Shown here: positions 1 to 64,000 of the stretch, piece by piece
How positions within the stretch are numbered: the first letter of the stretch is position 1
How the letters are laid out: the number at the start of each line of letters is the position of its first letter
Assembly (NCBI RefSeq): GCF_011758765.1
Contig: NZ_JAANOU010000001.1
Span: forward strand, 2,294,001-2,358,000
DNA: 64,000 bases
Source of the DNA: Amycolatopsis viridis
GTDB taxonomy: Bacteria; Actinomycetota; Actinomycetes; Mycobacteriales; Pseudonocardiaceae
Direction of reading: 5' to 3'
Position numbers and translations under genes: made by a program
Notes under the pieces: model-generated
Seen by the model: the letters and a program-made list of their open reading frames with translations, nothing else
Databases searched by the model: none
What the model was told of the DNA's origin: nothing

Positions 1-2
1 GC

Positions 3-329
3 CTGGCGGCCGAGGCGCTGCGCCGCGACCACGCGATCGTGGTGCGGCTCGCGGGGGAGCTCGACCTGGCGACCGTGCCGCGGCTGCGGCAGGCCCTCGC
101 GGCTGCGCTCGCCGAGCGGCCCGCGTTGCTGGTGGTCGATCTGTCGGCCGTCGAGTTCCTGGCCGCCGCCGCGATCGGGGAGCTGGTGTCGGCCCGTCAG
201 GGCGGGCGAGGGGCCACCCCGATCCGCCTGGTGGCGACGCGCGCCGCGATCCGCCGGCCGCTGGAGATCACCGGCGTGACCCGGGAGATCCCGGTGTACC
301 CCACGGTGGGCCAGGCGCTGGCGGAGTGA
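3..329 (+). CDS. STAS-domain anti-sigma-factor antagonist, 5' end cut off by the window
   Basis: The open frame runs in from the window edge, so the true start lies upstream; the first in-frame GTG (39) is inside the domain. The visible ~108 residues form a STAS fold: a GELDLATV strand-helix start, the VVDLSAVEFL strand, and AAAIGELV where anti-anti-sigma factors normally carry a phosphorylatable Ser. Here that loop reads LAAAAIG, so the usual serine is not evident. STAS proteins of this family bind anti-sigma kinases and release sigma factors. The acceptor-site loss suggests a constitutive or non-phosphorylated variant. Family assignment is solid, partner unknown. Confidence 0.8.
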   Translation: MAAEALRRDHAIVVRLAGELDLATVPRLRQALAAALAERPALLVVDLSAVEFLAAAAIGELVSARQGGRGATPIRLVATRAAIRRPLEITGVTREIPVYPTVGQALAE

Positions 330-339
330 CCAGGCCTGG

Positions 340-699
340 TCAGTTCGGTGACCGGGGCGGCCCGGGAGCGCGGAGCGTGGAGAAGTCCGTGTCCAGTTCG
401 TCCTGCAGGAGGGCGGCGGCCCGGTGCACACTGCACGCCAGGTCCTCCGCCGCGGCGGCGGCCTCGTCGAGTGCCGCGAGCCGCGCGGTGCTGATGCCCG
501 GCCGGGCGCGGACGTCGCGCCGCCGGAGGTCCAGGATCCGGACGAACTCCCCGGCCTCGATCGCCATCTGCCGGAGCCGGCGCTCCCACGCTTCCTCGCT
601 GTCGCCGGGGCGCGCCCGGCCCTCATCCGTGGCGGGAAGCGGGATGCCGGGCATCCGCTGCCGCGCCGTGCTCGTGGGCTGCTCGGCGATATCCGTCAT
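340..699 (-). CDS. hypothetical protein, helical
   Basis: A 119-residue acidic and alanine-rich protein with no domain I recognise. Residues ~35-105 are rich in Glu, Arg, Ala and Leu with heptad-like spacing (EEAWERRLRQMA, then LAALDEAAAAAEDL), suggesting a helical bundle or coiled coil. The N-terminal 30 residues look disordered. It ends 11 bases from the stop of the convergent STAS gene. No signal peptide or membrane segment is visible. The codon third positions are G/C-rich in this frame, which supports it over its shadows in other frames, but the evidence is composition only. Confidence 0.55.
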   Translation of the reverse strand: MTDIAEQPTSTARQRMPGIPLPATDEGRARPGDSEEAWERRLRQMAIEAGEFVRILDLRRRDVRARPGISTARLAALDEAAAAAEDLACSVHRAAALLQDELDTDFSTLRAPGPPRSPN

Positions 700-834
700 A
701 ACCCCTCCACGGGTGGCTCACCACGACCGGCTGCCGCGCCGGGGTCCGGAGCGCTGTCCGCACCCTAACTCGAAATCCGGCTGATCGCCAAGGTTCCCGC
801 CCGGCCGGCGACTGCCGTCCACTTCGGACACCAA

Positions 835-866
835 ACCGGCCGGCGCCCGGTCGGGCGCCGGCCGGT
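835..866 (-). terminator. perfect hairpin downstream of copA
   Basis: Arms of 14 bases (ACCGGCCGGCGCCC and its complement) with a four-base GGTC loop lie 13 bp after the copA stop. There is no clear U tract, as is common in high-GC actinomycetes. It probably ends the copper operon transcript. Confidence 0.7.
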
Positions 867-878
867 GGTGACCGGTCC

Positions 879-3127
<2,249 letters not shown>

Positions 3128-3131
<4 letters not shown>

Positions 3132-4144
3132 CGCGACGCTCCTTCCGGTCCGTGGCCGTGCCCGTGGCCGGTACCCGGGTCCGCTGGTGCGGTCCCGGCC
3201 GTCGGCGCAGTGGACCCAGCAGGCCCCGTCGGCCCTGTCGGCGCGGTCGGCCCTGTCGGCGCTGTCGGCACGGTGAACTCGGCCGTGCGGACCGTGCCGT
3301 CGTGCTGGAAGTCCAGGAACAGCCGGTAGGTGCCCGCCGAGGGGGCTTCCGCGTAGAAGGTCACGGCGGGCCCGGGTTGCGTCTTCCCGTCGCCCGGGCT
3401 GCCGTCGGGGTGGACGTGGAGGTAGGCCAGGTCGCCTTCGCGCAGCGCCACCAGGTGCCCGTAGGCGCCCAGGTAGGGCTGCAGGTCGGTGACGTCGTGG
3501 CCGTCCTTGGTGACCGTGGCGGTGACCTTCGACGTGCCGCCCGGGGCCAGTTCGCCGTCCAGCCGCACTTCGTAGCCGTCCACCCGCGCGACGCGCGAGG
3601 GCTGGTAGGTCCGCGGCTGGAAGTCGCCGGCGGCGGCCAGGTCGACGCCCAGGGTCGTGGCCTCGCCCCCGGCCGGGGTGAAGTCGGCGAAGGCGCGGTA
3701 GCTGCCGGCGTCGGCCACGTCGAGCGGCACGGTCCAGGTGCCGTCCGCGGCCATCTCCGGGTGCACGTGCCGGAAGCCCGCGGTGTCGCGGCGCACCACG
3801 ATGAGGTGCATGCGCTTGTCGTGCTCCACGTCGAACGCGGTGACCGCGCTGCCGTCGGGTCCGGTGATCCGGAAGGCGAACTGGTTGGTGGTCCCGGCGG
3901 TCAGCATCGTGCTGGTGGGCGTGAGGGTGTAACCGCCCCTGGACGACGCCAGCCCGGCGGGCTGATCGGGGTGTGCGGTCTCCGCGACGGTGCCGCTGTG
4001 GCTGTCCCCGTGCGTGGCCTCCTCGGGGCCGCGCGTGCCGGCTTCGCCGGTGACGGGACCGACAGCGCTGCCGATCGCCCAGGCGCCACCGGCGACCAGG
4101 ACGAGCGCCGCACCGTAGGCGGAGAGCTTCCCTGCAGTGTTCAT
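3128..4144 (-). CDS. secreted or membrane-anchored His-rich protein of the copper operon
   Basis: 338 residues with an N-terminal hydrophobic segment (~8-28, a signal peptide or anchor). The body seems to be two related modules: each has an HL(I/V)-type strand followed by an HVHP motif ([15 protein letters not shown] and [16 protein letters not shown]), giving spaced His and Met residues suited to copper binding. The C-terminus is a low-complexity Thr-Ala-Pro-Gly tract (about residues 290-320) followed by a GHGHGHG run. Its position between copZ and copA, with a 4-bp overlap into copA, points to an extracytoplasmic copper chaperone or sequestering protein. The family has no name I can give with certainty; the role is inferred from context. 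Confidence 0.85.
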
Positions 4145-4168
4145 GACATTCCTGTCCTCGGGCTGCCG

Positions 4169-4375
4169 CTACGCGGTCAGCTGGTATCCGGCTTCCTCGA
4201 CGGCGGCGCGCACCGCGTCGGTGGTGAGTTCCTGCTCGCTGGTCACGGTGACCTTGCCGGTGGGCAGGTCCACGGCGACGCCGGTGACGCCGGGGATCTC
4301 GCCGACCTCCTCGCTCACCGAGCGCACGCAGTGCTCGCAGGTCATGCCGGTCACGGTGTAGGTCTGCTGGGTCAT
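4169..4375 (-). CDS. copZ: CopZ-like copper chaperone (HMA domain)
   Basis: A 68-residue single HMA domain, the normal size for CopZ. The metal loop MTCEHC (Cys at ~12 and 15) follows the first strand, and the C-terminal AGYQL is typical of the fold. CopZ proteins carry Cu(I) in the cytoplasm to the HMA domain of CopA or to the CsoR sensor. It lies 20 bp after csoR and 24 bp before the secreted copper protein, all on one strand, so it is almost certainly co-transcribed. Confidence 0.92.
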
Positions 4376-4395
4376 CTGTCTCGTCCTTTCGATGG

Positions 4396-4677
4396 TCAGG
4401 AACGCACCAGCCGGGCGATGGCCTCGCTCGCCTCGCGCACCTTCGCGTCCGCCGTGTCGCCACCGGTGGCGATGGCCTCGGCCACGCAGTGCTTGAGGTG
4501 CTCGTCCATCAGGCCCAGCGACACCGATTGCAGGGCCTTCGTCGCCGCCGCGATCTGGGTCAGCACGTCGATGCAGTACTCGTCGTGCTCGACCATCCGC
4601 TGCAGCCCCCGGATCTGGCCCTCGATCCGGCGCAGCCGCGTGAGGTAGCCGTCCTTGTCGCTCGTGTAACCCCGCAT
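4396..4677 (-). CDS. csoR: copper-sensing repressor CsoR
   Basis: ATG 4677 gives a 93-residue protein, the usual CsoR length; the open frame extends upstream but across the operator, so the longer start is rejected. The all-helical fold has the [12 protein letters not shown] signature and the Cu(I) ligand triad: Cys35 (DEYCID), His60-equivalent (MDEHLKHC) and Cys64. CsoR tetramers bind GC-rich inverted repeats without copper and let go when Cu(I) binds. It is first in the operon, with its own operator 35-49 bp upstream, so it should be autoregulated. A second matching box near 56957 suggests a wider regulon. Confidence 0.94.
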
Positions 4678-4711
4678 GTCCTTCTCCTCACGTCCGCCGA
4701 CCTGATCTTTA

Positions 4712-4726
4712 TACCCTAGGGGGGTA
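4712..4726 (-). promoter_or_regulatory. CsoR-type operator of the copper operon
   Basis: The site reads TACCCTAGGGGGGTA, a slightly imperfect inverted repeat of TACCC(C) around a CTAG centre, 35 bp before the csoR start. GTA/TAC-flanked C and G runs of this kind are known CsoR targets. It matches the box at 56949-56965 in design. Confidence 0.8.
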
Positions 4727-4793
4727 GCCCAACTCAACCCTACCCCGGCACGGTATCCAAGCCGGAGACCGTGGCTCGGCCCATGGAACGGCA

Positions 4794-4825
4794 CCGGGGT
4801 GCGGAGTCCAACCTCCGCACCCCGG
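4794..4825 (-). terminator. perfect hairpin after the VOC gene
   Basis: Arms of 13 bases (CCGGGGTGCGGAG) around a TCCAAC loop lie just beyond the stop of the minus-strand VOC gene. It should end that transcript and keep it from reading into the csoR promoter. No U tract is present. Confidence 0.7.
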
Positions 4826-4832
4826 CCGGGCC

Positions 4833-5267
4833 TCAGTCGAGGCAGAACTCGTTGCCCTCGATGTCCTGCATCGGGATGCAGGACTCATTGACCCCGTCGG
4901 CGAGCAGGACCTGCACGCACACCGCGCCGAGCGCCTCCAGCCGGGCGCGCTCGGCCTGGAGCGCGGCGAGGCGCTCCTCGCCGGTGAGCCCGGTGCCGAC
5001 CCGCACGTCCAGGTGGACCCGGTTCTTGACGACCTTGCCCTCCGGAACCCGCTGGAAGAACAACCGCGGTCCCACCCCGGTGGGGTCGACGCAGGCGAAC
5101 GCCGCACCCTGGTGCTCGGGCGGCAGCGAGCGGTCGAACTCGGCCCACGAGGCGAACCCCGGCGGGGGCGGGGGCACCACGTACCCCAGTACTTCGCACC
5201 AGAACCGGGCGACCCGCTCGGGATCCGCGCAGTCGAAGGTGACCTGGAACTGTTTGATCGACGTCAT
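4833..5267 (-). CDS. VOC/glyoxalase-like domain protein
   Basis: A 144-residue single-unit VOC protein. It opens with a beta-strand and DCADPERVARFWCEVLGY, the usual 'x-x-x-P-x-x-x-x-x-F-W/Y' helix of glyoxalase-like proteins, has a poly-Pro turn (~31-36), and closes with the MQDIEGNEFCLD strand in which Glu is a typical metal ligand of the fold. VOC proteins include dioxygenases, antibiotic-binding proteins and lyases, so the substrate cannot be stated. It is separated from the copper operon by a strong hairpin and has no obvious partner. Confidence 0.85.
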   Translation of the reverse strand: MTSIKQFQVTFDCADPERVARFWCEVLGYVVPPPPPGFASWAEFDRSLPPEHQGAAFACVDPTGVGPRLFFQRVPEGKVVKNRVHLDVRVGTGLTGEERLAALQAERARLEALGAVCVQVLLADGVNESCIPMQDIEGNEFCLD

Positions 5268-5366
5268 CGCACCACCCTAATTTCGCCGTGGCACGGCTCG
5301 TCCCGGTGCTGCCGTGGCCACCCGGGGTACCGTGGGCGGGCACCCCCGGGCACGAGGAGCGCGACC

Positions 5367-5612
5367 ATGGACGCAGCGGGCGGGTTCGACCGCGACGCCT
5401 TCCGCGCGTTCGTGCGGGCGCACCACCCGGACGTGGGCGGCGACCCGGAGGTCTTCCGCGAGGGGTTGCGCCGGTTCCAGGCGGCCCGGGCCCGCCCCGC
5501 CGCGCGGGCCGGCCGCATCGTGTTCGTCCGGCGCCGCCGGGGTCTCGCGGGGCTGGTGCAGCGCTGGCAGGAGGCGAGCCGGCGCCGGCGGCGGCCACCA
5601 CGGGTGCGGTGA
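5367..5612 (+). CDS. small protein with HPD motif, J-domain-like
   Basis: An 81-residue basic protein. Residues ~8-40 (DRDAFRAFVRAHHPDVGGDPEVFREGLRRF) resemble helix II, the HPD loop and helix III of a DnaJ J-domain, but helix I is missing or very short. The C-terminal half is Arg-rich (VFVRRRRG and ARRRRRPP-like runs), suggesting nucleic acid or membrane association. HPD is the motif that stimulates Hsp70 ATPase, so a cochaperone-like role is possible but unproven. ATG 5367 follows a GAGGAGCG ribosome-binding region. The next gene starts 143 bp downstream. Confidence 0.65.
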   Translation: MDAAGGFDRDAFRAFVRAHHPDVGGDPEVFREGLRRFQAARARPAARAGRIVFVRRRRGLAGLVQRWQEASRRRRRPPRVR

Positions 5613-5755
5613 CCCCAGCCGGTGACGCCGGGTCGTCCGGAGCGGCGGGTCGCTCCGGTGTCGGCACCGCGGGCAACGGGTGACCGCCGCGGCACGGCGG
5701 CGGTGCCGGCGAAAATTCCGGCGAACCGCGGCGACCGGGACGTTACCCTGCCGGC

Positions 5756-6652
5756 GTGACCGTGCCCTTCTGTGATCTTCCGCTGGCCGAACGCATCGAG
5801 CGCGCCGAGGCGCGGCGCATCGCCGCGGCCACCGAAACCACGCGCCGGCGGGCAGGCCCGGCCGCCTTCGTGCGGCCCGTCGCCGGGGGAGTGGCGTGCT
5901 ACGCCGAGGACGGCTCGCCGTTGAACAAGGTCGCCGGGCTGGGTTTCGGCGGCCTGCCCGGCCCGCAGGCCCTGAGTGAGGTCGAGCTGGCCTTCGCGGC
6001 GTGCGGATCGCCGGTGCAGGTCGAGCTCGCCCACCTCGTCGATCCCGCGATCGGCGCACTGCTGACCACTCGCGGGTACCGGCTGGAGTCGTTCGGGAAC
6101 GTGCTCGGCCGCGCGCCCGGGGACGGTCCCGGCCGGGTGGTTCCACCGGGGATCGAGGTCCGGGCGAGCGGGGACGACGAGTTCGGCGCCTGGCTCGGCG
6201 TCGCCCTGGACGGGTTCACCAGCCCGGATACCGCGGGACCGCCGCACGAGGGATTTCCCCGCGCGGTGCTCGAACGCGCCCTGCGCGACCTCGCAACGCC
6301 GGGTCTCCGGCGTTACGTGGCGGTGTGCGACGGGGTGGTCGCCGGTGCCGCGAGCATGTCCGTGGAGGACGGGCTCGCGCAGTTCACCGGCGCGGCGACC
6401 CTCCCCGCGCACCGCGGCCGCGGGATCCAGACCGCGCTGCTGTCCGCCCGGCTCGCCGATGCCGCCGCGGCCGGCTGTGACCTCGCGGTGGTCACCACCG
6501 CACCGGCGTCGCGATCACAGCGCAACGCCCAGAGCTGCGGTTTCGGTCTGCTCTACACGCGCGCGATCCTCGTGCGGCCCCCGCACGAGGATGATCGGCC
6601 GAAAAAACACCGCCAGGATGTCGAATCCGGCGGTGCTCGATCGATGTGCTGA
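5756..6652 (+). CDS. GNAT-family N-acetyltransferase
   Basis: 298 residues starting at GTG 5756. The C-terminal half (~residues 150-275) is a GNAT fold: a GVVAGAASM strand, then the acetyl-CoA pyrophosphate loop HRGRGIQTALL and a following helix, and a late strand ending in RNAQSCGFGLLYTR, as in typical GNAT motif B. The N-terminal half looks like a degenerate second acetyltransferase module, common in this actinobacterial class. Substrate unknown. It lies upstream of the RibD-like gene with a 34-bp gap, so they may be co-transcribed. Confidence 0.85.
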   Translation: MTVPFCDLPLAERIERAEARRIAAATETTRRRAGPAAFVRPVAGGVACYAEDGSPLNKVAGLGFGGLPGPQALSEVELAFAACGSPVQVELAHLVDPAIGALLTTRGYRLESFGNVLGRAPGDGPGRVVPPGIEVRASGDDEFGAWLGVALDGFTSPDTAGPPHEGFPRAVLERALRDLATPGLRRYVAVCDGVVAGAASMSVEDGLAQFTGAATLPAHRGRGIQTALLSARLADAAAAGCDLAVVTTAPASRSQRNAQSCGFGLLYTRAILVRPPHEDDRPKKHRQDVESGGARSMC

Positions 6653-6686
6653 TGAAAGAGCAGGTCAGAACAACGAAGGAGTACTG

Positions 6687-7262
6687 ATGCGCACCCTGAT
6701 CAGCACCGCGTTCGTCTCACTCGACGGCGTCGTGGAGGCGCCCGGCGGGGAGCCGGGCTACCGCAACAGCGGCTGGACCTTCCAGGACATCGAGTTCGAC
6801 GCGGCCGCCTACGAGATCAAGGGCCGCGAGCAGGGCGAGGCCACGGCGATGCTGATGGGCCGGGTGTCCTACCAGGCGTTCGCGCCGGTCTGGCCGGGCA
6901 TGACCACCGAGTTCGCCGGCTACAACGCCATGCCCAAGTACGTGGTGTCGACCACGTTGAAGGAGGAGGACCTGGTCGGCAACTGGGGCGAGATCACCAT
7001 CCTCCGCTCCCTGGACGACGTCGCGGCGCTGAAGGAGACCGACGGTGGCCCGATCATCCTGCACGGCAGCGCGACCCTCAACCGGCACCTGTCCGACGCG
7101 GGCCTGATCGACCGCTACCACCTGCTGGTGTTCCCGCTCCTGCTCGGCGCCGGCAAGCGGCTGTTCAGCGACACCGACAAGGACAAGCAGCGCCTGGCGC
7201 TGCGGGAGAGCGAAGGCTACCGCAACGGCGTCCAGAAGCTGGTCTACGACGTCGTCCGCTGA
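6687..7262 (+). CDS. dihydrofolate-reductase-like (RibD C-terminal family) protein
   Basis: 191 residues from ATG 6687, which follows a GAAGGAG ribosome-binding site by six bases; the open frame extends further upstream but overlaps the acetyltransferase. It opens with LISTAFVSLDGVVEAPGG and shows the MLMGRVSY and KYVVSTTL strands of the RibD C-terminal/DHFR-like reductase family, ending with the LLVFPLLLGAGKRLF segment. These small proteins are NADPH-binding reductases of unknown substrate, widespread in actinomycetes. No pathway partner is adjacent. Confidence 0.88.
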   Translation: MRTLISTAFVSLDGVVEAPGGEPGYRNSGWTFQDIEFDAAAYEIKGREQGEATAMLMGRVSYQAFAPVWPGMTTEFAGYNAMPKYVVSTTLKEEDLVGNWGEITILRSLDDVAALKETDGGPIILHGSATLNRHLSDAGLIDRYHLLVFPLLLGAGKRLFSDTDKDKQRLALRESEGYRNGVQKLVYDVVR

Positions 7263-7315
7263 CCCACCGGGGCCGGGCGTTCCGCCCGGTTGCCGCCCGC
7301 GGACGGTGATCTGCT

Positions 7316-8131
7316 GTGATGGTGCCCGGGCCGGCGAGCCGACCGCCGGCCCGGACATCGGGCGTTTCTGGGGGTTCGTTGCCTGCCGTCAGCGTGATCA
7401 CGGCTGTCCACCACGGAGGTCACCACTACCTGCGGGAGGCCTACGCCTCGCTGCTTGCGCAGGAGCTGCCGCCGGGCTGGGTGTGGGAGTGGTGCCTGCA
7501 GGAGGACGGCGACACCGGTCTGGTGGCCGAACTGCTGCCCGACGACGACCGCATCTCGGCCGGCTCCGGGCTGCCCGCGCGCGCCGCGGTGGCCCGGACC
7601 ATGGCGCTGTCCCGGGCGACGGGTGAGATCGTGCGCACCCTCGACGCGGACGACGTGCTGCTGCCGGGCGCGCTGGCCCGCGACATCGAGGCGCTGGGCC
7701 GGGTCGCGTGGTGCACCTCGGCCTGCGTGGACCTGCTGCCGGACGGGACGCTGCGGCCCGGCCCGTTCGATCCGCCGGGCGGCCCCGTCGAGCCGGGCCG
7801 GTTCCACGCCGAGCAGCTGGACGACCGGTTGTCGGTGCAGGCCAACACCTTCGCCGCGCACACCGGGCTGGTCCGCGCCCTGGGCGGCTGGCCGGCGCTC
7901 ACCGGGGCGGAGACCGTCGGCCTGCTGCTCGCGGCCGAGGCGGTCGCGCCGGGGGAGTTCATCGCCGAGCCGAGCGTGCGGTACCGCAAGCACGACGCGC
8001 AGACCACGGCGGACGACCGGTACTGGGACAAGGCGGAGAGCGCGGCCCGGCTGGAGAACGTGCTGGCACGCGCGGAGGCACTGCGCCGCGCCGGCTGGCG
8101 CTGGACGCCGTCCGTCCACAGCGGACGCTAG
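7316..8131 (+). CDS. family 2 glycosyltransferase
   Basis: Up to 271 residues; the annotated GTG/ATG start is uncertain because TTG 7379, just before [13 protein letters not shown], sits behind a GGGGG run and would begin right at the GT-A fold. The sugar-nucleotide domain shows [22 protein letters not shown], an [15 protein letters not shown] helix and the [12 protein letters not shown] segment, where DAD is the metal-binding DxD motif. It lacks membrane segments, so it likely acts in the cytoplasm on an unknown acceptor. Its stop overlaps the convergent glnA stop by four bases (CTAG). Confidence 0.85.
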
Positions 8132-9552
8132 ACGTCGTAGCTCAGCGCGAACTCGTAGGGGTGCGGGCGCAGCCGCAGCGGCGTGATCTCGGTGTCGCGC
8201 TTGAAACCGATCCAGGTGTCGATCACGTCCTCGGTGAACACGCCGCCCTCCAGCAGGAAGTCGTGGTCGGCCTCGAGCCGGTCGATCGCCGTCTCCAGCG
8301 ACGCCGGAACCTGCGCCACGTCGCGTGCTTCCTCCGGCGGCAGCTCGTAGAGGTCCTTGTCGATCGGTGACGGCGGCTCCAGCTTGTTGCGCACCCCGTC
8401 CAGCCCGGCCATCAGCATCGCGGAGAACGCCAGGTACGGGTTGCCCGAGGAGTCCGGGCAGCGGAACTCGATGCGCTTGGCCTTCGGCGAGGAACCGGTG
8501 ACCGGGATCCGCACGCACGCCGACCGGTTGCGCTGGGAGTACACCAGGTTGATCGGCGCCTCGAACCCCGGGACCAGCCGGTGGTAGGAGTTCGCCGTCG
8601 GGTTGGTGAACGCGAGCAGGCTCGGCGCGTGGTGCAGGATGCCGCCGACGTAGTGCCGGGCCAGGTCGGACAGCCCGCCGTAGCCGGACTCGTCGTAGAA
8701 CAACGGCCCGTTCTCGTCCCACAGCGACTGGTGGCAGTGCATGCCCGAACCGTTGTCGTTGAACAGCGGTTTCGGCATGAACGTCACCGTCCTGCCCTGC
8801 TCCCACGCGGTGTTCTTCACGACGTACTTGAACAGCTGCAGGTCGTCGGCGGCGTGCAGCAGGGTGTTGAACCGGTAGTTGATCTCGGCCTGGCCGCCGC
8901 TGCCGACCTCGTGGTGCGCCTTCTCCACCTCGATGCCCACGGCGGCGAGGTTGCGCGCCATCCGGTCCCGCAGGTCGGCGAAGTGGTCGCGCGGCGACAC
9001 CGGGAAGTAACCGGCCTTGAACGGGGTCTTGTAGCCGAGGTTGCCGCCGCCTTCCTCGCGGCCGGTGTTCCACCAGCCCTCGACCGAGTCGACCGCGTAG
9101 TACGCGGTGTTCTCCACGTTGCGGAACCGCACCGAGTCGAAGATGTAGAACTCCGCCTCCGGTCCGAAGAAGGCTCGGTCGGCGATCGTGGACTCGCTGA
9201 TGTACTCCTCGGCCTTGCGGGCGATGTTGCGCGGGTCGCGGCTGTAGGACTCCCGGGTGAACGGGTCGTGCACGAAGAAGTTCATCATCAGCGTCTTCTC
9301 GGTGCGGAACGGGTCGATCCGCGCCGTGTACGGGTCGGGCAGCAGCAGCATGTCCGACTCGTGGATGGACTGGAACCCGCGCACCGACGACCCGTCGAAC
9401 GCCACCCCCTCCTCGAACGCCGCGGCGTCGAAGGCCGCGGCCGGCACCGTGAAGTGCTGCATGATGCCGGGCAGGTCGCAGAACCGGACGTCGACGAACT
9501 CCACGTTCTCGTCGGCGATGAACCCCAGGACCTCTTCCGCGTTGCCGAACAT
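8128..9552 (-). CDS. glnA: type I glutamine synthetase
   Basis: A 474-residue glutamine synthetase, full length for GSI-beta. It makes glutamine from glutamate, ammonia and ATP in the cytoplasm. Visible: the DGSS loop (53-56), [11 protein letters not shown] (129-139) with metal-binding Glu residues, the ATP-binding GSGMHCHQS (268-276), RSACVRIP (343-350), and the adenylylation site in [10 protein letters not shown], Tyr402. The Tyr means activity is probably turned down by GlnE. It is transcribed alone, converging on the glycosyltransferase, and no nitrogen regulator or glnE is nearby. Confidence 0.96.
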
Positions 9553-9620
9553 GGCGGGCTCCTTTGCGCTTCCGGAGGAGTTCCAGGGTCCTCGCGTCGC
9601 GAGGGAGGTTCAATGGGTGG

Positions 9621-10082
9621 ATGACATCCACACGGGTCACCGGGTTCGTGCGCGCGCCGCGCGCGGAGGTCTACCGGGCGCTGGTCGACGCCGCCGCCGT
9701 CGCGGTGTGGCGCGTGCCGAACGACATGACGAGCCGGGTGCACTCCTTCGAGGCGCGGGAGGGCGGCCGGTTCCGGATCTCCCTCGTCTACGACGACGCC
9801 GGCCGGGCGGGCAAGTCCGGCGCCCGCACCGACACCTATTCCGGTCGGTTCGCGGTGCTGGAACCCGGTCGGCGGGTCGTGGAGGTCATCGAGTTCGACA
9901 GTCCGGACCCGGCGTCGCGGGGCACGATGACCATGACGACCACCCTGGCCGACGCCGACGGCGGCACCGAGGTCGTGATCGAGCACGACGGCCTGCCGGC
10001 CTCGGTCGCCCCCGCCGACAACGAGACCGGGACCCGCATGGCGCTGGCCAAGCTCGCCGCGTTCGTCGAAAACCGGCCCTGA
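9621..10082 (+). CDS. SRPBCC / AHSA1-family protein
   Basis: 153 residues from ATG 9621, divergent from glnA; the longer upstream frame would run into the glnA promoter region. The START-like fold is seen in TGFVRAPRAEVYRALVDA, the WRVPNDM loop and GRFRISLVYDD strand, and a C-terminal helix ETGTRMALAKLAAFVE. The AHSA1 branch includes Hsp90 activators and many small ligand-binding or polyketide-cyclase-like proteins; the ligand is unknown. Its stop codon lies within the first unit of a 20-bp tandem repeat. Confidence 0.85.
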   Translation: MTSTRVTGFVRAPRAEVYRALVDAAAVAVWRVPNDMTSRVHSFEAREGGRFRISLVYDDAGRAGKSGARTDTYSGRFAVLEPGRRVVEVIEFDSPDPASRGTMTMTTTLADADGGTEVVIEHDGLPASVAPADNETGTRMALAKLAAFVENRP

Positions 10083-10128
10083 CCGGCACCCGCGGGCGCT
10101 GACCGGCACCCGCGGGCGCTGACCGGCA
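10081..10128. repeat. 20-bp direct tandem repeat, 2.4 copies
   Basis: The unit GACCGGCACCCGCGGGCGCT is repeated exactly at 10081 and 10101, with eight bases of a third copy at 10121. The first unit includes the last two bases of the SRPBCC stop. Each unit carries the palindromic CCCGCGGG, so the transcript could form short hairpins. Confidence 0.85.
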
Positions 10129-10134
10129 CTGCCC

Positions 10135-10656
10135 TCAGATCACGTACTGGGCGAAGGACTTGCGCACCTTGTTGACCTTCGGCAGCGCGACGGCCAGGCA
10201 GTAGCCCTGGCCGGGGTTCTTCGCGAAGAAGTCCTGGTGGTACTCCTCGGCCCGGTGGAACTCGCCCAGCGGCTCCAGCGTGGTGACGATCTCGCCGTCC
10301 CACCACTCGCTCGCGCGCTTGATCGCGGCCTCGAACTCGGCGCGCTGGGTGTCGTCGGCGTAGAACATCGCCGAGCGGTACTGGGTGCCGACGTCCGCGC
10401 CCTGGCGGTTGAGCTGACGGGGGTCGTGCAGCGTGAAGAACACGTCGAGGATGGCCTCGGCCGGGATCACCTCGGGGTCGAACGTGACCGCGACGGCCTC
10501 GGCGTGCCCGGTCCGTCCGGTGCAGACCTGCTCGTAGGTGGGCTGGGCCGTGTCACCGCCGGTGTAGCCGGACACCACGTCCTGCACCCCGCGCAGCGTC
10601 CGGTAGACCGCGTCCAGGCACCAGAAGCACCCGCCGGCCAGCACGAACGTCCGCAT
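10135..10656 (-). CDS. msrA: peptide methionine (S)-S-oxide reductase
   Basis: A 173-residue MsrA. The catalytic GCFWC motif lies at residues 9-13, followed by the GYTGG loop (~31-35) and YEQVCTGRTGHAEAV, all conserved; the C-terminal part has HRAEEYHQDFF. The enzyme reduces the S form of methionine sulfoxide in proteins with thioredoxin as donor. No msrB is adjacent. It converges on the SRPBCC gene, separated only by the tandem repeat, and lies 92 bp downstream of the ArsR regulator on the same strand. Confidence 0.95.
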   Translation of the reverse strand: MRTFVLAGGCFWCLDAVYRTLRGVQDVVSGYTGGDTAQPTYEQVCTGRTGHAEAVAVTFDPEVIPAEAILDVFFTLHDPRQLNRQGADVGTQYRSAMFYADDTQRAEFEAAIKRASEWWDGEIVTTLEPLGEFHRAEEYHQDFFAKNPGQGYCLAVALPKVNKVRKSFAQYVI

Positions 10657-10748
10657 CTCGCATCACCTCTCACCGCGTGGTCCGGATAGCCCGGCCTGCC
10701 CTCGGGCCAACCCCGGGTACCGGTCCAGTATTCCGCCGCCCGCACCGG

Positions 10749-11504
10749 TCAGCCTGCCGCCGCCCGCGGCGTCAGGTCCAGCCCCGGCAGCAGCTCGGCG
10801 AGACGCCGGCCGGCGCCGGGCCGGAGGGTGAGGGTGCGGCCGTCCGCGTCGACGTCGACGATGCCCTCTGCGCGCAGCCCGGTCAGGATCGCGTGGCCGA
10901 GCGCGCCGCCCAGGTGCGGGCGGCGCAGGGTGCGGTCCAGGCAGCTGGTCGCCGTCTTGCGGCGGCTCGCGGACAGCGCGGCCGGGTCGATCCGCCAGCG
11001 CCCGAGCACCTCGGCGGCCCGCGGGCCGAGCTCCAGCTCGTCGGTGTCGTCGCGGCGGCGCAGCGCGTCCGCGGCGAGCAGGTGGTCGAGCACGGCGACG
11101 CCGAGGCGCCCGGCGGCGTGGTCGTAGCAAAGCCGTTCCGGTGGCGCGGCCGGGCTGGGCAGGGGCAGCGCTCCGCCGGCGTAGTCGGCCAGCGCGTCGA
11201 GCACGACCGTGATCGCGGGGTCGGCCAGCCGGTAGGTGACGTGCCGCCCGCTCTGCTCGGTGGTGACCAGCCCGGCCTGGCGCAGCTTCGCCAGGTGGTT
11301 GCCCAGGCGCGCCGGGGTCACGCCGAGCACGTCGGCGAGCTGGGTCATCCCGTGCGGCCCCTCGTGCGCGAGCAGTTGCAGCACGGTCAGCCGGATCGGG
11401 TCGGCCAGCTCACGGGCCAGCCCGGTCACCGTCGCCACCACCGGTTGCTCGGCGCTGGTCCATCCGAGGGAGGTCACGGAACCGACTCTACCATCGACTT
11501 TCAC
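10749..11504 (-). CDS. ArsR-family transcriptional regulator with C-terminal extension
   Basis: 251 residues from a GTG start. Residues ~25-95 form a winged helix: ELADPIRLTVLQLLAHEG, MTQLADVLGVTPARLGNHLAKLRQAGLV and a SGRHVTYRL wing, as in ArsR proteins. The C-terminal ~130 residues form a second, DUF2087-like winged module (RWRIDPAALSASRRKT..RRPHLGGALGHAIL); DUF2087 regulators often pair these two. No clear Cys metal-binding pair follows the ArsR helix. It is divergent from the MFS transporter with a 20-bp gap holding an inverted repeat, so it probably controls that pump and itself. Confidence 0.85.
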   Translation of the reverse strand: MKVDGRVGSVTSLGWTSAEQPVVATVTGLARELADPIRLTVLQLLAHEGPHGMTQLADVLGVTPARLGNHLAKLRQAGLVTTEQSGRHVTYRLADPAITVVLDALADYAGGALPLPSPAAPPERLCYDHAAGRLGVAVLDHLLAADALRRRDDTDELELGPRAAEVLGRWRIDPAALSASRRKTATSCLDRTLRRPHLGGALGHAILTGLRAEGIVDVDADGRTLTLRPGAGRRLAELLPGLDLTPRAAAG

Positions 11505-11507
11505 ATT

Positions 11508-11521
11508 TCACGGATACGTGA
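11508..11521. promoter_or_regulatory. inverted repeat between ArsR gene and MFS gene
   Basis: TCACG-GATA-CGTGA is a perfect five-base inverted repeat in the 20-bp gap between the divergent starts. The gap is so short that a bound dimer would cover both promoters. Likely the ArsR-family operator; inferred from position. Confidence 0.55.
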
Positions 11522-11524
11522 TAG

Positions 11525-12763
11525 ATGTCAGTGATGGAGATGCTGCGCCGGTACTGCCGCGACCAGATCCCGCCGCCCGGCCCGTTCCGGGTACTGGCCC
11601 TCGGCGGGCTCGTCACCACCGCCGGCGGGGGCGCGTGGTACACGACGTGGGCGGTCTACTTCACGACCGTCGCCGGGCTGTCCGCGCCGCTGGTCGGTGC
11701 CGGCCTGACGGTCGCCGGTGCCGCGGGCCTGCTGGCGGCGACGCCGGTCGGCGCGCTGGCCGACCGGCTTGGCCCCCGGGAACTGCTGATCGCCCTGATC
11801 GCGGTGGACGGCGTGTCGATGGCGGCGTTCGTGTTCGCGCACCACGCCGTCGTGTTCCTGGCGGTGGCGCTGGTCAACACCACCGCCGACCGGGCCATCG
11901 CCGGGGTCCGCACCGCCTACGTCGCCGAGCTGGCCGGTGAGCAGACCCGCGTCGCGCACCTGGCCCGGCAGCGGGTCGCCAGCCACCTCGGCTACACGAT
12001 CGGCGCCGCGGGCGGAGCGGTCTGCCTGACGCTCGGCAGCCCGGCCGCGTTCCACACGCTGATCGTGGTCGACGCCGCGACCTCGCTGGCCTGCGCGGCG
12101 CTGCTCACGCGGGTGCCGGCGGTGCGGCCGGCCGTCCGGGAGCACCGGCCGCGGACCCTGGTCGCCGATCCGGCCTTCCTCGCGGTGGTGGCGTCGACCG
12201 GGCTGCTGTCGCTGTGCTGGGGACTGGTCTCGACCGCGCTGCCGCTGTGGCTGGTGCGCGGCACCCACCTGCCACCCGGTCTCGCCGGGGTCGTGGTGAT
12301 CGTCAACTCGCTCGGCGTGGCCCTCCTGCAGGTCGTCGCGAGCCGTGGCTGCACCGGCGTCCGCGGGGGTGCCGTGCGGGCGGCGTGGTCGGGTGCCGCG
12401 CTGGCCGCGGCGTGCCTGCTGTTCGCCGCCACGAGCGGTGGCAGCGGGGTTCTCGCCGCCGGTCTGGTGCTGCTCGCCGCGGCCGCGCACCTGGCCGGTG
12501 AGCTGTGGTTCATCGCCGCCAAGTGGGCGCTCACGCTCGGTCTCACCCCGCCCGGCGCGACCGGCCGGTACCAGGGGCTCGCCGCCTCCGCCCAGGCCGG
12601 GGCGCAGATGATCAGCCCGGCGCTGATGACCTTGCTCGTCGGTGCCTGGGGGCGGCCCGGCTGGTTCGTCCTCGCCGCCCTGTTCCTGGCCGCCGGCGGG
12701 GCGACGTTCCCGGCGGCGCGGTGGGCCGCGCGCACCCGGCCGCGCCTCACCGCACCCAGCTGA
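11525..12763 (+). CDS. MFS transporter
   Basis: 412 residues with about 12 hydrophobic segments. The cytoplasmic loop after helix 2 reads GALADRLGPRELL, the standard MFS motif A (G-x-L-A-D-x-x-G-x-R). The central loop around residue 195-215 is charged (REHRPRTLVADPAF). The family exports drugs or metabolites by proton exchange; no substrate can be named. Start codon choice is between ATG 11525 (MSVMEML) and 11534. It is divergent from the ArsR regulator, which likely represses it, and is followed by a large inverted repeat array that may end the transcript. Confidence 0.88.
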   Translation: MSVMEMLRRYCRDQIPPPGPFRVLALGGLVTTAGGGAWYTTWAVYFTTVAGLSAPLVGAGLTVAGAAGLLAATPVGALADRLGPRELLIALIAVDGVSMAAFVFAHHAVVFLAVALVNTTADRAIAGVRTAYVAELAGEQTRVAHLARQRVASHLGYTIGAAGGAVCLTLGSPAAFHTLIVVDAATSLACAALLTRVPAVRPAVREHRPRTLVADPAFLAVVASTGLLSLCWGLVSTALPLWLVRGTHLPPGLAGVVVIVNSLGVALLQVVASRGCTGVRGGAVRAAWSGAALAAACLLFAATSGGSGVLAAGLVLLAAAAHLAGELWFIAAKWALTLGLTPPGATGRYQGLAASAQAGAQMISPALMTLLVGAWGRPGWFVLAALFLAAGGATFPAARWAARTRPRLTAPS

Positions 12764-12774
12764 CCGCCCGACCC

Positions 12775-12933
12775 GGCAAACACGCCGCCGGGACGGGCAA
12801 ACACGCCGCCCGAACGGGCAAACACGCCGCCGGGACGGGCAAACACGGGCGTGTTTGCCGCTCCGGGCGGCGTGTTTGCTGCTCGGCGCGCGGTGTTTGC
12901 TGCTCGGCGCGGCGTGTTGGCCGCCGGAGGGCG
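12775..12933. repeat. 21-bp phased repeat array: four forward and four inverted units
   Basis: Units begin at 12775, 12796, 12817 and 12838 (GGCAAACACG core) and then, inverted, at 12850, 12871, 12892 and 12913 (CGTGTTTGCC core), all with a 21-bp step. Unit cores are separated by GC-rich linker such as CCGCCGGGAC. The two halves meet in a palindrome GGCAAACACG-GG-CGTGTTTGCC (12838-12859). The last inverted units are degenerate. The whole could fold into a long hairpin. It lies between the MFS stop and the AurF-like gene. The same repeat recurs at 39296. Confidence 0.92.
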
Positions 12934-13008
12934 CGGCACCGGGTGCGGTCGGCGGGGGCGGTCACGTCGAGCGCCCCGGTGTCCCGGCTTGCGTCCGCGC
13001 CCAGATGT

Positions 13009-13040
13009 GTTACCTTGGGTAACTGTAAATCGAGGTAACA
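13009..13040 (+). promoter_or_regulatory. palindromic operator upstream of the AurF-like gene
   Basis: GTTACC-TTG-GGTAAC (13009-13023) is a perfect six-base inverted repeat; a half-site GGTAAC recurs at 13034-13039. TetR-family regulators often bind such sites. It sits 42 bp before the ATG, in promoter position. The regulator is not encoded next to it. Confidence 0.6.
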
Positions 13041-13064
13041 GGCAGAGGTGTCAGGGAGGGTGCC

Positions 13065-13982
13065 ATGACCAGCGTCGGGACGCACGAGCATGCGGACACC
13101 GGGCAGCCTGACCGCGAATCGGTCGCGCAGCGGTTGCTCGACTCGTCCGAGACGTTGTCCTACGACCCCGTCAAGGAGGTCGACTGGGACACCCCGCTGG
13201 ACACGAGCTACCACGGCGCGAGCCCGGAGTGGAGCACCCTCTACGGGACCGCGTACTGGGCCGAGATGACGCCCGAGCAGCAGCGCGAACTGACCCGGCA
13301 GGAAGCCGCGTCGGTCGCGAGCACCGGCATCTGGTTCGAGATGATCCTGCAGCAGATGGTGCTGCGGGACTTCTACGCCAAGGACCCCACCGCCCCGGCG
13401 TTCCAGTGGGCGCTCACCGAGATCGCCGACGAGTGCCGCCACTCGATCATGTTCGCGCGCGGCGCGGCGAAGCTGCGCGCCCCGGCCTACCGGCCCCGCC
13501 GCCTCGCCGTGGAGCTGGGCCGGGTCTTCAAGTCGACCGCCACCGGCGAGGCCGCCTACGCCGCGATCCTGGTCGCCGAGGAGGTCCTCGACGTCATGCA
13601 GCGCGACTGGATGCGTGACGAGCGGGTGGTGCCGTTCGTGCGCACGATCAACAACATCCACGTGGTCGAGGAGTCGCGGCACATGAAGTTCGCCCGCGAG
13701 GAGACCCGCGAGCGGCTCAAGGGTGCCGGGCCGCTGCGCCGCCAGTACAACGCGCTGGTCGTGTCCATCGCCGCCTACTTCATCGTGAGCAGCATGGTCA
13801 ACCCGAAGGTGTACGCCAACGCGGGCCTGGACACCCGGCGTGCCCTGCGCGAGGCGAAGGCCAACGAGCACCACAAGGCGATGCTGCGCTCCAGCTGTGC
13901 CGGCCTGATGGAGTTCCTGAACTCCGCCGGGCTGCTGACCAGGGCCGCGGCCGTCTTCTACAAGCGCGCGAACCTCCTCTGA
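13065..13982 (+). CDS. AurF-like di-iron oxygenase
   Basis: 305 residues, all-helical ferritin-like. The di-iron ligand pattern of AurF (p-aminobenzoate N-oxygenase) is visible: Glu near 92 in IWFEMIL, E123 and H126 in ADECRHS, E162/E163 in VAEEVLDV, and H189, E193, H196 in NIHVVEESRHMKF, with the same 4 and 3 spacing as in AurF. Such enzymes oxidise amines or other substrates with O2 and need electrons from a reductase; the next gene, six bp downstream, encodes a ferredoxin-reductase fusion that fits. The substrate is unknown. An upstream palindrome suggests control by a TetR-type repressor. Confidence 0.88.
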   Translation: MTSVGTHEHADTGQPDRESVAQRLLDSSETLSYDPVKEVDWDTPLDTSYHGASPEWSTLYGTAYWAEMTPEQQRELTRQEAASVASTGIWFEMILQQMVLRDFYAKDPTAPAFQWALTEIADECRHSIMFARGAAKLRAPAYRPRRLAVELGRVFKSTATGEAAYAAILVAEEVLDVMQRDWMRDERVVPFVRTINNIHVVEESRHMKFAREETRERLKGAGPLRRQYNALVVSIAAYFIVSSMVNPKVYANAGLDTRRALREAKANEHHKAMLRSSCAGLMEFLNSAGLLTRAAAVFYKRANLL

Positions 13983-13988
13983 GACGTC

Positions 13989-15494
13989 ATGGCCTTCGCG
14001 ATCACCCAGACCTGCTGCACCGACGCGTCGTGTGTGGCGGTGTGCCCGGTCAACTGCATTCACCCGGCCCCGGACGAGCCGGACTTCGGGACCACCGAGA
14101 TGCTCTACATCGACCCGCGCAGCTGCATCGACTGCGGCGCCTGCGCCGATGCGTGCCCGGTCGACGCGATCTTCCCGGTGGAGGGCCTCACCGAGTCGTT
14201 GCGGCCCTACGCCGGGATCAACGCCGGGTACTTCGACGCGGAACCGGTGGCCGCCGATCCGGCGCCGAACTTCCACGCGTGGGGTCCGCCGGTGTTCGAC
14301 CGCGCCATCCCCAGCGACTTCCCGGCGCTGGACGTCGCGGTGGTCGGCACCGGGCCGGCCGGCATGTACGCGGTCGAGGACCTGTTGCTGCACACCAGTT
14401 CCCGCGTCACGCTGATCGACCGGCTGCCGGTCGCCGGCGGGCTGGTGCGCTACGGGGTGGCGCCCGACCACCCGTCCACCAAGAAGATCGGGGAGACCTT
14501 CGCCCGCTACCACCACCATCCCCGGCTGCGCCTGCGGCTCGGGGTCGAGGTGGGCCGTGACGTCACGGTGGACGAGCTGGCGCGCCGGCACGACGCCGTG
14601 ATCTACGCGGTGGGCGCGTCCGCGGCGCGGCGCCTCGGGGTCGCGGGGGAGGATCTGCCCGGCAGCGTCGCGGCGACCACCGTGGTGGCCTGGTACAACG
14701 GGCACCCGGACGCCCCGCCGGATCCGGTCGACCTGTCGGCCGGCCGCGTCGTCGTGGTCGGTACCGGTAACGTCGCGCTGGACGTGGCGCGCATCCTGAC
14801 CACGGACCCGCGGAAGCTGGCCGGTACGTCGATCTCGCCCGCCGCACTGGAGCGGCTGAGGTCGAGCCGCGTGCGCGAGGTGGTGCTGCTCGGCCGCCGC
14901 GGTCCGGAGTCCGCGGCCTACACCACGCCGGAACTGCTCGCGCTCACCCGGCACGAGGACATCGAGCTCGTGGTCGACGCGCACGACCCGCGGGTCACCG
15001 AGGCGATCGACACGGCGGAGCGGGCCGCGCTGCTGCGCGACCTCAAGCAGGAGACCGTCGACTGGGCCGCGCCGCCGCCGGAGTCCGGGAAGCGGCGCAT
15101 CGTGCTGCGCTTCCACTCCGCGCCGGAGGAGATCCTGGGCCCGGACCGGGTGTCCGGGCTGCGGGTGTCCGGTGACGTCGTGATCCCCGCGGGTGCGGTG
15201 GTGCGCGCCGTGGGGTACCGGGGTACGCCCCTGCCCGGGCTGCCCTTCGACGAGGACAGCGGGACCGTTCCGCATGACGGCGGACGCGTGGCGCCCGGGA
15301 CGTACGTGGTGGGCTGGGTCAAGCGGGGACCGTCCGGCGGGATCGGCGCGAACCGGGCGTGCGCGCACGAGACGGTGAGCAGCCTGCTCGACGACGCGAT
15401 CGCCGGGCGGCTGCCCTCGAGCGGCCGCAAACCCGGGCTGCTGTCCCGTCTGGCGCGCCGCCCGCCGGCGCGCGCCGGGCACGAGCGGCGCTGA
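13989..15494 (+). CDS. ferredoxin / ferredoxin-NADP reductase fusion (FprB-like)
   Basis: 501 residues. The N-terminal ~60 residues are a 3Fe-4S/4Fe-4S ferredoxin (Cys9/10, 15, 19, 23 and the CIDCGACADAC cluster, Cys46, 49, 52, 56). After a linker, residues ~107 onward form an adrenodoxin-reductase-type flavoprotein: the FAD loop VVGTGPAGMYA, the GGLVRYGVAPDHPSTK segment, the NADPH loop VVVGTGNVALDVA and a C-terminal GWVKRGPSGGIGANR. The M. tuberculosis protein FprB has the same layout. It probably feeds NADPH electrons to the adjacent AurF-like oxygenase, six bp upstream. A Lys/Arg-rich tail (~475-501) is unusual. Confidence 0.93.
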   Translation: MAFAITQTCCTDASCVAVCPVNCIHPAPDEPDFGTTEMLYIDPRSCIDCGACADACPVDAIFPVEGLTESLRPYAGINAGYFDAEPVAADPAPNFHAWGPPVFDRAIPSDFPALDVAVVGTGPAGMYAVEDLLLHTSSRVTLIDRLPVAGGLVRYGVAPDHPSTKKIGETFARYHHHPRLRLRLGVEVGRDVTVDELARRHDAVIYAVGASAARRLGVAGEDLPGSVAATTVVAWYNGHPDAPPDPVDLSAGRVVVVGTGNVALDVARILTTDPRKLAGTSISPAALERLRSSRVREVVLLGRRGPESAAYTTPELLALTRHEDIELVVDAHDPRVTEAIDTAERAALLRDLKQETVDWAAPPPESGKRRIVLRFHSAPEEILGPDRVSGLRVSGDVVIPAGAVVRAVGYRGTPLPGLPFDEDSGTVPHDGGRVAPGTYVVGWVKRGPSGGIGANRACAHETVSSLLDDAIAGRLPSSGRKPGLLSRLARRPPARAGHERR

Positions 15495-15519
15495 CGCGGC
15501 GGCTCACCGCCGGGTCAGC
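15490..15519. terminator. bidirectional hairpin over convergent stops
   Basis: GCTGAC..GTCAGC and an inner CGGCGG..CCGCCG stem (one G-G mismatch between them) around a CTCA loop cover the stop of the reductase and the stop of the convergent DUF1905 gene. Confidence 0.55.
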
Positions 15520-15790
15520 CCAGTCGTTCCTCGAGCCGGACGTGCACGGTGTCGCCGGTGTCCTTGCCGATCGCCCGGCGCACACCGGCCCGCACCGGTA
15601 GTTTGTGCGTGCCGTCGCCGAGCGCCATGAACGAGCTGCGGAACGGGTGCCCGTCGATGGTGCCGCGGACCTTCACCAGCCCGCGGGTGCCGAAGTAGTC
15701 GGCGGAGCCCGGCATCACCACGTAGGTCCAGCCGCCCTTGGCGGGACTCTTCCGCAGGGTCGCGTCGAACTCCTTGTCCAGTGCCGGCAT
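15515..15790 (-). CDS. DUF1905 domain protein
   Basis: 91 residues matching the DUF1905 pattern: an initial F.A.L strand, the GGWTYVVMP segment, a [24 protein letters not shown] core strand-turn and a C-terminal [15 protein letters not shown] strand. The family is a small beta-barrel of unknown function, often fused to or near YdeI/OmpD-associated proteins. It converges on the ferredoxin reductase gene and is separated from the divergent J-domain gene by ~118 bp. Confidence 0.85.
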
Positions 15791-15907
15791 GGCGTCCTCC
15801 TCGCCCTCGGTTTCCCATTGTCACCGGAGACGTCGAAACCGGCGCCGGTGTTTCGACACCGGAACCCGGCCGGGGCGGGCGCCGTTGTGACGGCAGGGGT
15901 GGTGTGG

Positions 15908-16174
15908 ATGGACCCGTACGCGGTGCTCGGCGTCCCCCGCGATGCGACGCCGGCTGAGATCGCCGCGGCCTACCGGCGGCTGGTGCGCGAACTGCACCCG
16001 GACGCGGCCGATCCCGACCCCGACCGGCTCGCCGAGGTGCTGGCCGCCTACCGTGCGCTGCGGGAGCGGCCCGTTCCGCCGGCACCGCCGCATCCACCCC
16101 GGCCGGTGCGGCGCCGGCCCTCGCCCGGGGAGCCGGACATCCGCGCCGGCCCGGTCCGCTGGGAGCGGTGGTGA
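15908..16174 (+). CDS. short J-domain protein
   Basis: 88 residues from ATG 15908. Residues 1-55 are a classic DnaJ J-domain: DPYAVLGVPRDATPAEIAAAYRRL, then the HPD motif (LHPDAAD) and a third helix RLAEVLAAYRALRE. The C-terminal 30 residues are Pro/Arg-rich and probably disordered, ending in WERW. J-domains trigger Hsp70 ATP hydrolysis; with no glycine-rich or zinc region this is a class C cochaperone-like protein. It is the second small HPD protein in the window (the other begins at 5367). Confidence 0.85.
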   Translation: MDPYAVLGVPRDATPAEIAAAYRRLVRELHPDAADPDPDRLAEVLAAYRALRERPVPPAPPHPPRPVRRRPSPGEPDIRAGPVRWERW

Positions 16175-16246
16175 ATCGACCCTCCCGGTCGGCGGTTGAC
16201 CGCATCCGGTTGAATGCGTGTGCAGCCGACATACTGGGGATTTATC

Positions 16247-17773
16247 GTGAAAAGAATTCGCCATCTGTTGATGGTGGTCCTGCTGGCGTGCGGGCTGCTG
16301 GCCGTGACCGCGCCCGTCCACGCCGAGGACCTCGCCGACCAGGCGCCGACCCCGTCGCTGGCGTGGGCCGGCTGCGGCGACGGTTTCCAGTGCGCCACCG
16401 CCCAGGTCCCGCTGGATTACCAGCACCCCCGTGGACGCACCATCGACCTGGCCCTGATCAAACTCGCCGCCGCCGATCCGGCGCGGCGGATCGGCACGCT
16501 GTTCGTCAACTTCGGCGGGCCCGGACCCTCCGGGGTGGAGCGGTTGCGCCTCCGGGCGAAGTGGCCGTGGCTGTTCTCCGACGAGCTGCGGGCCCGCTTC
16601 GACCTGGTGGCGTGGGACTCGCGGGGCGTCGGCGCCAGCACGGCCGTCCACTGCTTCGCCACCAAGCGGGAACAGCAGGACTTCTTCGCGGCGTTCCCCG
16701 CCATGCCCGGGGACCCCACCGGCGAGCCGGCCTTCTACAGCGCCTCCCGCGATCTCGCCGACCGGTGCCAGGCGCAGGCGGGCGACCTGCTGCCGCACAC
16801 CTCGTCCGTGGACACCGCGCGTGACCTGGATCTGCTGCGCCGCGCGGTCGGGGACGCGAAGCTGACCTACCACGGCATCTCCTACGGCACCCACATCGGC
16901 GCGATCTACGCCAACCTGTTCCCGAACCGGGTGCGCGCCCTGGCGATGGACGGCTCGATGGACTTCCAGGGCAGCGCCGGCGGCCACGGCGACGCCGGCC
17001 GCACCCTGCCCGTCGACACCAGGCAGGACGTCGCCACCGGTATCGCCGAAACCTTCGAGCAGTTCCTGGGCCGGTGCGCGGCCGCCGGGCCGCGGTGCGC
17101 GTTCTCCTCGGGCGACGTGCACGCCAAGTGGGCCACCCTCGCCGAGCGCGTCCGGCGCGAGCCGGTCACCATCACCGTCGACGGGCAGCAGGTCACCTAC
17201 GACTACTCCGCGCTGATCTCCGCCGCCTCGGATCTGTCCAAACCGGAGGATTGGCCGGCGCTGGCGCGGACGCTGCAGCAGCTCTACGACACACCGGGAA
17301 GCGCTTTCCGCGCGCGGTCGGACACCTACTCGAACAACAGCACGGAGGCGTTCAACGCGATCCAGTGCGCGGACAGCGTGGTCCCGCGGAACGAGGCGGT
17401 CTACAGCCGCCTCGCCGTCAGCGAGGACAAGCGGGTGCCGTATTTCGGCCGGATCGGCGTGTTCGACATGATGTCGTGCGCGTACTGGCCCCAGTCGGCG
17501 GTGCGCCCGTACACCGGGCCGTGGAACCGGCCGACCGCGAACCCGATCCTGGTGATCAACAGCCGGTTCGACCCGGCGACCCCGCTCGCCGGGGCGATCG
17601 ACGGCCTGCACGAACTCGCCGACGCTCGGCTGCTGGTGGTCGAGGGCGCCGGGCACAGCACGATGTACGTGCACAGCACCTGTGCGGAAAAGGTCAAGCG
17701 CGAGTACCTGATCGCGGGCACGCTCCCGGCGCCGGGCGCGACCTGCGGGATCGACGGGGGGCCGTTCGGCTAG
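16247..17773 (+). CDS. secreted alpha/beta-hydrolase, TAP-like tripeptidyl aminopeptidase
   Basis: The GTG at 16247 (VKRIRHLL) starts a clean signal peptide, positive n-region, hydrophobic core to about residue 25 and APVHA cleavage site, so it is preferred to ATG 16214. The mature protein is an S33-type hydrolase: FVNFGGPGPSGV oxyanion region, the nucleophile in GISYGTHIG, Asp in NSRFDPATP and His in GAGHSTMYV; the C-terminal TAP-like domain is present. Homologous Streptomyces enzymes release tripeptides outside the cell. About 508 residues after this start. The 5' region around 16200-16260 is less GC-rich than its surroundings. Confidence 0.9.
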   Translation: MKRIRHLLMVVLLACGLLAVTAPVHAEDLADQAPTPSLAWAGCGDGFQCATAQVPLDYQHPRGRTIDLALIKLAAADPARRIGTLFVNFGGPGPSGVERLRLRAKWPWLFSDELRARFDLVAWDSRGVGASTAVHCFATKREQQDFFAAFPAMPGDPTGEPAFYSASRDLADRCQAQAGDLLPHTSSVDTARDLDLLRRAVGDAKLTYHGISYGTHIGAIYANLFPNRVRALAMDGSMDFQGSAGGHGDAGRTLPVDTRQDVATGIAETFEQFLGRCAAAGPRCAFSSGDVHAKWATLAERVRREPVTITVDGQQVTYDYSALISAASDLSKPEDWPALARTLQQLYDTPGSAFRARSDTYSNNSTEAFNAIQCADSVVPRNEAVYSRLAVSEDKRVPYFGRIGVFDMMSCAYWPQSAVRPYTGPWNRPTANPILVINSRFDPATPLAGAIDGLHELADARLLVVEGAGHSTMYVHSTCAEKVKREYLIAGTLPAPGATCGIDGGPFG

Positions 17774-17847
17774 CGGCTCCCGCCTCGCCGGGATGTCGCT
17801 AGTATCGCGACATCGGTGTCGATCTCGCATGGGGGAAGCAGGCAGGA

Positions 17848-18711
17848 ATGGCGAAGTCCCGGTTCGAGCAGTTCCCGATGGAAGGCGTCGACCTGGACCA
17901 CCCGAACGTGGCCCGGGTGTACGACTACTACCTCGGCGGCAAGGCCAATTACGCGGTCGACCGGGTGTTCGCGGAGAAGGCTCTGGCGGCCTTCCCGTTC
18001 GTGCGGCCCGCGGCGAAGGCGAACCGGCTGTTCCTGCACCGCGCGGTGCGGTACCTGGTCAAGCAGGGGGTGCGGCAGTTCATCGACGTCGGGTCGGGCG
18101 TGCCCACCATGGGCAGCACCCACCAGGTTGCCGACGAGCTGGACGACACCACGCGCGTGGTCTACATCGACAACGAGCCGGTCGCGGTGGCGCATTCGCA
18201 GATGTTGCTGGAGAAGGGCGGCGACCCCGGCCGGCACGGTGTGATCCAGGCCGACCTGCGTGACCCGGACCTGCTGTGGCGCAAGGTCGCCGAGACCGGG
18301 GTCATAGACCTCACGCAGCCGGTGGCGCTGTTGCTGATCGCGGTCCTGCACGTCACCCAGCCCGGCCCGGACGGCACGGACGTCGGTCCGGCCGCGGTGG
18401 CGCGGTACCGGGAACTGCTCTCGCCCGGTTCGTACCTGGTGCTCTCGCACGGCACGGCGGACGGGGTGCCGGAGAGCCGCGCCCGGGAGATGGCCGAGTT
18501 CGGCAAGATGTACGACGCCACCGCGACACCGGTGATCTGGCGGCCGCGGGCGGAGATCGAGGCGCTGTTCGGCGATCTGGAGATGGTGGAGCCCGGCGCG
18601 ACCTGGACGCCGCTGTGGCACCCGGAGGAGAACGGCGAACACGCTCCCGACGTCCAGTTCGCCGAGCCCAACGACTCGGTGGTGTGGGCCGGGGTGGCGC
18701 GCAAGCGCTGA
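17848..18711 (+). CDS. SAM-dependent methyltransferase (Methyltransf_19 / DUF574 family)
   Basis: 287 residues of a family abundant in actinomycetes. Signature features: the N-terminal NVARVYDYYLGGKANYAVDR segment, RLFLHRAVRYLV, the SAM loop FIDVGSGVPTMG, and VVYIDNEPVAVAHSQ. A C-terminal ATWTPLWHPE stretch is typical. Substrate is not known for most members. ATG 17848 follows GGGGGAAG. It has no obvious operon partner: the TAP peptidase ends 74 bp upstream, and the MOSC gene converges on it. Confidence 0.9.
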   Translation: MAKSRFEQFPMEGVDLDHPNVARVYDYYLGGKANYAVDRVFAEKALAAFPFVRPAAKANRLFLHRAVRYLVKQGVRQFIDVGSGVPTMGSTHQVADELDDTTRVVYIDNEPVAVAHSQMLLEKGGDPGRHGVIQADLRDPDLLWRKVAETGVIDLTQPVALLLIAVLHVTQPGPDGTDVGPAAVARYRELLSPGSYLVLSHGTADGVPESRAREMAEFGKMYDATATPVIWRPRAEIEALFGDLEMVEPGATWTPLWHPEENGEHAPDVQFAEPNDSVVWAGVARKR

Positions 18712-18753
18712 GCCAGCACACGGGCCGGCAGCGGCGGCACCGGCTCGCGCGCT

Positions 18754-19286
18754 TCACCCGCCGCGGAGGACCCGCAGGGTCGCCGCGCCGAGGCGGAGGG
18801 CGCCGTCGTCGAGGGGCACGCACCGGACCCCGCCGTGGCCGCGAAGCCCGCGGAAAGCGCCGGGCGCGAGCGCCACGTCCATCCACGCACAGGGATGCGC
18901 CGGCCGGTGCGCCTGGAACCGGACCGGTCCGCCGCCGGAGTCGAGGCTGAACACCGCGCCCGCGGCGGTGCGCGTGTGGGCCAGGGCGTCGACCTCCGCC
19001 CCGCGCAGCACGATGTTGCGGCGGGTGCGCGCCGGGTCCGGCGCGGCGTCCAGGCGGAGGTCCCGGACGAGCGCGTCGAGTGCTTCGGCGGCGAACACGG
19101 TGACCGCGGCCTGCCGGTGCGCCGGACGGTTGAAGTAGCGATCCCCCACCAGGCCCAGACCGGCGCGCACGGCCACCTCGGCGCGCGCGACCGGGGCCGG
19201 GTCGGGGCGGGGCGGGGCCCGTCGGCCGGGCGGCTCTCGAAGGCGTGCACCGGGGAGACGACGAGCGCGACGATCTCGACACGCAC
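18754..19286 (-). pseudogene. MOSC-domain protein gene, frameshifted by a 5-bp repeat expansion
   Basis: Two frames together encode one MOSC protein. GTG 19286 starts VRVEIVALVVSPVHAFESRPADGPRP, the usual N-terminus of this family; the reading then continues in another frame as PDPAPVARAEVAVRAGLGLVGDRYF and on to the stop at 18754. The join falls in three tandem CGGGG units (19203-19217, plus strand); two units would restore one open frame. The second frame holds the MOSC core (GDRYFNRPAH, RRNIVLRG, HPCAWMDVA). MOSC proteins handle sulfur or molybdenum cofactor sulfur. Real mutation, slippage-type switch or sequencing error cannot be told apart here. Confidence 0.75.
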
Positions 19287-19544
19287 CTGCGCTCGTACGC
19301 GGGGCTGTTCCTGTCCGCCGTGGGCAACGCGAGCCTGCGCGGCCAGATCACCGACGCCTTCCCGGCCTTCACCGGCACCCACGTCGCCATCGCATCGCCC
19401 TTCCCGCGCTGGTGTGGCTCCCGCTTGCTCGGCGAAATCTCGGCGTACTCGATACGCGCGGGCCGGGCGCTGGGTGCGCGCACGCGCCGACGCCACGACG
19501 AAGGGTGCAGTCGAACCTTCCCGCGGATCGGCGATGAGCGGTGA
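19245..19544 (+). other. coding-like orphan segment
   Basis: This 99-codon plus-strand frame overlaps the 5' end of the frameshifted MOSC gene. From about 19269 to 19420 almost every third base is G or C and the translation (LRSYAGLFLSAVGN, ITDAFPAFTGTHVAI) looks protein-like, but no family is recognised. The minus frame opposite is similarly G/C3-rich, so this may be chance or the remnant of a gene. After 19420 the pattern is lost and GC falls. It is listed so the ~340-bp gap is accounted for. Confidence 0.25.
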
Positions 19545-19587
19545 TGCGCATCACGGCACCTGGACTGCGATCGGCTCAGCTTCTAGC

Positions 19588-19606
19588 TTAGGTAAGCCTT
19601 GCTTAA
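19588..19606 (+). promoter_or_regulatory. IdeR/DtxR-like iron box
   Basis: TTAGGTAAGCCTTGCTTAA matches 17 of 19 positions of the DtxR/IdeR consensus (TWAGGTWAGSCTWACCTWA). It lies 25 bp upstream of the DoxX ATG, in operator position. IdeR with Fe(II) would repress this gene. The match is by eye. Confidence 0.7.
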
Positions 19607-19630
19607 GTAAAGCGTTTGAAGGAGTCTCCC

Positions 19631-20080
19631 ATGCCCCTCCGCCTTTCGCGCACCGGCAACCTCACGACTTACGCGCTCACCGTGTTCCGGCTTGTGGTCG
19701 GCCTGCTCTTCGCTTGTCACGGCGCAGCCTCTCTCTTCGGCATTTTCGGAGGCGCGGTTGGCACCAAGGGTGGCGCAGTCGCCATCGGCGTCTGGCCCTC
19801 CTGGTACGCGGCAGTGATCCAGCTCGTCTGCGGGGTGCTGGTGATGACCGGTCTGTTCACCCGCCTTGCGGCACTCATCGCGTCCGGATCCATGGCCTAC
19901 GCGTACTTCGTCGTCCACCAGTCGAACGGCCTGCTGCCGCTGCAGAACAAGGGCGAAACCGCGGCGCTGTTCTGCTGGGTGTTCTTCCTGCTGGTGTTCA
20001 CGGGTCCCGGCGCGTTCGCGCTCGACACGCTGCTGCGCCGTCGTGGCGCCCGCATCGAGGCAACTGCCGCCACGGCGTGA
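19631..20080 (+). CDS. DoxX-family membrane protein
   Basis: 149 residues with four hydrophobic segments (VFRLVVGLLFACHGAASL; WYAAVIQLVCGVLVMTGLF; AALIASGSMAYAYFVV; TAALFCWVFFLLVFTG), the DoxX topology. The R-x-x-x-G-x-x-F-x-x-H-G start of helix 1 is conserved. ATG 19631 follows GAAGGAG at a good distance. DoxX proteins are small quinone- or redox-linked membrane subunits; in mycobacteria a DoxX protein works with superoxide dismutase. The IdeR-like box predicts induction under iron starvation. Codon use (ctt, gct, gca) is less GC3-biased than neighbours, hinting at transfer. Confidence 0.88.
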   Translation: MPLRLSRTGNLTTYALTVFRLVVGLLFACHGAASLFGIFGGAVGTKGGAVAIGVWPSWYAAVIQLVCGVLVMTGLFTRLAALIASGSMAYAYFVVHQSNGLLPLQNKGETAALFCWVFFLLVFTGPGAFALDTLLRRRGARIEATAATA

Positions 20081-20129
20081 AGCCGCGCAACCGGTGCATG
20101 CGGTACCACATGGTTACCAGCAGCACGGA

Positions 20130-20153
20130 AAACCCGCGGGGGCCGGCGGGTTT
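20130..20153 (+). terminator. hairpin after doxX
   Basis: AAACCCGC and GCGGGTTT pair perfectly around an eight-base GC-rich loop, 50 bp after the DoxX stop. The 3' arm ends in TTT, the closest thing to a classic intrinsic terminator in this window. Confidence 0.7.
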
Positions 20154-20252
20154 CTGCTGTGCGGGCCGGGTGTGGCGGGACGGTCGTTGCGGTACCAAGA
20201 CCGACAACCGGTCGGCCACGACCACGGTCGGCGCCCGCCCGCGGAGGGCGTC

Positions 20253-20494
20253 GACCGTGGCCCGGTGCTCCGGTGCAGCGGACCACCGGCTGGCCGGCAA
20301 GGAATTGGTGCGGGTCGACAACATCGCCGGCGAGCCGCTGCCGCGCGTGCCCGGAGAGCCGGAGTGGGAGCCGTTCTGACGACCGTCCCGCTGGAGGACG
20401 TCGAGCCGAGTCACGTCGTGGCCACCCGCGCCGGGGATCGCAGCCGGCTGGTGGCCGCGTTCCGGCGGATCGCCGAAGCGCTGCTCACCGGCTG
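20253..20494 (+). pseudogene. 3' remnant of a LysR gene (decayed duplicate)
   Basis: From about 20253 the sequence aligns with the 3' end of the intact LysR gene (22321 region, offset 2040 bp), about 95% identical by eye from 20281 on. It carries small indels before 20281, a 148-bp deletion at 20378 between two TCTG microhomologies (equivalents 22415 and 22563) and a 3-bp deletion near 20420. The frame is broken by the deletion, giving a stop at 20377-20379. It lacks the DNA-binding half. Clearly non-functional. Confidence 0.85.
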
Positions 20495-20514
20495 ACTCCG
20501 GCTGCTCTGCCCGG

Positions 20515-20778
20515 CTACGCCGGCTGCCGGCCGAGTTCGGGTCCGAGCTTGGTGGCGATGTTGGTGAGGGCCTGCACGTAGTCGTCGTGCTCGAAGGTGA
20601 ACGGCAGCGCGAACGCGACCTCGTCGACCTCCAGGTCGGGTGCGAACAGCAGGCGCCGCGGGCCCTGTGGCGCCGCCGTAGGACGATCGCGGCGTCGACC
20701 AGGGCGCGTGGCGATGGGGCGTTGCCGAAGGGGACCGGCAGGAACGCCCCCGGCCGGTCCGAGGTGTGTGGCAGTCAT
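20515..20778 (-). pseudogene. 3' remnant of an LLM flavin oxidoreductase gene (decayed duplicate)
   Basis: The last ~52 residues of this 87-codon frame copy the C-terminus of the LLM protein encoded at 22706-23722 (APQGPRRLLFAPDL, then EVDEVAFALPFTFEHDD, to the identical end ELGRQPA), with an in-frame 54-bp (18-codon) deletion. Homology stops at about 20679; the first ~33 codons (from ATG 20778) are unrelated sequence. Only the tail of a TIM barrel is left, so no enzyme activity is expected. Together with the LysR remnant it forms one duplicated block. Confidence 0.85.
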
Positions 20779-20779
20779 G

Positions 20780-21667
20780 TCATCCCTTGAAGTAGTGGCC
20801 GTCTTCGAGGTCCGCGATCAGTCCCGGGTGCACGGGTTCCCAGCCCAGGTCACGCCGCGTGCGCTCGCTCGAGGCCGGCACATCCATCGCGAACACGGCG
20901 CCGACGAACCCGATCTGCTCGGACAGTTCGGCGGGCGTCGCGGCGGTCACCGGCACGCCGAGGTGCCGCCCGATCACCTCCGCGACGGCCCGCACCGGCA
21001 CGGCCTCCTCGCCGATGCCGTGCAGGCGGGCTCCCGCCGCTGCCTTCTCCAGCGCCAGCCGGAACAGCCGGGCCGCGTCGAACCGGTGCACCGCCGGCCA
21101 CCGCCCGGCCCCCGGGTGCCGGGAGACGCCCGCCCGGCGGGCGGCGGCGATCAGCTGCGGCACGAAACCCCGGTCGCCCTCGCCGTGCACGGACGGCGGC
21201 AGCCGCACCACCGACGCCCGCACCCCGCGCCCGGCGAACGCCAGCGCGACCTCCTCGTTCGGGAATCGGGGCGCGAACGTGCCCGGCGCCGGCACGGTCT
21301 CCTCGGTGACCAGCTCGCCCGGGGCCAGCCCGGCCGTGCCCGAGGCGATCACGAGCGGACGGCCGCTGCCGGCCAGCGCCTCGCCCAGGGCCCCGATCGC
21401 GCGCCGGTCGGTGTCCACCGCCGCGGTGAAGGCGGTGAAATCGTGGACGAAGGCGGTGTGGATCACGCCGTCCGCGCCGTCCGCACCGGCCCGCAAGCTG
21501 TCCAGGTCGTCGAGCGAGCCCCGGTGAACCGCGGCGCCGGCGGCGGTGAGCTGCGCCGCACTCCGATCCGAGCGAGCCAGTCCCACCACCTGGTGGCCCG
21601 CGCCGAGCAGCTCACGGACGACGGCGCTACCGATGAACCCGGTGGCGCCGGTGACGAACACACGCAT
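20780..21667 (-). CDS. NAD-dependent epimerase/dehydratase (extended SDR)
   Basis: 295 residues from ATG 21667, directly before MRVFVTGATGFIGSAVV; the longer frame upstream is not needed. The Rossmann motif TGATGFIG is intact, followed by the LARSDRSAAQL segment of atypical SDRs. The active-site region lacks an obvious YxxxK: the expected position near FAPRFPNEEVALAF has no Tyr, as seen in NmrA-like or reductase-like members. Function unknown. It is flanked on both sides by the LysR/LLM duplicate and its parent, and is divergent from the LysR gene, which may regulate it. Confidence 0.88.
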   Translation of the reverse strand: MRVFVTGATGFIGSAVVRELLGAGHQVVGLARSDRSAAQLTAAGAAVHRGSLDDLDSLRAGADGADGVIHTAFVHDFTAFTAAVDTDRRAIGALGEALAGSGRPLVIASGTAGLAPGELVTEETVPAPGTFAPRFPNEEVALAFAGRGVRASVVRLPPSVHGEGDRGFVPQLIAAARRAGVSRHPGAGRWPAVHRFDAARLFRLALEKAAAGARLHGIGEEAVPVRAVAEVIGRHLGVPVTAATPAELSEQIGFVGAVFAMDVPASSERTRRDLGWEPVHPGLIADLEDGHYFKG

Positions 21668-21804
21668 GCGCACTCCTCGCGAATCCGGCCGGGATCCTTC
21701 CCCGGCCGCCGCTTCCACCGTGCTCGCGCACCGAGGGCGCAGTCCAAAGCTTGTTCCGGATCCGACGATACGATCCGGGCATCACCCCAGGTAGACTGTG
21801 TTCC

Positions 21805-22686
21805 ATGGCGGAACACGCGGACCTCGACCTGCGGCTGGTCCGGTACTTCGCCGCGGTCGCCGAGCACCGGCACTTCGGCCGGGCCGCCGCCGCGCTGCAC
21901 ATCACCCAGCCGTCCTTGAGCCGGCAGATCCGCGCTCTCGAGCAGCAGCTGGGCGCCCGCCTGCTGGACCGCACCCCGCAGGGCACCCGGCTCACCGGAG
22001 CCGGCGAAGTCTTCCTGCCGCTGGCGAAGGACCTGCTGCGCGCGGCCGCCCGCGCCGCGGGGCGCACCCGGGCCGCCGCCAGGCCGGACCGGATCACCCT
22101 CGGCTACAGCGCGAACCTGATCATCACCCCGGCGGTGCGCGAGTTGCGCCACCGGCATCCGGGCGCCGAGGTGCGCACCCAGCACCTGGCGTGGAACGAC
22201 GTGGCCGCCGCGCTGCTCGAGCACCGGGTGGACGCGGCCGTTGGCCGGATGCCGTTCGCCACCGACGGGCTGCACGTGACCGTCCTCCACGACGAGCCCC
22301 GGGTGCTCCTGGTGCCGCGGGACCACCGGCTGGCCGGCAAGGAGTCGGTGCGGGTCGACGACATCGCCGGCGAGCCGCTGCCGCGCGTGCCCGGCGAGCC
22401 GGAGTGGGAGGCGTTCTGGCGCATCGACCCGCGTCCGGACGGCAGCCGGGCGCCCGACGGCCCGGTGATCACGTCGATGGAGGACAAGCTCGAGCTGATC
22501 GCCGGCGGCGAGGCGATCGCGATCGTCCCTGGCGGTCACCGCCTCGAGAGCCTGCGTCCCGATCTGACGACCGTCCCGCTGGAGGACGTCGAGCCGAGCC
22601 ACGTCGTGCTGGCGACCCGCGCCGGGGATCGCAGCCGGCTGGTGGCCGCGTTCCGGCGGATCGCCGAAGCGCTGCTCACCGGCTGA
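21805..22686 (+). CDS. LysR-family transcriptional regulator
   Basis: 293 residues. The N-terminal winged HTH is textbook (RLVRYFAAVAEHRHFGRAAAALHITQPSLSRQIRALEQQLGARLLDR), followed by a linker helix and a periplasmic-binding-like effector domain (ITLGYSANLIITPAV to LLTG). ATG 21805 follows the AGACTGTGTTCC leader; the frame is open further upstream without reason. It is divergent from the SDR gene (137 bp gap) and converges on the LLM gene, 19 bp between stops, so the SDR gene is the likely target. Its 3' end was duplicated to 20253-20494. Confidence 0.93.
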   Translation: MAEHADLDLRLVRYFAAVAEHRHFGRAAAALHITQPSLSRQIRALEQQLGARLLDRTPQGTRLTGAGEVFLPLAKDLLRAAARAAGRTRAAARPDRITLGYSANLIITPAVRELRHRHPGAEVRTQHLAWNDVAAALLEHRVDAAVGRMPFATDGLHVTVLHDEPRVLLVPRDHRLAGKESVRVDDIAGEPLPRVPGEPEWEAFWRIDPRPDGSRAPDGPVITSMEDKLELIAGGEAIAIVPGGHRLESLRPDLTTVPLEDVEPSHVVLATRAGDRSRLVAAFRRIAEALLTG

Positions 22687-22705
22687 GTCCGGCTGCTCTG
22701 CCCGG

Positions 22706-23722
22706 CTACGCCGGCTGCCGGCCGAGTTCGGGTCCGAGCTTGGTGGCGATGTCGGTGAGGATCTGCACGTAGTCGTCGTGCTCGAAGGTGAACGGCAGCG
22801 CGAACGCGACCTCGTCGACCTCGCGGAAGGCGGGATCGGCGTGCAGCCGGCCGGCGATCTCGGCGGACGTGCCGACCAGGTCGGGTGCGAACAGCAGGCG
22901 CCGCGGGCCCTGTGGCGCCGCCGTGCGGGGCGTGCGTTTCGCCGCGTACTCGGTGTACTTCGCGCGCTGGGCGGGGGTGGCGGAATCGGTGGGGATGACG
23001 ACCAGGCCCTGCGAGACCCGGGCGCGGTCGCCGTCGGGGTGGTGCGCGCGGAACTCCCGGACGAGGGACAGCTGGATGTCGGCGAAACCGGCCGGCTCCT
23101 CGGCCTTGACGACGTTGCTGGTGAGGAAGTTCAGGCCGTTCTCACCCGCCCACCGCGCCGAGCGGAGGCTGCCGCCGCCGTACCAGAGGCGGCCGGCCAG
23201 CCCGGGGGAGTGCGGCTGCACGCGGTCGGAGTAGACCTCGAAGCCCTCGGTGCCGCGGAAGGTGGTGACGGGTTCGCCGCGCACCGCGTCGAGCAGGCGG
23301 CGCACCCGCCGGTAGCCGAAGTCCTCGGCGTCGGCGGTGTCCGGGTAGAGGGCGTGCTTGACGTCCTCCCAGTGGGTGGGCGGGCCGGCGGACAGACCGG
23401 GGTTGAGGCGGCCGCCGGAGAGGATGTCGACGGTCGCCAGGTCCTCGGCCAGGCGCAGCGGGTTCTCCCACCCCATCGGGATGACGGCGGTACCCAGCGC
23501 GATGCGGCGCGTGCGCTGCGAGGCGGCGGCGAGTACCGCCACCGGCGAGGAGATGCCGTGCTGCAGGTGCCGGTGCCGTACCCAGGCGCTGTCGAACCCG
23601 AGCTGCTCGCCCAGCTCGATGACCTCCAGGGTGGACTCGTGGCCCGCGCGCGGGTCGGTCTCGTCGAACAGGCCGATGGTGAGGAAGCCCAGCTTGCGCA
23701 GGGGCTGCGAGGGCAGTGGCAC
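22706..23722 (-). CDS. LLM-class flavin-dependent oxidoreductase
   Basis: 338 residues from GTG 23722 (VPLPSQPLRKLGFLTIGLF); the longer frame has no support. It is a bacterial luciferase-like TIM barrel: ESTLEVIELGEQLGFDSAWVRHRHLQHG, RRIALGTAVIPMGWENPLRLAEDLATVDILSGGRLNPGLSAG, and a C-terminal LLFAPDLVGTSAEIAGRL. Members are FMN- or F420-dependent monooxygenases or reductases. The WV(R)HRHLQ segment is the usual flavin-pocket region. Substrate unknown. The 3' 219 bp were copied to 20515-20679. Confidence 0.9.
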   Translation of the reverse strand: MPLPSQPLRKLGFLTIGLFDETDPRAGHESTLEVIELGEQLGFDSAWVRHRHLQHGISSPVAVLAAASQRTRRIALGTAVIPMGWENPLRLAEDLATVDILSGGRLNPGLSAGPPTHWEDVKHALYPDTADAEDFGYRRVRRLLDAVRGEPVTTFRGTEGFEVYSDRVQPHSPGLAGRLWYGGGSLRSARWAGENGLNFLTSNVVKAEEPAGFADIQLSLVREFRAHHPDGDRARVSQGLVVIPTDSATPAQRAKYTEYAAKRTPRTAAPQGPRRLLFAPDLVGTSAEIAGRLHADPAFREVDEVAFALPFTFEHDDYVQILTDIATKLGPELGRQPA

Positions 23723-23833
23723 GTCGTCCTCCCGGGGTCCGTGCGCCCGATTCTGGCAGCGCGGCCCGCGTGGACGGCGAGCTTCCCACAAGGTGGTCGC
23801 CGTGGGCGGCGGGCTCCGCCCACGGCAGCGGGT

Positions 23834-24220
23834 TCAGCGGGCGCCGACGACGTCCGGCACCGGTGCCGCCGGCGCGGGTGCCGGCGGCAGCTCGGCATCG
23901 AAGCGGGTGAACTCGAACCGGACGTCGCTGCGGTCCGGGCCGCACGGCGTGGCCGTGATGACGCCCGCCGTCTCGACCGCGGACAGCTGCGCCAGCAGGC
24001 GCGCCAGCCGGTCGGGAGCCGCGGGGGCCTCCTGGTCGGTCTGCACCACGGTGCGGTGCAGCGGCCCGTTGTCCATCGGGACCGGCAGCGCCACCGTCAG
24101 CAGCCAGCGCCCGGGCTTGCCGGACAGCGAGGGGGTGCGGTGGTTGGCGATCCCGACGACCTGATCGGCCCGGACCAGCCCGTCGCCCAGCGTGCGGATC
24201 CAGACGTTCTCCAGAGCCAT
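23834..24220 (-). CDS. hypothetical protein downstream of the MerR gene
   Basis: A 128-residue protein with mixed alpha/beta composition, MALENVWIRTLGDGLVRADQVVGIAN at the start and a Pro/Ala-rich tail (PAPAPAAPVPDVV). No family is recognised. It begins 3 bp after the MerR stop, so the two genes are co-transcribed and probably functionally linked. No membrane segment. Related three-part sets (MerR, DUF6292 and such a protein) seem common in Pseudonocardiaceae, as far as I recall. Confidence 0.75.
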   Translation of the reverse strand: MALENVWIRTLGDGLVRADQVVGIANHRTPSLSGKPGRWLLTVALPVPMDNGPLHRTVVQTDQEAPAAPDRLARLLAQLSAVETAGVITATPCGPDRSDVRFEFTRFDAELPPAPAPAAPVPDVVGAR

Positions 24221-24223
24221 CCC

Positions 24224-24562
24224 TCAAGCCTCCAGTTCGGTTTCCGTCGGATCGGTCGGCTCGCCCAGCCGGCGCCGGAGTTCCGCGTTCTCGGCGCGCG
24301 TCTCGGCCAGCTGGTCCTCCAGCCGGACGATCCGCTCCGCCGCGGCGAGGGTCATCCCGTCGTCGAACAGCTCGCGGAGCCGCGCGGCCAGCCGCAGCTG
24401 GCGGCGCGAGTAGCGGCGGTGGCCGCCGGACGAGCGGTGGGGCTGGACGACGTCGGCGGCATCGAGGCTGCGCAGGAACGCCGGCTGCACGTCCAGCGCG
24501 TCCGCCGCCTGCCCCATGGTCCAGGCGGGGTAGTCCTCGTCCTCCAGCTTGTCTATAGCCAC
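24224..24562 (-). CDS. MerR-family transcriptional regulator
   Basis: 112 residues from GTG 24562. It has the MerR HTH and wing (WTMGQAADALDVQPAFLRSLDAADVVQPHRSSGGHRRYSRRQL) and a C-terminal coiled coil (AERIVRLEDQLAETRAENAELRRRL), but no effector-binding domain, so it is a minimal MerR of the HspR/BldC size class. The start codon lies 7 bp from a -10 element (TAGAAT), so the mRNA is probably leaderless. A 22-bp palindrome overlaps both divergent promoters and is the likely operator, giving control of itself and of the DUF6292 gene. Confidence 0.9.
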   Translation of the reverse strand: MAIDKLEDEDYPAWTMGQAADALDVQPAFLRSLDAADVVQPHRSSGGHRRYSRRQLRLAARLRELFDDGMTLAAAERIVRLEDQLAETRAENAELRRRLGEPTDPTETELEA

Positions 24563-24568
24563 GTCTCG

Positions 24569-24618
24569 ATTCTATCTGTTGCACCTGCTTGACTCAATCT
24601 ATAGTCGAAACTATAGAT
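24569..24618. promoter_or_regulatory. divergent promoters with overlapping palindromic operator
   Basis: Plus strand: TTGACT (24589) and TATAGA (24612), spacing 17, for the DUF6292 gene. Minus strand: TTGAGT (24597-24592) and TAGAAT (24574-24569), spacing 17, for the MerR gene. The inverted repeat ATCTATAG-TCGAAA-CTATAGAT (24597-24618, eight-base perfect arms) covers the plus -10 and the minus -35. This is the clearest sigma-70-like promoter pair in the window; AT-rich against its surroundings. Confidence 0.8.
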
Positions 24619-24633
24619 ATTTGCGGGAGGTGA

Positions 24634-25068
24634 ATGCAGGTGTTCCCGGTTCTCGACCCGCAGAGCAAACCGGCGCGGGGCCTGCGCCGGTACGTCGGGC
24701 TGATCGAGGAACTGCTCGGACTGAGCGGGCAGGGTTCCTGCGTGCAACTGGACGCGCCGCTGAGCGCGTACCTCGCGATCGACGGGCACGTGCCCGCGTT
24801 CCCCGAGCGGGACGTGGCCCTGCTGTGGGACGAGCGGTACGGCTGGGCCGTGGCGGTGGAGGCCCGCTGCGGTGAGGACCTGCTGGTGCTCGGCTACCTG
24901 GGCGGCCCGGTGTTACCGGCGCCGCGCGTGGTGGCGCGGTACGTGCGGCGCGTGCTGGACGGCGGCCCGGCGGGCAGCCCGGAGCCGGAGGTGGTCCCGG
25001 CGCCGGATCTGCACGACGAGCTGGCGGCGTACGCGCCCGCCGCCGACGTGTTGCTGGCGGTGGGCTGA
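24634..25068 (+). CDS. DUF6292 family protein
   Basis: A 144-residue protein that matches my memory of DUF6292: RGLRRYVGLIEELLGL near the start, a VQLDAPLSAYLAIDGHVPAFPERDVALLWDERYGWAV core, and a PRVVARYVRRVLDG helix. Its function is unknown; the family is found in Pseudonocardiales, usually beside small MerR-type regulators. ATG 24634 follows GGGAGGTGA closely, and the promoter upstream shares an operator with the MerR gene. No signal peptide. Confidence 0.75.
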   Translation: MQVFPVLDPQSKPARGLRRYVGLIEELLGLSGQGSCVQLDAPLSAYLAIDGHVPAFPERDVALLWDERYGWAVAVEARCGEDLLVLGYLGGPVLPAPRVVARYVRRVLDGGPAGSPEPEVVPAPDLHDELAAYAPAADVLLAVG

Positions 25069-25125
25069 CGCGCGACGCGCACGGCCCGGCGCTTTCACGC
25101 CGGTGCGCCCGCCGCTGGACGCGCG

Positions 25126-25500
25126 TCAATCCGCGTCCTTGAGCGCGTCGTCCAGTGACGGATGGACGTCCAGCAACTCCCGCAGATCGGTGAACGCCGG
25201 GGCGCGGCGCACGGCCGGCCCGGCCACCACGCGCAGCCGGGCCGGGGCGGCCTCGCGGTGGGTGGTGGCCAGCAGGCCCAGCCCGCTGGAGCTGACGAAC
25301 CGCAGTTCCGACAGGTCCAGCACGAGCAGCCGCGGCCGGTCCACCAGCGCGAGCCGGATCAGGCGGCGCAGCTTGGGCAGCGTCGCGAGGTCGAGCTCGC
25401 CGGTCGCGGTGAGCACGACGTCCGGACCGCGGTGCTCCGCGGACACGGTCATCGTGCGCGCCGGCGCGGCCAGTCCGGGATCGTCGCTGGGTGGTGCCAT
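25126..25500 (-). CDS. STAS-domain anti-sigma-factor antagonist
   Basis: 124 residues with one STAS domain: VSAEHRGPDVVLTATGELDLATLPKLRRLI, VLDLSELRFVSSSGLGLLATTH, where the second or third Ser of FVSSSGLG is the site phosphorylated by anti-sigma kinases. Unlike the protein at the window start, the acceptor serines are present. Start could be at the later ATG (MTVSAEH, 25452). It stands alone, so its kinase partner is elsewhere; the anti-sigma-like ATPase at 50346 and RsbP at 43422 are candidates in the window. Confidence 0.88.
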   Translation of the reverse strand: MAPPSDDPGLAAPARTMTVSAEHRGPDVVLTATGELDLATLPKLRRLIRLALVDRPRLLVLDLSELRFVSSSGLGLLATTHREAAPARLRVVAGPAVRRAPAFTDLRELLDVHPSLDDALKDAD

Positions 25501-25587
25501 CCGCCCATCATGCCCACGGAGCCCGGATTCGGCAGCGGAGTCGTGACACCGCCGGACGACCCCTTGTGGGGCGGGTTTGCCGTGGGG

Positions 25588-26838
25588 TCACCGGGGTATC
25601 GGCGCAGCGGGAGTGTCTTCCTTGCGGGACAACAGGAACAGCGCGGTCACCGCGACCAGGCACACTCCGGCGGCGACGGCGAACGTAGCGAACAGCGCAC
25701 GCGCACCGCCCGTGCCGATCGCGATTCCGCCCAACGTGGGACCGAAGAACGCGCCCACGAACGAGGTTCCGTTGGACCAGCCGAGTGCCGCGGCCCGGGC
25801 GGGCGCCGGGAACACCGTGGATGTCGTGGTGTGCACCAGGTTCATCGTCGAGTGACCGCCGATGCCCATCAGCGCGATGCACAGCGCGGCGGTCACCGCA
25901 CCGGTGGGCAGCGTGAGCATCCCGGCCAGGCCCGCGATCGTGCACGTGCCGGTCACGACGGCGATCCGCGCGCTGCCGCGGCGGTCGGCGGCCCACGCCG
26001 TCCCGAACGAGCCGAGCACGGCCGCGCCGGTCAGCGCGAACGTGAACAGCAGTGCGCCGCGCAGCGAGAACCCGAGGTCGATCATCGCCTGCGCCGCCCA
26101 CACGTTGAGCCCCTGCCAGGCGATCATGTTCGCGATGACCGCCCCGGCGACCGCGAGCGTGATCCACTTGCCGCGCCCGGCGACCAGGACGGCGAGCTTG
26201 CGGCGGCCGCTCCACGCCGGTTCCGCCGCCGCCCGCGCCGGGTCGGCCGGGATCCGCAGCGGTGCGAGGACGGCGAAGATCAGCACGCTGAGCGCGGTAC
26301 CGACGACGAACATCGCGCGCCAGCCGAACGCGGGCAGCACCGGGATCGCCAGCAGCGCGGCGACGACCCCGCCGAGCGGGATCCCGGCCATGGTGATGGT
26401 CACGACCAGCGACGCGCGCCGGGCGGGCGCCTGGTCACGGGCGATGGTCATCGCGGTGGTCAGGGCCGCGCCGACGCCGAGGCCGTTGAGCAGCCGGGCG
26501 AACCCCAGCAGCGTGCCGTTCGTCGCGACGGCGAAGGCCAGCGCGCCGAGGCCGAAGACCGCGATGCCGGTGGCGAGGGTGCTCTTGGCGCTGGTGCGGT
26601 CGGCGAGCACGGGGGCCAGCAGCGCGCCCAGTACCGCGCCGAGGTAGACGACGCCGCCGATCAGCCCGGTCTGGTCGGCGGTGAGGCCCAGGGAGGGGTC
26701 GGCCAGCAGCAGCGGCACCACCGAGCCGTAGACGATGAGGTTGTACCCCTCGATGACGGTGACGATCATGCAGACGGCGACGACGACGTGCCGTGGTGCC
26801 GCGGGCGCCCCGGTGCGGGGCGGGTTGGCCAGCTCCAT
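25588..26838 (-). CDS. MFS transporter, aromatic acid/H+ symporter type
   Basis: 416 residues from ATG 26838 with 12 hydrophobic segments. Helix 1 holds VEGYNLIVYGSVVPLLL, close to the DGxDxxxxG/EGYD signature region of AAHS (PcaK-like) transporters, where the acidic residue is needed for aromatic acid uptake; here the motif is E-G-Y-N. Motif A equivalent reads ADRTSAKS. The neighbouring IclR regulator, hydrolase and flavin monooxygenase support uptake of an aromatic or related acid. Substrate is inferred from context only. Confidence 0.85.
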   Translation of the reverse strand: MELANPPRTGAPAAPRHVVVAVCMIVTVIEGYNLIVYGSVVPLLLADPSLGLTADQTGLIGGVVYLGAVLGALLAPVLADRTSAKSTLATGIAVFGLGALAFAVATNGTLLGFARLLNGLGVGAALTTAMTIARDQAPARRASLVVTITMAGIPLGGVVAALLAIPVLPAFGWRAMFVVGTALSVLIFAVLAPLRIPADPARAAAEPAWSGRRKLAVLVAGRGKWITLAVAGAVIANMIAWQGLNVWAAQAMIDLGFSLRGALLFTFALTGAAVLGSFGTAWAADRRGSARIAVVTGTCTIAGLAGMLTLPTGAVTAALCIALMGIGGHSTMNLVHTTTSTVFPAPARAAALGWSNGTSFVGAFFGPTLGGIAIGTGGARALFATFAVAAGVCLVAVTALFLLSRKEDTPAAPIPR

Positions 26839-26867
26839 TGGTGTCCCTCCGGCGGGTGGTGGCGGTC

Positions 26868-27677
26868 TCAGGGTGCGGGGGTGGCCGGTCCCGCAGAACC
26901 GGTCCGTCCCGGTTCCCGGGACAGCAGGCACGCCCGGCGCAGGTCCAGGGCCGCGGCCACGTCGATCTCCGCGTTCACCCGCTGCAACCCCCGCACCACG
27001 GCCGCGAACTTCGCGGCGAACGCGTGGCTCGGCATCACCACCGCGACCGCCTGCCACGTCCCGCCCGGGCCGGGGCGGGTGGTGGCCACCGCGGAAATCC
27101 CCTGATCGTGTTCCTCCAGGTCCACTGCCACGCCGGTCCGGCGCACGGCCACCAGTTCGGTGAGCAGGACGTCCCGGTCGGTGATCGTCGCCGGGGTGAA
27201 CCGGTCCAGGCGCGGCGGCAGCAGCTCCGTCACCCGCGCGTCCGGCAGCCGGGCCAGCAGCGCCTTGCCGATGCAGCTGGCGTGCAGCGAGAAGCTCTTG
27301 CCGACCTGGGTGACGCCACGCAGCCGCGCCGGAGCGGCGATCTGGTCGACCACCACGACCTCGCGCCCGCTGAACACGGCGAGCTCGACCCGCTCGTGCA
27401 GCTCGCGGGCGAGCGCGACCAGGTCGGGCCGGGTCGCGGCGAGCAGCCGCAGGTGGCTGTTCATGCCGAACTTCAGCAGCGCCGGCCCGAGCACGTACCC
27501 GGACTGGTCCGGCTCGTGCGCGCGCACCACGTACAGCTCGCGTTCCAGGCACTGCAGCACCCGGTGCACCGTGGACCGCGGCAGCCCGGTGCGGACCGCC
27601 AGCTCGGTGACGGTCAGCCCGTGCCGGCTTTCCGCGAGGGTGTCCAGCACCAGCGTGACCCGCGCGAGATCGGCCAT
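26868..27677 (-). CDS. IclR-family transcriptional regulator
   Basis: 269 residues. N-terminal winged HTH (ESRHGLTVTELAVRTGLPRSTVHRVLQCLERELYVV) and a GAF-like effector domain with the usual SHLRLLAATRPDLVALARELHERVELAVFSG and SCIGKALLARLPD segments. IclR regulators respond to aromatic or short-chain acids and control catabolic and uptake genes. It sits 29 bp upstream of the transporter and one base after the stop of a small upstream frame, so it is in one operon with them. Confidence 0.92.
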   Translation of the reverse strand: MADLARVTLVLDTLAESRHGLTVTELAVRTGLPRSTVHRVLQCLERELYVVRAHEPDQSGYVLGPALLKFGMNSHLRLLAATRPDLVALARELHERVELAVFSGREVVVVDQIAAPARLRGVTQVGKSFSLHASCIGKALLARLPDARVTELLPPRLDRFTPATITDRDVLLTELVAVRRTGVAVDLEEHDQGISAVATTRPGPGGTWQAVAVVMPSHAFAAKFAAVVRGLQRVNAEIDVAAALDLRRACLLSREPGRTGSAGPATPAP

Positions 27678-27678
27678 C

Positions 27679-27903
27679 TCAGCGGGTCCGGGTCGCGGTC
27701 AGCGAGCGGATGCGCCACCCACCCTCGGCGTCGGGCAGCGCGTCTTCGCCCAGGGTGGTGAGTCCGGGATCGGGGTGGAGCACCCGGCGAGTGTAGTGAG
27801 CCGACCACGGTCCGCGACCGCGCGCCTGCACGATCAGGCTGCCCACGTCGTGCCGGTGCGGCGCCGGGCCGTCGCGCTCACCCGTTCCGGTCCTGCCAGG
27901 CAC
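27679..27903 (-). CDS. small hypothetical ORF between DUF3500 and IclR genes
   Basis: A 74-codon frame that begins inside the 3' end of the DUF3500 gene and ends one base before the IclR ATG. The C-terminus (DAEGGWRIRSLTATRTR) resembles the last strand of SnoaL/NTF2-like proteins, so it could be a small member or the tail remnant of one. Its start is unclear; a later GTG (VGSLIVQ) is possible. Translational coupling to IclR is plausible. Confidence 0.4.
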   Translation of the reverse strand: MPGRTGTGERDGPAPHRHDVGSLIVQARGRGPWSAHYTRRVLHPDPGLTTLGEDALPDAEGGWRIRSLTATRTR

Positions 27904-29122
27904 GGACGTACGCGCGCCCGTAGTCGTTGCCGTGCGGGGTGCGCAGCACGGTGTGGATGTGGAACGGTTTGGGCGTGTCGTAGTCGAGGAACACGCCGCA
28001 GTGGTGGTCCAGCTCGGCGATCACCACCGGGGACTGGATGCGGTAGTAGAACACGTCCCCCGGCTGGTACCCGCCGATCCAGCAGAACCACATCCGGTCC
28101 AGGTGCTCGCGCACCTCGCGCATCCGGGCGGCGCGCGGCCCGGCGGGCAGCAGCGACACGAACGACCCGACGATCGCCAGCGCGGTCTCCCGCGCCGCGG
28201 GCGGCATCGCGGCGACCCGGACGCCCTCGGCCGGGATGACCCGGTTGTCCTGGAAGGCGCCGGCGAGGTGCCGCTCGTCGCCCGGGTGCACCCGGCCGGG
28301 CGGCATCGCCGGATCCACCATCTGCTCGTACACCACGGCCGCGCGCCGCTGGTCCGCCGGCAGCGCCGCCATCAGCTCGGTGCCCAGGCGGATCCGGTCG
28401 GTGCAGGCGGTGGTGCCCGCGTGCGGGCCCTCGTCGATCTCGTTCGGCTCGGCACCGAGGAACACCGGGCTGACCACCATCCGTCCCGCCACGACCAGGC
28501 AGTTGACCGCGCAGTGGTGCCCGAACAGCTGCCAGCCCCACGGCCGCACCGGGTGCGGCTCGCCGTAGAGGGCGATGTGGTAGCTGAACTCGTTGAGGAT
28601 GCTCGCCAGGCCGACGACCTCGCCGAGGAACCCGTTGATCCGCATCACGTCGCGCACCAGCTGGAAGCCTTCGGGTGACAGCGAGGCCCGCACCAGCTCC
28701 AGCGCGGCCCGCTGCACCTCCGGCGGCTGGAATTCCAGCCGGACGCCGGTGTCGAACTGCAGGAATTCCGGGTTGGCCCAGGTCTGCCACTCGACCGCGT
28801 CCACCGCGTACCGCAGTTTGCCGCGGCCCTCCTCGTCCAGGGCCGACACCAGGGTGCGGGCGGCGGCGATCATCGCCTCGACGGGCGCCTCTTCGCCCGG
28901 CGGGGCCGGCTCGAACGCGTGGACCCCGGGGTGCAGGGTGCCGTCCTCGGTGACACCGCGGAACTGCTGTAGTTGCAGCGGCCGCCAGCCGCGGATCAGG
29001 CCGCCGGTGAACGGGCCGGTCTTCGCGGCCTCGGCGTAGGCGTAGGCGTCCATGCCCTTGATGCTCGTGATGCGCGGGGAGTCCGGCGGGAACAGGTAGC
29101 GGCGGAATTCAGCGGGAGACAT
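27878..29122 (-). CDS. DUF3500 family protein
   Basis: 414 residues, a full-length DUF3500 member by eye: N-terminal PPDSPRITSIKG, a GWQLFGHHCAVNCLVV segment, the DEGPHAGTTACTDRIRLG stretch, and a C-terminal block with ELDHHCGVFLD, PFHIHTVLRTPHGNDYG. The clustered His residues (FGHH, LDHH, FHIH) suggest a metal site. The family has no established function known to me. It lies between a GntR gene (10 bp upstream) and IclR and an aromatic-type transporter, close to a FAH-type hydrolase and a flavin monooxygenase, which suggests a catabolic enzyme. Cytoplasmic; no signal peptide. Confidence 0.85.
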   Translation of the reverse strand: MSPAEFRRYLFPPDSPRITSIKGMDAYAYAEAAKTGPFTGGLIRGWRPLQLQQFRGVTEDGTLHPGVHAFEPAPPGEEAPVEAMIAAARTLVSALDEEGRGKLRYAVDAVEWQTWANPEFLQFDTGVRLEFQPPEVQRAALELVRASLSPEGFQLVRDVMRINGFLGEVVGLASILNEFSYHIALYGEPHPVRPWGWQLFGHHCAVNCLVVAGRMVVSPVFLGAEPNEIDEGPHAGTTACTDRIRLGTELMAALPADQRRAAVVYEQMVDPAMPPGRVHPGDERHLAGAFQDNRVIPAEGVRVAAMPPAARETALAIVGSFVSLLPAGPRAARMREVREHLDRMWFCWIGGYQPGDVFYYRIQSPVVIAELDHHCGVFLDYDTPKPFHIHTVLRTPHGNDYGRAYVRAWQDRNG

Positions 29123-29132
29123 CGGCGGCTCC

Positions 29133-29825
29133 TCAGTCGGTGGTGTGGTGCCGGGCGACGGCGGCGCGCACGGCCGCCTCGTCGCCGGCGGCGATGGCGT
29201 CGACCAGGTCGGCGTGGACCTGCAAGCGGCGGGCGCGGTAGGACCCGTCGGCGGGGCCGGACAGGTTCGGTTCGGTGGTGGACAGGTGCCCGAGCGTGCC
29301 CAGGTAGACCGCGCGGGCCATCGCGTTCGGGCACAGCGCCGCGATCTCCTCGTGCAGCGCCCAGTTCGCCCGCACGAACTCGCCCCAGGACCCGGCGGCG
29401 GCCATCGCGTCCAGCCGGGACCGCAGGCGCGGGACGTCCGCGGCGGTGCGGCAGCGCGCGGCGCCGACGTCGATCAGCTCCTCCAGGTGGTTGCGCAGCT
29501 CGATCGCGTCCGCGACCGCGGACGGTTCCTCGCGCACCGCGAGCAGGGTGCGCCGCATCCGCACCACCGGGCCGGCCTCGGCGGCGAACAGACCGCCGCC
29601 GCGGCCGGGCTTGATCGCGAGCACACCGCGGTCGCGCAGCAGCCGGATGGCCTCGCTCACGGTCGCCCTGGCCAGCCCGGACTCCCGGCGGATGTCCTCG
29701 ATGGTGCCGACCGGCTCGCCCGGTGCGAGGGTGCGGATGCGCTCCTCGAGCAGGGCGGCGAGCTGTTCGGCGCGGGTGCGCCCGCCGGTGGACAGGCCCG
29801 TCAGCTTCGTCATAGTGCTATTCAA
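29133..29825 (-). CDS. GntR-family (FadR-type) transcriptional regulator
   Basis: 230 residues. N-terminal GntR HTH (EERIRTLAPGEPVGTIEDIRRESGLARATVSEAIRLLRDRGVLAIKPGRGGGLF) and an all-helical FCD effector domain (AIELRNHLEELIDVGAARCRT, then LHEEIAALCPN, and a late HADLVDAIAAGDEAAV with a conserved His). FadR-type regulators sense organic acids through metal-binding residues. It is divergent from the FAH hydrolase gene and first in the operon with DUF3500, so it should control both directions via the 26-bp near-palindrome between. Confidence 0.92.
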   Translation of the reverse strand: MNSTMTKLTGLSTGGRTRAEQLAALLEERIRTLAPGEPVGTIEDIRRESGLARATVSEAIRLLRDRGVLAIKPGRGGGLFAAEAGPVVRMRRTLLAVREEPSAVADAIELRNHLEELIDVGAARCRTAADVPRLRSRLDAMAAAGSWGEFVRANWALHEEIAALCPNAMARAVYLGTLGHLSTTEPNLSGPADGSYRARRLQVHADLVDAIAAGDEAAVRAAVARHHTTD

Positions 29826-29829
29826 GCAT

Positions 29830-29855
29830 AAAAGTTCTAACCTTTAGGAGCTTTT
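29830..29855. promoter_or_regulatory. near-palindromic GntR operator
   Basis: AAAAGTTC and GAGCTTTT (one mismatch) flank a CTAACCTTTAG-type centre, giving a 26-bp dyad, in the 48-bp gap between the divergent GntR and FAH-family genes. It is AT-rich against its surroundings. Probable site for the adjacent FadR-type regulator. Confidence 0.65.
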
Positions 29856-29873
29856 GGCGCGAAGGAGCAGTGG

Positions 29874-30740
29874 ATGCGGATCGTGGGAGTGGCGGACGGC
29901 GGCGGAATCACCGTGGGCAGCCTCGCCGGGGACGGGTCGGTGACCCTGATCGCCGGGCTCGAGGAGTTCTGGGCCGCTCCGGCGGGCTGGCTGGCCCGGC
30001 CACCGGCCGGGGAGCGGGTGCCGAAACCGCGGCTGGTGCCGCCGGTGCTGCCCGGGGCGCGGGTGATCTGCATCGGGCTGAACTACCGCGAGCACGCCGA
30101 GGAGGGCTCCTACCGCGACGCCGGGCTGCCCGAGCACCCGACGCTGTTCGCGCGCTGGACGCAGTCGCTGACGGTGGGCGGCGCGCCGATCCCGGTGCCG
30201 CGCGACGAGGAGGGCCTGGACTGGGAGGGCGAGATCGTGGCGTGGGTGGGCCGCTCGCTGGCCGACGCCGACCCGGAGACCGCGCTCGCCGCCGTGGTCG
30301 GGTACTCGACGTTCAACGACGTCACCGCCCGCCGCGCGCAGAAGCTGACCTCGCAGTGGATCCTCGGCAAGAACGCCGACTCCTCCGGTCCGCTCGGCCC
30401 GATGGTCCCCGCCGCCGAGGTCGGCGACCTGCGCGACGGCCTGCGGGTCCGCACCCGCGTCAACGGCGAGATCGTGCAGGACGGCAACACCACCGACATG
30501 GTCTACCCCGTCGGCGAGACGCTGGCGCACATCTCGCGCACGTTCACCCTCCGGCCCGGCGACCTGCTCGCCACCGGCACGCCCGCCGGGGTCGGGTACG
30601 CCCGCACCCCGCAGTGGCTGCTCCAGCCGGGTGACGTGGTCGAGGTCGAGGTGGACCGGCTCGGTGTCCTGCGCAACCCGATCGTGGGGCCCGGGCACCG
30701 GCTGCTGTCCCGGGAACCGGGACAGCAGGGGGCCGCCTGA
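29874..30740 (+). CDS. fumarylacetoacetate hydrolase family protein
   Basis: 288 residues from ATG 29874 behind GAAGGAG. The FAH fold is clear: VICIGLNYREHAEEG, PTLFARWTQSLTVGGAPI, the metal-binding acidic residues in DWEGEIVAWVG, the GYSTFNDVTARRAQ motif and GDLLATGTPAGVGYAR. Enzymes of this family split acylpyruvates or hydrate/decarboxylate 2-oxo acids after aromatic ring cleavage, using Mg2+. It lies 55 bp before the flavin monooxygenase and divergent from GntR. It probably acts late in the same degradative route. Confidence 0.92.
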   Translation: MRIVGVADGGGITVGSLAGDGSVTLIAGLEEFWAAPAGWLARPPAGERVPKPRLVPPVLPGARVICIGLNYREHAEEGSYRDAGLPEHPTLFARWTQSLTVGGAPIPVPRDEEGLDWEGEIVAWVGRSLADADPETALAAVVGYSTFNDVTARRAQKLTSQWILGKNADSSGPLGPMVPAAEVGDLRDGLRVRTRVNGEIVQDGNTTDMVYPVGETLAHISRTFTLRPGDLLATGTPAGVGYARTPQWLLQPGDVVEVEVDRLGVLRNPIVGPGHRLLSREPGQQGAA

Positions 30741-30795
30741 CCGCTGCCCGCGCCTATCTTCCCCCGGTCAGGCAAACCAGGACCGGGAGGTCGTC

Positions 30796-32316
30796 GTGGA
30801 CTTCGACGTCGCAGTCGTCGGGTACGGGCCGGTGGGCAAGCTCCTGGCGATCCAGCTGGGCCGGCGCGGGCACCGGGTGGTGGTCCTCGACCGCAACGAG
30901 GCCGACTACCCGTTGCCCCGCGCCGTGACCCACTGCTCGGACGTCGCCCGCATCCTGCAGTCGGTGGGGCTGCCCCCGTCGGCGATCCCGGACATCACCG
31001 AGCCCTACGACGACCTGTACGTGTGGCGCAACGGCGACGGCGAGACGCTGGTCGAGGTGGACTGGAGCGGGCGCGGCGAATCCGGCTGGTACAACACGTA
31101 CTTCTTCAGCCAGCCCGCGCTGGAGGCGCGGCTCGACGCGATCGCCCGCGGCCTGCCGTCGGTGCGGGTGCTGCGCGGGTGGGAGGCGACCGGCCTCGAC
31201 GCCGCGGCGGGGACGGTGACGGCCCGGCGGGGCTCCGAGCGGACGACCCTGGCCGCGTCCTGGATCGTCGGCGCCGACGGCGCGAACAGCCGCGTCCGGC
31301 AGTGGGCCGGTGCCGGCTGGCACGACGAGGGCTACTTCCACGACTGGCTGGTGGTCGACGTCAAACCCGGGCCGGAACTGGTCTTCCCGCACATCGCCGG
31401 CCAGTCCTGCGACGTGCAGCGGCCCGCCACCATGGTGCCGGGCGGTCCGGGACGGCGGCGCTGGGAATTCATGCGGCTGCCGCACGAGTCCACGGCGGAC
31501 CTCGACCGTACGGCGAAGGCCTGGGAGCTGCTCGCGCCGCACGGCGTCACCCCGGACAACGCCGAACTGGAACGGCATTCCACGTACACGTTCCAGGCGG
31601 GCTGGGCGCGGCAGTGGCGCGCAGGCCGGGTGCTGCTCGCGGGCGACGCCGCGCACCTGATGCCGCCGTTCGCCGGGCAGGGGCTCGGCGCGGGCGTGCG
31701 GGACGTGATGAACCTGAGCTGGAAACTGGATCTGGTGCTGCGCGGGCTCGCCCGGCCGGAGCTGCTGGACACCTACGGCAGTGAACGGTCGCACCACGTG
31801 CAGGCGTTCGTGCGGTTCTCGGTGGAGCTGGGCAAGGTCATCTGCATCACCGACCCGGCCGAGGCCGCGGAACGGGACCGCAGGCTGATCGCCGAGCGGG
31901 CCGCGGGCGGGAAGCCGCCGGCGCCGCCGCGACCGGGGCTCGGCCCGGGCGTGCACGCCGGTGCGGCGGGTGGGCGCCTGGCCGTGCAGGGCCGGGTGTC
32001 GGCCGGCGGGGTGACCGGCCGGTTCGACGACGTCTTCGGCGGGCCCGGCGCCCTGATCGCCCGCGACTCGCGCGCGCTGGCCGGGCCGGACCTGACGGCG
32101 CTGGGCATTTCCCCGGTCGCGCTGGACGAGGTGGCCGATGTGGACGGCACCTACACCCGCTGGCTGTCCGAACTGGACGCTCCCGCGGTCCTGGTGCGGC
32201 CCGACTTCCACGTGTTCGGCGCGGGCGATCCGGCGTGGCTGGCGGCGCAGTTCGTGGCGGCGGTCCAGGGGCAGCGCGACGCCGCGCCGCGCGCGGTGCC
32301 GGTGGCCCGGCAGTGA
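30796..32316 (+). CDS. FAD-dependent aromatic monooxygenase (PHBH/MhpA type)
   Basis: 506 residues from GTG 30796, which follows GGGAGG by a good distance; the frame is open far upstream and the longer form is rejected. The Rossmann start is VAVVGYGPVGKLLAIQLG, the substrate/FAD motif is GADGANSRVRQ, and the ribityl-binding loop is VLLAGDAAHLMPPFAGQGLGAGVRD, all conserved in class A flavin hydroxylases such as MhpA. It hydroxylates an aromatic acid with NAD(P)H and O2. The C-terminal ~150 residues form the thioredoxin-like region of such hydroxylases. With the FAH enzyme it forms a two-gene unit. Confidence 0.93.
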   Translation: MDFDVAVVGYGPVGKLLAIQLGRRGHRVVVLDRNEADYPLPRAVTHCSDVARILQSVGLPPSAIPDITEPYDDLYVWRNGDGETLVEVDWSGRGESGWYNTYFFSQPALEARLDAIARGLPSVRVLRGWEATGLDAAAGTVTARRGSERTTLAASWIVGADGANSRVRQWAGAGWHDEGYFHDWLVVDVKPGPELVFPHIAGQSCDVQRPATMVPGGPGRRRWEFMRLPHESTADLDRTAKAWELLAPHGVTPDNAELERHSTYTFQAGWARQWRAGRVLLAGDAAHLMPPFAGQGLGAGVRDVMNLSWKLDLVLRGLARPELLDTYGSERSHHVQAFVRFSVELGKVICITDPAEAAERDRRLIAERAAGGKPPAPPRPGLGPGVHAGAAGGRLAVQGRVSAGGVTGRFDDVFGGPGALIARDSRALAGPDLTALGISPVALDEVADVDGTYTRWLSELDAPAVLVRPDFHVFGAGDPAWLAAQFVAAVQGQRDAAPRAVPVARQ

Positions 32317-32320
32317 AATG

Positions 32321-32343
32321 CCCCGCCGCGGGCCGCGGCGGGG
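32321..32343 (+). terminator. hairpin after the monooxygenase gene
   Basis: CCCCGCCGC and GCGGCGGGG pair perfectly around a five-base loop, starting 5 bp after the stop. No U tract. Likely ends the FAH/monooxygenase transcript. Confidence 0.6.
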
Positions 32344-32413
32344 CCAGGAAGAGATCGCGGATGTGTCAGGGAAATGTCGTGCGCGGTGTCCCTCCTTTCC
32401 TCGATCGCCAGGG

Positions 32414-32650
32414 TCATCGCGCTCCCGGAGGTGAGCGCTGATGCCGCCACAGCTGCACCCGCGCCCGGCCGCGTGGGCGGCCGGCCGGCGGGGGGAGTGG
32501 GCACGGTGGGCGGCGCGGGCGCTCGTCCGCGGGCTCGGCGCCGTCGCCGAAACTGGCGTCGATGATCGCGGCGAACTCCTCGTGCAGCAAGTCCGGGTCC
32601 GCGCACACCAGGTCGGCGAACTCGAGCTCGTCCAGCACCGTGTCCGGCAT
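32414..32650 (-). CDS. small acidic-N-terminal hypothetical protein
   Basis: 78 residues. Residues 1-36 are acidic and helical (MPDTVLDELEFADLVCADPD, then LLHEEFAAIIDASFG), and the C-terminal half is Pro/Arg-rich and probably disordered. The acidic start with VCADPDLLxxEFxAII looks like a widespread class of small actinobacterial proteins that I recall only as hypothetical. A GGGAGTGAG ribosome-binding site precedes the ATG. It faces the frameshifted SDR gene across a 100-bp gap, with a short AT-rich promoter-like stretch (GTCATATGTGTAG). Confidence 0.55.
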   Translation of the reverse strand: MPDTVLDELEFADLVCADPDLLHEEFAAIIDASFGDGAEPADERPRRPPCPLPPPAGRPRGRARVQLWRHQRSPPGAR

Positions 32651-32750
32651 CGCGACTCACTCCCGTGGAAGCTCCGCGTCCACACCGCTGATGTCATATG
32701 TGTAGCGCGCACTGTAGATTCAGTCAAGCATCTGATGGAGAAATCGTGAG

Positions 32751-33699
32751 TTGACCGGTTTCGGCGCGACCACCACCGCAGCCGAGGTCCTGCGGGGCAT
32801 CGACCTGACCGGCAGGCTGGCGGTCGTCACGGGCGGCTACTCCGGCCTCGGCCTGGAAACCACCCGTGCACTGGCGAACGCGGGGGCGCACGTCGTCGTC
32901 CCGGGCCGCCGGCCGGACGCGGCCCGAGCGGCGCTCGGCGGCCTCCGCCGAGGTGGACGAGCTGGACCTCGGGGACCTCGGCAGCGTCCGGGCGTTCGCC
33001 GAGCGGTTCCTGTCCTCCGGGCGGCGCATCGACATCCTGATCGGCAGCGCCGCGATCATGGCCTGCCCGGAAACCCGCGTCGGCCCCGGCTGGGAGGCGC
33101 AGTTCGCCACCAACCACCTCGGGCACTTCGCGCTGGTGAACCGCCTGTGGCCGGCGATCGCCCCCGGCGCGCGGGTGGTCTCGGTGTCCTCGCGCGGGCA
33201 CCACTTCTCCGGCATCCGCTGGGACGACCTGTGGTTCGGTCGCGGCTACGACAAGTGGCAGGCCTACGGGCAGGCCAAGACCGCCAACGCGTTGTTCGCG
33301 GTGCGCCTGGACGAGCTGGCGGAACCGTCCGGGGTGCAGGCGTTCTCCGTGCACCCGGGCAGCATCCTGACCCCGCTGCAGCGGCACATCCCGCTCGCGG
33401 AGCAGATCGCCAACGGCTGGGTCGACGAGCACGGCAACCCGGCCGGTGACGGGTTCATGACACCCGGGCAGGGCGCGGCCACGCAGGTCTGGGCCGCGAC
33501 GGCCCCGCAGCTCGCCGGGATGGGCGGGGTGTACTGCGAAGACTGCGACATCGCCGAGCCGGCCTCCGGCGAGCCCGTGCCGTCCGGGCCCGGGCGGCCC
33601 GGCTTGTTCCAGGGCGTGCGCGACTGGGCCACCGACCCGGAGCAGGCGGAGCGGTTGTGGGCGCTGTCGGCGGAGCTGACCGGGGTGAACGCGTTCTGA
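32751..33699 (+). pseudogene. SDR-family oxidoreductase gene with a +1 frameshift
   Basis: The first 65 codons from TTG 32751 carry the SDR NAD(P) motif (VVTGGYSGLGLETTRALANAGAHVV); the rest continues in the next frame from about 32946, with EVDELDLGDLGSVRAFAERFL, the SVSSRGHH strand with catalytic Ser, and YGQAKTANALF (YxxxK). One extra C in CTCC at 32943-32946 explains the break; removing it gives GGLAEVDEL. The full product would be about 315 residues. Either a recent mutation or an assembly error. The reading after it ends normally at 33699. Confidence 0.75.
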
Positions 33700-33749
33700 C
33701 GCGCGCCGGCCCGGCCACCCCGGACGGCGGCCGGGCCCGCACCCACGGG

Positions 33750-35567
33750 TCAGGACAGGTGGTGCACCTCCTGCAGCCCGTACACCGGCGTCGGGATCCC
33801 CTCGTAGCGCGCCTTCAATTGCAGCGCCAGGTACAGCGAGTAGTGCCGCGACTGGTGCAGGTTCCCGCCGTGGAACCACAACCCCGGCTGCTGGGTCGGT
33901 TTCCACATGTTCCGCTGCTCGCCCTCCCACGGCCCGGGGTCCTTCGTGGTCCCCGAGCCCAGCCCCCAGACCTTGCCGACCCGGTCGGCCATTTCCTGGC
34001 CGGCGAGATCGGCGACCCACCCGTTCATCGACCCGTACCCCGTCGCGTACACCACCAGGTCCGCCGTCAGCTCGGTGCCGTCCGCCAGCACCACGGCGTC
34101 CCGGGTCAGGTGGTCGACCTGGCCCTGCACCAGCTTGATCTTGCCGTCGGCGACGAGTTCGGAGGCGCCGACGTCGATGTAGTAGCCGGAGCCGCGCCGC
34201 AGGTACTTCATGAACAGGCCGGACCCGTCGTCACCCCAGTCGTGCCGGAACCCGGCCCGCTCCAGGCGCTCGTAGAAGTCCGCGTCCCGCTGCTTGATCT
34301 TCTCGTACACCGGGATCTGGAACTCGTGCATGATCCGGTAGGGCAGCGACGCGAACACCATGTCCGCCTTGTCGGTGCTCATCCCGGCGGCCACCGCGCG
34401 CTCGGAGTACAGGTCGCCCAGACCGATCTCCATCAGCGAATCCGACTTCACCACGTGCGTCGAGGACCGCTGCACCATCGTCACGTCCGCGCCGTGCTCC
34501 CACAGTGCCGCGCAGATGTCGTGCGCCGAGTTGTTCGAGCCGATCACCACGGCCTTGCGGCCCGCGTAGGCATCGGGCCCGGGGTGCTGCGAGGAGTGGT
34601 GCTGATCGCCTTCGAAGACGTCCATGCCGGGGAACGCGGGGATGTTCGGCTTGCCCGACATGCCCGTGGCGAACACGAGCTGTTCCGGTGTCAGGACCAC
34701 GGTGTCGCCGTCCCGGTCGACGGTGACGGTCCACCGCCCGGTGTGCTCGTCGTGGGACGCCGAGCGGACCTCCGACCGGGTCCAGTACGGCACGTCCATC
34801 ACCCGGGTGTACATCTCCAGCCAGTCGGCGATCTTGTCCTTCGGCGCGAACACCGGCCAGTTCTCCGGGAACGGCAGGTACGGCAGGTGGTCGTACCAGA
34901 CCGGGTCGTGCAGGCACAGGCTCTTGTACCGCTTGCGCCACTGGTCGCCGGGACGGTCGTGGCGGTCCAGCACCAGCGCGGGCACCCCCAGCTGCCGCAG
35001 CCGCGCACCGAGCGCGATGCCGCCCTGCCCGCCGCCGATCACCACCACGTACGGCTGGCGTTCGTAGCCGAGTTCCTTCTTCTCCAGCTCGCGTTCCTCG
35101 GCCCACGACCGGCGTCCCCGGACAATGCCGTGGCGTACCCCTTTCGAGCGACGTTCGCGCTGCGGTTCCTCGAAGCCCTTGAGCTCGCGCAGGCTGGTCA
35201 GGAACGTCCAGGCGCCCTCGTCCGTGAGACGCAGGTGGCCCTTGCCGCGCCCGGTCGCGGTCTCGAACTCCAGCCACGCCTCGGTGACCCCGTCGGCCTC
35301 GGTGGGCGTCTCGGTGGTGCGGAAACCCGACGGATCGGCGCTGTCCAGGCAGGCCGACAGCAGGCCGGCGACGCCTTCGCGGCCCTCCACCGTCTTGATG
35401 TTCCAGGTGAAGGCCACCAGGTCGCGCCAGAAACTGCTCACCGCGAACATCCCGGCCGCCGCTGCGACGTCGCGTGCCGCCAGCGCGGCCTCGAACCGCG
35501 CCAGCCAGGCGTCGACGCGCGCCTGCGGCGAACGGGCCGGCGCCTCCCGGCCGATCGTCTGAGTCAT
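33750..35567 (-). CDS. flavin-containing monooxygenase with N-terminal NTF2-like domain
   Basis: 605 residues from ATG 35567 (MTQTIGREAP). Residues ~8-125 are a SnoaL/NTF2-like module (WLARFEAALAARDVAAAAGMFAVSSFWRDLVAFTWNI). The rest is an FMO-like flavoprotein: FAD loop VVVIGGGQGGIALGARL (~171-187), NADPH loop VVIGSNNSAHDIC, FEGDQHHSSQH near the FMO fingerprint, and VYATGYGSMN. Similar fusions are common in actinomycetes and oxidise alcohols, ketones or sulfur compounds. It is divergent from the GAF regulator, 150 bp away, and converges on the broken SDR gene. Substrate unknown; a ketone (Baeyer-Villiger) is possible. Confidence 0.92.
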   Translation of the reverse strand: MTQTIGREAPARSPQARVDAWLARFEAALAARDVAAAAGMFAVSSFWRDLVAFTWNIKTVEGREGVAGLLSACLDSADPSGFRTTETPTEADGVTEAWLEFETATGRGKGHLRLTDEGAWTFLTSLRELKGFEEPQRERRSKGVRHGIVRGRRSWAEERELEKKELGYERQPYVVVIGGGQGGIALGARLRQLGVPALVLDRHDRPGDQWRKRYKSLCLHDPVWYDHLPYLPFPENWPVFAPKDKIADWLEMYTRVMDVPYWTRSEVRSASHDEHTGRWTVTVDRDGDTVVLTPEQLVFATGMSGKPNIPAFPGMDVFEGDQHHSSQHPGPDAYAGRKAVVIGSNNSAHDICAALWEHGADVTMVQRSSTHVVKSDSLMEIGLGDLYSERAVAAGMSTDKADMVFASLPYRIMHEFQIPVYEKIKQRDADFYERLERAGFRHDWGDDGSGLFMKYLRRGSGYYIDVGASELVADGKIKLVQGQVDHLTRDAVVLADGTELTADLVVYATGYGSMNGWVADLAGQEMADRVGKVWGLGSGTTKDPGPWEGEQRNMWKPTQQPGLWFHGGNLHQSRHYSLYLALQLKARYEGIPTPVYGLQEVHHLS

Positions 35568-35717
35568 CGCCACTCCTCGTCCTCGCCGTTGGGGATGTAA
35601 CACCGATCACACCCGCCGCCCGCGCGGGTGGCAACGGTTGCAGCGAATTGCACGCCTTGGCGGCGCGTGCCGGGGCACTTATGCTCGATCGTCGACGCAC
35701 TGGTGCGGAGGTGGCCC

Positions 35718-36884
35718 GTGAGCGTGCCCGGCGCAGTCCCGCCCGGCTGCAGCCTGCCCGCCTACGCCCGCGATCTGATCCGCATGCACGACGCGGTCAT
35801 CGCCGGTGGCCGCCCGCCGCTGCGGCCCCGCGACGTGGTGTTCCGGTCCTGGGAGCGGGTGCTCGGGCTCGGGCTGAAGGCGGACGGGCTCAACGCCCGC
35901 GACTGGCTGGGCGAGGACGAGCTGGCCCGGCGGCGGGAGAACTCCCCGTTGCGGGACGCGGTCGGCGATCTCAAGCAGGTGCTCGGCGCGATGCCGCACG
36001 TGCTGCTGGTCGTCACCGACGCCGACGGCGTGATCCTGTGGCGCGAGGGCACCCCGGCGGTGCGCCGCCGAGCCGACGACCTCGGGTTCTTCGAGGGCGC
36101 CGAATGGACGGAGGAGCGGGTCGGCACGAACGCGATCGGCACCGCCCTGGCCGAGGCGGCGCCGGTCGAACTGCTCGCCGGTGAGCACTTCGAGCAGGAC
36201 CAGCACCCCTGGTACTGCACGGCTTCCCCGGTGCACGACCCGCGCACCGGCGAGCTGGCCGGTGTGATCGACGTGAGCGGCCCGGCGCTGACGCTGCACC
36301 CGGCGATCGGGGCGCTGGTGGAAACCGGGCGCCGGCTCGCCGAGTCGCAGATCCGGCACGGCCACCAGCGGCGGCTGGACCGGCTGCGCCGGCTGGGCGA
36401 ACCGCTGCTGGCCACCGGTCCCGCGCTGCTGGTCGACGACGACGGCTGGGTGGCGGCCGCCAGCGGCGTCTCCGTGCGCGACCGCATCACCGCCCCCGCC
36501 CCGGGCGAGCCGATCGCGGTGCCCGGGCTGGGCGCGTGCCTGCCGGAGCGGCTGGCCGACGGCTGGCTGATCCGGCCCGCCGGCCCGGACCGCCGGGTGT
36601 CGCTGGAGCTCGACCTGACCCGCACGCCACTGCTCGTCCTGCAGGGCGGCGACACCGGCTGGCGCCGCACGGTGACCCGCCGCCACGCCGAGATCCTCGC
36701 GCTGCTGCACCGCGCCGGACCGGCCGGGCTGTCGGCGGAGGCGCTGAGCCGCGCGCTGTACGGCGACGCCGAGCACGTCGTCACGGTGCGCGCCGAGGTG
36801 TCCCGCCTGCGGCGGCTGCTGGGCGCGCTGGTGGACACCCGCCCCTACCGGCTGGCCGACGGCGTGCGGATGACCGTGCGCTGA
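35718..36884 (+). CDS. GAF-domain transcriptional activator (AcoR-like, sigma-54-independent)
   Basis: 388 residues from GTG 35718 behind GGAGG. The N-terminal part has the SWERVLGLGLKADGLN segment and a GAF domain (~100-250) with FFEGAEWTEERVGTNAIGTALAEAAPVELLAGEHF, WYCTASPVHDPRTGELAGVIDVSG, exactly as in AcoR-like regulators. The AAA+ domain is absent; the C-terminus is instead a winged-helix region (ILALLHRAGPAGLSAEALSRALYG..VRAEVSRLRRLLG). Such proteins in actinomycetes activate an adjacent alcohol/ketone or acetoin pathway. It is divergent from the FMO gene, its likely target. A GCAACGGTTGC palindrome (35631-35641) lies between them. Confidence 0.88.
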   Translation: MSVPGAVPPGCSLPAYARDLIRMHDAVIAGGRPPLRPRDVVFRSWERVLGLGLKADGLNARDWLGEDELARRRENSPLRDAVGDLKQVLGAMPHVLLVVTDADGVILWREGTPAVRRRADDLGFFEGAEWTEERVGTNAIGTALAEAAPVELLAGEHFEQDQHPWYCTASPVHDPRTGELAGVIDVSGPALTLHPAIGALVETGRRLAESQIRHGHQRRLDRLRRLGEPLLATGPALLVDDDGWVAAASGVSVRDRITAPAPGEPIAVPGLGACLPERLADGWLIRPAGPDRRVSLELDLTRTPLLVLQGGDTGWRRTVTRRHAEILALLHRAGPAGLSAEALSRALYGDAEHVVTVRAEVSRLRRLLGALVDTRPYRLADGVRMTVR

Positions 36885-36965
36885 GCCCGGCGCCGTGCGG
36901 GATGTCCTCCGGCCGGCCGCCCGTTCGTCGGCACACCGACACCACTCACGGCAGAGGAGGCCGGC

Positions 36966-37769
36966 ATGGGAACAGTGCACTCGGCGACGTCCGCGGACGG
37001 GACGACGATCGCCTACGAACGGGAGGGCAGCGGGCCCCTCGTGGTGTTCCTCGGCGGTGCGTTCAACGACCGGACGGCGTGCGCGCCGGTGGCGGAGGCG
37101 TTGCGGGACCGGTACACGGTCGTGTGCGTCGACCGGCGCGGGCGCGGGGACAGCGGGGACGCCCTCCGCGTGGCCGCGGACTACCGGATCGAGCGCGAGG
37201 TCGAGGACCTGGACGCGGTGATCGCCGCCGAGGGCGGGCCGGCCGCGGTGTTCGGATTCTCCTCCGGCGGCATCCTCGCCCTGCACGCCGCCGTGAGCGG
37301 ATCGGCGATCACGCGGATCGCGCTGTACGAGCCACCGTTCGCGCTCGGCGGGCTGGCGGGCTCCGCCAAGGACCTGTCCGGCAAGCTCGCCGCGCTCGTG
37401 GACGAGGGCCGGCGCGGGGACGCGGTGGCGACGATGCAGATCGAGGGCATCGGGCTGCCGCGCGAGGTGGTCGAGCAGGTCCGCCGCTCACCGCTGTGGC
37501 CGCAGCTGGAGGCGGTCGCGCAGACCGTCGTCTACGACGCGACGCTCACCGCCGCACCCAACCTGCCGACGCCCGCCATGCGCGCCCTGGACCTCGACGT
37601 CCTCGTCCTCAGCGGCAGCGACACCTGGCCCGGGCTGCGCGAGGCCGCGCAGGCGCTCCCGGACCACCTCGCCCGGGCCACCTACGCGGAGGTGCCGGGC
37701 GGCGCCGGGCACGGCATCCCGGCGGAGGCGACGGCGAAGGCGCTCGACGAGTTCCTCGGCGGAAAATGA
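36966..37769 (+). CDS. alpha/beta hydrolase
   Basis: 267 residues. The fold elements are in order: LVVFLGGAFNDR oxyanion region, DRRGRGDSG turn, nucleophile Ser in GFSSGGILAL (~93), acid Asp in LVLSGSDTWPGL (~217), and His in GGAGHGIPAE (~248). It is a small soluble esterase/peroxidase-like hydrolase; substrate unknown. ATG 36966 follows GGCAGAGGAGG. It begins 81 bp after the GAF regulator on the same strand and is followed by the methyltransferase gene after 37 bp, so it may form a short operon. Confidence 0.9.
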   Translation: MGTVHSATSADGTTIAYEREGSGPLVVFLGGAFNDRTACAPVAEALRDRYTVVCVDRRGRGDSGDALRVAADYRIEREVEDLDAVIAAEGGPAAVFGFSSGGILALHAAVSGSAITRIALYEPPFALGGLAGSAKDLSGKLAALVDEGRRGDAVATMQIEGIGLPREVVEQVRRSPLWPQLEAVAQTVVYDATLTAAPNLPTPAMRALDLDVLVLSGSDTWPGLREAAQALPDHLARATYAEVPGGAGHGIPAEATAKALDEFLGGK

Positions 37770-37806
37770 GGCGCACCGCATCCCGGCGTCGCGCTACGGT
37801 CCGGCC

Positions 37807-38541
37807 GTGGACGACGGCTACTTCGGCGAGGACGTCGCCGGGACCTACGACGAGTCGACGGCGGCCGAGTTCGCGCCCGGCGTGGTGGAACCGGCCGTCG
37901 CGTTCCTGACCCGGCTGGCCGGGGACGGCGCGGCACTGGAACTGGGCATCGGGACCGGCCGGATCGCGCTGCCGCTCGCGGCGCGCGGTGTACCGGTGCA
38001 CGGCATCGACCTCTCGCGCGCGATGGTCGCGCGGCTGCGCGCCAAACCCGGCGGCGACGGGATCGGCGTGACGATCGGCGACTTCGCGACGACGACGGTG
38101 GACGGCACGTTCTCCGTGGTGTACCTGGTGTTCAACACGATCATGAACCTGACCAGCCAGGCCGGGCAGGTCGCGTGCTTCCGCAACGCGGCCGCGCACC
38201 TGGTGCCCGGCGGAAGCTTCGTGATCGAGGTGGTGGTCCCCGCGCTGCGGCAGCTGCCGCCCGGCCAGACGGTCGTGCCGTTCCACGTCGGCACCACGAG
38301 CTGGGCCTACGACGTGTACGACGTGGCCACGCAGGCGATGAGCTCCAACTACGTGGAGGTGACCGGCGGGCGCGGCCGGTTCCGGTCGATCCCGTTCCGG
38401 TACGTGTGGCCCGCCGAGCTCGACCTGATGGCCCAGCTGGCCGGCCTGCGGCTGCAGGAGCGCTGGGCGAGCTGGACGCGCGAGCCGTTCACCGGCGACA
38501 GCGGGAAGCACATCTCGGTGTGGCGCAAGCCGGAGCGCTGA
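37807..38541 (+). CDS. class I SAM-dependent methyltransferase
   Basis: 244 residues from GTG 37807. The SAM loop is ALELGIGTGRIALPLAARG, followed by VHGIDLSRAMVARL (acidic residue binding ribose) and a VVYLVFNTIMNL strand. The C-terminal third is beta-rich (FRYVWPAELDLMAQLAGLRLQERW), as in small-molecule methyltransferases. Substrate unknown. Start choice: GTG with VDDGYFGEDVAGTYDES, which matches the N-terminus of related proteins. Confidence 0.9.
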   Translation: MDDGYFGEDVAGTYDESTAAEFAPGVVEPAVAFLTRLAGDGAALELGIGTGRIALPLAARGVPVHGIDLSRAMVARLRAKPGGDGIGVTIGDFATTTVDGTFSVVYLVFNTIMNLTSQAGQVACFRNAAAHLVPGGSFVIEVVVPALRQLPPGQTVVPFHVGTTSWAYDVYDVATQAMSSNYVEVTGGRGRFRSIPFRYVWPAELDLMAQLAGLRLQERWASWTREPFTGDSGKHISVWRKPER

Positions 38542-38564
38542 GGCCGCGGCCCCGCACGGCCCCG

Positions 38565-38810
38565 CTATTCGTCACCATGCAGGGAACGCCGGATCTCCGC
38601 GAGCTTGTCCTGCGCGGCGCGGTCCCGGTCGGCCAGTTTCTCCTCGAACGAGGCGGCTTCCGGCGTCTCCCCGGCGAGCTCGGTCGAACCGAGGGCCGTC
38701 GTGTAGCGGTTCTCGATGCGGTCGCGCACGAAGTCGAAGCTCGGCACGCCCGATTCGGTGTAGTCGCCCTCGGGTACGGACTCGTCGGGCATGGCGGTCT
38801 CGTCGGGCAC
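38565..38810 (-). CDS. hypothetical acidic protein
   Basis: 81 residues, strongly acidic at the start (MPDETAMPDESVPEGDYTE) and then helical and charged (FEEKLADRDRAAQDKLAEIRRSL). No domain recognised; the second Met (38792) is an alternative start. The SFDFVRDRIENRYTTALGSTELA segment is fairly regular and hints at a conserved family. It converges on the methyltransferase gene. A weak GGGGAT ribosome site lies upstream. Confidence 0.65.
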   Translation of the reverse strand: MPDETAMPDESVPEGDYTESGVPSFDFVRDRIENRYTTALGSTELAGETPEAASFEEKLADRDRAAQDKLAEIRRSLHGDE

Positions 38811-38892
38811 GGCATCCCCTTCCCACGGCTTACCCCACCCATTGTGCGCGCTGGGACCGGAAAGTGTCGGTGGTGCCGGTTAACCTGCGCCC

Positions 38893-39273
38893 ATGCTGGA
38901 TCACCTGGGAGTTCAAGTGGCCGACGTCGAGGCGTCCGCCGCGCTGTACCAACGTGTGTTCGCGCCGATCGGGCTGACCGAGGCCGTGCGTTTCCCGGTG
39001 GGGGAGGGGGTCGTGGTGGGCATGTCCGGTCCGGACGGGCAGGCCGCCTTCTGGTTCGGCCCCGCCCGCGGCGACGAGACCCGGGAGCTGCACGTCGCCT
39101 TCCGGGCGCCGGACCGGGCGGCGGTGGACGCCGTGCACGCCGCCGCCGTCGAGGCGGGCGTCGAGGTGCTGCACGAACCGCGCGAGTGGCCCGAGTACCA
39201 CCCGGGCTACTACGCGGTGTTCCTCCGCGACCCGGACGGCCACAACGTGGAGGCGGTGCACCACGGCGGATGA
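38893..39273 (+). CDS. VOC family protein
   Basis: 126 residues, single glyoxalase-like unit: LDHLGVQVADVEASAALYQRVFAPIG with metal-ligand His at residue 3, a FWFGPARGDETRELHVAFRAPDR strand pair, and the C-terminal GYYAVFLRDPDGHNVEAVHHG, where Glu is the second metal ligand. It resembles small fosfomycin-resistance/lactoylglutathione-lyase-like proteins; substrate unknown. The second 21-bp repeat array begins 23 bp after its stop. Confidence 0.88.
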   Translation: MLDHLGVQVADVEASAALYQRVFAPIGLTEAVRFPVGEGVVVGMSGPDGQAAFWFGPARGDETRELHVAFRAPDRAAVDAVHAAAVEAGVEVLHEPREWPEYHPGYYAVFLRDPDGHNVEAVHHGG

Positions 39274-39295
39274 GTGACACCTGACCACCCCATGG

Positions 39296-39421
39296 CGTGT
39301 TCGCCACTCCGGCCGCCGTGTTTGCCGCTCGGGTCGGCGTGTTTGCCGCTCGGGTCGGCGTGTTTGCCGCTCGGGTCGGCGTGTTTGCCGCGCCGGCCGC
39401 GGTGTTTGCGCGGCCGGTTGG
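39296..39421. repeat. 21-bp phased repeat array, six direct units
   Basis: Units begin at 39296, 39317, 39338, 39359, 39380 and 39401, an exact 21-bp period. Core CGTGTTTGCCGC is followed by a TCGGGTCGG-type linker; the middle three units are nearly identical, the outer ones degenerate. The core is the same as the inverted-orientation units at 12850-12933. It lies downstream of the VOC gene. All six are in one orientation here. Confidence 0.92.
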
Positions 39422-39695
39422 CCGGTTCCGGCAACGGGCCGGCCGAGCAGTCCACGCTGCGGTAGCGCAGCCGCCACCGGTCACCGTCCAAGGCAGTGAG
39501 CCGGTGCTGCCCGGCGTTGTTCACGACCCGCGTGGCGGCGCCCGCCACCGCGACGGACGCCGGGCCGGTCACGTCCACCGGGGTCGGCCGCGAGCCGCTG
39601 ACGGTCGGTGGATCGCGCACCGCGGCGTAGCCGGTCGTCGCGCCGTGGCCAGGCAGCGCCGTGGTGAGCGCGGCGCACGCCGCGGCCTGCGCCGG
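39422..39695 (-). other. possible 3' gene remnant next to the repeat array
   Basis: The minus frame from 39695 down (ALTTALPGHGATTGYAAV, then VDVTGPASVAVAG, RLTALDGDRWRLRYRSVDC) has strong G/C third positions and a protein-like sequence, with an Ala-rich start like a signal peptide. It has no start of its own that fits and no stop before it enters the repeats, so it may be a truncated secreted protein. It fills the ~300 bp between the repeats and the thiolase stop. Confidence 0.3.
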
Positions 39696-39726
39696 TTACG
39701 AGTGCCGCCGAACTCGCGAGGCCAGG

Positions 39727-40935
39727 TCAGATCCGTTCGATGATGGTGGCGTTGGCCGTGCCGCCGGCCTCGCACATGGTCTGCAGCCCGAAACGGCCGC
39801 CGGTGCGTTCGAGGACTCCGAGCAGGGTGGTGGCCAGCCGCGCGCCGCTCGCGCCGAGCGGGTGGCCGATCGCGATCGCGCCGCCGTCCACGTTGACCTT
39901 CGCCGGGTCGGCGCCGGTCTCGGCGAGCCAGGCGAGCACGACCGAGGAGAACGCCTCGTTGACCTCGAAGGCGTCGATGTCGGGAATGGACAGTCCGGCG
40001 CGGGCGAGGACCTTGGCGGTGGCCGGGATGATCCCGGTCAGCATGTACACCGGGTCGTCGCCGGTCACCGTTGCCGTGTGGATGCGCGCCCGCGGGCGCC
40101 AGCCCCGCTGCCGGGCGATCTCGCTGGTGGTGAGCACGAGCGCGGCGGCGCCGTCGTTGACCGGGCTGGAGTTGCCCGCGGTCACCTTCCAGTCGATGTC
40201 GACGAACCGCGCGGTCCAGTGGTCGTGCGCGAACGCCGGCCGCAGCCCGGCGAGCACCTCGAGGCTGGTGCCCGGCCGGATCGTCTCGTCCACGTCGAGC
40301 TGGCTGACGGAGCCGTCGGCGGCGGTCACCTTCAGCGGCGCCACCTGGCTGGCGAAGTGCCCGTCGCGCCACGCGGCGGCTGCCCGCTGGTGGCTGGTCA
40401 TCGCGAACTCGTCGAGCTGGGTGCGGGACAGGTTCCACTTCCGCGCGATCAGCTCGGCGCTCACCCCCTGCGGGATGAGCCCGCCGGGGTAGCGAGGGGC
40501 CACCGACGGGCCGGTCACGTCGGCGCGAACGCCGCCGACGTCGGCCGAACTGCCGATCGGCACGTGGCTCATCGACTCCACCCCGGAGGCGAGGACGATG
40601 TCGTAGGCGCCGGCGACGATGCCCTGCGCGGCGAAGCTCAGCGCCTGCTGGCTGCTGCCGCACTGCCGGTCGACGGTGACGCCGGCGACCGATTCCGGGA
40701 ACCCGGCGGCGAGCGCTGCGAACCGGGTGGTGTTGCCGCTCTGTTCGCCGACCTGGCCGACGGCGCCGCCGATCACGTCGTCGATCTCGCCGGGGTCGAG
40801 GCCCGGCACGCGTTCCACGGCGCTGCGCAGGACGTGGGCGTGCAGCTCGACGGGGTGAACCGTGGCGTAGGCGCCGTTCGGTTTGCCCTTCCCGACGGGG
40901 GTGCGGACGGCCTCGACGATGACGGCGTCCCTCAT
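39727..40935 (-). CDS. thiolase (acetyl-CoA acetyltransferase / 3-ketoacyl-CoA thiolase)
   Basis: 402 residues of the thiolase family. Catalytic residues are present: nucleophile Cys in VDRQCGSSQQAL (~91), His in NEAFSSV region and GHPLGASGARL (~354), and the second Cys in MCEAGGTAN (~386). It cleaves 3-ketoacyl-CoA with CoA or condenses acetyl-CoA; the FadA-like sequence (steroid or fatty acid thiolases) cannot be narrowed further. It is divergent from the TetR gene across three palindromic operators, so it is probably repressed by it and induced by an acyl-CoA or related ligand. Confidence 0.95.
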   Translation of the reverse strand: MRDAVIVEAVRTPVGKGKPNGAYATVHPVELHAHVLRSAVERVPGLDPGEIDDVIGGAVGQVGEQSGNTTRFAALAAGFPESVAGVTVDRQCGSSQQALSFAAQGIVAGAYDIVLASGVESMSHVPIGSSADVGGVRADVTGPSVAPRYPGGLIPQGVSAELIARKWNLSRTQLDEFAMTSHQRAAAAWRDGHFASQVAPLKVTAADGSVSQLDVDETIRPGTSLEVLAGLRPAFAHDHWTARFVDIDWKVTAGNSSPVNDGAAALVLTTSEIARQRGWRPRARIHTATVTGDDPVYMLTGIIPATAKVLARAGLSIPDIDAFEVNEAFSSVVLAWLAETGADPAKVNVDGGAIAIGHPLGASGARLATTLLGVLERTGGRFGLQTMCEAGGTANATIIERI

Positions 40936-40953
40936 GGGGTGCTCCTCCCGAAA

Positions 40954-41036
40954 CGGACCGATCGGTCCGGACTGATCGGTCCGAGCATGCTCCGCTGATC
41001 ACCGCGCTGTCAACGGTGCACGGACCGATCGGTCCG
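40954..41036. promoter_or_regulatory. three TetR operators between thiolase and TetR genes
   Basis: CGGACCGATCGGTCCG is a perfect 16-bp palindrome at 40954-40969 and again at 41021-41036; a one-mismatch copy (CGGACTGATCGGTCCG) at 40968-40983 overlaps the first by two bases, 14 bp apart. The two outer sites cover the thiolase and TetR promoters. Strong evidence of autoregulation and co-control. Confidence 0.9.
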
Positions 41037-41049
41037 TTATGCTCGGCAC

Positions 41050-41628
41050 ATGGCACGCACGGCAGCTCCGGACACCCGCGACCGGATCCTCGACGTCGCG
41101 GGCGCGCTGTTCTACACCGAGGGGGTGCGCGCGGTCGGGATGAGCCGGATCATCGGCGAGGTCGGCTGCGGCAAGAACCTGCTGTACGCCCACTTCCCGA
41201 GCAAGACCGACCTGGTCGCCGCCTATCTCGGCCGGTTCCGGGAGTGGCGGGACCGCGCGGAGGAGCAGGCGCTGCGTGCGGCGGGCAGTGATCCGGCCGA
41301 GCGGCTGGTGGCCCTGGTCGCCGAGATCGCGGCCCGGCTGCGGCGGCCGGACTTCCGCGGGTGCCCGTTCCGCAACCTGCTCACGGAGTTCCCCGGCGGT
41401 GACGACCCCGCGGTGCGGATCGCGCGAGAGTACCTGGACCGGACGCGGGAGCTGGTCGGACGGCTGGCGGGGGAGACCGGCGTGCCCGATCCGGTGGGCC
41501 TGGCGGACCGGATCTGGCTGATCATCGACGGCCTCTACGCGAGCGGCTTCCCCGGCCGGGCGGCCGCCGTCGCGGTCGAGATGACCCGCGAGGCCATCGC
41601 CACCGCCCGCGCGGACGCCGCGGGTTAA
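41050..41628 (+). CDS. TetR-family transcriptional regulator
   Basis: 192 residues. N-terminal HTH (RDRILDVAGALFYTEGVRAVGMSRIIGEVGCGKNLLYAHFPSKTDLVAAYL), then a helical ligand domain with RRPDFRGCPFRNLLTEFPGG, as in AcrR-type regulators of the GCPF group. ATG 41050 is 14 bp from the third operator. It probably represses the thiolase gene and itself. Its stop overlaps the convergent SRPBCC stop by four bases. Confidence 0.93.
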   Translation: MARTAAPDTRDRILDVAGALFYTEGVRAVGMSRIIGEVGCGKNLLYAHFPSKTDLVAAYLGRFREWRDRAEEQALRAAGSDPAERLVALVAEIAARLRRPDFRGCPFRNLLTEFPGGDDPAVRIAREYLDRTRELVGRLAGETGVPDPVGLADRIWLIIDGLYASGFPGRAAAVAVEMTREAIATARADAAG

Positions 41629-42038
41629 CCGGCCGAGACCAGCTTTGCCAGGCGCTCCAGGGACTCGTCGAGCCGGCGTTCGACGTCGCGTGCCGCGTCG
41701 CCGCCGTGGTTGGCCGGCTGGTCGCCGTGGAAGGACAGGTGCAGCGTCGCGTAGCTGGAGCCGCCGTCGGCCGAGGAAACCTGCAGCCAGCCGCTGTAGT
41801 CGGAGCTGCCGCGGCGGCCCCACTCGAGCCGGAGCTGCTCCCGGGAGGCGCCCAGCACGCCAGGCGCCTCGTACTCGCCCGCGGGGTCGTGCACGTCGAC
41901 GTCCACCCCTTGCGGCTCGCCCGGGTGCACGGTGATCACACCCGGCAGCCACTCCCCGAGCCGGTTCACATCGGCGGCCACGGTGAACACCCGTTCCGCC
42001 GGGGCGGGCATCGCGCGTTCGCGTTCGAACTCGGTCAT
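41625..42038 (-). CDS. SRPBCC-family protein
   Basis: 137 residues of a START-like fold: FERERAMPAPAERVFTVAADVNRLGEWLPG, then a beta-sheet (DVDVHDPAGEYEA) and a C-terminal helix RDVERRLDESLERLAKLV. It resembles polyketide-cyclase-like or CoxG-like lipid-binding proteins; ligand unknown. It overlaps the upstream SEC-C gene by four bases (ATGA), so the two are co-translated. Confidence 0.85.
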   Translation of the reverse strand: MTEFERERAMPAPAERVFTVAADVNRLGEWLPGVITVHPGEPQGVDVDVHDPAGEYEAPGVLGASREQLRLEWGRRGSSDYSGWLQVSSADGGSSYATLHLSFHGDQPANHGGDAARDVERRLDESLERLAKLVSAG

Positions 42039-42421
42039 GCCCCGCGGGCTACCCGCCGCGGGCCCCGGTACACCCAGCGGCCGTCCACCCTGGTGAACTC
42101 GCTGTCCTCGTGCAGCGTTCCGGCTCCCGCGGCGTCGCGGTAGTGGGCGCGGAACTCGACGGTGCCGCTGGTGTGGAACGGGCTGCCGCCGGTCGTGGCG
42201 AGTACTTCCAGCCGGGTCCAGCGTTGCCGCGGGTCGAGGCCGATCGCCGCCGGGCGGGTGTCCGGATGCCAGCTGGCCAGCAGGTACGACTCGTCACCGA
42301 CGGCGAACGCGCTGAACCGGGAGCGCATCAGCCGCTCGGCCGTCGGCGCCGCGGACTCGCCGCGGTGCAGCGGCGCGCAGCAGTTCTCGTACGTCTCACC
42401 CAGGCCGCAAGGACACCTCAT
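42035..42421 (-). CDS. YchJ-like SEC-C motif protein (UPF0225)
   Basis: 128 residues from ATG 42421; the open frame upstream lies in a region with no support. The N-terminus has the zinc-binding CPCGLGETYENCCAPLHRGE SEC-C motif, followed by the NTF2-like YchJ domain (AERLMRSRFSAFAVGDESYLLASWHPDTRP, FRAHYRDAAGAG, and VDGRWVYRGPR at the end). The family is of unclear function. It overlaps the SRPBCC gene as ATGA. Confidence 0.9.
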   Translation of the reverse strand: MRCPCGLGETYENCCAPLHRGESAAPTAERLMRSRFSAFAVGDESYLLASWHPDTRPAAIGLDPRQRWTRLEVLATTGGSPFHTSGTVEFRAHYRDAAGAGTLHEDSEFTRVDGRWVYRGPRRVARGA

Positions 42422-42615
42422 GACTCCGATTGTCCCGCTCGTCGGTGGGCGCACCCGCGGTGGGCACCGGGGCGCGCAGCGTGACGGTTGCCGGCGCGGC
42501 ATGGCCACAATGGACGATCACACCCGTGGCCGGACCGGCCGTCCCCCTCGGGGCGGCGGGTAGGATCGTGTCGCGCGCCCCGCGTCGGCGGGGCTGAGGG
42601 GTTAGGCTGGCGGCA

Positions 42616-43425
42616 ATGGACATCCGGACGAGGAATGCGGTGACGCTCTCCGGCCGGCCCGGTGGCCAGCCGATGGTGTTCGCCCACGGTTTCGGGTGCG
42701 ACCAGGCGATGTGGCGGCTGGTCACGCCCGCCTTCGAACCGGACTACCAGCTGGTGCTGTTCGACTACGTCGGCGCGGGCAACTCCGACCTCAACGCCTG
42801 GACGCCCGAGCGCTACTCGACGCTGGACGGGTACGCCGATGACGTGCTGGAGCTCTGCGCGGAGCTGGACCTGCGGGACGTCGTGTTCGTCGGCCACTCG
42901 GTCAGCTCGATGGTCGGCGCGCTCGCGGCAGCGCGGGAGCCGGAGCGGTTCGCCGAGCTGGTGATGGTCTGCCCGTCGCCGTGCTACCTCGACGACGCCG
43001 GCTACACCGGCGGCTTCACCCGGCCGGACATCGAGGAGCTGCTGGAGTCGCTGGACAGCAACTACCTCGGCTGGTCGGCGGCGATGGCCCCGGTGATCAT
43101 GGGCAACCCGGACCGCCCCGAGCTCGGCGCCGAGCTGACCAACAGCTTCTGCCGGACCGACCCGGTGATCGCCGGCCAGTTCGCGCGGGTCACGTTCCTG
43201 TCGGACAACCGGGCGGACCTCGCGCGCGTGGAAGTGCCCACCCTCGTCCTGCAGAGCCGCCACGACGCCATCGCGCCGGTGTCCGTCGGCGAGTACGTGC
43301 ACGACCGGCTGCCGGACAGCGAGCTGGTGCTGCTGGAGGTCAACGGGCACTGTCCGCAGCTGAGTGACCCGGATCTGACTGCGGCGGCGATCGGAGCGTT
43401 CCTGGCCGACCGCGGGACGCGGTGA
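42616..43425 (+). CDS. rsbQ: RsbQ-like alpha/beta hydrolase
   Basis: 269 residues. The hydrolase triad is visible: Ser in GHSVSSMVGAL (~97), Asp in LVLQSRHDAIAP (~220), His in VNGHCPQLSDP (~248), and the GFGCDQAMWRLVTPAFEPDYQLVLFDYVGAGNSD start is typical of RsbQ. In Bacillus RsbQ is required by the phosphatase RsbP in energy-stress signalling to sigma-B. Here the rsbP-like gene follows with a 4-bp overlap, which makes the assignment strong. It likely hydrolyses or binds a small hydrophobic signal for RsbP. Plant KAI2/D14 receptors are the same family. Confidence 0.88.
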   Translation: MDIRTRNAVTLSGRPGGQPMVFAHGFGCDQAMWRLVTPAFEPDYQLVLFDYVGAGNSDLNAWTPERYSTLDGYADDVLELCAELDLRDVVFVGHSVSSMVGALAAAREPERFAELVMVCPSPCYLDDAGYTGGFTRPDIEELLESLDSNYLGWSAAMAPVIMGNPDRPELGAELTNSFCRTDPVIAGQFARVTFLSDNRADLARVEVPTLVLQSRHDAIAPVSVGEYVHDRLPDSELVLLEVNGHCPQLSDPDLTAAAIGAFLADRGTR

Positions 43426-44588
43426 CCCGGCCCGAGGCGCCGGTGCTGACCGGGGCCGACGCCGAGGACCTGTGGGAGAACGCGCCCTGCGGTTACCTCT
43501 CGGCCCGGCCCGACGGCACGATCCTGCGGGTCAACGCAACCTTGCTGAACTGGCTCGGCTACCGCGCCGAGGACGTGGTGGGCCGCCGGTTCAGCGACCT
43601 GCTCACCGCGGGCGGGCGGATCTACCACGAGACGCACTACGCACCGCTGCTGCGCATGCAGTCCGAGGTGCGGGAGATCGCGCTCGACCTGGTCGCCGCG
43701 GACGGCTCGCGATTGCCGGTGCTGGTCAACTCGACGCTGCGCACCGGGCCGGGCGGGGCTGCCGGCATCCGGACCACCGTGTTCGACGCGCGGGCGCGGC
43801 GCGCCTACGAACGGGAGCTGCTGCGGGCGCGGCAGGAAGCCGACCGCGAGCGGGAGCGCCTCGCCCGGTTGTCCCGGACCCTGCAGGAGACCCTGTTGCC
43901 GCCCGGCCTGCCGGAGGTGCCCGGGTTGCGTGCGGCCGGGTACTACCGGGCGGCGAGGGACCTGGTCGGCGGCGACTTCTACGACCTGTTCCCGGTAAGC
44001 GCGGACCGGTGGGCGTTCTTCATCGGCGACGTCTGCGGCAAGGGCGCGGAGGCCGCCGTGCTCACCTCGCTCGCCCGCTACACGCTGCGGGCCGTTGCCG
44101 TGCGGGAGTCCGATCCCCGGGCGGTGGTGCGCACGCTCAACGCGGTGCTGCTCCAGGAGTACCGCGCCTCTGATGCTCGCTTTTGCACTGTCCTGTTCGG
44201 ACTGATCGAACCGGACGGCGACGGCTTCCGGGTCGACCTGGCCGGTGGCGGCCACCCGCCGGCGTTGCGGGTCGCCGACGACGGCGCGGTGCGCGCGCTG
44301 GAGACGCCCGGCGGTCAGCTGGTGGGGGTGTTCGCGGACGCGGGTGTGGCGGCCGCGAACACCCGGCTCGGCCCGGGGGAGACGTTGCTGCTGTACACCG
44401 ACGGCCTGCTCGAGGCGCGCGACGCGCACGGGGCGCTGCTCGGTGAGGGGCAGCTGGCGAGCGTCGCGTCCGGATTCGCGGGCCTGGACGCGGGCACGAT
44501 CGTCGAGCGCCTGGGACAGTGGCTGTCGGACTTGCGCGAGGGCGTCTCCGACGACACGGCCGCGCTGGTGTTCACCGTGCCGCGCTGA
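43422..44588 (+). CDS. rsbP: RsbP-like PAS-domain PP2C phosphatase
   Basis: 388 residues. Residues ~15-125 form a PAS domain (DLWENAPCGYLSARPDGTILRVNATLLNWLGYRAEDVVG), ~127-150 a coiled coil (RELLRARQEADRERERLARL), and ~155-386 a SpoIIE/PP2C phosphatase (LPPGLPEVPGLRAAGYYRAARDLVGGDFYD, FFIGDVCGKGAEAA, GEGQLASV, DTAALVF) with metal-binding Asp residues in GDFYD and GDVCGKG. RsbP dephosphorylates an anti-anti-sigma STAS protein to free a stress sigma factor. Co-translated with rsbQ. The STAS targets at 3 or 25126 are candidates. Confidence 0.9.
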   Translation: MTRPEAPVLTGADAEDLWENAPCGYLSARPDGTILRVNATLLNWLGYRAEDVVGRRFSDLLTAGGRIYHETHYAPLLRMQSEVREIALDLVAADGSRLPVLVNSTLRTGPGGAAGIRTTVFDARARRAYERELLRARQEADRERERLARLSRTLQETLLPPGLPEVPGLRAAGYYRAARDLVGGDFYDLFPVSADRWAFFIGDVCGKGAEAAVLTSLARYTLRAVAVRESDPRAVVRTLNAVLLQEYRASDARFCTVLFGLIEPDGDGFRVDLAGGGHPPALRVADDGAVRALETPGGQLVGVFADAGVAAANTRLGPGETLLLYTDGLLEARDAHGALLGEGQLASVASGFAGLDAGTIVERLGQWLSDLREGVSDDTAALVFTVPR

Positions 44589-44608
44589 ACCACTACGGCG
44601 GAGCCACC

Positions 44609-45493
44609 TCACCGTCCCACTGGCGAGGAGGCGGGCGTGGTGCGTGCCCGGCGCCGGGCCGCCGTGACGAGCTCGCGCACCGCGGGCGCGGTGTCGCCGG
44701 CGAAGCGCCGGAGGTGATCCGGTGCACCGGCGGGGAGCAGGAAGCCGCTCACCCCGTGGACCAGCGCCAGCTCGGCGAGCCGCGCCGGCCAGTCGCGGGG
44801 GTGGCCGAGCGCCGCAGGGGACAGGTTGTAGAGCCGCCGGACCGCGGCGGGTGGCCGCCCGGCGGCTTCGGCGGCCGCGTCGATGATCCGGTTGGCGGCG
44901 GGCAGGTCGCCGGGCGGGATGCGGGTCATGCTGGGCAGCCACCCGTCGGCGTGGGTGCCGGTCAACCGCAGCATCCGCGGCCCGAGCGCGCCCACCCAGA
45001 TCGCCGGGTTCCCCACCGGGGGGCCGGGGCGGGCGCCGTCGAGGGTGTAGTGCTTGCCCGGCAGGTGCACCGGTCCGCCGGGTGTCCACAGTGCCCGGAT
45101 CACACCGACCGCTTCGGCAAGCGCTTCCACCGCCACCGCGGGGGAGTGCCACGGCCCGCCGTCGGCGGCGATCGCTTCCCAGTACGCCCCGGCGCCCAGC
45201 GCCAGATCGACGCGGCCACCGGTGAGCGCGGCCAGGGCCGCGACGGCGCGCGCCAGCATTGCCGGGGGCCGCAGCGGGAGGTTGGCGACGTTCGGGAACA
45301 CCCGCACCCGCTCGGTCCGCGCGGCGATCAGAGACAGGGTCGTCCACGCCTCGGTGAACTCGGGCCGGTAGGGGTGGTCCGGCACGCTCACCAGGTCCAG
45401 CCCCGCGCGGTCGGCGGTGTGCGCGAGCTCCAGCGCCTGCGGCGCGGCGGGCAGGACCGCACCGAACACCAGGTCGTGACCGTAGTCGGTCAT
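44609..45493 (-). CDS. LLM-class F420- or flavin-dependent oxidoreductase
   Basis: 294 residues from ATG 45493, which overlaps the MFS stop (ATGA). TIM-barrel luciferase-like features: GLDLVSVPDHPYRPEF, RVRVFPNVANLPLRPPAMLARAVAALAALTGGRVDLALGAGAYWEAI and PPVGNPAIWVGALGPRMLRLTGTHADGW. The VPDHP and GAGAYW motifs are common in F420-type members. It is in the operon of the MFS transporter, controlled by the MarR operator. Substrate unknown. Confidence 0.9.
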   Translation of the reverse strand: MTDYGHDLVFGAVLPAAPQALELAHTADRAGLDLVSVPDHPYRPEFTEAWTTLSLIAARTERVRVFPNVANLPLRPPAMLARAVAALAALTGGRVDLALGAGAYWEAIAADGGPWHSPAVAVEALAEAVGVIRALWTPGGPVHLPGKHYTLDGARPGPPVGNPAIWVGALGPRMLRLTGTHADGWLPSMTRIPPGDLPAANRIIDAAAEAAGRPPAAVRRLYNLSPAALGHPRDWPARLAELALVHGVSGFLLPAGAPDHLRRFAGDTAPAVRELVTAARRRARTTPASSPVGR

Positions 45494-46890
45494 CGGGCCA
45501 CCGCCCGGCGCTGCACGGCGGCGGGAACCAGCCGGCCCGGCCCGGCCACGGCCACCAGCGCCGCGACGCCCATCGCGATCGCGGACAGCGTGAACGCCGT
45601 GGTGTACCCGGACTCCGCGGGGAACCGCGTGCCGGGGACGATGCCGGCCGTGACGATGGTCGAGGCGATCTGCGCCCCGAAGGTGCCGCCGATCGTGCGC
45701 ATGATCGTGTTGATGCCCGTCGCTTCGCCGGTCTGGGCCGGGTCCACGGCTGCCACCACCAGGTTGGCGAGCGAGGCGAACGCGAACCCGACACCGATGC
45801 CGAGGATCCCGTTGCCCAGGTAGAGCGGCCACCGCGTGGTGTGCGCGAGGGCGAACACGACGAACCCGGCCGCACCGAGCACGCACGCCAGCACCAGTGG
45901 CAGTTTGAACCCAGCCGCCGCGCCGAGACGCCCGGCGAGCGGGCTGGCGACCAGCATCGTCACCGCCATCGGGATGATGAACAGCCCCGCTTCGGTGACC
46001 GACGCGCCGAAACCGTACCCGGCTTGCGGCGGCGTCTCGGCCAGCAGCGGTACCAGCGTGAACGCGCCGTACATGCCGAACCCGATGATCAACGCGGTGA
46101 TGTTGGACGTCAGCACCGCGGGACGGCCCAGCAGCCGGATGTCGACGAGTGGCTGCGTCAGCCGCGTTTCCACGAGCGCGAACACGATCAGCAGGACCGC
46201 GGCGGCGGCGAACAGTCCGATGATCGCGGCCGAGCCCCAGCCCCAGACGCGGCCCTCGCTGATCGCCAGCAGCAACGCGACCAGACCGCCGGTGAGCAGC
46301 AGTGCGCCGCTCCAGTCGACCCGGCCTGGCGAGCGCACCGGCGACTCGCCGACGAACGCGGTCACCGCGGCGATACCGGCGACCGTCACCGCGAGCATCA
46401 GCCAGAAGATCCACTGCCAGCCGAGTGCGTCGACGACCAGGCCGGGGACGACCAGGCCGGCGCCGAAGCCGATGCCGAACGTCGAGCTGATCCAGCCGAT
46501 CGCGACCGGCACCCGGTCGCGCGGGAACTCGTCGCGCACGATGCCGAAGGCGAGCGGGAACGTTGCGGCGCCGACACCCTGGATCGCGCGGGCGGTGATC
46601 AGCACGCCGATCGACGGGGCCAGCGCGGCGAGCAGGGTGCCGGCTGCGGACACCGCGAGGCAGGCGAGCAGCACGCGGCGCTTGCCGAACATGTCCCCGA
46701 GGCGGCCGAGCAGCCCGGTCGCGACGGACGCGGTGAGCAGGAACGCGCTGAGCACCCAGGACACGGTGGTGGTGGACGTGCCGAACTCGGCCTGCAGTGT
46801 GGGCAGTGCGGGCACCGGCATGGTCTGCAGCAGCGAGAACGACAGCACCGCGAGGAGGAGCGCGGCGAACGGCGCGGATGTTCGTGTCAT
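45490..46890 (-). CDS. MFS transporter, DHA2 (14-helix) type
   Basis: 466 residues from ATG 46890, with about 14 hydrophobic segments, the DHA2 drug-exporter layout. Motif A-like GRLGDMFGKRRVLLACLAVSAAGTLLAALAP and the GVGAATFPLAFGIVRDEFPR motif C-like region are present. It probably exports a toxic or signalling compound by H+ antiport. It is divergent from the MarR gene, 52 bp away, over a strong palindrome. It is first gene of the MFS-LLM operon. Confidence 0.92.
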   Translation of the reverse strand: MTRTSAPFAALLLAVLSFSLLQTMPVPALPTLQAEFGTSTTTVSWVLSAFLLTASVATGLLGRLGDMFGKRRVLLACLAVSAAGTLLAALAPSIGVLITARAIQGVGAATFPLAFGIVRDEFPRDRVPVAIGWISSTFGIGFGAGLVVPGLVVDALGWQWIFWLMLAVTVAGIAAVTAFVGESPVRSPGRVDWSGALLLTGGLVALLLAISEGRVWGWGSAAIIGLFAAAAVLLIVFALVETRLTQPLVDIRLLGRPAVLTSNITALIIGFGMYGAFTLVPLLAETPPQAGYGFGASVTEAGLFIIPMAVTMLVASPLAGRLGAAAGFKLPLVLACVLGAAGFVVFALAHTTRWPLYLGNGILGIGVGFAFASLANLVVAAVDPAQTGEATGINTIMRTIGGTFGAQIASTIVTAGIVPGTRFPAESGYTTAFTLSAIAMGVAALVAVAGPGRLVPAAVQRRAVAR

Positions 46891-46923
46891 GACGTAATCA
46901 TTACATGAGGACATGATTACGTC
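46891..46923. promoter_or_regulatory. MarR operator
   Basis: GACGTAATCA-N13-TGATTACGTC, perfect 10-base arms, begins right before the MFS start and reaches to 20 bp before the MarR start. Inside lie GTAAT and ATTAC repeats. Typical of a MarR binding site that shuts both promoters. Confidence 0.85.
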
Positions 46924-46942
46924 CAGAAGGTAGGATCGCGCC

Positions 46943-47398
46943 ATGCATGAGACGCGTCCGCCGACCCTGCTCGAGCTGCCCTCGTACCTCGCCGGGCACG
47001 TCGCGCGCATCGGGCACCGGGGGCTGGTGGCCGCACTGGCCGAGCACGGCCTGCGGCTGCCGCACTTCGCCGTGCTGACCGGCCTGTCCGACTTCGGGCC
47101 ACTGGCGCAGCATGTGCTCGCCGACCGCCTGGGGCTGAACCGCAGCCACCTCGTCGGCTATCTGGACCTGTTGGCGGAGCGCGGTTTCGTGGGGCGCGAG
47201 CGCGACCCGCAGGATCGCCGCCGTCAGCGGGCCGCGCTCACCGCCGAGGGGCGCGAGCTGGTGCGGCGGCTGCAGGACCTGGCACGGCGCTCGCAGGAGG
47301 AGTCGCTGGGCGTGCTGTCCACATCGGAGCGCCGCACGCTCGTCGAGCTGATGCGCCGTGTCGTCGTAGCGGACGACGCGGCACCGCCACCCGCCTAG
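46943..47398 (+). CDS. MarR-family transcriptional regulator
   Basis: 151 residues. Winged HTH: LPHFAVLTGLSDFGPLAQHVLADRLGLNRSHLVGYLDLLAERGFVGRERDPQDRRRQRAALTAEG, with the conserved D-x-R-x-x wing. MarR proteins release DNA when bound by small phenolics. It is divergent from the MFS gene across the palindrome. Its stop overlaps the convergent isomerase-like gene by four bases. Confidence 0.93.
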   Translation: MHETRPPTLLELPSYLAGHVARIGHRGLVAALAEHGLRLPHFAVLTGLSDFGPLAQHVLADRLGLNRSHLVGYLDLLAERGFVGRERDPQDRRRQRAALTAEGRELVRRLQDLARRSQEESLGVLSTSERRTLVELMRRVVVADDAAPPPA

Positions 47399-48153
47399 CG
47401 ATCGGGAAGCCAGCCGAAGCTGTCCGATGTGGACCGGGTCGGCACGTATTCCAGACCTACCCAGCCGTCGTAGCCGGTGGCCGCCAGGCGCCGCAGCCAC
47501 GCGGTGACCCCGAGCGCGCCGGTGCCCGGCTCGTGGCGGCCCGGTGCGTCGGCCACCTGCACGTGCCCGATGCGCTCGACCACCGGCGGGGCGAGCAGCG
47601 CGTCCAGGTCGTCGCCGTTGACGCCGAGGTGGTAGACGTCGGCGAGCAGCGAGACGTTGGCCGGCCCGACCTCGCCGGCGAGCGCCAGGGCGTCGGCGGC
47701 ACGCGACAGCGGGTAGTCCGGTGCGCCGCTGAGCGGTTCCAGCAGCACGGTGCCGGGCAGCCGCCGGGCGGCGTAGGCCAGGTTCTCCAGCAGCACGTCG
47801 TGCGACGCACCGGTGCGGTTGCCGGGCAGGACGTTGAACAACCGGCACCCGAGCCGCTCGCCGATGTCGGCCGCGACGTCGACCCCGTCGCGGAACTCCG
47901 CGGTGCGGGAGGGGAACGCGGCCAGCCCGCGCTCGCCGGCCGCCAGGTCGCCGTGCGGGACGTTGAGCGACACCAGTGTCGCTCCCGCGCCGGCGATGGC
48001 CGTCACGAACCGCTCGACCTCCCGGTCGCCGGGCACGCCCGCGAACGGCCACCACGACTCGACCCCGGTGAACCCGGCCGCGACCGCCGCGGCCGGCCGC
48101 CGCTCCGGCTCCAGCTCGGTGAACAGGATCGAGATGTTGACGTCGTACCGCAC
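47395..48153 (-). CDS. hydroxypyruvate-isomerase-like sugar phosphate isomerase/epimerase
   Basis: 252 residues from GTG 48153 (VRYDVNISILFTELEP); the long upstream frame is inside the ligase region and rejected. AP-endonuclease-2 TIM barrel: VAAGFTGVESWWPF, LLEPLSGAPDYPLSRA, SLLADVYHLGVNGD and GHVQVADAPGRHEPG carry the metal-binding Glu, His and Asp residues of Hyi (Glu of LLEPL, Asp and His of ADVYHL, and E of HEPG). Hyi interconverts hydroxypyruvate and tartronate semialdehyde. It follows the acyl-CoA ligase by 4 bp in one operon; the link between them is unclear. Confidence 0.88.
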   Translation of the reverse strand: MRYDVNISILFTELEPERRPAAAVAAGFTGVESWWPFAGVPGDREVERFVTAIAGAGATLVSLNVPHGDLAAGERGLAAFPSRTAEFRDGVDVAADIGERLGCRLFNVLPGNRTGASHDVLLENLAYAARRLPGTVLLEPLSGAPDYPLSRAADALALAGEVGPANVSLLADVYHLGVNGDDLDALLAPPVVERIGHVQVADAPGRHEPGTGALGVTAWLRRLAATGYDGWVGLEYVPTRSTSDSFGWLPDR

Positions 48154-48157
48154 GACG

Positions 48158-49681
48158 TCATCCTGGCAGACGCGCGCGCAGCTCCAGCTTAGCGATCTTG
48201 CCCGTGGCGCCCTTCGGCAGCTCGTCGACGATCCGCACGCGCCGCGGGTACTTGTAGGCGGCGATCCGTTCCTTCGCCCACGCCACGATCTCCGCCGGTT
48301 CCGCGCTCGCACCGGGCTTGAGCGAGACCACCGCGACCACCTCCTCGCCGAGCCGCTCGTCCGGTTCGCCGATCACCGCCGCTTCGGCGATCGCCGGGTG
48401 CCGGTACAGCAGCTCCTCCACCTCGCGCGGGTAGACGTTGAACCCGCCGCGGATGATGAGATCCTTCTTGCGGTCCACGATGAACACGAACCCGTCGTCG
48501 TCGACGTAGCCGAGATCGCCGGTGTGGAACCAGCCGCCGCGGAACGCCTCCGCGGTCTCCTGCGGCCGCTTGTAGTAGCCCTTGGTGATGTTGTGCCCGC
48601 GCAGCACGATCTCGCCCACCTGACCGGCCGGCAGCGGCCGGTCCGCCTCGTCGACGATCCGCAGCTGCACCCCCCAGATCGGGGTGCCGATCGAGCGGAC
48701 CTTCCGGTTGCCCGCGCCCGGGTTGACGGTGGTGGTCGACGCCGACTCGGACAGCCCGTAGCCCTCCAGCACCGGGATCCGGTACTTCTCCTCGAACCGG
48801 CGCAGCACCTCCTCCGGGATCGCGGCGCCGCCGGAGCTGCCGATCCGCAGGCTGCTGGTGTCGTAGCCGGTGGTGTCGGCGTAGGCCAGCGCGTGGTACA
48901 TGGTCGGCACCCCCGCCATGATCGTCACCCGGTCGCGGTGGATCGCCTCCAGCACCGCGGTCACCTCGAACCGCGGCACCACCGAGATCGTGCGGCCGTG
49001 CCGCGCGGCGGCGTTGAGGATGCTCGACAGCCCGTAGACGTGGAAGAACGGCAGGACCGCCAGCGCGACGTCGTCGGGTTCCGCGCCGAAGCGCTCGCTG
49101 CCGAGCGTGCAGGTCATGTAGAGCTGGAAGTGCGACAGTTCGGCGCCTTTCGGCCGGCCGGTGGTGCCGCTGGTGTAGAGCAGCACGGCCGTGTCGTCGG
49201 CGGCGCCGGGGTGGATGTCACCGTCGTCGGCGGGCTCCAGCAACGCCCGGAACCCGGTGGTGCCCTCCGGCCACGCGCCCGGGTCGAGGTCGCCGACCAC
49301 GACCGCGGACACGCCGCGCAGCTCCTTGAGCGCGCGGGACACCTCGGCCGCGCCCCCGGCGTGCACGATGATCATCCGTGCGTCGGAGTCATCCAGGTGG
49401 TAGGCGATCTCGGCGGCCTTGAGCAGCGGGTTGAGCGGGACCATCGTCAGGCCCGCCTTGAGGATCCCGAAGTAGGCGACAACGAACTCGGGCACGTTGG
49501 CGAGCTGCACGGCGACCTTGTCACCGGGGCGCAGGCCCGTCTCCCGCAGGGCCGCGGCGACCCGCCCGGAGCGCTCGTCCACCTCGGCGTAGGTCATCGC
49601 CCCCGACGGGAACCGCAGGAAGTCCTTGCCCGGCGTCGCGGTCGCGGACTCCCGCAGCATGATCGCCAGGTTGAAGCTCAT
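48158..49681 (-). CDS. long-chain acyl-CoA synthetase (AMP-forming ligase)
   Basis: 507 residues of the ANL superfamily. The P-loop-like LLYTSGTTGRPKGAELSH (~169-186), VLEGYGLSES, GEIVLRGHNITKGYY, the TGDLGYVDDDGFVFIVDRKKDLIIRGG core and the C-terminal Lys in ELPKGATGKIAKLELR are all present. It joins a carboxylic acid with CoA through an acyl-AMP. Chain length cannot be read from the sequence. It leads the operon with the Hyi-like gene. Cytoplasmic, possibly membrane-attached. Confidence 0.93.
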   Translation of the reverse strand: MSFNLAIMLRESATATPGKDFLRFPSGAMTYAEVDERSGRVAAALRETGLRPGDKVAVQLANVPEFVVAYFGILKAGLTMVPLNPLLKAAEIAYHLDDSDARMIIVHAGGAAEVSRALKELRGVSAVVVGDLDPGAWPEGTTGFRALLEPADDGDIHPGAADDTAVLLYTSGTTGRPKGAELSHFQLYMTCTLGSERFGAEPDDVALAVLPFFHVYGLSSILNAAARHGRTISVVPRFEVTAVLEAIHRDRVTIMAGVPTMYHALAYADTTGYDTSSLRIGSSGGAAIPEEVLRRFEEKYRIPVLEGYGLSESASTTTVNPGAGNRKVRSIGTPIWGVQLRIVDEADRPLPAGQVGEIVLRGHNITKGYYKRPQETAEAFRGGWFHTGDLGYVDDDGFVFIVDRKKDLIIRGGFNVYPREVEELLYRHPAIAEAAVIGEPDERLGEEVVAVVSLKPGASAEPAEIVAWAKERIAAYKYPRRVRIVDELPKGATGKIAKLELRARLPG

Positions 49682-49770
49682 CGCCGTGCCCCGCCTTCCG
49701 AACCTCGTTCTGCCGGATCGCCCACTATTCGTGAAAAACGCCCGGTTCTGGCCGGGTCGGCAGTCAGGAC

Positions 49771-49789
49771 AACCGAATTGCGTTCGGTT
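49771..49789 (-). terminator. short hairpin between GNAT operon and ligase gene
   Basis: AACCGAA and TTCGGTT pair around a TTGCG loop about 50 bp past the GNAT stop, in a 159-bp gap. Followed by TT on the plus strand only, so it is a modest terminator for the minus-strand transcript. AT-richer than its surroundings. Confidence 0.45.
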
Positions 49790-49840
49790 TTGCGGCGACG
49801 TCGACCCGCCGGTCAGTCAACCGCGCGGCCAGTACGGCGG

Positions 49841-50386
49841 TCAAGCCCCCGGCACGTCGTCGAGGTCGCCCGGCCGGATGCGGTAGACCTGCAGCCGCAG
49901 GTCGTAGTACTTGGTGGTCTCACCGACCCACTGCATGCCCAGCCGCTTCGCCGTCGCGATGGCCCGGACGTTGTTCGGCCGGGCCACGGCGAACAACTCG
50001 TCGGTGTCCTGGGTGAACGCCCACCGGATCAGCGCCCGGCTGCCCTCCGTGGCGTAGCCGTGGCCCCACGCGCCCGGGTGCAGCTGCCAGCTCAGCTCGA
50101 GGTCCTCGTCGAACGGGGGCAGCAGCCGGATCCCGAGGCCGCCGACCACCTGCCCGTCCGCGCGGCGTTCCATCGCCCAGCGGCCCCGCGGCGGCGGCAG
50201 GTTCGGCTGGGCCTCGCGCCAGGCCTGCAGCACCGCGCGCATCGCGCCGGCGTCGCCGACCCGGTCCATCGCCGGGGTCAGCCAGTGCGTGACCTCTTCC
50301 GAGCCGTAGATCGCGAGCGCGGCCTCGGCGTCGTCGACCGTCCAGTCACGGATGACCAGCCGGTCGGTGATCAGGGGCGACTCCAT
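49841..50386 (-). CDS. GNAT-family N-acetyltransferase (RimJ/RimL type)
   Basis: 181 residues. The start ESPLITDRLVIRDWTVDDAEAALAIYGSEEVTHWL is characteristic of RimJ/RimL-like GNATs, with LELSWQLHPGAWGHGYATEGSRALIRWAF as the acetyl-CoA loop (G-x-G-x-A-T/S) and PNNVRAIATAKRLGMQWVGETTKYYD at the end. It transfers an acetyl group to an amine; substrate unknown. It overlaps the upstream ATPase-like gene by 41 bp, so both are on one transcript. Confidence 0.9.
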   Translation of the reverse strand: MESPLITDRLVIRDWTVDDAEAALAIYGSEEVTHWLTPAMDRVGDAGAMRAVLQAWREAQPNLPPPRGRWAMERRADGQVVGGLGIRLLPPFDEDLELSWQLHPGAWGHGYATEGSRALIRWAFTQDTDELFAVARPNNVRAIATAKRLGMQWVGETTKYYDLRLQVYRIRPGDLDDVPGA

Positions 50387-50798
50387 GTGTCAACGCTACG
50401 TGAAGGGCGGCCGGTGCGGCAGTCGTCAGCGGCAGATGCGCCCAGAGGGCGGCGGAGCCGCCGTCGCCGCTGCGCCCCCACAGGGCCGCGCAGGTGGTCA
50501 GCACGTGCAGGCCGGCGCCGAACCCGGCGTCCGCCGAGGGCAGCTCGACGCCGGGCGCGGTCAGTGAGATCCGCAGCCAGTCCGACCGGCTGCCCTCGCG
50601 CACGAGCCGGATCGTGGCCGGCAGGCGGCCCTGGTCGTGGGCTGCGCTGGCCAGCGCGTCGGTGACCAGCAGCGCGTCGGTGATCGTCTCGACCGTGCAG
50701 TCGTCGAGGAAGACCGCCGCCGACTCCCGCAGGGCGCGCACGTCCCTGGGGTGGTTCAGCACCCGTTGCAGTGCGGTGTCGATCCAGAAGTCGGTCAC
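50346..50798 (-). CDS. anti-sigma-type ATP-binding protein (HATPase_c_2)
   Basis: 150 residues resembling RsbW/SpoIIAB-like kinases: the N-terminal helix LRESAAVFLDDCTVETITDALLVTDALASAAHDQG is the N-box region, followed by LPATIRLVREGSRSDWLRISLTAPG and a GFGAGLHVLTTCAALWGRSGDGGSAALWAHL lid/G-box part. The N-box residue usually Asn reads Asp (LLVTDALASA), and the D-x-G-x-G motif is weak, so ATP binding or kinase activity is doubtful. Overlaps the GNAT gene by 41 bp. It may be a stand-alone anti-sigma-like switch. Confidence 0.75.
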   Translation of the reverse strand: MTDFWIDTALQRVLNHPRDVRALRESAAVFLDDCTVETITDALLVTDALASAAHDQGRLPATIRLVREGSRSDWLRISLTAPGVELPSADAGFGAGLHVLTTCAALWGRSGDGGSAALWAHLPLTTAAPAALHVALTHGVAPDHRPAGHP

Positions 50799-50888
50799 GC
50801 GGGCTCCTTCCGCTGCCTGCTCAACGGTCGAGTCAGGCTACCCAGGGTGGCATGGGCGAAACCGGACCGCAGGGACGATGATCGCGGC

Positions 50889-51332
50889 TCAGGCGTTGCG
50901 GGCGTGGTGGTCCAGCAGCCGGGTCAGCAGGGTGGTCAGCTGGTCCCGTTCCGCCGCGGTCAGCGGGGCGAGGAGCTCGTCCTGGACCCGGGCGATCCGC
51001 TTCTCCAGCCGCTTGAGCTGCCGCCGGCCCGCGGGCGTGATCGTGATGACGTTGCGCCGGCGGTCGGCCGGGTCGGGTTCGCGGCTGACCAGGCCCTGGT
51101 CGGCCAGCTCGGTGATGGTCGCCACCAGGTCGGACAGGTGGATGGCGCTGCGCCGGCCGAGCGCCGCCTGGCTCGCCGGGCCGGACTCCTCGAGCGCGGT
51201 CAGCAGCCGGTAGTGGTAGCCGCGCGCGCCGACCTCGGACAGGCCCTCGCTGACGAGCCGGTGTGCGTACTGCGCGGTCTGGCTGAGCATCCAGCTGGGC
51301 AGGGTGCGCAATCGTCCGGAACCGGTGTCCAT
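50889..51332 (-). CDS. MarR-family transcriptional regulator
   Basis: 147 residues from ATG 51332. MarR fold: YHYRLLTALEESGPASQAALGRRSAIHLSDLVATITELADQGLVSREPDPADRRRNVITITPAGRRQL, with the D-x-R-R-N wing and helical ends. It is divergent from the epoxide hydrolase gene with a 75-bp gap containing a tandem repeat, so it probably controls that gene and itself. Confidence 0.92.
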   Translation of the reverse strand: MDTGSGRLRTLPSWMLSQTAQYAHRLVSEGLSEVGARGYHYRLLTALEESGPASQAALGRRSAIHLSDLVATITELADQGLVSREPDPADRRRNVITITPAGRRQLKRLEKRIARVQDELLAPLTAAERDQLTTLLTRLLDHHARNA

Positions 51333-51372
51333 GGCGGGAGTGTACCGGTGCCGTTCGGGCACCAAATCATTT

Positions 51373-51402
51373 GACCGACTAACGTTTGTCCGTCTAATGT
51401 TT
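51373..51402. promoter_or_regulatory. two tandem 15-bp repeats before the epoxide hydrolase gene
   Basis: GACCGACTAACGTTT and GTCCGTCTAATGTTT are direct repeats with three mismatches at 51373 and 51388, ending six bases before the ATG 51408. Each contains a CTAA(C/T)G-like half-site. Possible MarR sites; AT-rich against surroundings. Confidence 0.6.
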
Positions 51403-51407
51403 TGGGC

Positions 51408-52496
51408 ATGACCGCGAAACCGTTCCGCATCGACATCTCCCAGTCCGCACTCGACGACCTCGCCGCCCGCCTGGACCGCGTCCGCTGGCCGGACGAACTG
51501 CCCGGCGCGGGCTGGGACTACGGCATCCCGCTGGCGCGGGTCCGCGAACTCGCCGAGCGCTGGCGCGACGCCTACGACTGGCGTGCCCACGAGGCGGAGT
51601 TGAACGCCTTCCCGCAGTTCACCGACGAGATCGACGGCCAGACCGTGCACTACCTGCACGTGCGGTCGCCCCGGGCGGACGCCCTCCCGCTGGTTCTCAC
51701 GCACGGCTGGCCCGGGTCGGTGGTGGAGTTCCTGGACGTGATCGAACCGCTGTCGCGCGATTTCCACCTGGTGATCCCGTCGATCCCCGGGTTCGGGTTC
51801 TCCGGGCCGACCCGGGACCGCGGCTGGGACGTCACCAGGGTGGCCCGCGCCTGGGCCGAGCTGATGCACCGCCTGGGATACCGCCGCTACGGGGCGCAGG
51901 GCGGCGACTGGGGAGCGGCGATCTCGACGGCGCTCGCCGCGGCCGACCCGGACCACGTGGCCGGCGTGCACGTGAACTACCTGCCCACGCCACCGCCTCC
52001 GGGCGGCATCACCGGACTGTCCGCAGAGGACGAACGGCGCCTGGCGCACACCGCCGCGTACGCGGCGAACCGGCCCGCGTACCAGATCCTGCACCTGACC
52101 ACGCCGCAGACGATCGCCTACGCGCTGACCGATTCCCCGGCCGGCCAGCTGGCCTGGATCGCCGAACGGTTCGCGAAGTGGACGGACCCGGCGTCGCGGA
52201 TCCCGGACGACCGGGTGCTGACCGACGTGATGCTGTACTGGCTGACCGGTACCGCGGGATCGGCGGCGCGGCTGGGCAAGGAAAGCGTCTACGGCGCCGG
52301 GCGGGAACCGTGCTCCGCACCGGTGGGCGTGGCGGTGTTCGCGCACGACATCACCTTGTCCGTGCGGCCGGTCGCCGAGCGGCTCTTCGACATCCGGCAC
52401 TGGAGCGAGTTCGACCGCGGCGGTCACTTCGCCGCGATGGAGGTGCCGGAGCTGTTCACCGGGGACGTGCGGACGTTCTTCGGCAGCCTCGCCTGA
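51408..52496 (+). CDS. epoxide hydrolase family protein
   Basis: 362 residues from ATG 51408. The N-terminal EHN domain (MTAKPFRIDISQSALDDLAARLDRVRWPDEL, YDWRAHEAELNAFPQF) is followed by the alpha/beta-hydrolase core: oxyanion motif THGWPGSVVEF, catalytic Asp in GAQGGDWGAAIS, a C-terminal HWSEFDRGGHFAAMEVPEL with His. Two Tyr in the lid expected for epoxide opening are at plausible places (VNYLPTP; AAYAANRPAYQ). It opens epoxides or related esters. Divergent from the MarR gene; likely induced by a lipophilic compound. Confidence 0.93.
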   Translation: MTAKPFRIDISQSALDDLAARLDRVRWPDELPGAGWDYGIPLARVRELAERWRDAYDWRAHEAELNAFPQFTDEIDGQTVHYLHVRSPRADALPLVLTHGWPGSVVEFLDVIEPLSRDFHLVIPSIPGFGFSGPTRDRGWDVTRVARAWAELMHRLGYRRYGAQGGDWGAAISTALAAADPDHVAGVHVNYLPTPPPPGGITGLSAEDERRLAHTAAYAANRPAYQILHLTTPQTIAYALTDSPAGQLAWIAERFAKWTDPASRIPDDRVLTDVMLYWLTGTAGSAARLGKESVYGAGREPCSAPVGVAVFAHDITLSVRPVAERLFDIRHWSEFDRGGHFAAMEVPELFTGDVRTFFGSLA

Positions 52497-52514
52497 ACGG
52501 TCGTGCGTGAACGG

Positions 52515-53024
52515 TCAGGGCACCACGGTGACGGGCCACAAGCCGGCCCGCACCAGGCGGGTGGCGACCGAACCGACGATGCGGTGCCCCCTGCTCTCCG
52601 ACGCGCCGACGACGACGAGGTCGGCGTGCAGCTCGACGGCCGCCCGGCGCAGCTCGGTGACGGCGTCGCCGCGACGGACGATGAACGTGACCGGCAGGGC
52701 GGCCTCGTCGGCGAGCGTGCGGATCGGCCCGCGCATCTCCTCGATCGCCGCCTGGTACGCCTGTTCCTGCGCGGCGGCGAGCAGCCCGGTCGCCATCCCG
52801 GTCCACGCCGTCGGTGCCAGTACGTAGACCAGCACCAGCCGGGACCGCTGCCGCCGCGCGAGGCCGGCCGCGTAGGCGCCGGCCCGCAACGCGGTGGCGG
52901 AGCCGTCGATCCCGGCGAGCACCACGTGCGGCCCGTCGGTGCCCCGTTCGAACGGCCCCGGCCGCCACGCCGGGCCGTACTCCTCCACCAGCTGCTCCGC
53001 GCCCACGCCCGCATTATCTGGCAC
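52515..53024 (-). CDS. universal stress protein (UspA family)
   Basis: 169 residues from GTG 53024. The UspA fold shows in VVLAGIDGSATALRAGAYAAGLARRQRSRLVLVYV and the C-terminal ADLVVVGASESRGHRIVGSVATRLVRAGLWPVTVV, which is close to the ATP-binding G-x-x-G-9x-G-S motif but shorter. An ATP-binding role is possible but not certain. It converges on the epoxide hydrolase and is divergent from ilvA, with 74 bp between. Confidence 0.88.
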   Translation of the reverse strand: MPDNAGVGAEQLVEEYGPAWRPGPFERGTDGPHVVLAGIDGSATALRAGAYAAGLARRQRSRLVLVYVLAPTAWTGMATGLLAAAQEQAYQAAIEEMRGPIRTLADEAALPVTFIVRRGDAVTELRRAAVELHADLVVVGASESRGHRIVGSVATRLVRAGLWPVTVVP

Positions 53025-53098
53025 CGGCCGCTCCGGGTGCGGGCGGTGGTGGCGGCTTTGGTACGAATGACGTCTGCGCCGACGGGAGGAACGAAGTC

Positions 53099-54358
53099 GT
53101 GGGTAACGGGCCAGACCCGGTTCGGGCGGCCGACGTGGCGATGGCGGCCGCCCGGTTCGCCGGGGTCATCGAGCCGACGCCACTGCACCGCAGCGACCGG
53201 CTGTCCCGGCAGCACGGCGTGGACGTGCGGCTCAAGCGCGAGGACCTGTCCGCGGTCCGCTCGTACAAGGGCCGCGGTGCCTACAACCTGGTGAGCCAGC
53301 TCTCCCCCGAGGAGCGTGCGCGTGGCGTGGTCTGCGCGAGCGCCGGCAACCACGGGCAGGGAGTGGCCTTCGCCTGCGCGGCACTGGGTGTGCTGGCCCG
53401 CGTCTACCTGCCGCGCACCACGCCGCGGCAGAAGCGGGACCGGGTTGCGCGGCTCGGCGGTGAGCACGTGCAGATCGTGATGCACGGCGACACCTACGAC
53501 GACGCGGCGGCCGCGGCGCAGGCGTACGCGGCGAGCACCGGCACCACGATGATCCCGGCGTTCGACGATCCGCGCACCATCGCCGGGCAGGGCACCGTGA
53601 TCAAGGAGGCCATCGAGCAGCTGGGCAGGGCACCGGACGTGGTGGTGGTGCCGGTCGGCGGCGGCGGCCTGCTCGCCGGGACGCTGGCCTGGCTGCGCGA
53701 GACGCACCCCGGGGTGCGGGTGGTCGGGGCCGAACCGCAGGGCGCGGCCAGCATGGCCCTCGCGCTCGAGCACGGCGGACCGGTCGCGATGGAGACCATC
53801 GACCCGTTCGTCGACGGCGCCGCGGTCCGGCTCGTGGGTGAGCACACCTACGCACTGGCCGCCGAGCGCCGCCCCGACATGGTCGCCGTGCCCGAGGGCC
53901 GCATCTGCGTCGAGATGCTCGACCTCTACCAGTCCGACGGCATCATCGCCGAACCCGCCGGCGCGCTCTCCCCGGCCGCGCTCGGGCCCGGCCTCGGGCT
54001 GGCGCCCGGTGCCACCGTGCTGTGCATCGTCTCCGGTGGCAACAACGACGTCAGCCGCTACGCCGAGGTCGTCGAGCGGGCCCTGGTCTTCGAGGGGCGC
54101 AAGCACTACTTCCTGGTCGAGTTCCCGCAGGAACCGGGGGCGCTGCGCCGCTTCCTCGACGACGTGCTCGGGCCGGACGACGACATCACGCTGTTCGAAT
54201 ACGTCAAGCGCAACAACCGCGAAACCGGCCCCGCGCTGGTCGGCATCGAGCTCGGCGCACCGGAGAACCTCGAGCCGATGATGAAGCGCATGGCGGCCGG
54301 GCCGCACCGCGTCGAGCGCGTGCCGCCGGACAGCCCGCTGTTCGCCTTCCTGGTCTGA
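53099..54358 (+). CDS. ilvA: threonine ammonia-lyase (threonine dehydratase)
   Basis: 419 residues from GTG 53099, eight bases after GGGAGGA. PLP enzyme of the type II fold: RLKREDLSAVRSYKGRGAYN with the PLP Lys near 57, CASAGNHGQGVAFA, the PLP phosphate loop VVVPVGGGGLLAG and SGGNNDVSRYAEV. The C-terminal ~70 residues (KHYFLVEFPQEPGALRRFLDDVL and ITLFEYVKRNNRETGPALVGIELG) form a single ACT-like domain, the short biosynthetic form found in actinobacteria. It makes 2-oxobutanoate for isoleucine. No ilv genes are adjacent. Confidence 0.95.
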   Translation: MGNGPDPVRAADVAMAAARFAGVIEPTPLHRSDRLSRQHGVDVRLKREDLSAVRSYKGRGAYNLVSQLSPEERARGVVCASAGNHGQGVAFACAALGVLARVYLPRTTPRQKRDRVARLGGEHVQIVMHGDTYDDAAAAAQAYAASTGTTMIPAFDDPRTIAGQGTVIKEAIEQLGRAPDVVVVPVGGGGLLAGTLAWLRETHPGVRVVGAEPQGAASMALALEHGGPVAMETIDPFVDGAAVRLVGEHTYALAAERRPDMVAVPEGRICVEMLDLYQSDGIIAEPAGALSPAALGPGLGLAPGATVLCIVSGGNNDVSRYAEVVERALVFEGRKHYFLVEFPQEPGALRRFLDDVLGPDDDITLFEYVKRNNRETGPALVGIELGAPENLEPMMKRMAAGPHRVERVPPDSPLFAFLV

Positions 54359-54384
54359 CGCGGGTTGCGCCGGCCGTGCCCGGG

Positions 54385-55014
54385 TCAGGGCTTGGGCGCG
54401 ACCGCCTGCTCGAAGAAGTCGGCGAGCTGCCGCCCGTAGGCCGCGAGGTCCGGACCCGGGTTGCCGGCGTGGGCGTCGATCGCGCCGTCGATGCTCTGCG
54501 CGATCGTGCGGGCCGCGATGTCGGCCGGGAAGTCGCCGAAGGCTCCTTCGGCCTGCCCCTGCTTCAGCAGCCGTTCGATGCGCCCGGTGCGGAACCCGCT
54601 CAGCAGCGGCCCGGCCACCGGCCAGCCGTCCGGATCGTCGGCGTGGGCGGCCACCTCGCGCAGCACGCGGACGCATTCGGGGTGGTCGCGCGCGAACTCG
54701 ATCTCTGTCTCGATCAGAGCCCGCAGCATCGCGGTGCGGTCGGTCGTCCCGGCGGCCCGCTCCTCCAGGTACCGGTCCCGCATGCCCAGCGCCGTGGTCA
54801 CGACCGCCTGGATGAGACCCGCCTTGGTGCCGAAGTGGTAGCCGATCAGGCGGGTGCTGCTCAGCCCGGCCCGCTCCTTGATCCGTGCGAACGACGTCCG
54901 CCGGTACCCCAGCTCCGCGATCGTCGCCAGGGTCGCGGCGATGATCTGCGAACGCCGTGCCTGCTCGGCCGGGCTCAGGCCCAGGTCGGGCTGCACCTCG
55001 TCGATTATCTGCAT
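54385..55014 (-). CDS. TetR-family transcriptional regulator
   Basis: 209 residues if the start is ATG 55014 (MQIIDEVQPD); ATG 55032 would place six codons inside the palindrome and is less likely. HTH region RRSQIIAATLATIAELGYRRTSFARIKERAGLSSTRLIGYHFGTKAGLIQAVV, then a helical ligand domain (IETEIEFARDHPECVRVLREVAAHADD). Last gene of a minus-strand pair of TetR genes. The palindrome just upstream suggests autoregulation. Confidence 0.9.
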   Translation of the reverse strand: MQIIDEVQPDLGLSPAEQARRSQIIAATLATIAELGYRRTSFARIKERAGLSSTRLIGYHFGTKAGLIQAVVTTALGMRDRYLEERAAGTTDRTAMLRALIETEIEFARDHPECVRVLREVAAHADDPDGWPVAGPLLSGFRTGRIERLLKQGQAEGAFGDFPADIAARTIAQSIDGAIDAHAGNPGPDLAAYGRQLADFFEQAVAPKP

Positions 55015-55032
55015 GAGTAAAAACTTACTCAT
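55013..55032 (-). promoter_or_regulatory. TetR operator upstream of the downstream TetR gene
   Basis: ATGAGTAA-AAAC-TTACTCAT, perfect eight-base arms, overlaps the first bases of the gene, with another GAGTAA half-site at 55034. It reads as an autoregulatory operator lying over the start. Confidence 0.75.
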
Positions 55033-55056
55033 GTGAGTAACGGATGCGCAAGCGCG

Positions 55057-55605
55057 TTACCTGAGCAGCCGGTCGACCAGTTCCCTCGTCCAGCCCGGAT
55101 CGGCCGGCTGGCCGACGAAGATCGCCCGGTAGTACAGCGGCCCGAGCAGGGCATCGGCCGCGTGCAGGGTCTCCGGCGCCGTCCCGCCGCGGGCGCGCTC
55201 CCGGTCGAGGATCGCGGTCAGCTGGGCGTGCCGGTCGGCGGTGCACGCGCAGCCGCCTTCCGGTCCGGACCCGATCGTGGCCCGGGTGAGCGCGAGCACG
55301 TCCGGGTCCGCCAGGTCGGTCGCCACGTCCGCGGCCCACCGGTAGAGGTCCTCCCGCAGCGACCCGGTGTCGGGGACCACGATGTCGCCGCTGAACCTGC
55401 TGCTCGCGACGTCGGCCATCAGGTCCGCGACCGACCCCCAGCGGCGGTAGAGGGTGGTCGGGTGGACGCCGGCCCGGCCGGCGATCAGCGGCAGGGTCAG
55501 GCCTTCGGCGGGGTTGTCGGCGAGGAACTCGACGACGGCGCGGTGCACGGCGGCGCGCACCCGCGCGGAGCGGCCGCCGGGGCGCGCGGTGGTGGTGGCG
55601 GGCAT
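55057..55605 (-). CDS. TetR-family transcriptional regulator
   Basis: 182 residues with the TetR HTH (RVRAAVHRAVVEFLADNPAEGLTLPLIAGRAGVHPTTLYRRWGSVADLMADV) and a C-terminal TetR_C domain (REDLYRWAADVATDLADPDVLALTRATIG). It is divergent from the MFS transporter 79 bp away, over a 29-bp palindrome, the usual arrangement of a repressor and its efflux pump. It ends 42 bp before the other TetR gene. Confidence 0.92.
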   Translation of the reverse strand: MPATTTARPGGRSARVRAAVHRAVVEFLADNPAEGLTLPLIAGRAGVHPTTLYRRWGSVADLMADVASSRFSGDIVVPDTGSLREDLYRWAADVATDLADPDVLALTRATIGSGPEGGCACTADRHAQLTAILDRERARGGTAPETLHAADALLGPLYYRAIFVGQPADPGWTRELVDRLLR

Positions 55606-55628
55606 GCGGAAATTATCGCACCGATCGC

Positions 55629-55657
55629 TGCGTTAGCGCTATCGTGGTGCTAACGCA
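55629..55657. promoter_or_regulatory. TetR operator between TetR and MFS genes
   Basis: TGCGTTAGC-N11-GCTAACGCA, perfect nine-base arms, in the 79-bp gap. Good candidate for the binding site of the divergent TetR, controlling the pump. Confidence 0.85.
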
Positions 55658-55684
55658 GAGATCTTTGCATTTCGAGGAGTGCTG

Positions 55685-56908
55685 ATGTCCGTTTCCCCCG
55701 CCGTCGCCGCTCCCGCGACCCGTCGCAGAGCCCGGTTGCCGCAGCCGGTGGCGTTCACGGCGGTCGCGGTGATCTTCGTGCTGTTCATGGCCGCCTCCAG
55801 TGTCCCGTCCCCGCTCTACGTCGTCTACCAGCAGGAATGGGGCTTCTCGTCGATGACGCTCACCGTGGTCTTCGCGGTGTACGTCCTGGGGTTGATCGCG
55901 TCGCTGCTGGTCGTGGGGGCCTTGTCGGACCACGTCGGACGACGGCCGGTGCTGGCCGCCGCCATCGTCGGCGAGGTGGTGTCGCTGGTGCTCTTCCTGG
56001 TCGCCGGGGATGTCTCGGCGCTGTTCGCCGCCCGCCTCGTGCAGGGCGTGGCGACGGGTGCGGCGATGTCCGTGCTCGGTGCCACCCTGGTCGACCTGAA
56101 CCCGGCGCACGCGCCCAGCCGCGCCGGGGTGATCAGCAGCATCGCGCCGACCTCCGGGCTCGCCCTCGGTGCCCTGGGCTGCGGCGCCCTCGTCCAGTTC
56201 GCGCCTGCCCCGACCCACCTGGTCTACGTGTTGCTGCTCGCCGGAATGGTCGTCGCGCTCGCGCTGGTCGCCGGCCTGCCGGAGACCTCGGCCCGCCGCC
56301 CCGGTGCGCTGGCCTCGCTCGCCCCGCGGCTCGGGGTGCCGGCGCGGTTGCGCCCGGACCTGGTCGCGCTGCTCCCGATCCTGCTCTCCAGCTGGTCGCT
56401 CGGCGGCCTGTACCTGTCGCTCGGGCCGTCCGTGGCCGCCGGGATCTTCGGTCTCACCAACCACCTTGTCGGCGGGTTCGTCGTGACCCTGCTGTGCGCG
56501 ACGGGTGCGCTGACCTCGCTGGTGCTGCGCTCGGCCCCGGTCGGCGCGGTGCTGCAGGCCGGCGCGGCGCTGCTCGCCGTGGGGATGGGAATCACGCTGG
56601 CCGGTGTCCTGGCGGACATCGTCGCGCTCGCGGCCGTCGGCACGCTGGTGTCCGGCGTGGGGTTCGGGGCGGCGGCGCTGGCCAGCTTCGGCACCCTGGC
56701 CCGGCTGGCCGCCCCCGGTGAGCGCGGGGAGCTGTTCTCGGTGGTCTACGTCATCGCCTACCTCGCGTTCAGCGTGCCCGCGGTGATCGCCGGGTTCGCC
56801 GCGACCGCGGCCGGGCTGCGGCCCACCGCGATCGTCTACGGGTTCGCCGTCGGCGGGCTCGCGGTGCTCGCCGTGATCGCCCAATCGGTGCGTGCTGCCC
56901 GGCGGTGA
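55685..56908 (+). CDS. MFS transporter
   Basis: 407 residues from ATG 55685 (upstream GTG 55679 is possible), with 12 hydrophobic segments. Motif A-like GALSDHVGRRPVLAAAIVGEVVSLVLFLVAG follows helix 2. Helix 1 has FVLFMAASSVPSPLYVVYQQEWGFSS, as in small-molecule exporters of the YbjJ/CynX kind. Divergent from its TetR repressor. Substrate unknown. Confidence 0.9.
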   Translation: MSVSPAVAAPATRRRARLPQPVAFTAVAVIFVLFMAASSVPSPLYVVYQQEWGFSSMTLTVVFAVYVLGLIASLLVVGALSDHVGRRPVLAAAIVGEVVSLVLFLVAGDVSALFAARLVQGVATGAAMSVLGATLVDLNPAHAPSRAGVISSIAPTSGLALGALGCGALVQFAPAPTHLVYVLLLAGMVVALALVAGLPETSARRPGALASLAPRLGVPARLRPDLVALLPILLSSWSLGGLYLSLGPSVAAGIFGLTNHLVGGFVVTLLCATGALTSLVLRSAPVGAVLQAGAALLAVGMGITLAGVLADIVALAAVGTLVSGVGFGAAALASFGTLARLAAPGERGELFSVVYVIAYLAFSVPAVIAGFAATAAGLRPTAIVYGFAVGGLAVLAVIAQSVRAARR

Positions 56909-56948
56909 TTTGCGTGATCCGGCGGACGGGGTTAAAGTCGTTCCGGTG

Positions 56949-56965
56949 ATACCCCCTAGGGGTAT
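56949..56965 (+). promoter_or_regulatory. second CsoR-type operator, upstream of the DUF4396 gene
   Basis: ATACCCC-CTA-GGGGTAT has perfect seven-base arms and is the same design as the box in front of csoR (TACCCTAGGGGGGTA). It lies 18 bp before the DUF4396 ATG. CsoR-type boxes are rare enough that this is a strong predictor of copper control. Confidence 0.82.
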
Positions 56966-56983
56966 GAAAGGAAGGACGGCGAG

Positions 56984-57505
56984 ATGGACCACTCCACGCA
57001 CGAGCACACCGGGCACAGTGGGCACCTCGGGCACGCCGGGCACGCTGGGCAGACAGCCCACCGGCCCCCGGCCACCTGGGCCGCGGCTGCGCAGGCCACC
57101 CTGCACTGCCTCACCGGCTGCGCGATCGGCGAGGTGCTGGGCATGATCATCGGCACCGCCTTCGGCCTGCACGGGGCGATCACCGTGGTGCTCTCCGTCG
57201 CGCTGGCCTTCGTGTTCGGCTACGCGCTCACCATGCGCGGTGTGCTGCGGGCCGGCGTGCCGTGGCGGACCGCGCTGAAGGTCGCGCTGGCCGCGGACAC
57301 CGTCTCGATCGCGGTGATGGAGATCCTGGACAACTTCGTCATGGTGACCGTGCCCGGCGCGATGGACGCGGGCCTCGGCGACGCGCTGTTCTGGGGTTCC
57401 CTGGCCGGTTCGCTGGTCGTCGCGTTCGCCGTCACCACGCCGGTCAACAAGTGGATGATCGGGCGCGGCAAGGGGCACGCGGTCGTCCACGCCTACCACC
57501 ACTGA
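56984..57505 (+). CDS. His-rich DUF4396 membrane protein
   Basis: 173 residues. The N-terminal 28 residues are His-rich (THEHTGHSGHLGHAGHAGQ, then TAH), a probable metal-binding tail. Then a DUF4396 membrane domain with four hydrophobic segments: ATLHCLTGCAIGEVLGMIIG, VVLSVALAFVFGYALTM, a segment around SIAVMEILDNFVMVTVPG, and LFWGSLAGSLVVAFAVTTPV. The family function is unknown; a Cys pair (HCLTGC) and the conserved His tail suit copper. The perfect CsoR box before it predicts copper induction. It is outside the main copper operon, followed by a hairpin terminator. Confidence 0.9.
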   Translation: MDHSTHEHTGHSGHLGHAGHAGQTAHRPPATWAAAAQATLHCLTGCAIGEVLGMIIGTAFGLHGAITVVLSVALAFVFGYALTMRGVLRAGVPWRTALKVALAADTVSIAVMEILDNFVMVTVPGAMDAGLGDALFWGSLAGSLVVAFAVTTPVNKWMIGRGKGHAVVHAYHH

Positions 57506-57510
57506 CCGTG

Positions 57511-57536
57511 GCCGGGCGGCCCACCGGCCGCCCGGC
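57511..57536 (+). terminator. hairpin after the DUF4396 gene
   Basis: GCCGGGCGGCC and GGCCGCCCGGC pair perfectly around CACC, 6 bp after the stop. It separates this one-gene unit from the methyltransferase gene. Confidence 0.65.
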
Positions 57537-57554
57537 CCGAATAGCATCGGGCAC

Positions 57555-58352
57555 GTGACGGAGACCTCCTTCCGCGCCGACCGGATCGACCCGGCCGGCG
57601 TCGAGCGCCTGGCCGCCATCCTGGACGCGCAGGCCGCGACCCCGGGCGTGCAGCGGTTGCGGGCCTGGGCGCACGAGGCGCTCGCCGTCCGGCCGGGGGA
57701 GCGGGCCCTGGAGATCGGGTGCGGCACCGGATCCGAGGTCCAGGTGCTCGCGGCCGCCGCGGGCGCGGACGGCGCGGCGATCGGGCTCGACCCCAACGCG
57801 GCCATGCTGGCCCTGGCGCGGCAGCGTGCGGCGGATTCGCCCGCCCGGTTCGTCGCCGCTGACGTCGCCGCGCTGCCCTTCGCCGGGGAGACCGTCGACG
57901 CTGTGCTGTGCGAGCGCGTCTTCCAGCACCTCACCGACCCGGCGGCCGCCGTCGCCGAGATCGCCCGCGTGCTGCGGCCCGGTGGCCGGGTGGTGCTGGT
58001 CGACACCGACTGGGCGACCGGCATCCTGCACCCCGGCGATCCGGACCTCGTCCGGGCGGTGCTGGACGGGATGCTCTCGCAAACCGCCGAACCGGCCGCC
58101 GGACGCAAGCTCGCCGGCTGGCTGAGCGGGGCCGGACTGACCGTGCTCGACCGCGGCTCGCAGGCGCTGATGCCCGACCACGAGTCGGTCCGCGACACCC
58201 TGCTGCCGATGATGGTCGCCCACGCCGCGGGGCGCGGCGCGATCACCCGCGAGCAGGGTGACCGGCTCCTCGCCGAAGCCGCGGCCGGCGCCGCGCGCGG
58301 CGACTTCCACCTGTCCGTGACGATGTTCGGGGTGCTGGCTCGGCGCCGGTGA
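57555..58352 (+). CDS. class I SAM-dependent methyltransferase
   Basis: 265 residues from GTG 57555. SAM loop ALEIGCGTGSEVQVLAAAAGADGAAIGLDPNAAMLALARQ, followed by FVAADVAALPFAGETVDAVLCERVFQHLTDPAAAVAEIARVLRPGGRVVLVD, the UbiE-like class. The C-terminal WLSGAGLTVLDRGSQALMPDH is typical. Substrate unknown. It converges on the lysozyme-like gene. Confidence 0.93.
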   Translation: MTETSFRADRIDPAGVERLAAILDAQAATPGVQRLRAWAHEALAVRPGERALEIGCGTGSEVQVLAAAAGADGAAIGLDPNAAMLALARQRAADSPARFVAADVAALPFAGETVDAVLCERVFQHLTDPAAAVAEIARVLRPGGRVVLVDTDWATGILHPGDPDLVRAVLDGMLSQTAEPAAGRKLAGWLSGAGLTVLDRGSQALMPDHESVRDTLLPMMVAHAAGRGAITREQGDRLLAEAAAGAARGDFHLSVTMFGVLARRR

Positions 58353-58390
58353 ACCGCCGCCACGAGTCCCAGCCGGCCTGGTCCCCCCGC

Positions 58391-59188
58391 TCAGGGGGCG
58401 CCCACCCGGTGCAGCCGGAGCACCCCGTCGCGCGGCCCGCCGGCGGTCCACGTGCCCGACGCGGCCGTCCAGGTCATGCCGTCGAAGGTGACCCCGTCCA
58501 GGCCGAACCGCATCGCGTTGGCGACCAGCCAGCTCGCGTCCGCCCAGCCCTCGGCGGACGGGTGCGGGCCACTGAGCGCCGCGGTCCCCAGCTCGGCCGT
58601 GGCGACCGGCACGAGGTCCGCCTCCGGGGCGCCGGGGGAGAGGTCCGAGCAGGTCAGCGCGCTGGGGCGGGCGCCGGTCAGCGCCGCGGCGGTCGCCGCC
58701 GCCTGCGACTCCCACTGGGCGTAGGCCTCCGGCAAGGCCGACCGCTGCACCAGCTGCGCGGCCTGCGTCACCGTCAGGTCCGCCCAGCCCGGCTGCTGCT
58801 GCAGCCGCTGGTAGAACGTCGTCGCGGCGTACACCGGGTTCGTCACCTCCGCGTAGGTGCCCCACCCCTGGCTCGGCCGCTGCTGGAACAGACCCGCCGA
58901 ATCGCGGTCGCCGCCGGGCAGGTTCCGCAGCCGCGACTCCTGGATGGCGGTGGCGAGCGCGACCGTCACCGCGTGGCCCGGCACGCCCAGGCGCCGGCCC
59001 ACCGCGGCGATCGTGGCGGCGTTGCGCGCCTGCTCGACCGTCAGGCGGTAGGTGGAGCCGTCCGCCGCGGTCACCGCGCACCGCGGTCCGGGCACCGGCT
59101 TGATCACCAGCACGATCCACGTGACCACCCCCGCGAGCACCACCACGGCGAGGACGAGTGCCAGGAGAGCACCGCGACTCCTGCGCAT
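58391..59188 (-). CDS. membrane-anchored lysozyme-like (SLT) protein
   Basis: 265 residues with a single N-terminal membrane anchor or signal (residues ~5-30). A lysozyme/SLT-like region follows: AGRRLGVPGHAVTVALATAIQESRLRNLPGGDRDSAGLFQQRPSQGWGTYAEVTNP, with catalytic Glu in AIQESRLRN and the GLFQQRPS motif. Such proteins are common in actinomycetes and annotated as 'heavy metal transporter' or hypothetical by transfer; the sequence fits peptidoglycan cleavage better. C-terminal ~60 residues are unassigned. Confidence 0.75.
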   Translation of the reverse strand: MRRSRGALLALVLAVVVLAGVVTWIVLVIKPVPGPRCAVTAADGSTYRLTVEQARNAATIAAVGRRLGVPGHAVTVALATAIQESRLRNLPGGDRDSAGLFQQRPSQGWGTYAEVTNPVYAATTFYQRLQQQPGWADLTVTQAAQLVQRSALPEAYAQWESQAAATAAALTGARPSALTCSDLSPGAPEADLVPVATAELGTAALSGPHPSAEGWADASWLVANAMRFGLDGVTFDGMTWTAASGTWTAGGPRDGVLRLHRVGAP

Positions 59189-59363
59189 GCTCCCTCCCTC
59201 CTGGCCGCAACGTGTCCCTGTGGTTCCGACGCGCGGCGCCGCCGGGGGTTGGTCCTACCCGCCGCCGTCGGCCGGAAACGATGTCCGCGTTACCCGGACG
59301 AGGTGCGCAACCGGGTGCGATACGGTTCGTGCCGACCCGCCACCGCGCACGAAGGATTTGATC

Positions 59364-60101
59364 ATGGGAGACAGCTCCCCGAAGGTCACGGTCGTCGTTC
59401 CGACCTACAACGAGCGGGACAACCTGCCCAAGCTGGTCGGACAGCTCACCGGACTCGGGCTGCCCGGCCTGCACGTGCTCGTGGTGGACGACAACTCGCC
59501 GGACGGTACCGGCGACGTCGCGGACAAGCTCGCGACCGAGGACCCGGGCCGCATCGGGGTGCTGCACCGGACCGAAAAGGACGGTCTCGGCCGCGCCTAC
59601 GTCGCCGGCATCACGCGCGCGCTCGACGAGGGCGCCGACATCGTGATCCAGATGGACGCCGACCTGTCCCACCCCGTCGAGGCGGTCCCGCGGATGATCG
59701 AGAAGCTGGCGACGTCGGACGCGGCCGTGGTGCTCGGATCCCGCTACGTGGCGGGCGGCTCGCTGGCCGGGGACTGGGGCTGGCACCGCAAGGCGCTGTC
59801 GGCGTGGGCGAACTTCTACGTCAACGCGATCCTGCGGCTGCGGGTCAAGGACGCCACCGCCGGGTTCAAGGCCTGGCGCGCGGAGACGCTGCGGCGCATC
59901 GACATCGCCACGATCCGCAGCAACGGCTACGCGTTCCAGGTCGAGATGAACTACCGCACGGTCCAGCAGGGCCTGCGGATCGCCGAGATCCCGATCCGGT
60001 TCGAGGAGCGCGCGGACGGCGTGTCGAAGATGAGCCTCGCGGTGCAGCTGGAGTCCGCGCTGATGCCGTGGAAGCTGTTGTTCGGCCGCAAACTGGGCTG
60101 A
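59364..60101 (+). CDS. polyprenol monophosphomannose synthase (DPM1-like)
   Basis: 245 residues from ATG 59364. A family 2 glycosyltransferase: VVPTYNERDNLPKLVGQL, VVDDNSPDGTGDVADKLA, IQMDADLSHPVEAVPRMI (metal-binding DAD), GSRYVAGGSLAGDWGWHRKALSAWAN and FEERADGVSKMS, all typical of Dpm1/Ppm1. It transfers mannose from GDP-mannose to polyprenol phosphate, the donor for lipomannan and O-mannosylated proteins. No Lnt domain is fused, as in corynebacterial Ppm1 catalytic parts. It lies 175 bp from the divergent lysozyme-like gene. Confidence 0.93.
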   Translation: MGDSSPKVTVVVPTYNERDNLPKLVGQLTGLGLPGLHVLVVDDNSPDGTGDVADKLATEDPGRIGVLHRTEKDGLGRAYVAGITRALDEGADIVIQMDADLSHPVEAVPRMIEKLATSDAAVVLGSRYVAGGSLAGDWGWHRKALSAWANFYVNAILRLRVKDATAGFKAWRAETLRRIDIATIRSNGYAFQVEMNYRTVQQGLRIAEIPIRFEERADGVSKMSLAVQLESALMPWKLLFGRKLG

Positions 60102-60183
60102 TCGTCCAGCTCCGCCGGGCACCGTGCTCGCCCGCTGATCGAAAAGGCGGAAAACCGTCGGGGGTCGGTGGTAAGAAGGCGAG

Positions 60184-62220
60184 GTGACCGACGATCCCTT
60201 CGCCGACCTCGACGCCTACGTCCGCCTGCCGCGGTTGTCCGGGCTGGCGCTCTCCCCGGACGGCCGGCGGCTCGTCGTCGGTGTCGCCGCCCCTGATGTC
60301 CCGAAGAACCGCTACACCACGGCGTTGTGGGAGGTGGACCCGGCCGGTGAGCGCCCGGCGCGGCGGCTGACCCGCAGTGCCGAGGGCGAGTCCGGTGCCG
60401 CCTTCACCCCGTCCGGTGATCTGTTGTTCGTCTCCGCACGCCCGGACACCGGTGCCGAAGGCGAGGACGCGCCGAAGAGCGCGCTGTGGGTGCAGCCGGC
60501 CGCGGGCGGGGACGCCCGGGTCGTCGCAGCCCCGGCGGGCGGGGTGCGCGGCGTGGTCGTCGCGGCGGAGGTCGGCACGGTGCTGGCCGGTGCGCCGATG
60601 ATGCCGTCGGCCACGAGCGCGGAACACGACGCGGAGGTCCGCAAGGCACGCAAGGACGCCGGGGTCTCGGCGATCCTGCACGAGGAGTACCCCATCCGGT
60701 ACTGGGACCACGATCTCGGCCCGGACCGCACCCGGCTCGTCGTGGCCGACGGCGTGCCGGCGGGGGAGGAGCGGCTCGAGCTGCGCGACCTCACCGGGCA
60801 CGCCGGGCGGGCACTGGACGACGAGGCGTCCTGGGACGTGTCGCCGGACGGCCGCACCGTCGTCACCACCTGGGTGGTGCCGGAGGCGGGCGGGTCGCAG
60901 CGCACGACGGTGGTCGCGATCGACGCGGCCACCGGGGAGCGCCGCGTGCTGGCCGCCGATCCGGACCACGAGTTCGAGGCACCGCGGATCTCGCCCGACG
61001 GCACCCGCGTCGCGGTCTCGGTGTACCGCCGCTCGACGCCGGACGCGCCCGGCGACCACTGGCTCGCGCTGGTGCCGCTCGCCGGCGGCGACCCGCGGCC
61101 GCTGACCCGGGACTGGGACCGCTGGCCGCACTCGGCGCGGTGGCTGCCGGACGGGTCGGCGCTCGTCGTGGCCGCCGACGACCAGGGCCGCTCGCCGCTG
61201 TGGAAGGTCGATGCGACCAGCGGCGAGGTTACGCGCCTGACCGCCGACGACGGCGCCTACACCGAGCCGCGGGTCTCCCCGGACGGGCAGTGGGTTTACG
61301 CGCTGCGCTCGGCGGTGGACCACCCGCCCGCGCCGGTGCGGGTCGCCCTCGACGGGTCGGCCGTGCAGCCGCTGCCGGGCCCGGCCGAGGCGCTCGGCCT
61401 CGATGCCGCGGTGCCCGGCAGGCTCGACGAGGTCACCGCGACCGCGGAGGACGGCACACCGCTGCGGGCGTGGCTCGCGCTCCCGCGGGACGCGGGCCCG
61501 GACGCGCCGGCGCCGCTCCTGCTGTGGATCCACGGCGGCCCGCTGGGCTCGTGGAACGCCTGGCAGTGGCGGTGGAACCCGTGGCTGGCCGTCGCCCAGG
61601 GCTACGCGGTCCTGCTGCCGGACCCGGCGATCTCCACCGGCTACGGGTACGACTTCATCCAGCGCGGCTGGGGCGCTTGGGGTGCGGCGCCGTACACCGA
61701 CCTGATGGCGATCACCGATGCGGCCGAGCAGCACCCCGCCGTCGACGAGACCCGCACGGCCGCGATGGGCGGGTCGTTCGGCGGCTACATGGCCAACTGG
61801 GTCGCCGGGCACACCGACCGGTTCCGGGCGATCGTCACGCACGCCTCGCTGTGGGCGCTGGACCAGTTCGGGCCCACCACCGACGCCACGTACTACTGGC
61901 AGCGGGAGCTGACGCCGGAGATGGCCGAAGCCAATTCGCCGCACCGCTTCGCCGACCGGATCCGCACCCCGATGCTCGTCATCCACGGCGACAAGGACTA
62001 CCGCGTGCCGATCGGGGAGGGGCTGCGGCTGTGGTGGGACCTGGTGTCCCGCTCCGCCGCCGGGGACGGGTCGACCCCGCACAAGTTCCTCTACTTCCCC
62101 GACGAGAACCACTGGGTGCTGACCCCGCACCACGCCAAGATCTGGTACTCCACGGTGTTCGCGTTCCTCGCGCAGCACGTGCTGGGCAAGGACTGGCAGC
62201 GGCCCGACCTGCTCGGCTGA
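60184..62220 (+). CDS. S9-family prolyl oligopeptidase-like peptidase
   Basis: 678 residues from GTG 60184. The N-terminal ~390 residues form a WD40-like propeller (repeated SPDGxRVAV and SPDGQWVY-type strands). The C-terminal hydrolase has nucleophile Ser531 in GGSFGGYM, acid Asp near 606 in HGDKDYRVP, and His643 in DENHW. Related enzymes are acylaminoacyl or dipeptidyl peptidases. No signal peptide, so cytoplasmic. The gene lies 82 bp after the mannose synthase gene on the same strand. Confidence 0.94.
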   Translation: MTDDPFADLDAYVRLPRLSGLALSPDGRRLVVGVAAPDVPKNRYTTALWEVDPAGERPARRLTRSAEGESGAAFTPSGDLLFVSARPDTGAEGEDAPKSALWVQPAAGGDARVVAAPAGGVRGVVVAAEVGTVLAGAPMMPSATSAEHDAEVRKARKDAGVSAILHEEYPIRYWDHDLGPDRTRLVVADGVPAGEERLELRDLTGHAGRALDDEASWDVSPDGRTVVTTWVVPEAGGSQRTTVVAIDAATGERRVLAADPDHEFEAPRISPDGTRVAVSVYRRSTPDAPGDHWLALVPLAGGDPRPLTRDWDRWPHSARWLPDGSALVVAADDQGRSPLWKVDATSGEVTRLTADDGAYTEPRVSPDGQWVYALRSAVDHPPAPVRVALDGSAVQPLPGPAEALGLDAAVPGRLDEVTATAEDGTPLRAWLALPRDAGPDAPAPLLLWIHGGPLGSWNAWQWRWNPWLAVAQGYAVLLPDPAISTGYGYDFIQRGWGAWGAAPYTDLMAITDAAEQHPAVDETRTAAMGGSFGGYMANWVAGHTDRFRAIVTHASLWALDQFGPTTDATYYWQRELTPEMAEANSPHRFADRIRTPMLVIHGDKDYRVPIGEGLRLWWDLVSRSAAGDGSTPHKFLYFPDENHWVLTPHHAKIWYSTVFAFLAQHVLGKDWQRPDLLG

Positions 62221-62423
62221 CGGCGAGCCGGCGCGACCGGTGGTGCCGGGTGCGCGGACCGCGCCGCGATCGAGCAGTCCGCCCGGAACGCAACCCCACG
62301 GGCCACGGTCGGACGAAAATGCCGCCGGGTCCACCCGGACGGGTGGACGCCGCCCTGCGGTGCGGCGCGGAACTGGCTAGCTTTCGGCTCTCGTTCGAAT
62401 GCACTTCGAGGAAAGGGAGCTCA

Positions 62424-62672
62424 GTGTTGCGCACACTTCGTGCTGGTGTCGTCGGTCTCGCCGCCGTCTCGGCGGTTCTGACCGGGGCGGGCGCCGCCTC
62501 CGCGGGGGTCTCCGCCCCGCAGCTCGAGGCCGTCGGGATGACCGTCAACGGTCTGATGGGCAACGCCGGGACCCCGGGCGTCCTCACCGCCGTCACGGGG
62601 GAGGACAGCGCCCTGTCCGCGATCACCGGCGGTAACCCGCTGCGCCAGGTCGCCGGCGCGCTGCCGTTCTGA
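62424..62672 (+). CDS. small secreted protein
   Basis: 82 residues from GTG 62424. A clear signal peptide: positive start (VLRTLRAG), hydrophobic run VVGLAAVSAVLTGAGAASAG and an Ala-Ser-Ala cleavage site near 27. The mature part (~55 residues) is Gly/Ala/Val-rich with LEAVGMTVNGLMGNAG and no cysteines; no family recognised. A GAAAGGGAG ribosome-binding site precedes. It is followed by a strong bidirectional terminator. The 203-bp gap upstream has no gene that I can see. Confidence 0.7.
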   Translation: MLRTLRAGVVGLAAVSAVLTGAGAASAGVSAPQLEAVGMTVNGLMGNAGTPGVLTAVTGEDSALSAITGGNPLRQVAGALPF

Positions 62673-62689
62673 CCGCAGGACCTGCGACG

Positions 62690-62723
62690 AAGCGCGCCAC
62701 GCCGGAACCCGGGTGGCGCGCTT
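62690..62723. terminator. bidirectional hairpin between convergent genes
   Basis: AAGCGCGCCAC and GTGGCGCGCTT pair perfectly, 11 bases, around a 12-base loop, between the secreted protein stop (62672) and the GAF-ANTAR stop (62743). The ends are A and T on either strand, so it can serve both. Confidence 0.75.
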
Positions 62724-62742
62724 CTGGCGTTCAGCGTCTTGT

Positions 62743-63480
62743 TCAGCGCCGCAGCGACTCGATGAGCGCCCGCGCGACGGCGGCGAGCTTGGTGTTCGTC
62801 CGCTGCGACTCCTCGACCAGCCGGGTGAACGCCTCTTCCGCGGTGCAGCCGTGGATCGCCATCAGCACCCCCTTGGCCTGGTCGATCTCGGCGCGCGAGG
62901 TCAGCGCGGCCTCCAGCTGGCCGATCTTGCGGTTGGTGGCCGCCCAGCGCCGCGCGTTGATGAAGGCGTCGCACGCGGCGGTGGTGAACAGGCGCATCAC
63001 GTGTTCGTCGTAGTCGTCGAACGCCTGCGCGGTCAGGCTGTACATGTCCAGCCCGCCGACCACCTCGTCCTCCTCGTCGTCGCCGGGCAGCACCAGCGGC
63101 ACCGACAGGTAGGTGTTGATGCCGGCCGCCTTGGCCGCCGCGGTGAACTCGGGCCACTCCTGCTCGTGCTCGCCGACCACGGCGCGCACCGGATGGCGGC
63201 GGGTCGCGGCCTCCACGCACGGACCGCGACGCGTCCGGTACTGGCACTCGTCGATGTCGACGATGCCCTCGTCGGTGGCTGCCAGCGTGTAGAGGTGACC
63301 GTCCTCGGCCACGGCGGTGATCGTCGCCGCGTCGGCCTCCGGCAGGGTGGCGACCGCGTTGTCCGCGATTCCCTTCGCGACCACTTCCAGCGGCTGCTCG
63401 GCGGCCTGGCCGCGCAGGTCGTCCAGCGCCTGAGCCACGTGATCGAGGCGGGCGAGGGGATCCGCGCGGCGCTCGGTCAT
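62743..63480 (-). CDS. GAF-ANTAR RNA-binding antiterminator-type regulator
   Basis: 245 residues from ATG 63480. Residues ~35-165 form a GAF domain (ATITAVAEDGHLYTLAATDEGIVDIDECQYRTRRGPCVEA, GINTYLSVPLVLPGDDEEDEVVGGLDMYS). Residues ~175-240 are an ANTAR domain: LEAALTSRAEIDQAKGVLMAIHGCTAEEAFTRLVEESQRTNTKLAAVARALI, with the conserved A-x-G-x-L-M core. ANTAR proteins bind dual-hairpin RNA and stop termination. The C-terminal AGVLM is intact. Target RNAs are not visible nearby. Confidence 0.93.
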   Translation of the reverse strand: MTERRADPLARLDHVAQALDDLRGQAAEQPLEVVAKGIADNAVATLPEADAATITAVAEDGHLYTLAATDEGIVDIDECQYRTRRGPCVEAATRRHPVRAVVGEHEQEWPEFTAAAKAAGINTYLSVPLVLPGDDEEDEVVGGLDMYSLTAQAFDDYDEHVMRLFTTAACDAFINARRWAATNRKIGQLEAALTSRAEIDQAKGVLMAIHGCTAEEAFTRLVEESQRTNTKLAAVARALIESLRR

Positions 63481-63577
63481 GAGCGGCGGATACCCGGGGC
63501 GTGCGGACGGTAATCCCGGGTGGCGCGGCACGTGGGCACCGCGGCGGTCCGGAGAACGCGCCGCCTACCCTGGTGGG

Positions 63578-64000
63578 GTGTTCGTGAAGATCTGCGGCCT
63601 GCGCACCGAGGCCGATGTGGAGTGCGCGGTGGGGGCCGGCGCGGACGCGGTCGGGTTCGTGCTGACCCCGAGCCCGCGGCAGGTCACGGTGGCGGAGGCG
63701 GCGCGCCTGGTGGCCGGGGTGCCGCCGGAGGTGCTCGGCGTCGGGGTGTTCCTGGGCATGCCCGTCGCCGACGTCCGCGACATCGCCGTGCGGACCGGGC
63801 TCGGCGCGGTCCAGCTGCACGGCCGTGGCTACCGGGCGGAGGATTTCGCCGCCCTCACCGACCTGGGTCTGCGGCTGGTGCGGGCCACCTCAACCAGCGG
63901 CTCCCCGGTCGAGGTCGGCGCGTTCGGCGAGGACATGCTGATCCTGGACTCGCCGCGGGCCGGGTCGGGGGAGCAGTGGGACTGGGAGGCGCTGCGCGGG
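63578..64000 (+). CDS. trpF: phosphoribosylanthranilate isomerase, 3' end cut off by the window
   Basis: The frame from GTG 63578 runs open to the window edge (141 codons). It has the PRAI signature: VKICGLRTEADVECAVGAGADAVGFV with the catalytic Cys near residue 6, the SPRQVTVAEAARLVAGVP segment, VGVFLGMPVADV, VQLHG and a ILDSPRAGSGEQWDW region before the edge with a catalytic Asp. It converts N-(5-phosphoribosyl)anthranilate into CdRP in tryptophan synthesis. It is divergent from the GAF-ANTAR gene. Not followed far enough to see other trp genes. Confidence 0.88.
   Translation, partial: MFVKICGLRTEADVECAVGAGADAVGFVLTPSPRQVTVAEAARLVAGVPPEVLGVGVFLGMPVADVRDIAVRTGLGAVQLHGRGYRAEDFAALTDLGLRLVRATSTSGSPVEVGAFGEDMLILDSPRAGSGEQWDWEALRG

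What the first reader, a model, noticed from the sequence alone, without database searches (positions are those of the whole stretch)
12775..12933. Inverted array of a 21-bp phased GTGTTTGCC repeat
Eight units keep an exact 21-bp step, four forward and four inverted, meeting in a GGCAAACACG-GG-CGTGTTTGCC palindrome. Twenty-one base pairs is two turns of B-DNA, so all sites of one arm face the same side, and the arms can form a large cruciform or mRNA hairpin. It is not a known terminator, REP or CRISPR type that I recognise.
Basis: partly seen in the sequence, partly recalled or inferred. Interest (0 to 1): 0.72.

Follow-up and report, generated by a model that had tools for sequence, protein, structure and literature searches.

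The report
Phased 21-bp repeat arrays behind genes
The repeat seen in the window is one copy of a genome-wide family of short DNA arrays, stepped at two helix turns, that sit behind genes and favour places between genes pointing at each other in an Amycolatopsis-type bacterium; they look like docking arrays for an unidentified protein, but their function is not shown.

Summary
The array is real: window 12776-12921, four inverted plus four forward GTGTTKGC cores at exact 21-bp steps. It belongs to a large family: 1.15 Mb of this 5.68-Mb genome (partly chosen around arrays) holds 52 intergenic arrays (one cut in two by a stretch border). GTGTTTGCC occurs 168 times between genes and 0 times in 1.0 Mb of coding sequence. 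Arrays follow stop codons, favour convergent spacers (27 of 71) and nearly avoid divergent ones (1 of 167). Cores and the 21-bp step are kept while 13-bp spacers drift: orthologous arrays in a close relative differ at 6% of core and 22% of spacer positions (6 of 13 loci). Phase continues across the inversion (29 of 35 junctions 19-22 bp). Arms are not kept complementary outside the cores, so a long hairpin is probably not what is selected. High counts of related 21-bp arrays occur in eight genera of the family, but clearly nowhere else in a class sample. No Y1 (REP-type) transposase was found in the genome. Best reading (0.4): phased binding arrays for an unidentified protein insulating transcription-unit ends, BIME-like but not REPs. 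Rivals: RNA hairpin/terminator; neutral or selfish repeats.

The parts
12764..12847 (-). left arm: four GTGTTTGC cores on the minus strand, 21-bp steps
12838..12859 (.). dyad centre GGCAAACACG-GG-CGTGTTTGCC; core starts 12 bp apart across the inversion
12848..12924 (+). right arm: GTGTTTGC x3 and outermost GTGTTGGC, 21-bp steps
39294..39409 (+). second, one-armed array of six units (outermost GTGTTCGC), between a glyoxalase-family gene (stop at 39273) and a convergent thiolase gene
11534..12763 (+). MFS transporter gene (PF07690); its stop codon lies 12 bp before the first core
13065..13982 (+). AurF-type gene (PF11583), start 143 bp after the last core

Best explanation
The array is a member of a lineage-specific family of extragenic, helically phased repeat arrays. 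Shown: each unit is a conserved core (GTGTTBGC here) plus a fast-drifting 13-bp spacer, stepped at 21 bp (two helical turns), usually in two arms that point away from a centre, and placed behind stop codons, with the highest rate between convergent genes. Inferred: the cores are sites of a sequence-specific DNA-binding protein that lines up on one face of the helix; the filled array acts as a boundary at the ends of transcription units (stopping read-through or collisions of converging polymerases, or holding supercoils), as proposed for BIMEs in enterobacteria. Array length changes by gain and loss of units. The protein is not identified.
For: Cores and step are what is kept: within arms, core positions (without the variable sixth) differ in 8% of unit pairs and spacers in 33%; between orthologous arrays of G000 and G092, core 15 of 240 and spacer 100 of 458 mismatches, P=2.7e-8, 6 of 13 loci kept. 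459 of 471 same-arm spacings are 21 bp; the phase carries across the inversion in 29 of 35 junctions. Placement: convergent 27 of 71, co-directional 23 of 272, divergent 1 of 167 spacers; median 34 bp from the stop side and 146 bp from the start side. In co-directional spacers orientation relative to transcription is even (125 and 128 units), as expected for DNA sites. Arms are not kept complementary and candidate stems inside the unit do not co-vary. Array positions are partly shared with G187 (4 of 7 comparable junctions). Arrays read in other genera keep a GTGT start and the 21-bp step with other spacers, both of which the search pattern demanded.
Against: No binding protein is known and no binding data exist. 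Units were recognised by their core, which inflates core conservation (less so, where units were defined on the G000 side), and an unfiltered G000/G092 count showed no difference (136 of 463 core, 262 of 875 spacer); the filter was set afterwards. In the evenly spaced sample plus window alone the placement trend is not significant (P=0.053 and 0.12). G198 also carries a 22-bp form (50 four-unit matches), so 21 bp is not absolute. Seven of 19 genus genomes have no four-unit match at all, so such arrays are dispensable. The window array is absent in the close relative G092. Places behind genes are also where selection against insertions is weakest.
Confidence: 0.4

Rival explanations
1. RNA-level device: the transcribed array folds into a long imperfect hairpin (or a row of short hairpins followed by GUGUUU) that ends transcription in both directions or protects mRNA 3' ends.
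For: Window array folds at z -6.3 against 200 shuffles; two-armed arrays median z -5.7 on the + strand, n=33, 25 shuffles each. The terminator scan of 12700-13100 finds 3 sites against 0.4 expected, each a stem with a TGTTTGC tail. Placement behind stop codons.
Against: One-armed arrays (16 of 52) have a median + strand z of only -1.0 (n=16, range -3.9 to 3.1); other-strand values scatter from -8.1 to 11.4 but were scored against the + strand shuffles. Spacers of the two arms are less complementary than in permuted arm pairs (0.526 against 0.557, below all 5000 permutations). Candidate unit stems show no covariation. Orientation relative to transcription is even in co-directional spacers. Canonical-looking hairpins stand beside some arrays (L179, L180; seen by eye).
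Confidence: 0.25
2. Neutral or selfish repeats: units spread and expand by slippage, recombination or an unknown mobiliser and are tolerated only where they do little harm, behind genes and away from promoters.
For: Unit number differs between close relatives; strong species-to-species turnover; adjacent units are more alike (0.70) than units of different arrays (0.57); many G187 arrays are flanked by further shared inverted sequence, like copies of a larger element (by eye).
Against: Core more conserved than spacer in the six alignable orthologous arrays; exact 21-bp step and phase across the inversion; the shared minus-then-plus order (32 of 36 two-armed arrays in G000, 21 of 21 in G187) and end-type outer units are not expected from slippage alone; no Y1_Tnp transposase in G000.
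Confidence: 0.27
3. A REP/BIME-type element moved by a REP-associated tyrosine transposase.
For: Extragenic, many copies, behind genes, mosaic.
Against: No sign that the unit is a preserved imperfect palindrome; arms are blocks of one orientation, not alternating; no PF01797 hit in G000 and one partial hit among 19 genus genomes.
Confidence: 0.05

Closest known systems
BIME / REP (PU) elements of enterobacteria
   Same: Extragenic, high copy, behind genes; BIME-2 binds gyrase, BIME-1 IHF, and REPs aid Rho-dependent termination (passages of PMC2817692).
   Different: Unit is 21 bp with no preserved palindrome found; units run head to tail in each arm and flip once; helical phasing; no Y1_Tnp transposase found in the genome.
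Minisatellites / VNTR loci (MIRU type; recalled)
   Same: Tandem units with variable copy number between close relatives.
   Different: One unit family dispersed over some 50 loci in the 20% of the genome read, core conserved with drifting spacer, two inverted arms with continuous phase.
Iteron arrays of plasmid origins (recalled)
   Same: Direct repeats spaced near two helical turns that bind a protein side by side.
   Different: Dispersed over the chromosome behind genes; no link to replication genes was looked for.
Short tandemly repeated repetitive (STRR) sequences of cyanobacteria (recalled)
   Same: Lineage-specific intergenic tandem repeats, many loci.
   Different: Heptamers there; here 21 bp, inverted arms, protein-site-like core.

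Membership tests
REP/BIME | extragenic, >100 copies, mostly behind genes | tested here: met
   168 GTGTTTGCC between genes, 0 in coding; 118 exact pairs genome-wide; context table
REP/BIME | unit is an imperfect palindrome with preserved pairing | tested here: not met
   no covariation of the two candidate stems (paired 0.715 against 0.729 shuffled, 0.680 against 0.694); one-armed arrays median + strand fold z -1.0
REP/BIME | units in alternating orientation | tested here: not met
   32 of 52 arrays minus block then plus block, 16 one-armed, 3 plus-minus, 1 mixed (cut array counted once)
REP/BIME | RAYT (IS200/IS605-like Y1 transposase) in the genome | tested here: not met
   PF01797: 0 in G000, 1 of 19 genus genomes with a partial hit
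REP/BIME | binds gyrase, IHF or Pol I | not testable with these tools
   needs binding assays
Intrinsic terminator | GC-rich stem followed by a U-tract | tested here: inconclusive
   3 terminator-like sites against 0.4 expected, tails only TGTTTGC; A5/T5 runs in 1 of 27 convergent spacers with and 1 of 44 without arrays
MITE / transposon remnant | terminal inverted repeats with target duplication at an empty site | tested here: inconclusive
   G092 lacks the window array, but the junction is too diverged to define a duplication
CRISPR array | near-identical repeats, unique spacers, one orientation | tested here: not met
   spacers share a consensus across arrays and arms are inverted; cas genes not searched
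Known structured RNA (Rfam) | match at gathering score | tested here: not met
   0 matches in the window
Minisatellite/VNTR | tandem copies varying in number between strains or species | tested here: met
   orthologous arrays differ in unit number between G000 and G092

The most novel reading that the evidence does not exclude
Amycolatopsis-type bacteria and other genera of their family mark the ends of transcription units with helically phased docking arrays for an undescribed architectural protein. The protein's site changes from genus to genus (GTGTTTGCC, GTGTCCCAC, GTGTTGCGG, GTGTCGTCC) while the GTGT start and a step of about two helical turns stay, so that array and protein co-evolve as a lineage-specific insulator or topological boundary system.
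Probability: 0.27. Interest if true: 0.82.

Novelty: new variant of a known kind. Interest (0 to 1): 0.6.

Why it matters
In the stretches read, the most enriched spacer 9-mers are nearly all parts of this unit, so the arrays are a dominant feature of the space behind genes in this genome. If they bind a protein, they offer a genetic handle on how high-GC actinobacteria separate converging transcription units, an open question because U-tract terminators are scarce there (recalled). Their fast change between species would also give a natural record of a DNA-binding protein and its sites changing together. If they bind nothing, they are a striking case of a selfish or neutral repeat holding helical register.

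Tried and rejected
REP/RAYT: rejected for lack of a PF01797 hit in G000, lack of a preserved unit palindrome and block orientation.

Long hairpin as the selected structure: tested by comparing spacers of the two arms with permuted arm pairs; observed 0.526 against 0.557. Rejected as main cause, kept as rival because cores do pair and + strand fold scores are strong.

Sense-RNA signal (for example a Rho-loading site, since the RNA read from both genes of a convergent pair starts with U-free GGCRAACACGCC units): disfavoured because orientation is even in co-directional spacers and a second family in G242 has the opposite arm order.

Coding repeat (21 bp = 7 codons): rejected; 53 of 57 clusters lie in spacers. 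The 4 that fell in predicted genes (one arm each, three of them with two units) were dropped from later counts.

First G000/G092 substitution count over the 12 loci aligned gave core 136 of 463 and spacer 262 of 875, no difference. Several of these had no array, or an unalignable one, in G092. With a filter set after seeing this (at least 2 cores in G092, segment at most 900 bp, mismatch at most 0.30) 6 of 13 loci remain and the difference is strong.

Phage link: 73 viral stretches matched the three-core pattern, one match each; assumed to be chance and not followed. Genome-contig scan: 47 stretches, 22 of them Amycolatopsis; the other 25 come from other organisms (19 with one match, 6 with two or three) and were not examined. 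dnaA lies at 186 kb; a link of array density to it was not tested.

Paper searches: six returned no paper and one three papers unrelated by title and abstract start; the held library misses most subscription journals. One search listed the REP/BIME literature.

Full report
WHAT IS THERE. The window array lies between the stop codon of an MFS gene (12763) and an AurF-type gene (13065). It has four minus-strand cores and four plus-strand cores, in exact 21-bp steps within each arm; the eighth core is GTGTTGGC. Shuffles give 0.72 exact cores where 12 are found: 7 in this array and 5 in a second one at 39297-39409.

A GENOME-WIDE FAMILY. The genome (G000, 5,684,261 bases, one contig) holds 118 exact core pairs at 21 bp, with none for the reversed control, and 453 when the sixth core base may be T, C or G. 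I fetched 55 stretches of it; with the window that is 1,154,238 bases. Twenty stretches were about evenly spaced; the other 35 were chosen around listed arrays, so densities in the whole sample are inflated. With a degenerate core 57 clusters were found; 4 fell in predicted genes and were dropped, leaving 53 intergenic entries. Two of these (end of L167, start of L168) are one array cut by my stretch border, so there are 52 arrays, and one 'one-armed' entry is the cut piece. Genes were called with my own GC-frame script, so starts are approximate. GTGTTTGCC occurs 168 times in 136 kb of spacer and 0 times in 1005 kb of coding sequence. In the even sample plus window, 7 of 121 spacers of at least 100 bp show a strong internal period, and all 7 periods are 21; 0 of 172 shuffled spacers (G000 and G218) do. 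G113 (6 of 68) and G218 (1 of 51) show other periods, none 21.

PLACEMENT. Arrays occur in 27 of 71 convergent, 23 of 272 co-directional and 1 of 167 divergent spacers of at least 60 bp (Fisher P=1.1e-8 for convergent against co-directional, 1.9e-8 for divergent against the rest). In the even sample plus window alone the trend is the same but not significant: 3 of 21, 5 of 107, 0 of 65 (P=0.12 and 0.053). Array edges lie a median 34 bp from stop codons (n=79) and 146 bp from start codons (n=25). In co-directional spacers the two orientations are equally frequent (125 and 128 units).

ANATOMY. Of 52 arrays, 32 have a minus block followed by a plus block, 16 have one arm, 3 have plus then minus, 1 is mixed (with the cut array counted once). 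Same-arm steps are 21 bp in 459 of 471 cases. Minus-plus junctions are 19-22 bp in 29 of 35, and 12-13 bp in 3, among them the window array; binomial P=5e-21 against an even spread over 9-40 bp. In arrays with at least three units per arm, 16 of 56 outermost units are GAGTTGGC or GGGTTGGC, against 0 of 56 innermost. The core is strongly conserved, the spacer weakly (consensus GTGTTNGCCGCTCCGGGCGGC).

SELECTION. In a close relative (G092; the protein next to the window array is 99% identical) flanks of 13 of the 50 arrays were matched in the stretches fetched. Counting cores in the matched segments, 8 of the 13 places hold at least two cores there, one holds a single core, and four (the window array among them) hold none. 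In six alignable arrays, core positions mismatch in 15 of 240 and spacer positions in 100 of 458 (P=2.7e-8). An unfiltered count over 12 loci showed no difference (136 of 463 and 262 of 875), because places without a homologous array were included; the filter was set afterwards. In the more distant G187, 27 arrays were read in 20 stretches chosen around arrays: 17 convergent, 9 co-directional, 1 divergent; 21 two-armed, all minus-plus; 4 of 7 comparable junctions carry an array in both genomes.

HAIRPIN OR DNA SITE. The window array folds at -124.2 kcal/mol, z -6.3. Two-armed arrays have median + strand z -5.7 (n=33), one-armed -1.0 (n=16) (49 of the 53 entries met the length limits; the other strand was scored against the same shuffles and scatters widely). 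Yet spacers of the two arms of one array are less alike (0.526) than arms taken from different arrays (0.557, sd 0.0075; below all 5000 permutations), and the two candidate stems inside the unit do not co-vary. A mechanism living on pairing would predict the opposite; avoidance of perfect palindromes would fit. I therefore prefer DNA recognition of the cores, with 21-bp phasing placing all sites on one face. This step is inference.

BEYOND THIS GENOME. Four genomes of G000's genus contain contigs of the same length as named records (Amycolatopsis acidicola, sp. GM8, alkalitolerans, tucumanensis), so that genus contains Amycolatopsis species; A. arida and A. marina match genomes placed in other genera of the family. 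That the family is Pseudonocardiaceae is recalled. GTGT four times at 21 bp matches 97 of 297 family genomes. By my reading of the table 26 genomes in 8 genera have 20 or more matches with control counts under 40% of that; G214 was left out because its control is higher. Arrays were read in loci of six genera (g1, g4, g16, g25, g31, g33): of 24 arrays in these loci from genomes other than G000, 22 lie outside predicted genes. Units differ: GTGTTGCG (G149, G116), GTGTCCGAC (G003), GTGTCCGCA (G024), GTGTCGTCC (several of g16), GTGTCCCCGG (G198), GTGTCCCAC (G242). In loci of the remaining genera 17 of 21 matches are inside predicted genes. In a class-wide sample of 394 genomes only G000 and G033, both of this family, are clearly rich; G595 and G390 match their controls about equally. 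A 22-bp control gives 0 in 14 of 16 genomes, 2 in G148 and 50 in G198, so 21 is the rule but not a law.

KNOWN KINDS. REP/BIME elements share place and abundance, and BIMEs bind gyrase and IHF (passages of PMC2817692). The units here show no preserved palindrome, do not alternate, and no Y1 transposase was found. RepRanger (PMC12306157, passages) names three actinomycete genomes in the passage seen and does not mention Amycolatopsis in its main text. No Rfam match in the window. Seven paper searches found no report of such arrays, within a partial library.

VERDICT. Observation confirmed, interpretation partly. Likely a lineage-specific, BIME-like array of phased protein sites at transcription-unit ends; the protein and function remain to be shown.

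Noticed in passing
L211-L222 (G242): A different 21-bp inverted-array family, unit CGCTTGTGTCCCACCTTCCGG, with the opposite arm order (plus then minus) in the two-armed loci read and GAGT-type units near the centre in some; several lie at or near contig ends.
   Followed up: partly
G198: Both a 21-bp (GTGTCCCCGGTTCAGG...) and a 22-bp (GTGTCCCACGTTCCCGTCGTGC) array family in one genome.
   Followed up: no
L376-L395 (G187): Many arrays are flanked by a further inverted sequence, GTTGCGTTGCCGGGCGGCG or its complement, suggesting a larger mosaic element (by eye).
   Followed up: no
window 13008-13039: Inverted repeat TGTTACCTTGGGTAAC plus a second GGTAAC upstream of the AurF-type gene, kept with small changes in 7 of 8 loci aligned (the eighth locus is in the other orientation); perhaps a regulator operator.
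   Followed up: no
L179 near 10062-10122, L180 near 10147: Separate canonical-looking hairpins (the first with a T-run) directly beside arrays, so arrays and ordinary terminators can coexist (by eye).
   Followed up: no
L223-L235 (G113, G218): Genomes without these arrays show other spacer repeats with periods 16, 18, 24, 25, 29, 33 and 46.
   Followed up: no
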